From Bacteroidota bacterium (GTDB taxonomy: Bacteria > Bacteroidota > Bacteroidia > Bacteroidales > UBA1556): a DNA stretch of 8,872 nucleotides. Below, piece by piece: positions 1 through 8,872 of the stretch (the stretch's first letter is position 1; each line of letters opens with the position of its first letter). The notes under the pieces were generated by a model that was given only the letters and a program-made list of their open reading frames with translations, did no database searches and was not told where the DNA came from. The translations under genes and the position numbers were made by a program. Where the stretch lies: the NCBI GenBank assembly GCA_003648395.1, contig QMPB01000150.1, positions 1 to 8,872 of the forward strand. Direction: 5' to 3'.

Positions 1-1
1 A

Positions 2-3000
2 ACTATTTTTATAAGTATTTCATTAAATGCGCAAGAAAGTGATAGCCTAAATCTTAAGGCATTTATATCTGCACAAGCAAAAGTGGAACTCAGCTTAATT
101 GATACTCTGAGGATAAATGAATATATTGAATGGAGTACTAATAATTATTTAAAAGAGCCTGATTCTGTATTCATGCTAATGAATATCACAGAAAAAAAAG
201 CTACAGATCTTTTACAATACATAAACCAATTCCCAAAATCAGAATCTCCAAATCTTAAAATTATTAATCAATTAGAGTCTTACCTGGCTTCTTCTTATAA
301 AATAAGAGGCTTCATTTTTATCATAAAAAGGGATTTTTCAGAAGGTGAAGCATATTTAGATAAAGGAATTGAACTGTATGAAAAGATTAATGAAACAGGA
401 GGACTGGCTGAATGTATCTTTACTAAGGCAATGGCATTACATATGCAGGGGAAAACCTCCGGTGCATTATTGTATTATAACAAAAGTTTAATCTTTTTTC
501 AAGAGTCAGGAGAAGAGGAACTCATTGCAACAACACATTATTTAATTGGATCATTATATTCCGGGCAGGATAGTATTGCAGAAGCATTACATCACTTTAA
601 GGAGAGTTTATTCACTTATGAAAAGATGGATAACTCAAAAGAAGAATTTAAGGTACTGAAGAATATTGAAGATATATATGAGTATGAGAATGACTTTAAA
701 AATACTTTACTCTACTACAAGAAAGGTCTAGCTTTAAGCAAGGAAACTAATAATCTTGAAGAAGAATCTTCTTATTCATACAAAATTGGTCTACTATATT
801 ATGAATATGCCAAACCAAATGAAGCCATTGAGTATTTTACATTGTGTGCTAAGGTTCGGAATAAAATTGGTGACGAAAAAGGTATTGCTAATTCAAAACT
901 ATATTTGGGAAGAGTATATACTAAGATTGGAGATTATTCTCTTGCAGAGAAGAACATTAATGATGCATTACAAATTAATGTGGCATTAGGAGATTCTATT
1001 GGATGTGCAGCATGTTATGGTAGACTCGGGATACTATTAGTATCACAAGGAGAATATAATTATGCACTGGATAATTTTAATGAAGGACTAAAGATACAGG
1101 AGGTACTAAGGGATACTGTTGAAATAGCTGTCATTTTGAATAATATTGGACTTGTTTATAATTATCAGGGGGATTATGAGAAATCATTGGAATATTACAA
1201 CTTGAGCTTTTTTATGTACACCTCAGTTGGAGATAAAAATGGAGAAGCTACAGTTTTAAACAATATGAGCACTTTATATACTGATCAGGGTAATATTAAC
1301 ATGGCTATAGACAACCTAAACAAAAGCTTGTCTATTCGAAAGAAACTTAATGATAGTCTCGGTATTGCTGATGCATTAAATAACCTTGGGCATATTTATC
1401 AACAAAAAGGAGAAAACGAAAAAGCTTTAGAGAATTTTAATATAAGTTTAAAAATTTATAAGAAGGATTATGACAGGAATAGAATAGCAACAGTATTGAA
1501 TAATATTGGGTCGGTTTTTTCTGATAAAGGTGAGTATAATAAAGCATTAGAATATTATTTTGAAAGCCTTGAAATTCAGTATGATATTAGAGATAAATAT
1601 GGTATTGGAACTTCTTTAAATAATATTGGAAATGTAGAATGGAAACAAGGTGAATATAACAAAGCATTAAATCATTTTATTGAAAGTTTAGAAATAAGAA
1701 AAGAGATAGGAGATAAATCTGGTGTAGCAAGCTCATTGAATAATATCGGTGCAATATATAGTGATATTGGAGATAACACACTTGCTTTAGACTATTACAG
1801 TAGAAGCCTCATTATCAGACAAGAAATTGGCGGCAAACCAGGTATTGCAAACTCACTAGGAAATATTGGCTCAATAAATAAAGAGCAAGGTAACTATTCC
1901 ATTGCCAAAGAGTATTTTATTAAAAGTATGGAAATTAACGAAGACCTTGGAAACAAGGCGGGGATTGCAATGAACCTGCATAGAATAGGAGGTGTTTATT
2001 TCGATCAAGGCAATATATTAGTAGCTGAGGAATATTATACCAGAAGTTTGGCTTTACGAGAAGAGATTGGAGCGAAAGCCTCAATTGCAAATTCGTTAAA
2101 CAGTATAGGTAGAATGTATTCAGATCAAGGTGATTATAAACAAGCTGTTGAGTATTATAATAGATCATTGACAATAAGGAAAGAAATTGGTGATAAATCA
2201 GGTGTGGTAAATAGCTTTAATAATTTGGGAACTGTTTTTATTGATCAAAGTAATTACTCTACGGCTATGGAATATTTATTTGAAGGTCTTGATATTGTAA
2301 ATAAACTTGGAGAAAAAGAAGCTAAAGCTTCTATACTTGGTAACATAGGTCATTGCTATAGTGAACAGGGTAACATTCAAAAAGCGTTAAAATATCACGA
2401 AAAGAGTCTTCTCCTAAATACTGAAATTGGTAATAAAACCGGGATTGCCACAAACTATGCAAATATTGGGGCAATATATAACGAGCAAGGCTTAATTGAT
2501 AAATCATTGGACTATAGTTATAAGGCGCTTAACATTCAAAAAGAAGTAGGTAAAAAATCAGGTGTTGCTACATCACTTAACAATATCGGACTTATATATC
2601 AGAATAATGGAGATGTGGAAAAAGCTATCAATTATTATGAAGAAAGCATGAAAACCCATCAAGAACTTGGTGAAAAGTCAGGAATTGCAACTTCTTATGG
2701 GAATATGGCCTCGTTGTATTCAGATCAAGGAGAAGATAATAAAGCAATTAGGTTTTTCAAAAAAGGCTTAGATATTAATGACAGTATAGGAGATATAGCT
2801 AGCAGTGCAATCGCATTGAATAATATCGGAACAGTGTATTTTCATATGGATAATGATAGTTTAGCATTAAAGTATTTTAAAAAGAGCTTGAATCTTCACG
2901 ATAGCATAGGCAATAAACCCGGAGTTGCTACAACACTTGGAAATATTGGATTAATATATAGCAATAAAGATGATTATTCATTGGCAGAGCGATATTATAA

Positions 3001-4975
3001 AGATGCATTAAAGATTAACAAGGATATAGATAATAAAAGTGGAGTTAGTACAAATCTCTTTAATCTGGGAATGCTAATGTGGGAACAGAAGAAATTCAAG
3101 AAATTTAAAAACTATGCTCATAAAGTGTATGAAAATAGTTTGGAGTTGGGTTATCCGTATCTATATCAGCATTCACTTTTTCTGATGAGAATATTGTATC
3201 TGGAGCAGAGCAAATATGAGCTTGCAGATAGTATGGTTATTGAGTTTATTGGTATTGACAATAGTTCCATTCAGAATAATTTTGCTACACTTTCTGAAAA
3301 TGGTAAAAAGCAATTTATCAAAACCGTTTCTTCGAATTTTTCAGACTTTAATTCCTATGCTTTATACAGAAATAATCAAAATCCATTTTTAACTTCTTAT
3401 GTATATGATAATACATTAGCAAATAAAGGCATTCTGCTAAAATCAACAAAGGCAATGCAAACGGCTGTACTTAGTTCAAATGATACTATATTGGTAAATA
3501 ACTATTGGGACTGGATTTCAATAAAAAGGCAAATTGCCTATAATTACAGTAAAGGCAAGGATGTGGATTCTTTGGAAGCCATATCTAACGATATTGAGAA
3601 AGAATTAGTTAGAAGATCTAGCACTTTTTCCACCTATACAAATTCAACACAAAGTGGCTGGGAGGATGTACAAAGTAACTTAAAAGAGAATGAAGCTGCG
3701 ATAGAATTTGTTCATTTTGGATTTGTTGACTATGCAAAAATGAAATATAGAGAGTTCTCAGATACAACCTATTACTGTGCCCTGCTATTAAAACCCAATA
3801 GCAGTTGCCCTGAGATGATCCCGCTTTTTACCGAAAGTGAGTATAATAATTGTATAAACTACTCAAATAACTTAAGCAGTTCTAATTTAGTTGCTCAACT
3901 TTATGGAGAAAAGAGAGGAGCAAGTGTACTAACATCTGGCAGTGCACATACAAATTATGCTGATTCGCTGTATTCTCTTATATGGAGCAAGATAGATCCA
4001 TATTTAGAAGGTGTGGAAACCATTTATTATTCACCATCTGGTTTATTGCACAATATTTCATTTTCTGCCATCCCATACAACGACAACCTGTTATTGTCAG
4101 ATAAATACGAATTGGTTTACATGGCATCAACAGGAAACCTTGTTACAAGAAAACCTGATAAGGATATCAGCAAGTTCAATATTGCTTTATATGGCGGTCT
4201 TAACTATGATACTGATACAATTGCCATGCTAGCAAATGCAAACAATTACAATATTGATAACCTACTGGCAAACAGAAGTCTTACAGTAAATGATTCAATA
4301 AGAGGTGGTACATGGAACTACTTACAAGGAACACTGGATGAATCTGAAAACATAAAATCCTTGTTTGATAATAATAACATCAATACAAACCTATATACTG
4401 CAAGCTATGGAGTTGAAGAATCATTCAAATCGCTGGCAGGCAGGAATTCTCCTGAAATCATCCACCTTGCCACCCATGGTTTTTTCTTCCCCGATCCTAA
4501 AAATAAAAAACCTGATGATAGAACGATAAATTTGCAAGACAAAAAGGTTTTTAAAGAATCAGATAATCCCTTAATACGCTCAGGATTAATTATGTCAAGA
4601 GCAAACCTAGCATGGAACGGCGAAACTATACCAGAAGGAATAGATGATGGTATATTAACTGCCTACGAAGTATCAGGCTTAGATTTATACAACACCGAAC
4701 TTGTAGTGCTAAGTGCCTGTGAAACCGGACTGGGCGACATCAAAGGTAGCGAAGGTGTTTATGGACTCCAACGTTCTTTTAAAATGGCAGGTGTTGATTA
4801 TCTTGTAATGAGTCTTTGGCAAGTACCTGATAGAGAAACCTCTGAATTTATGCAGTTGTTCTATCAAAACCTGTTGGCAAAACAAAGTATTGGAATTGCT
4901 TTCCGCAATGCCCAAAAAGTTATGAAAAATAAATATGACCCTTATTATTGGGCTGCGTTTGTTTTAATTGAATAA
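2..4975 (+). CDS. Exported TPR-CHAT protein (caspase-like peptidase with long TPR array), 5'-truncated by window edge
   Basis: The frame is open from base 2, so the true start lies left of the window. A GTG at 83 is only the first internal start codon. The residues before it read TIFISISLNAQESDS, the hydrophobic end and NA|Q cleavage site of a signal peptide, so the protein is predicted to be periplasmic or surface-bound. Numbering from the GTG codon, residues 74-1033 are about 24 TPR units of 40 residues. Residues 1034-1190 are a helical linker, and about 1190-1630 are a CHAT domain (caspase HetF associated with TPRs). The CHAT motifs are HLATHG with the probable catalytic His1465 and SACETG with Cys1546, followed by the usual GVYGLQRSF, SLWQVPD and C-terminal YYWAAFVLIE. 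CHAT domains are caspase/separase-clan cysteine peptidases; the TPRs probably bind partners or substrates. The substrate is unknown. The family call is secure; peptidase activity is inferred from the intact dyad. Confidence 0.93.
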   Translation, partial: TIFISISLNAQESDSLNLKAFISAQAKVELSLIDTLRINEYIEWSTNNYLKEPDSVFMLMNITEKKATDLLQYINQFPKSESPNLKIINQLESYLASSYKIRGFIFIIKRDFSEGEAYLDKGIELYEKINETGGLAECIFTKAMALHMQGKTSGALLYYNKSLIFFQESGEEELIATTHYLIGSLYSGQDSIAEALHHFKESLFTYEKMDNSKEEFKVLKNIEDIYEYENDFKNTLLYYKKGLALSKETNNLEEESSYSYKIGLLYYEYAKPNEAIEYFTLCAKVRNKIGDEKGIANSKLYLGRVYTKIGDYSLAEKNINDALQINVALGDSIGCAACYGRLGILLVSQGEYNYALDNFNEGLKIQEVLRDTVEIAVILNNIGLVYNYQGDYEKSLEYYNLSFFMYTSVGDKNGEATVLNNMSTLYTDQGNINMAIDNLNKSLSIRKKLNDSLGIADALNNLGHIYQQKGENEKALENFNISLKIYKKDYDRNRIATVLNNIGSVFSDKGEYNKALEYYFESLEIQYDIRDKYGIGTSLNNIGNVEWKQGEYNKALNHFIESLEIRKEIGDKSGVASSLNNIGAIYSDIGDNTLALDYYSRSLIIRQEIGGKPGIANSLGNIGSINKEQGNYSIAKEYFIKSMEINEDLGNKAGIAMNLHRIGGVYFDQGNILVAEEYYTRSLALREEIGAKASIANSLNSIGRMYSDQGDYKQAVEYYNRSLTIRKEIGDKSGVVNSFNNLGTVFIDQSNYSTAMEYLFEGLDIVNKLGEKEAKASILGNIGHCYSEQGNIQKALKYHEKSLLLNTEIGNKTGIATNYANIGAIYNEQGLIDKSLDYSYKALNIQKEVGKKSGVATSLNNIGLIYQNNGDVEKAINYYEESMKTHQELGEKSGIATSYGNMASLYSDQGEDNKAIRFFKKGLDINDSIGDIASSAIALNNIGTVYFHMDNDSLALKYFKKSLNLHDSIGNKPGVATTLGNIGLIYSNKDDYSLAERYYKDALKINKDIDNKSGVSTNLFNLGMLMWEQKKFKKFKNYAHKVYENSLELGYPYLYQHSLFLMRILYLEQSKYELADSMVIEFIGIDNSSIQNNFATLSENGKKQFIKTVSSNFSDFNSYALYRNNQNPFLTSYVYDNTLANKGILLKSTKAMQTAVLSSNDTILVNNYWDWISIKRQIAYNYSKGKDVDSLEAISNDIEKELVRRSSTFSTYTNSTQSGWEDVQSNLKENEAAIEFVHFGFVDYAKMKYREFSDTTYYCALLLKPNSSCPEMIPLFTESEYNNCINYSNNLSSSNLVAQLYGEKRGASVLTSGSAHTNYADSLYSLIWSKIDPYLEGVETIYYSPSGLLHNISFSAIPYNDNLLLSDKYELVYMASTGNLVTRKPDKDISKFNIALYGGLNYDTDTIAMLANANNYNIDNLLANRSLTVNDSIRGGTWNYLQGTLDESENIKSLFDNNNINTNLYTASYGVEESFKSLAGRNSPEIIHLATHGFFFPDPKNKKPDDRTINLQDKKVFKESDNPLIRSGLIMSRANLAWNGETIPEGIDDGILTAYEVSGLDLYNTELVVLSACETGLGDIKGSEGVYGLQRSFKMAGVDYLVMSLWQVPDRETSEFMQLFYQNLLAKQSIGIAFRNAQKVMKNKYDPYYWAAFVLIE
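302..3181 (+). repeat. Tandem TPR-coding array, 24 units of 120 bases
   Basis: Within the TPR-CHAT gene, the codons for the N-I-G (or similar) motif recur every 120 bases without a single length change: 782, 902, 1022, 1142, 1262 and so on to 3062. The two least typical units extend back to 302. Each unit has 40 residues: N1 I2 G3, Y6, G10, Y12, A15 L16, Y18 Y19, S22 L23, then a second helix ending near I-G-D-K and a linker G-I-A-x-S-L-N. This is the long TPR form seen in kinesin light chain and Rap/NPR-type proteins. Units 1-4 and 24 are divergent caps. Units 5-23 match the pattern well, yet the DNA copies differ a good deal, so this is an old, length-constrained array and not a recent expansion. 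Confidence 0.9.
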
Positions 4976-5051
4976 TAGTATATTTTACCAAAAATGAACA
5001 TTTGTATTGAAAAATAGTTTTAGTTAAACTAACCTCAAACCCGAAAAAGAA

Positions 5052-5059
5052 TACTTTTG
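5052..5059 (+). promoter_or_regulatory. Candidate Bacteroidota -7 promoter box (TACTTTTG)
   Basis: TACTTTTG fits the TAnnTTTG -7 consensus of Bacteroidota primary sigma-factor promoters and lies 77 bases after the TPR-CHAT stop codon. I do not see a clean TTG-type -33 element at the expected distance, which lowers confidence. Transcription would begin around 5064-5068. That is just before an ATG at 5071 and well upstream of the CHASE2 gene, so it could drive the micro-ORF or short RNA, the CHASE2 and FecR-like pair, or both. Confidence 0.35.
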
Positions 5060-5070
5060 CATTATAGATT

Positions 5071-5181
5071 ATGGCACACAAAAGAAAATGTAGGATCACA
5101 ACAACATGCGAGTGGACCAACCATTTGGTTTTTTTAAAGAGGTATTCTGAAAAGTTGAAAGACAGGATGAAAAGAAAGTGA
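5071..5181 (+). CDS. Possible 36-residue basic micro-protein
   Basis: An ATG at 5071 opens 36 codons ending in TGA at 5179-5181. The peptide starts MAHKRKCRITTTCEW and ends LKDRMKRK. It has 12 Lys/Arg against 3 Asp/Glu, two Cys spaced C-x5-C, and no signal peptide or membrane segment. A TAnnTTTG box ends 11 bases before the ATG, which would give an almost leaderless message. There is no visible ribosome-binding site. I do not recognise a family. Against it: it is short, in an AT-rich gap, and a hairpin with a T run lies inside it (5115-5135), which would end many transcripts before the stop. The same stretch may instead be a short non-coding RNA, or have no function. Confidence 0.22.
   Translation: MAHKRKCRITTTCEWTNHLVFLKRYSEKLKDRMKRK
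5115..5135 (+). terminator. Weak intrinsic-terminator-like hairpin with T run
   Basis: The arms GACCAA (5115-5120) and TTGGTT (5125-5130) pair around a four-base CCAT loop, with one G-U pair at the base, and run directly into T's up to 5135. It could end transcripts from TPR-CHAT, 140 bases after its stop, or a roughly 70-base RNA started from the box at 5052-5059. The stem is short with few G-C pairs, so termination may be partial. If so, some transcription would continue into the CHASE2 gene. Confidence 0.35.
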
Positions 5182-5252
5182 TTAATATAATATAATATGA
5201 AATAAACATTGCAAAGTAATTTATTACACAAAGGAGCATTATTATCTAGATT

Positions 5253-5277
5253 CCTCAGCATCTTGGCGACTTTGCGA
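5253..5277. repeat. Degenerate 8-mer intergenic repeat (CTTTGCGA type)
   Basis: Three imperfect copies lie side by side: CCTCAGCA (5253-5260), a spacer T, CTTGGCGA (5262-5269) and CTTTGCGA (5270-5277), followed by GAAAAC. They end 14 bases before the CHASE2 start codon. From memory, tracts of CTTAGCGTCTTTGCGA type recur between genes in many Bacteroidota. Their function is unknown to me. The gap from 4976 to 5291 otherwise holds only the promoter box, micro-ORF and hairpin listed separately. Confidence 0.45.
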
Positions 5278-5291
5278 GAAAACTAAAAAAT

Positions 5292-6473
5292 ATGAACAAA
5301 AAAATAATATTAGAATCCTTTCTGGCAACAATACTTGTTTTCCTTGTACTTTGGATACTTTTTCTATCCATAAATATATCATTCAAACCATTTAATTATG
5401 TTGTAAAGTCAATAAAACAAATTAATCTGAACGATTTGTATTTTTCAAAGATTGAAAATAATTCAATCGACACAAACATCATTATTATAAATACTGAAAA
5501 TCTTAAAAGAAAAGGAATTTCAGATGTTTTAAACAAAGTAAATGACGGAAATCCTGCTGTTATTGGATTAGATATATTTTTTTATGTGGAAAATAATACT
5601 CCAAATGACTCACTTCTCTTAAGTACACTTCACAACTTAAAGGACAAACTGGTGATGAGTAACATTTACTCTGATGATGGAGTAATAAATTATGATTATT
5701 GGTATTTTGATGAAATAAAAAACGGACATAGTGGAATACTAACAAATAAAAATGGCACTGATGTTGTTCGCGAATTTGAACCTAAAATATATAATAATTA
5801 TGGTAGCGTTAATTCTTTTTCTACTGAAATAGTAGCACGCTTCGATGCGGATGCAGCTAATAATCTTAAACAAAGAAATAATAAAAAAGAAACTATCAAT
5901 TACATAGGTGGCACAAATGCATTTCGTGTAATCAACTATAAAAATTTACTCAGATATTCGAATACAGAGCTTGGTTTTTTAAAGAATAAGATTGTAATGG
6001 TTGGCTTTTGTGGCGGGAATACAATTAACACTGCCGATTTACGTGACATATACTATACACCTGTTGGTTTTGAAATAGCATCAAACCGACCACCAGACAT
6101 GTATGGTATTATTATACATGCTAATATTGTATCAATGATAATAAAAGAGAGCTATATTAACCACAGTCCCAATTGGATAGTGTATCTTATTACAATAATC
6201 CTAACATTCTTGTATGTTACCCTATTTACATATTTTTATGTTGTTAAGCACTTGTATTTTCACATAGCTGCCAAATTAATTCAATTGGTAACATTTATAC
6301 TAATTCTATGGATTGTATTCCTCATATTCTCAAACTATCAGCTTACAATTCCAACTAAATACCTTCTTGTTTCGGTAATACTATCTGTTGATGTATTATA
6401 TTTATATGAAGCATTAGCGGTAATGCTATACAAAAAGTATAAAATTAAAAGCATATTTGTCCACGATCATTAA
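5292..6473 (+). CDS. CHASE2-domain membrane protein without an output domain
   Basis: This 393-residue inner-membrane protein has one N-terminal helix (about 8-29), an extracytoplasmic CHASE2 sensor domain (about 35-285) and three closely spaced C-terminal helices (about 295-317, 325-347, 355-379), the standard CHASE2 layout. CHASE2 signatures seen are AVIGLDIFF (89-97), INYIGG (202-207), LKNKIVMVGF (230-239) followed by a YYTP motif, and YGIIIHANIVSMI (271-283). CHASE2 domains normally sense an unknown signal and drive a cytoplasmic kinase, cyclase or diguanylate cyclase. Here only about 14 residues (YKKYKIKSIFVHDH) follow the last helix, and the stop is followed at once by the next gene. 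The upstream frame is closed at 5247-5249 with no other ATG, so the start is firm. Output must therefore be through another protein, plausibly its neighbours. Confidence 0.88.
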   Translation: MNKKIILESFLATILVFLVLWILFLSINISFKPFNYVVKSIKQINLNDLYFSKIENNSIDTNIIIINTENLKRKGISDVLNKVNDGNPAVIGLDIFFYVENNTPNDSLLLSTLHNLKDKLVMSNIYSDDGVINYDYWYFDEIKNGHSGILTNKNGTDVVREFEPKIYNNYGSVNSFSTEIVARFDADAANNLKQRNNKKETINYIGGTNAFRVINYKNLLRYSNTELGFLKNKIVMVGFCGGNTINTADLRDIYYTPVGFEIASNRPPDMYGIIIHANIVSMIIKESYINHSPNWIVYLITIILTFLYVTLFTYFYVVKHLYFHIAAKLIQLVTFILILWIVFLIFSNYQLTIPTKYLLVSVILSVDVLYLYEALAVMLYKKYKIKSIFVHDH

Positions 6474-6484
6474 CAATTATTATC

Positions 6485-7246
6485 ATGAAATTATACATAC
6501 TCTCAGTACTATTGTTTTGTAGTTTTGTAGTTAACGCTCAATCAAATCAGGAGCTATTATTCTTCAACTCAAATGGTTATGTTCAATTAGTTCGTGAAGA
6601 TACCATAATAAAAAACATACAGGGCGAAAAATTTCTTCAGAATGATTTACTTAGGATTATTAGTGGTGATGCAACCATTATTAACCTAAACAATAAAAGG
6701 GTTACAATCGAGAAATCAGGAAATTACAACTATAATGATGTTCTGGCTCTCATGCAACATACAGAATCATCCCTTTCAAACAAATATTTTGTCTACGTTT
6801 GGGATAAAATGAGTGACCACAAGAAAAACATTAACAAACCTGGTGGTGTTATTCGTGGAGATGGGTTTATAACTTTCCCTATGGATAGTGTTATAATTCT
6901 CTCAGATACAGTTAGATTTTGTATTAATAATGAATCAGGAGGTGATTACCAACTCATTATTAAGTCAGATAATCATAATATAATAAAACAAAATCCCATT
7001 GGAGAAAATATTACACTTAACATCCGTGATATTAATGAAGGTAAACCTGGTAAGTATTATTGGGAGATTAAGATTCCCTTTGGCAAACCACCTGCTAAAA
7101 AATACTTTATCATTCCCAACGAGAAAACTAAAAACGAAATGCTTGCAGAATACAAAAAAAACATTTCGGAATTTTCATCATTTAATATTGAAATGCGAGA
7201 ATTGCTCACAAAAGAATATATAACACAAAATAAAATCTATTTTTAG
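6485..7246 (+). CDS. Secreted FecR-like / beta-sandwich protein of unknown function
   Basis: The 253-residue product starts with a signal peptide (1-18, cut at VVNA|QSN). Residues 30-72 resemble a FecR core: a G-x-V strand, a G-x-x-L turn (QGEKFLQNDLLRI), then GDATIINLNNKRVTI, matching the FecR pattern of G..L..D.I...S.a.i.l....v.l. Residues 133-208 alternate hydrophobic residues in the manner of an Ig-like beta sandwich (SDTVRFCINN, YQLIIKSDN, YYWEIKIPFG). The last 45 residues look helical. The start lies 11 bases after the CHASE2 stop, so the two are almost surely co-transcribed. FecR-domain proteins often sit beside CHASE2 proteins in other phyla, which supports the assignment. No enzyme motif is seen. 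The gene and its export are secure; the FecR likeness is by eye only. Confidence 0.85.
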   Translation: MKLYILSVLLFCSFVVNAQSNQELLFFNSNGYVQLVREDTIIKNIQGEKFLQNDLLRIISGDATIINLNNKRVTIEKSGNYNYNDVLALMQHTESSLSNKYFVYVWDKMSDHKKNINKPGGVIRGDGFITFPMDSVIILSDTVRFCINNESGGDYQLIIKSDNHNIIKQNPIGENITLNIRDINEGKPGKYYWEIKIPFGKPPAKKYFIIPNEKTKNEMLAEYKKNISEFSSFNIEMRELLTKEYITQNKIYF

Positions 7247-7265
7247 AAATTGCAATAATTCTAGT

Positions 7266-7409
7266 TAACCTTTCTGGTGGTCATTATAACTATCGGAATA
7301 CTCCTAAAAGGTCGAAACAAAACCGCACTTAATCAATAACTATTTGGATTTTAACACAGTATCTCAGGATGAACCTGCCTGCCGCAGGCATGAAAAACCT
7401 GAAAGGTTA
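7266..7409. repeat. Imperfect inverted repeat in the convergent intergenic gap
   Basis: TAACCTTTCTGG at 7266-7277 and CCTGAAAGGTTA at 7398-7409 are inverted copies with one mismatch in 12. They bracket most of the 167-base gap between the converging FecR-like and thioredoxin genes. A smaller GC-rich hairpin lies near the right arm. The arrangement may fold into a long-range stem ending transcripts from both sides, or be a decayed dispersed element. Confidence 0.45.
7376..7390. terminator. GC-rich hairpin between convergent genes (probable bidirectional terminator or dispersed palindrome)
   Basis: TGCCTG (7376-7381) and CAGGCA (7385-7390) form a six-pair stem with a CCG loop, conspicuously GC-rich in an AT-rich gap. 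CCTGCCTGC-GGCAGGCAGG palindromes occur as dispersed intergenic elements in many Bacteroidota, as far as I recall. The stem lies 129 bases after the FecR-like stop and 23 bases beyond the thioredoxin stop. In the minus direction the thioredoxin message would meet it at once, but no long T run follows in either direction, so the terminator role is only inferred. Confidence 0.45.
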
Positions 7410-7413
7410 CAAT

Positions 7414-7935
7414 CTATTTTAACAAAGCTTCAATATCCTTAGTGCTTTGAGGGTTACTTGGGCGGTTGGCTGTTGCATTAACAACATTTCCCTCCTTGTT
7501 AATTAACACATAACGTGGGATGTACTTAACGTTGAACAGTTGATTATACTCGTTATGTACTTTACCATTTACCAGATAATTCTCACCGGTTATTTTTAAC
7601 TGTGCAACAGCATATTCCCATGCATTTGCGTCCCTGTCAGAAGATAAATAAAGAAACACAACATCTTTACCTTTAAAATGCTTTTGCATATTTAACGAAT
7701 GTGGCATTTCGTTTTTACACGGACGACACCAACTTGCCCAAAAATCAAGATAAATAACTTTACCCTTATACAAACTAATAATGTTTTCGAACGACATTCC
7801 GGCATATTTGGCATCGTTAAGGTTTACCATATTAGTACCTTCTGCATATTTATTCGCAACTGCTGCATCCTGAGCCAATACATTTACTGATATTAATAAT
7901 ACTACTGATAATGCTAATGCTTTAATAATATTCAT
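7414..7935 (-). CDS. Exported thioredoxin-like protein, TlpA/ResA type
   Basis: This 173-residue protein has a signal peptide (1-21, cut at NVLA|QDA) and a thioredoxin fold from about residue 35. The active site is FWASWCRPCKNEMP with Cys70 and Cys73, and the cis-proline loop is YIPRYVLINKEG with Pro140. The WCxPC form followed by EMP is typical of periplasmic reductants of the TlpA/ResA/CcmG group, which reduce disulfides in cytochrome c maturation or in other envelope proteins. The exact substrate cannot be read from sequence, and no maturation genes lie nearby. It is complete but compact. The start is supported by the signal peptide and by a promoter box ending 19 bases upstream. It follows the DUF4159 gene on the same strand, but the 186-base gap with its own promoter suggests separate transcription. 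Confidence 0.93.
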   Translation of the reverse strand: MNIIKALALSVVLLISVNVLAQDAAVANKYAEGTNMVNLNDAKYAGMSFENIISLYKGKVIYLDFWASWCRPCKNEMPHSLNMQKHFKGKDVVFLYLSSDRDANAWEYAVAQLKITGENYLVNGKVHNEYNQLFNVKYIPRYVLINKEGNVVNATANRPSNPQSTKDIEALLK

Positions 7936-7954
7936 AGTTATTTTTTTTAGACCA

Positions 7955-7962
7955 CAAAAATA
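7955..7962 (-). promoter_or_regulatory. Candidate -7 promoter box of the thioredoxin-like gene
   Basis: On the minus strand this reads TATTTTTG, a full match to the Bacteroidota TAnnTTTG -7 element, 19 bases before the ATG at 7935. No clear TTG -33 element is visible upstream. The message would have a short A-rich leader of about a dozen bases. Confidence 0.5.
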
Positions 7963-7992
7963 TAATTGTTTTTTAATTTGTTAGAAAATAAC

Positions 7993-8006
7993 ATCACAAA
8001 AGTGAT
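7993..8006. promoter_or_regulatory. Short palindrome upstream of the thioredoxin promoter, possible operator
   Basis: ATCAC and GTGAT form a perfect 5-base palindrome around AAAA. It lies about 31 bases upstream of the -7 box of the thioredoxin-like gene, next to where a -33 element would sit, so it could bind a regulator. A palindrome this short is expected by chance in a gap of this size. On the plus strand it is followed by a T run, but no plus-strand gene precedes it. Confidence 0.2.
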
Positions 8007-8023
8007 ATTTTTTATAATAGACG

Positions 8024-8102
8024 CTAAGGCATTGTTAAGAAATAACTTGACCATTCAAGCTTGTTCTTTTGTACGTTAACTTATTTCTTAGCAATGCCTA
8101 AG
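8024..8102. repeat. Large inverted repeat, 25-base arms around a 29-base spacer (MITE/REP-like element or terminator stem)
   Basis: The left arm (8024-8048, beginning CTAAGGCATTG) and right arm (8078-8102, ending CAATGCCTAAG) are reverse complements at 22 of 25 positions. The 29-base spacer contains the palindrome CAAGCTTG (8056-8063). The element starts 20 bases after the DUF4159 stop, so its RNA would form a strong stem at the 3' end of that message. No T run follows it in the minus direction. The arm length, spacer and absence of a coding frame suit a short non-autonomous repeat element or a strong 3' stem. No clear target-site duplication is visible. Confidence 0.7.
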
Positions 8103-8121
8103 ATTGGTTTTTCCTTACATA

Positions 8122-8772
8122 TTAGTTTTCGAAAACATACTGAACAATATTTGCACCCATCTTTAGAGCTTCCTGACGTTTTTCATTAGAGTCGTTATGT
8201 ACATCTATATCTTCCCAGCCATCACCAAGATCGCACTCATAATCATAAAAACACACTAAACGTCCTTCATAAATTAGCCCAAAACCTTGAGCGTCTTTAT
8301 TATCATGTTCATGAATTTTTGGTAATCCATTGTTAAAATCATATTTTTGATGATAGATAGGATGATTATATGGTAGTTCAACAAATTCGAGACCCGGAAA
8401 AACTTTTTTCATCTCCCTACGAATATATTTATCAAGACCATAATTATCAGATATGTGCAAAAATCCGCCCGAAATTAAATACTTTCTTAAATTTTCGCTT
8501 TCTTCAGGACTAAAAATTATATTACCATGTCCTGTGATATGGGTAAGTGGGAAATTAAACAATTGGCTACTTCCGATATTTATTGCAGGTATATCAGTAC
8601 TAATTTGAGTATGTAGATTATTATTGCAAAACTTAGCCAAGTTTGGTAAAGATGTAGGGTTAGCGTACCAATCGCCACCCCCACTATATTTTAAAAGTGC
8701 TATTTTAACTTCCTGCGAATTAAGTACATTAAATATTACAGAAAACAATAGTAATAATATTATCTTTTTCAT
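8122..8772 (-). CDS. DUF4159 family exported protein
   Basis: The complete 216-residue protein has a signal peptide (1-19, cut at LNS|QEV) and a DUF4159 domain filling the rest. Family-typical motifs in order are KYSGGGDWYANPTSLPNL (28-45), THITGHG (77-83), GGFLHISDNYG (102-112), FPGLEFVELPYNHPIYH (125-141), GRLVCFYDYECDLGDGWED (170-188) and the C-terminal ALKMGANIVQYVFEN. From memory, the domain is grouped with class I glutamine-amidotransferase-like folds, but its function is not established and I see no assured catalytic triad. It acts outside the cytoplasm. The signal peptide supports the ATG at 8772. In the 100 bases from 8773 to the window end I see neither another gene nor a clear promoter. 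Confidence 0.92.
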   Translation of the reverse strand: MKKIILLLLFSVIFNVLNSQEVKIALLKYSGGGDWYANPTSLPNLAKFCNNNLHTQISTDIPAINIGSSQLFNFPLTHITGHGNIIFSPEESENLRKYLISGGFLHISDNYGLDKYIRREMKKVFPGLEFVELPYNHPIYHQKYDFNNGLPKIHEHDNKDAQGFGLIYEGRLVCFYDYECDLGDGWEDIDVHNDSNEKRQEALKMGANIVQYVFEN

Positions 8773-8872
8773 ATTTCAGTTAAGTTCAAAAAATTTAATT
8801 CATTATAATTTACTTTATCATAATAGTTCGTTAAGGTTTTGTATATAGTTTATAATCACACACTTACAAAAG

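Follow-up and report, generated by a model that had tools for sequence, protein, structure and literature searches.

A CHASE2 protein and an exported MtxA-like partner form the conserved part of the gene group described here, and some lineages encode an exported peptidase close by, its class varying. We suggest, giving it about an even chance, that the pair is an envelope receptor module and the peptidase its exchangeable output. The suggestion is based on the domains, the predicted topology, the conserved adjacency, the interchange of peptidase classes and gene fusions. The group was noticed in 8,872 nucleotides of a Bacteroidota bacterium (contig QMPB01000150.1), called here the window.

The genes of the window

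As the sequence-only reading of the window stated, three genes follow each other on the same strand. The CHAT and CHASE2 genes are separated by 316 bp, and the CHASE2 and partner genes by 11 bp. Signal peptides are assigned by a strict home-made rule, which is uncalibrated on known proteins and replaces an earlier, overly permissive rule that 450 of 847 background genes passed. The features are as follows.

2..4975, + strand: TPR-CHAT gene (1657 aa visible), 5' end cut by the window edge (Pfam TPR_12 and CHAT)
3956..4969, + strand: CHAT domain, residues 1319-1656 (catalytic-type His codon 4475-4477, Cys codon 4718-4720)
5052..5059, + strand: TACTTTTG, weak TAnnTTTG match in the CHAT-CHASE2 gap
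5109-5127: terminator-like hairpin in the CHAT-CHASE2 gap (1 found, 0.8 expected)
5292..6473, + strand: gene of a CHASE2-only membrane protein, 393 aa, without a cytosolic output domain (Pfam PF05226, AlphaFold2 model)
5451..6206, + strand: CHASE2 domain match, residues 54-305 (Pfam)
6485..7246, + strand: gene of the secreted partner, 253 aa (ORF)
Partner protein, 253 aa: signal peptide, N-terminal beta domain (about 24-110), Ig-like domain (about 128-211), TPR-like hairpin (about 213-248)
7414-7935, - strand: TlpA-like thioredoxin gene downstream of the cassette, signal peptide by the strict rule
8122-8772, - strand: DUF4159 protein gene downstream of the cassette, signal peptide by the strict rule

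The motif TAnnTTTG, which we take to be the -7 promoter motif of Bacteroidota, matches the window 12 times against a chance expectation of 14.8. Directly before CHASE2 lies TTGGCGACTTTGCGAG (5263-5278), which presumably resembles a common intergenic repeat of Bacteroidota. The palindrome-like element CCTGCCTGCCGCAGGCA (7374-7390) is found between the convergent genes. An Rfam scan of the window at gathering scores returned no RNA features.

ORF 1 consists of many TPRs followed by a C-terminal CHAT domain (PF12770), which scores 184.2 bits against a Pfam cut-off of 24. His 1492 in HLATHG and Cys 1573 in LSACETG form a putative catalytic dyad, these two motifs being presumably those of the CHAT His-Cys dyad. 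The caspase-like TPR-CHAT protein described earlier is thus borne out by the Pfam matches and the motifs; its export, claimed at the same time, we can only infer because the gene start is missing. The visible start, SISLNAQESDS, is compatible with the end of a signal peptide, and judging from these residues ORF 1 probably carries the tail of one there. The strict rule finds a signal peptide in 9 of the 11 best-scoring CHAT relatives of ORF 1 and in 86 of 120 among those listed.

PADLOC places two models on the CHAT protein, TPR and the candidate system PDC-S39 (residues 851-914). An anti-phage system was rejected, as both models match the TPR part and CHASE2 and the partner are without any. 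The TPR-CHAT protein of type III-E CRISPR is encoded with the gRAMP effector and acts in the cytosol; no gRAMP gene is found among the ORFs and Pfam matches of the window, which ends at the CHAT gene. The idea that the CHATs linked to CHASE2 form a single clade was also rejected, the CHAT tree needing at least five changes; we conclude little from this tree, because its rows labelled "other" have no known context and long branches meet in it.

CHASE2 is viewed as the external part of kinases and cyclases. ORF 2 matches CHASE2 with 80.1 bits against a cut-off of 26.3. Its AlphaFold2 model (mean pLDDT 82.7) has helices at residues 2-27, 294-318, 320-349 and 356-383, with one hydrophobic helix before the CHASE2 domain and three after it. 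About ten residues remain after the last helix, and hence the protein has no cytosolic output domain. With no effector domain beyond that helix it is not of the sensor kinase or cyclase type, and the earlier description of a CHASE2 sensor without cytoplasmic output is confirmed. Across the 80 loci introduced below, the tail after the last helix has a median of 25 residues and measures at most 60 in 77 of them. In one order, 107 of the 194 genomes sampled have a CHASE2 match, with no listed frame longer than 540 aa. A Foldseek comparison of the model with the PDB (E<=0.001) gave no match.

The third gene had been read as a secreted FecR-like protein, of which the secretion stands and the FecR identity is not supported. 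The home-made rule assigns a signal peptide to ORF 3, and 47 of 67 partners pass it in its strict form. FecR (PF04773) was rejected in sequence and profile tests, which barely cover the fold of the N-terminal domain: Pfam returns nothing for the protein (P0003) at E<=0.05, FecR is absent from the 25 of 28 families listed for the 69 aligned partner members, and hhalign of the partner family against 20 true FecR domains gives a probability of 5%. A short G-x-V motif is common to the partner and FecR. The partner has the MtxA-like order of signal peptide, Ig-like domain and TPR, and its Ig-like and TPR end resembles MtxA and DUF928. MtxA_C (PF22121) matches 2 of the 69 partner members (best E 0.018) and does not match P0003; DUF928 (PF06051) likewise matches 2 of 69 (best E 7.4e-5). 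Against one DUF928-like protein, hhalign gives 39% over 121 columns. A DUF928 scan of 10 genomes found no match, its controls being silent too, and Foldseek with the partner returned mostly unrelated Ig domains.

The CHASE2-partner pair and nearby peptidases

One genome per species was scanned, which yielded 249 relatives, and the best 80 loci were kept. The partner is at +1 of CHASE2 in 51 of the 80 and within two genes in 57; the two frames in these first loci often overlap or lie a few bases apart, at most about 200. Profiles fixed on the first 80 loci and the window relatives place the partner next to CHASE2 in 45 of 52 further CHASE2-only loci, which include kin of the first 80. CHASE2 and the partner are therefore a conserved pair.

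Two genes of one cluster lie directly before CHASE2 in L045 (8855-9898) and L049 (8815-9828), the former matching the gliding lipoprotein GldB. In Ignavibacteria, CHASE2 proteins of 668-721 aa carry a cytosolic extension (L205-L216), and the partner is adjacent in 8 of 12.

Of the 80 loci, 25 have a peptidase no more than one gene from CHASE2 and 33 no more than two genes away; the further loci give 16 of 52 within two genes. These counts use profiles built from Pfam-identified peptidases and an HExxH family. No peptidase was detected within two genes in 47 of 80 and 36 of 52 CHASE2-only loci, some contigs ending there. The position is uneven. Peptidases occupy 23 of 77 genes at -1 and 2 of 78 at +1, and by distance 41 of 304 genes at 1-2, 23 of 266 at 3-4 and 11 of 365 at 5-8. 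Fisher tests, in which kinship is ignored, give P 4e-7 for distances 1-2 against 5-8, a comparison that leaves out distances 3-4, and P 1e-11 for -1 against 5-8.

Five classes are represented, namely caspase C14, CHAT, trypsin-like, papain-like and HExxH. Beside CHASE2, Pfam identifies caspase C14 in L004, L012, L016 and L051, a trypsin-like enzyme in L006 and CHAT in L007, L056 and L061. L051 also has a papain-like enzyme with a DUF4384 match under the cut-off. Two of the loci with a linked peptidase belong to cultured type strains, Mucilaginibacter limnophilus (L006) and Terrimonas ferruginea (L018). The zinc class is assigned from HExxH and from M48 scores under the Pfam cut-off; the motif is present in 11 of 11 members of this family, found near CHASE2 in Saprospiraceae and their kin. 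Some of the caspases may be inactive, as several lack the Cys motif under the patterns used. The CHAT match of L023 is partial, with both motifs missing, and is still included in the count at +5. Relatives of S9-type peptidases also occur a few genes from CHASE2 (L007 7942-9828, L059 11183-13141, L011 11803-13827, L074 9652-11463) and were not counted as a class.

Neighbourhood was also compared with genomic background, on the assumption of 900 genes per Mb in both cases. With 142 CHAT matches in 40 genomes (182 Mb), three CHATs at ±1 (L007, L056, L061) compare with 0.06 expected in 40 loci; these were hand-picked from the 80 and contain all three, and over 80 loci about 0.13 would be expected (P 3e-4). 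The genomes of L056 and L061 have a single CHAT match each, and it is the gene directly before CHASE2. For caspases, 16 at ±1 of the 80 loci compare with 0.24 expected, an overestimate, since the background (121 caspases) comes from 20 genomes chosen for a near caspase. The CHASE2-peptidase association is likely to be real.

On the CHASE2 tree the presence or absence of a near peptidase requires at least 11 changes; the class label requires at least 13 when each combination is treated as a separate state. The loci with divergent caspases in Chitinophagaceae (L013, L015, L020, L021, L022, L026, L028) form one clade. Among the further loci, a peptidase is found within two genes in 4 of 7 from the order of G001, 10 of 12 from the order of G015, 2 of 15 from the class of G036 and 0 of 18 from the order of G007 (Cytophagales). 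As these shares range from 10/12 to 0/18, the peptidase link is lineage-bound and the pair general. Control CHASE2 proteins with a cytosolic extension have a peptidase in 0 of 12 loci (P 0.03 against all further CHASE2-only loci); within the same class the two groups do not differ significantly (0 of 12 against 2 of 15, P 0.49).

The exact trio, on whose co-occurrence the sequence-only reading depended, recurs but is uncommon, and CHAT as such is an uncommon neighbour of CHASE2. In L056 the CHAT, CHASE2 and partner genes are directly adjacent, with gaps of 5 and 3 bp, and in L174 the order is CHAT-caspase-CHASE2-partner. A CHASE2-partner pair has CHAT at +3 in L016 and at +5 in L071, and in L061 and L007 CHAT adjoins CHASE2 with no partner detected.

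Export, fusions and the proposed wiring

Of the 41 peptidases within two genes of CHASE2, 34 carry a signal peptide by the strict rule, compared with 212 of 711 other locus genes of at least 150 aa. In L072 and L195 the N-terminal domain of the partner is fused to a caspase, directly after CHASE2. In L199 a 750-aa frame joins CHASE2 (1-378) to the partner (415-542 and 556-683), with a further hydrophobic stretch between the two parts. If this extra stretch crosses the membrane, the chain of fusions places the CHASE2 sensor, the partner and the caspase on one membrane side.

We suggest the following mechanism. CHASE2 and the secreted MtxA-like protein would form an envelope receptor module. The exported partner, probably bound to CHASE2, would couple this receptor to an exported peptidase, which would act on the same side of the inner membrane as the receptor. 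The peptidase may be an exchangeable output, TPR-CHAT in the window and a caspase, trypsin-like, papain-like or HExxH enzyme elsewhere. Because of the fusions and the absent cytosolic domain, a signal passed sideways to the peptidase is the simplest reading. As an association, the periplasmic wiring has support; physical contact of the proteins, a flow from receptor to peptidase and the role of the window CHAT as the cognate peptidase are inferred.

As to the last of these points, the TPR-CHAT gene of the window may have no relation to CHASE2 and simply lie next to an ordinary operon of CHASE2 and partner. We regard this as possible though improbable, and it is compatible with the other readings. 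The 316-bp gap, with its possible weak promoter match and the terminator-like hairpin at 5109-5127, fits such a neighbour, as does the large size of the CHAT family to which the window protein belongs (7899 matches). Against it, the strand and order of the window are the same as in L056, L061 and L174, and the nearest genome relatives of the window CHASE2 (44% identity) have caspases within two genes (at +2 in L001, at -1 and -2 in L171). A relative of the partner (P0010) and a relative of the CHAT protein (P0094) are moreover both listed with a 33508-base contig of one source and perhaps share it. P0094 is among the CHAT relatives P0091-P0095, whose identity to the window CHAT is 66-72%.

Two broader alternatives concern the module itself, and we consider each of them unlikely, more so than a chance neighbour in the window. 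The CHASE2-partner pair might be the whole unit, signalling via a separate cytosolic protein or via its own membrane helices; peptidases would then often lie nearby because they and the pair accumulate together in islands of exported stress or conflict genes. In the order of G007 the pair persists with a linked peptidase in 0 of 18 loci, and the 47 first loci without a near peptidase agree with this. The partner-caspase fusions right after CHASE2 in two loci argue against it, as do peptidase-CHASE2 gaps of a few bases (L004, L051, L056, L061 and others) and the peak at -1, which does not resemble a broad island, although positions 3-4 are still raised. Alternatively, the flow might be reversed or static: the peptidase would cleave the partner or CHASE2, or the pair would inhibit or scaffold the peptidase until its release. 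Gene order, fusions and locations fit this equally well, and both CHAT, with its TPRs, and the partner, with its TPR-like end, carry a structure typical of stable binding. However, since the peptidases have several folds, a common role in binding is more likely than a single site at which all of them would cleave the receptor. Published descriptions bear on both alternatives: in other phyla a pair of this kind occurs with a cytosolic kinase (PMC5192318) or cyclase (PMC4439547), both described from Proteobacteria, in favour of the pair as a complete unit, and CHASE2 is a sensory domain in other proteins (PMC13001267), which speaks against a reversed flow.

Known systems and the place of this one

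Several described systems share parts with the receptor-peptidase module that we propose. MtxA pairs with a CHASE2 adenylate cyclase gene in magnetotactic bacteria (PDB 4Z29; PMC4439547). There CHASE2 has a cytosolic cyclase, whereas here it has no effector and exported peptidases are nearby. The BiofilmReg operon of Burkholderia encodes a FecR/LysM protein and a CHASE2 histidine kinase, and thus likewise a secreted partner and a CHASE2 sensor in a single operon; its output is a kinase with a response regulator, and its partner has LysM and FecR, which are not found here (PMC5192318). The caspase::CHASE2 protein of the cyanobacterium Trichodesmium also links a caspase-clan peptidase to CHASE2. 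However, it is one polypeptide with a caspase predicted to be cytoplasmic (PMC3501461, PMC2853523), and the peptidases described here are separate and exported. In EACC2-caspase-CHASE2 proteins, CHASE2 is among several variable domains joined to caspases; these belong to described conflict systems and carry CHASE2 on the same polypeptide (PMC8195603), in contrast to the separate exported peptidases found here.

A plasmid of Tolypothrix sp. PCC 7712 (L083, 868-19441) groups the same kinds of parts: DUF1822, CHAT-like::CHASE2, a DUF928-like gene directly after CHASE2 (DUF928 match under the cut-off), several CHATs, two of which begin with a hydrophobic stretch at the N terminus, and a caspase with DUF4384. 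It differs in that a CHAT-like region, just under the Pfam cut-off, stands N-terminally before the first helix of the CHASE2 protein. An annotated Bernardetia plasmid has CHASE2 without an adjoining peptidase, and the CHAT regions of Nostoc and Leptolyngbya plasmids contain no gene annotated as CHASE2. In open-licence papers we found no description of an output-less CHASE2 wired to an exported peptidase, and nothing on CHASE2 with a CHAT domain, CHASE2 with a periplasmic protease or TPR-CHAT with the periplasm. The combination of CHASE2 without output and exchangeable exported peptidases thus appears to be new.

A widespread CHASE2 without an inside end needs another output, for which exported enzymes of the caspase, CHAT, trypsin-like and papain-like kinds are candidates. 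More tentatively, we suggest a class of receptors whose signal stays outside the cytoplasm, in which CHASE2 and an MtxA-like adaptor would activate exported peptidases of exchangeable fold. It might correspond, in the periplasm, to death or defence signalling of the caspase type and respond to envelope damage or to attack.

If this is true, caspase-clan enzymes of bacteria would work in the periplasm and be controlled by a receptor of their own. What exported caspases do in Bacteroidota, to our knowledge so far unexplained, would become testable via the deletion of one small gene pair. The cell may in this way convert envelope signals into protein cutting outside the cytoplasm.
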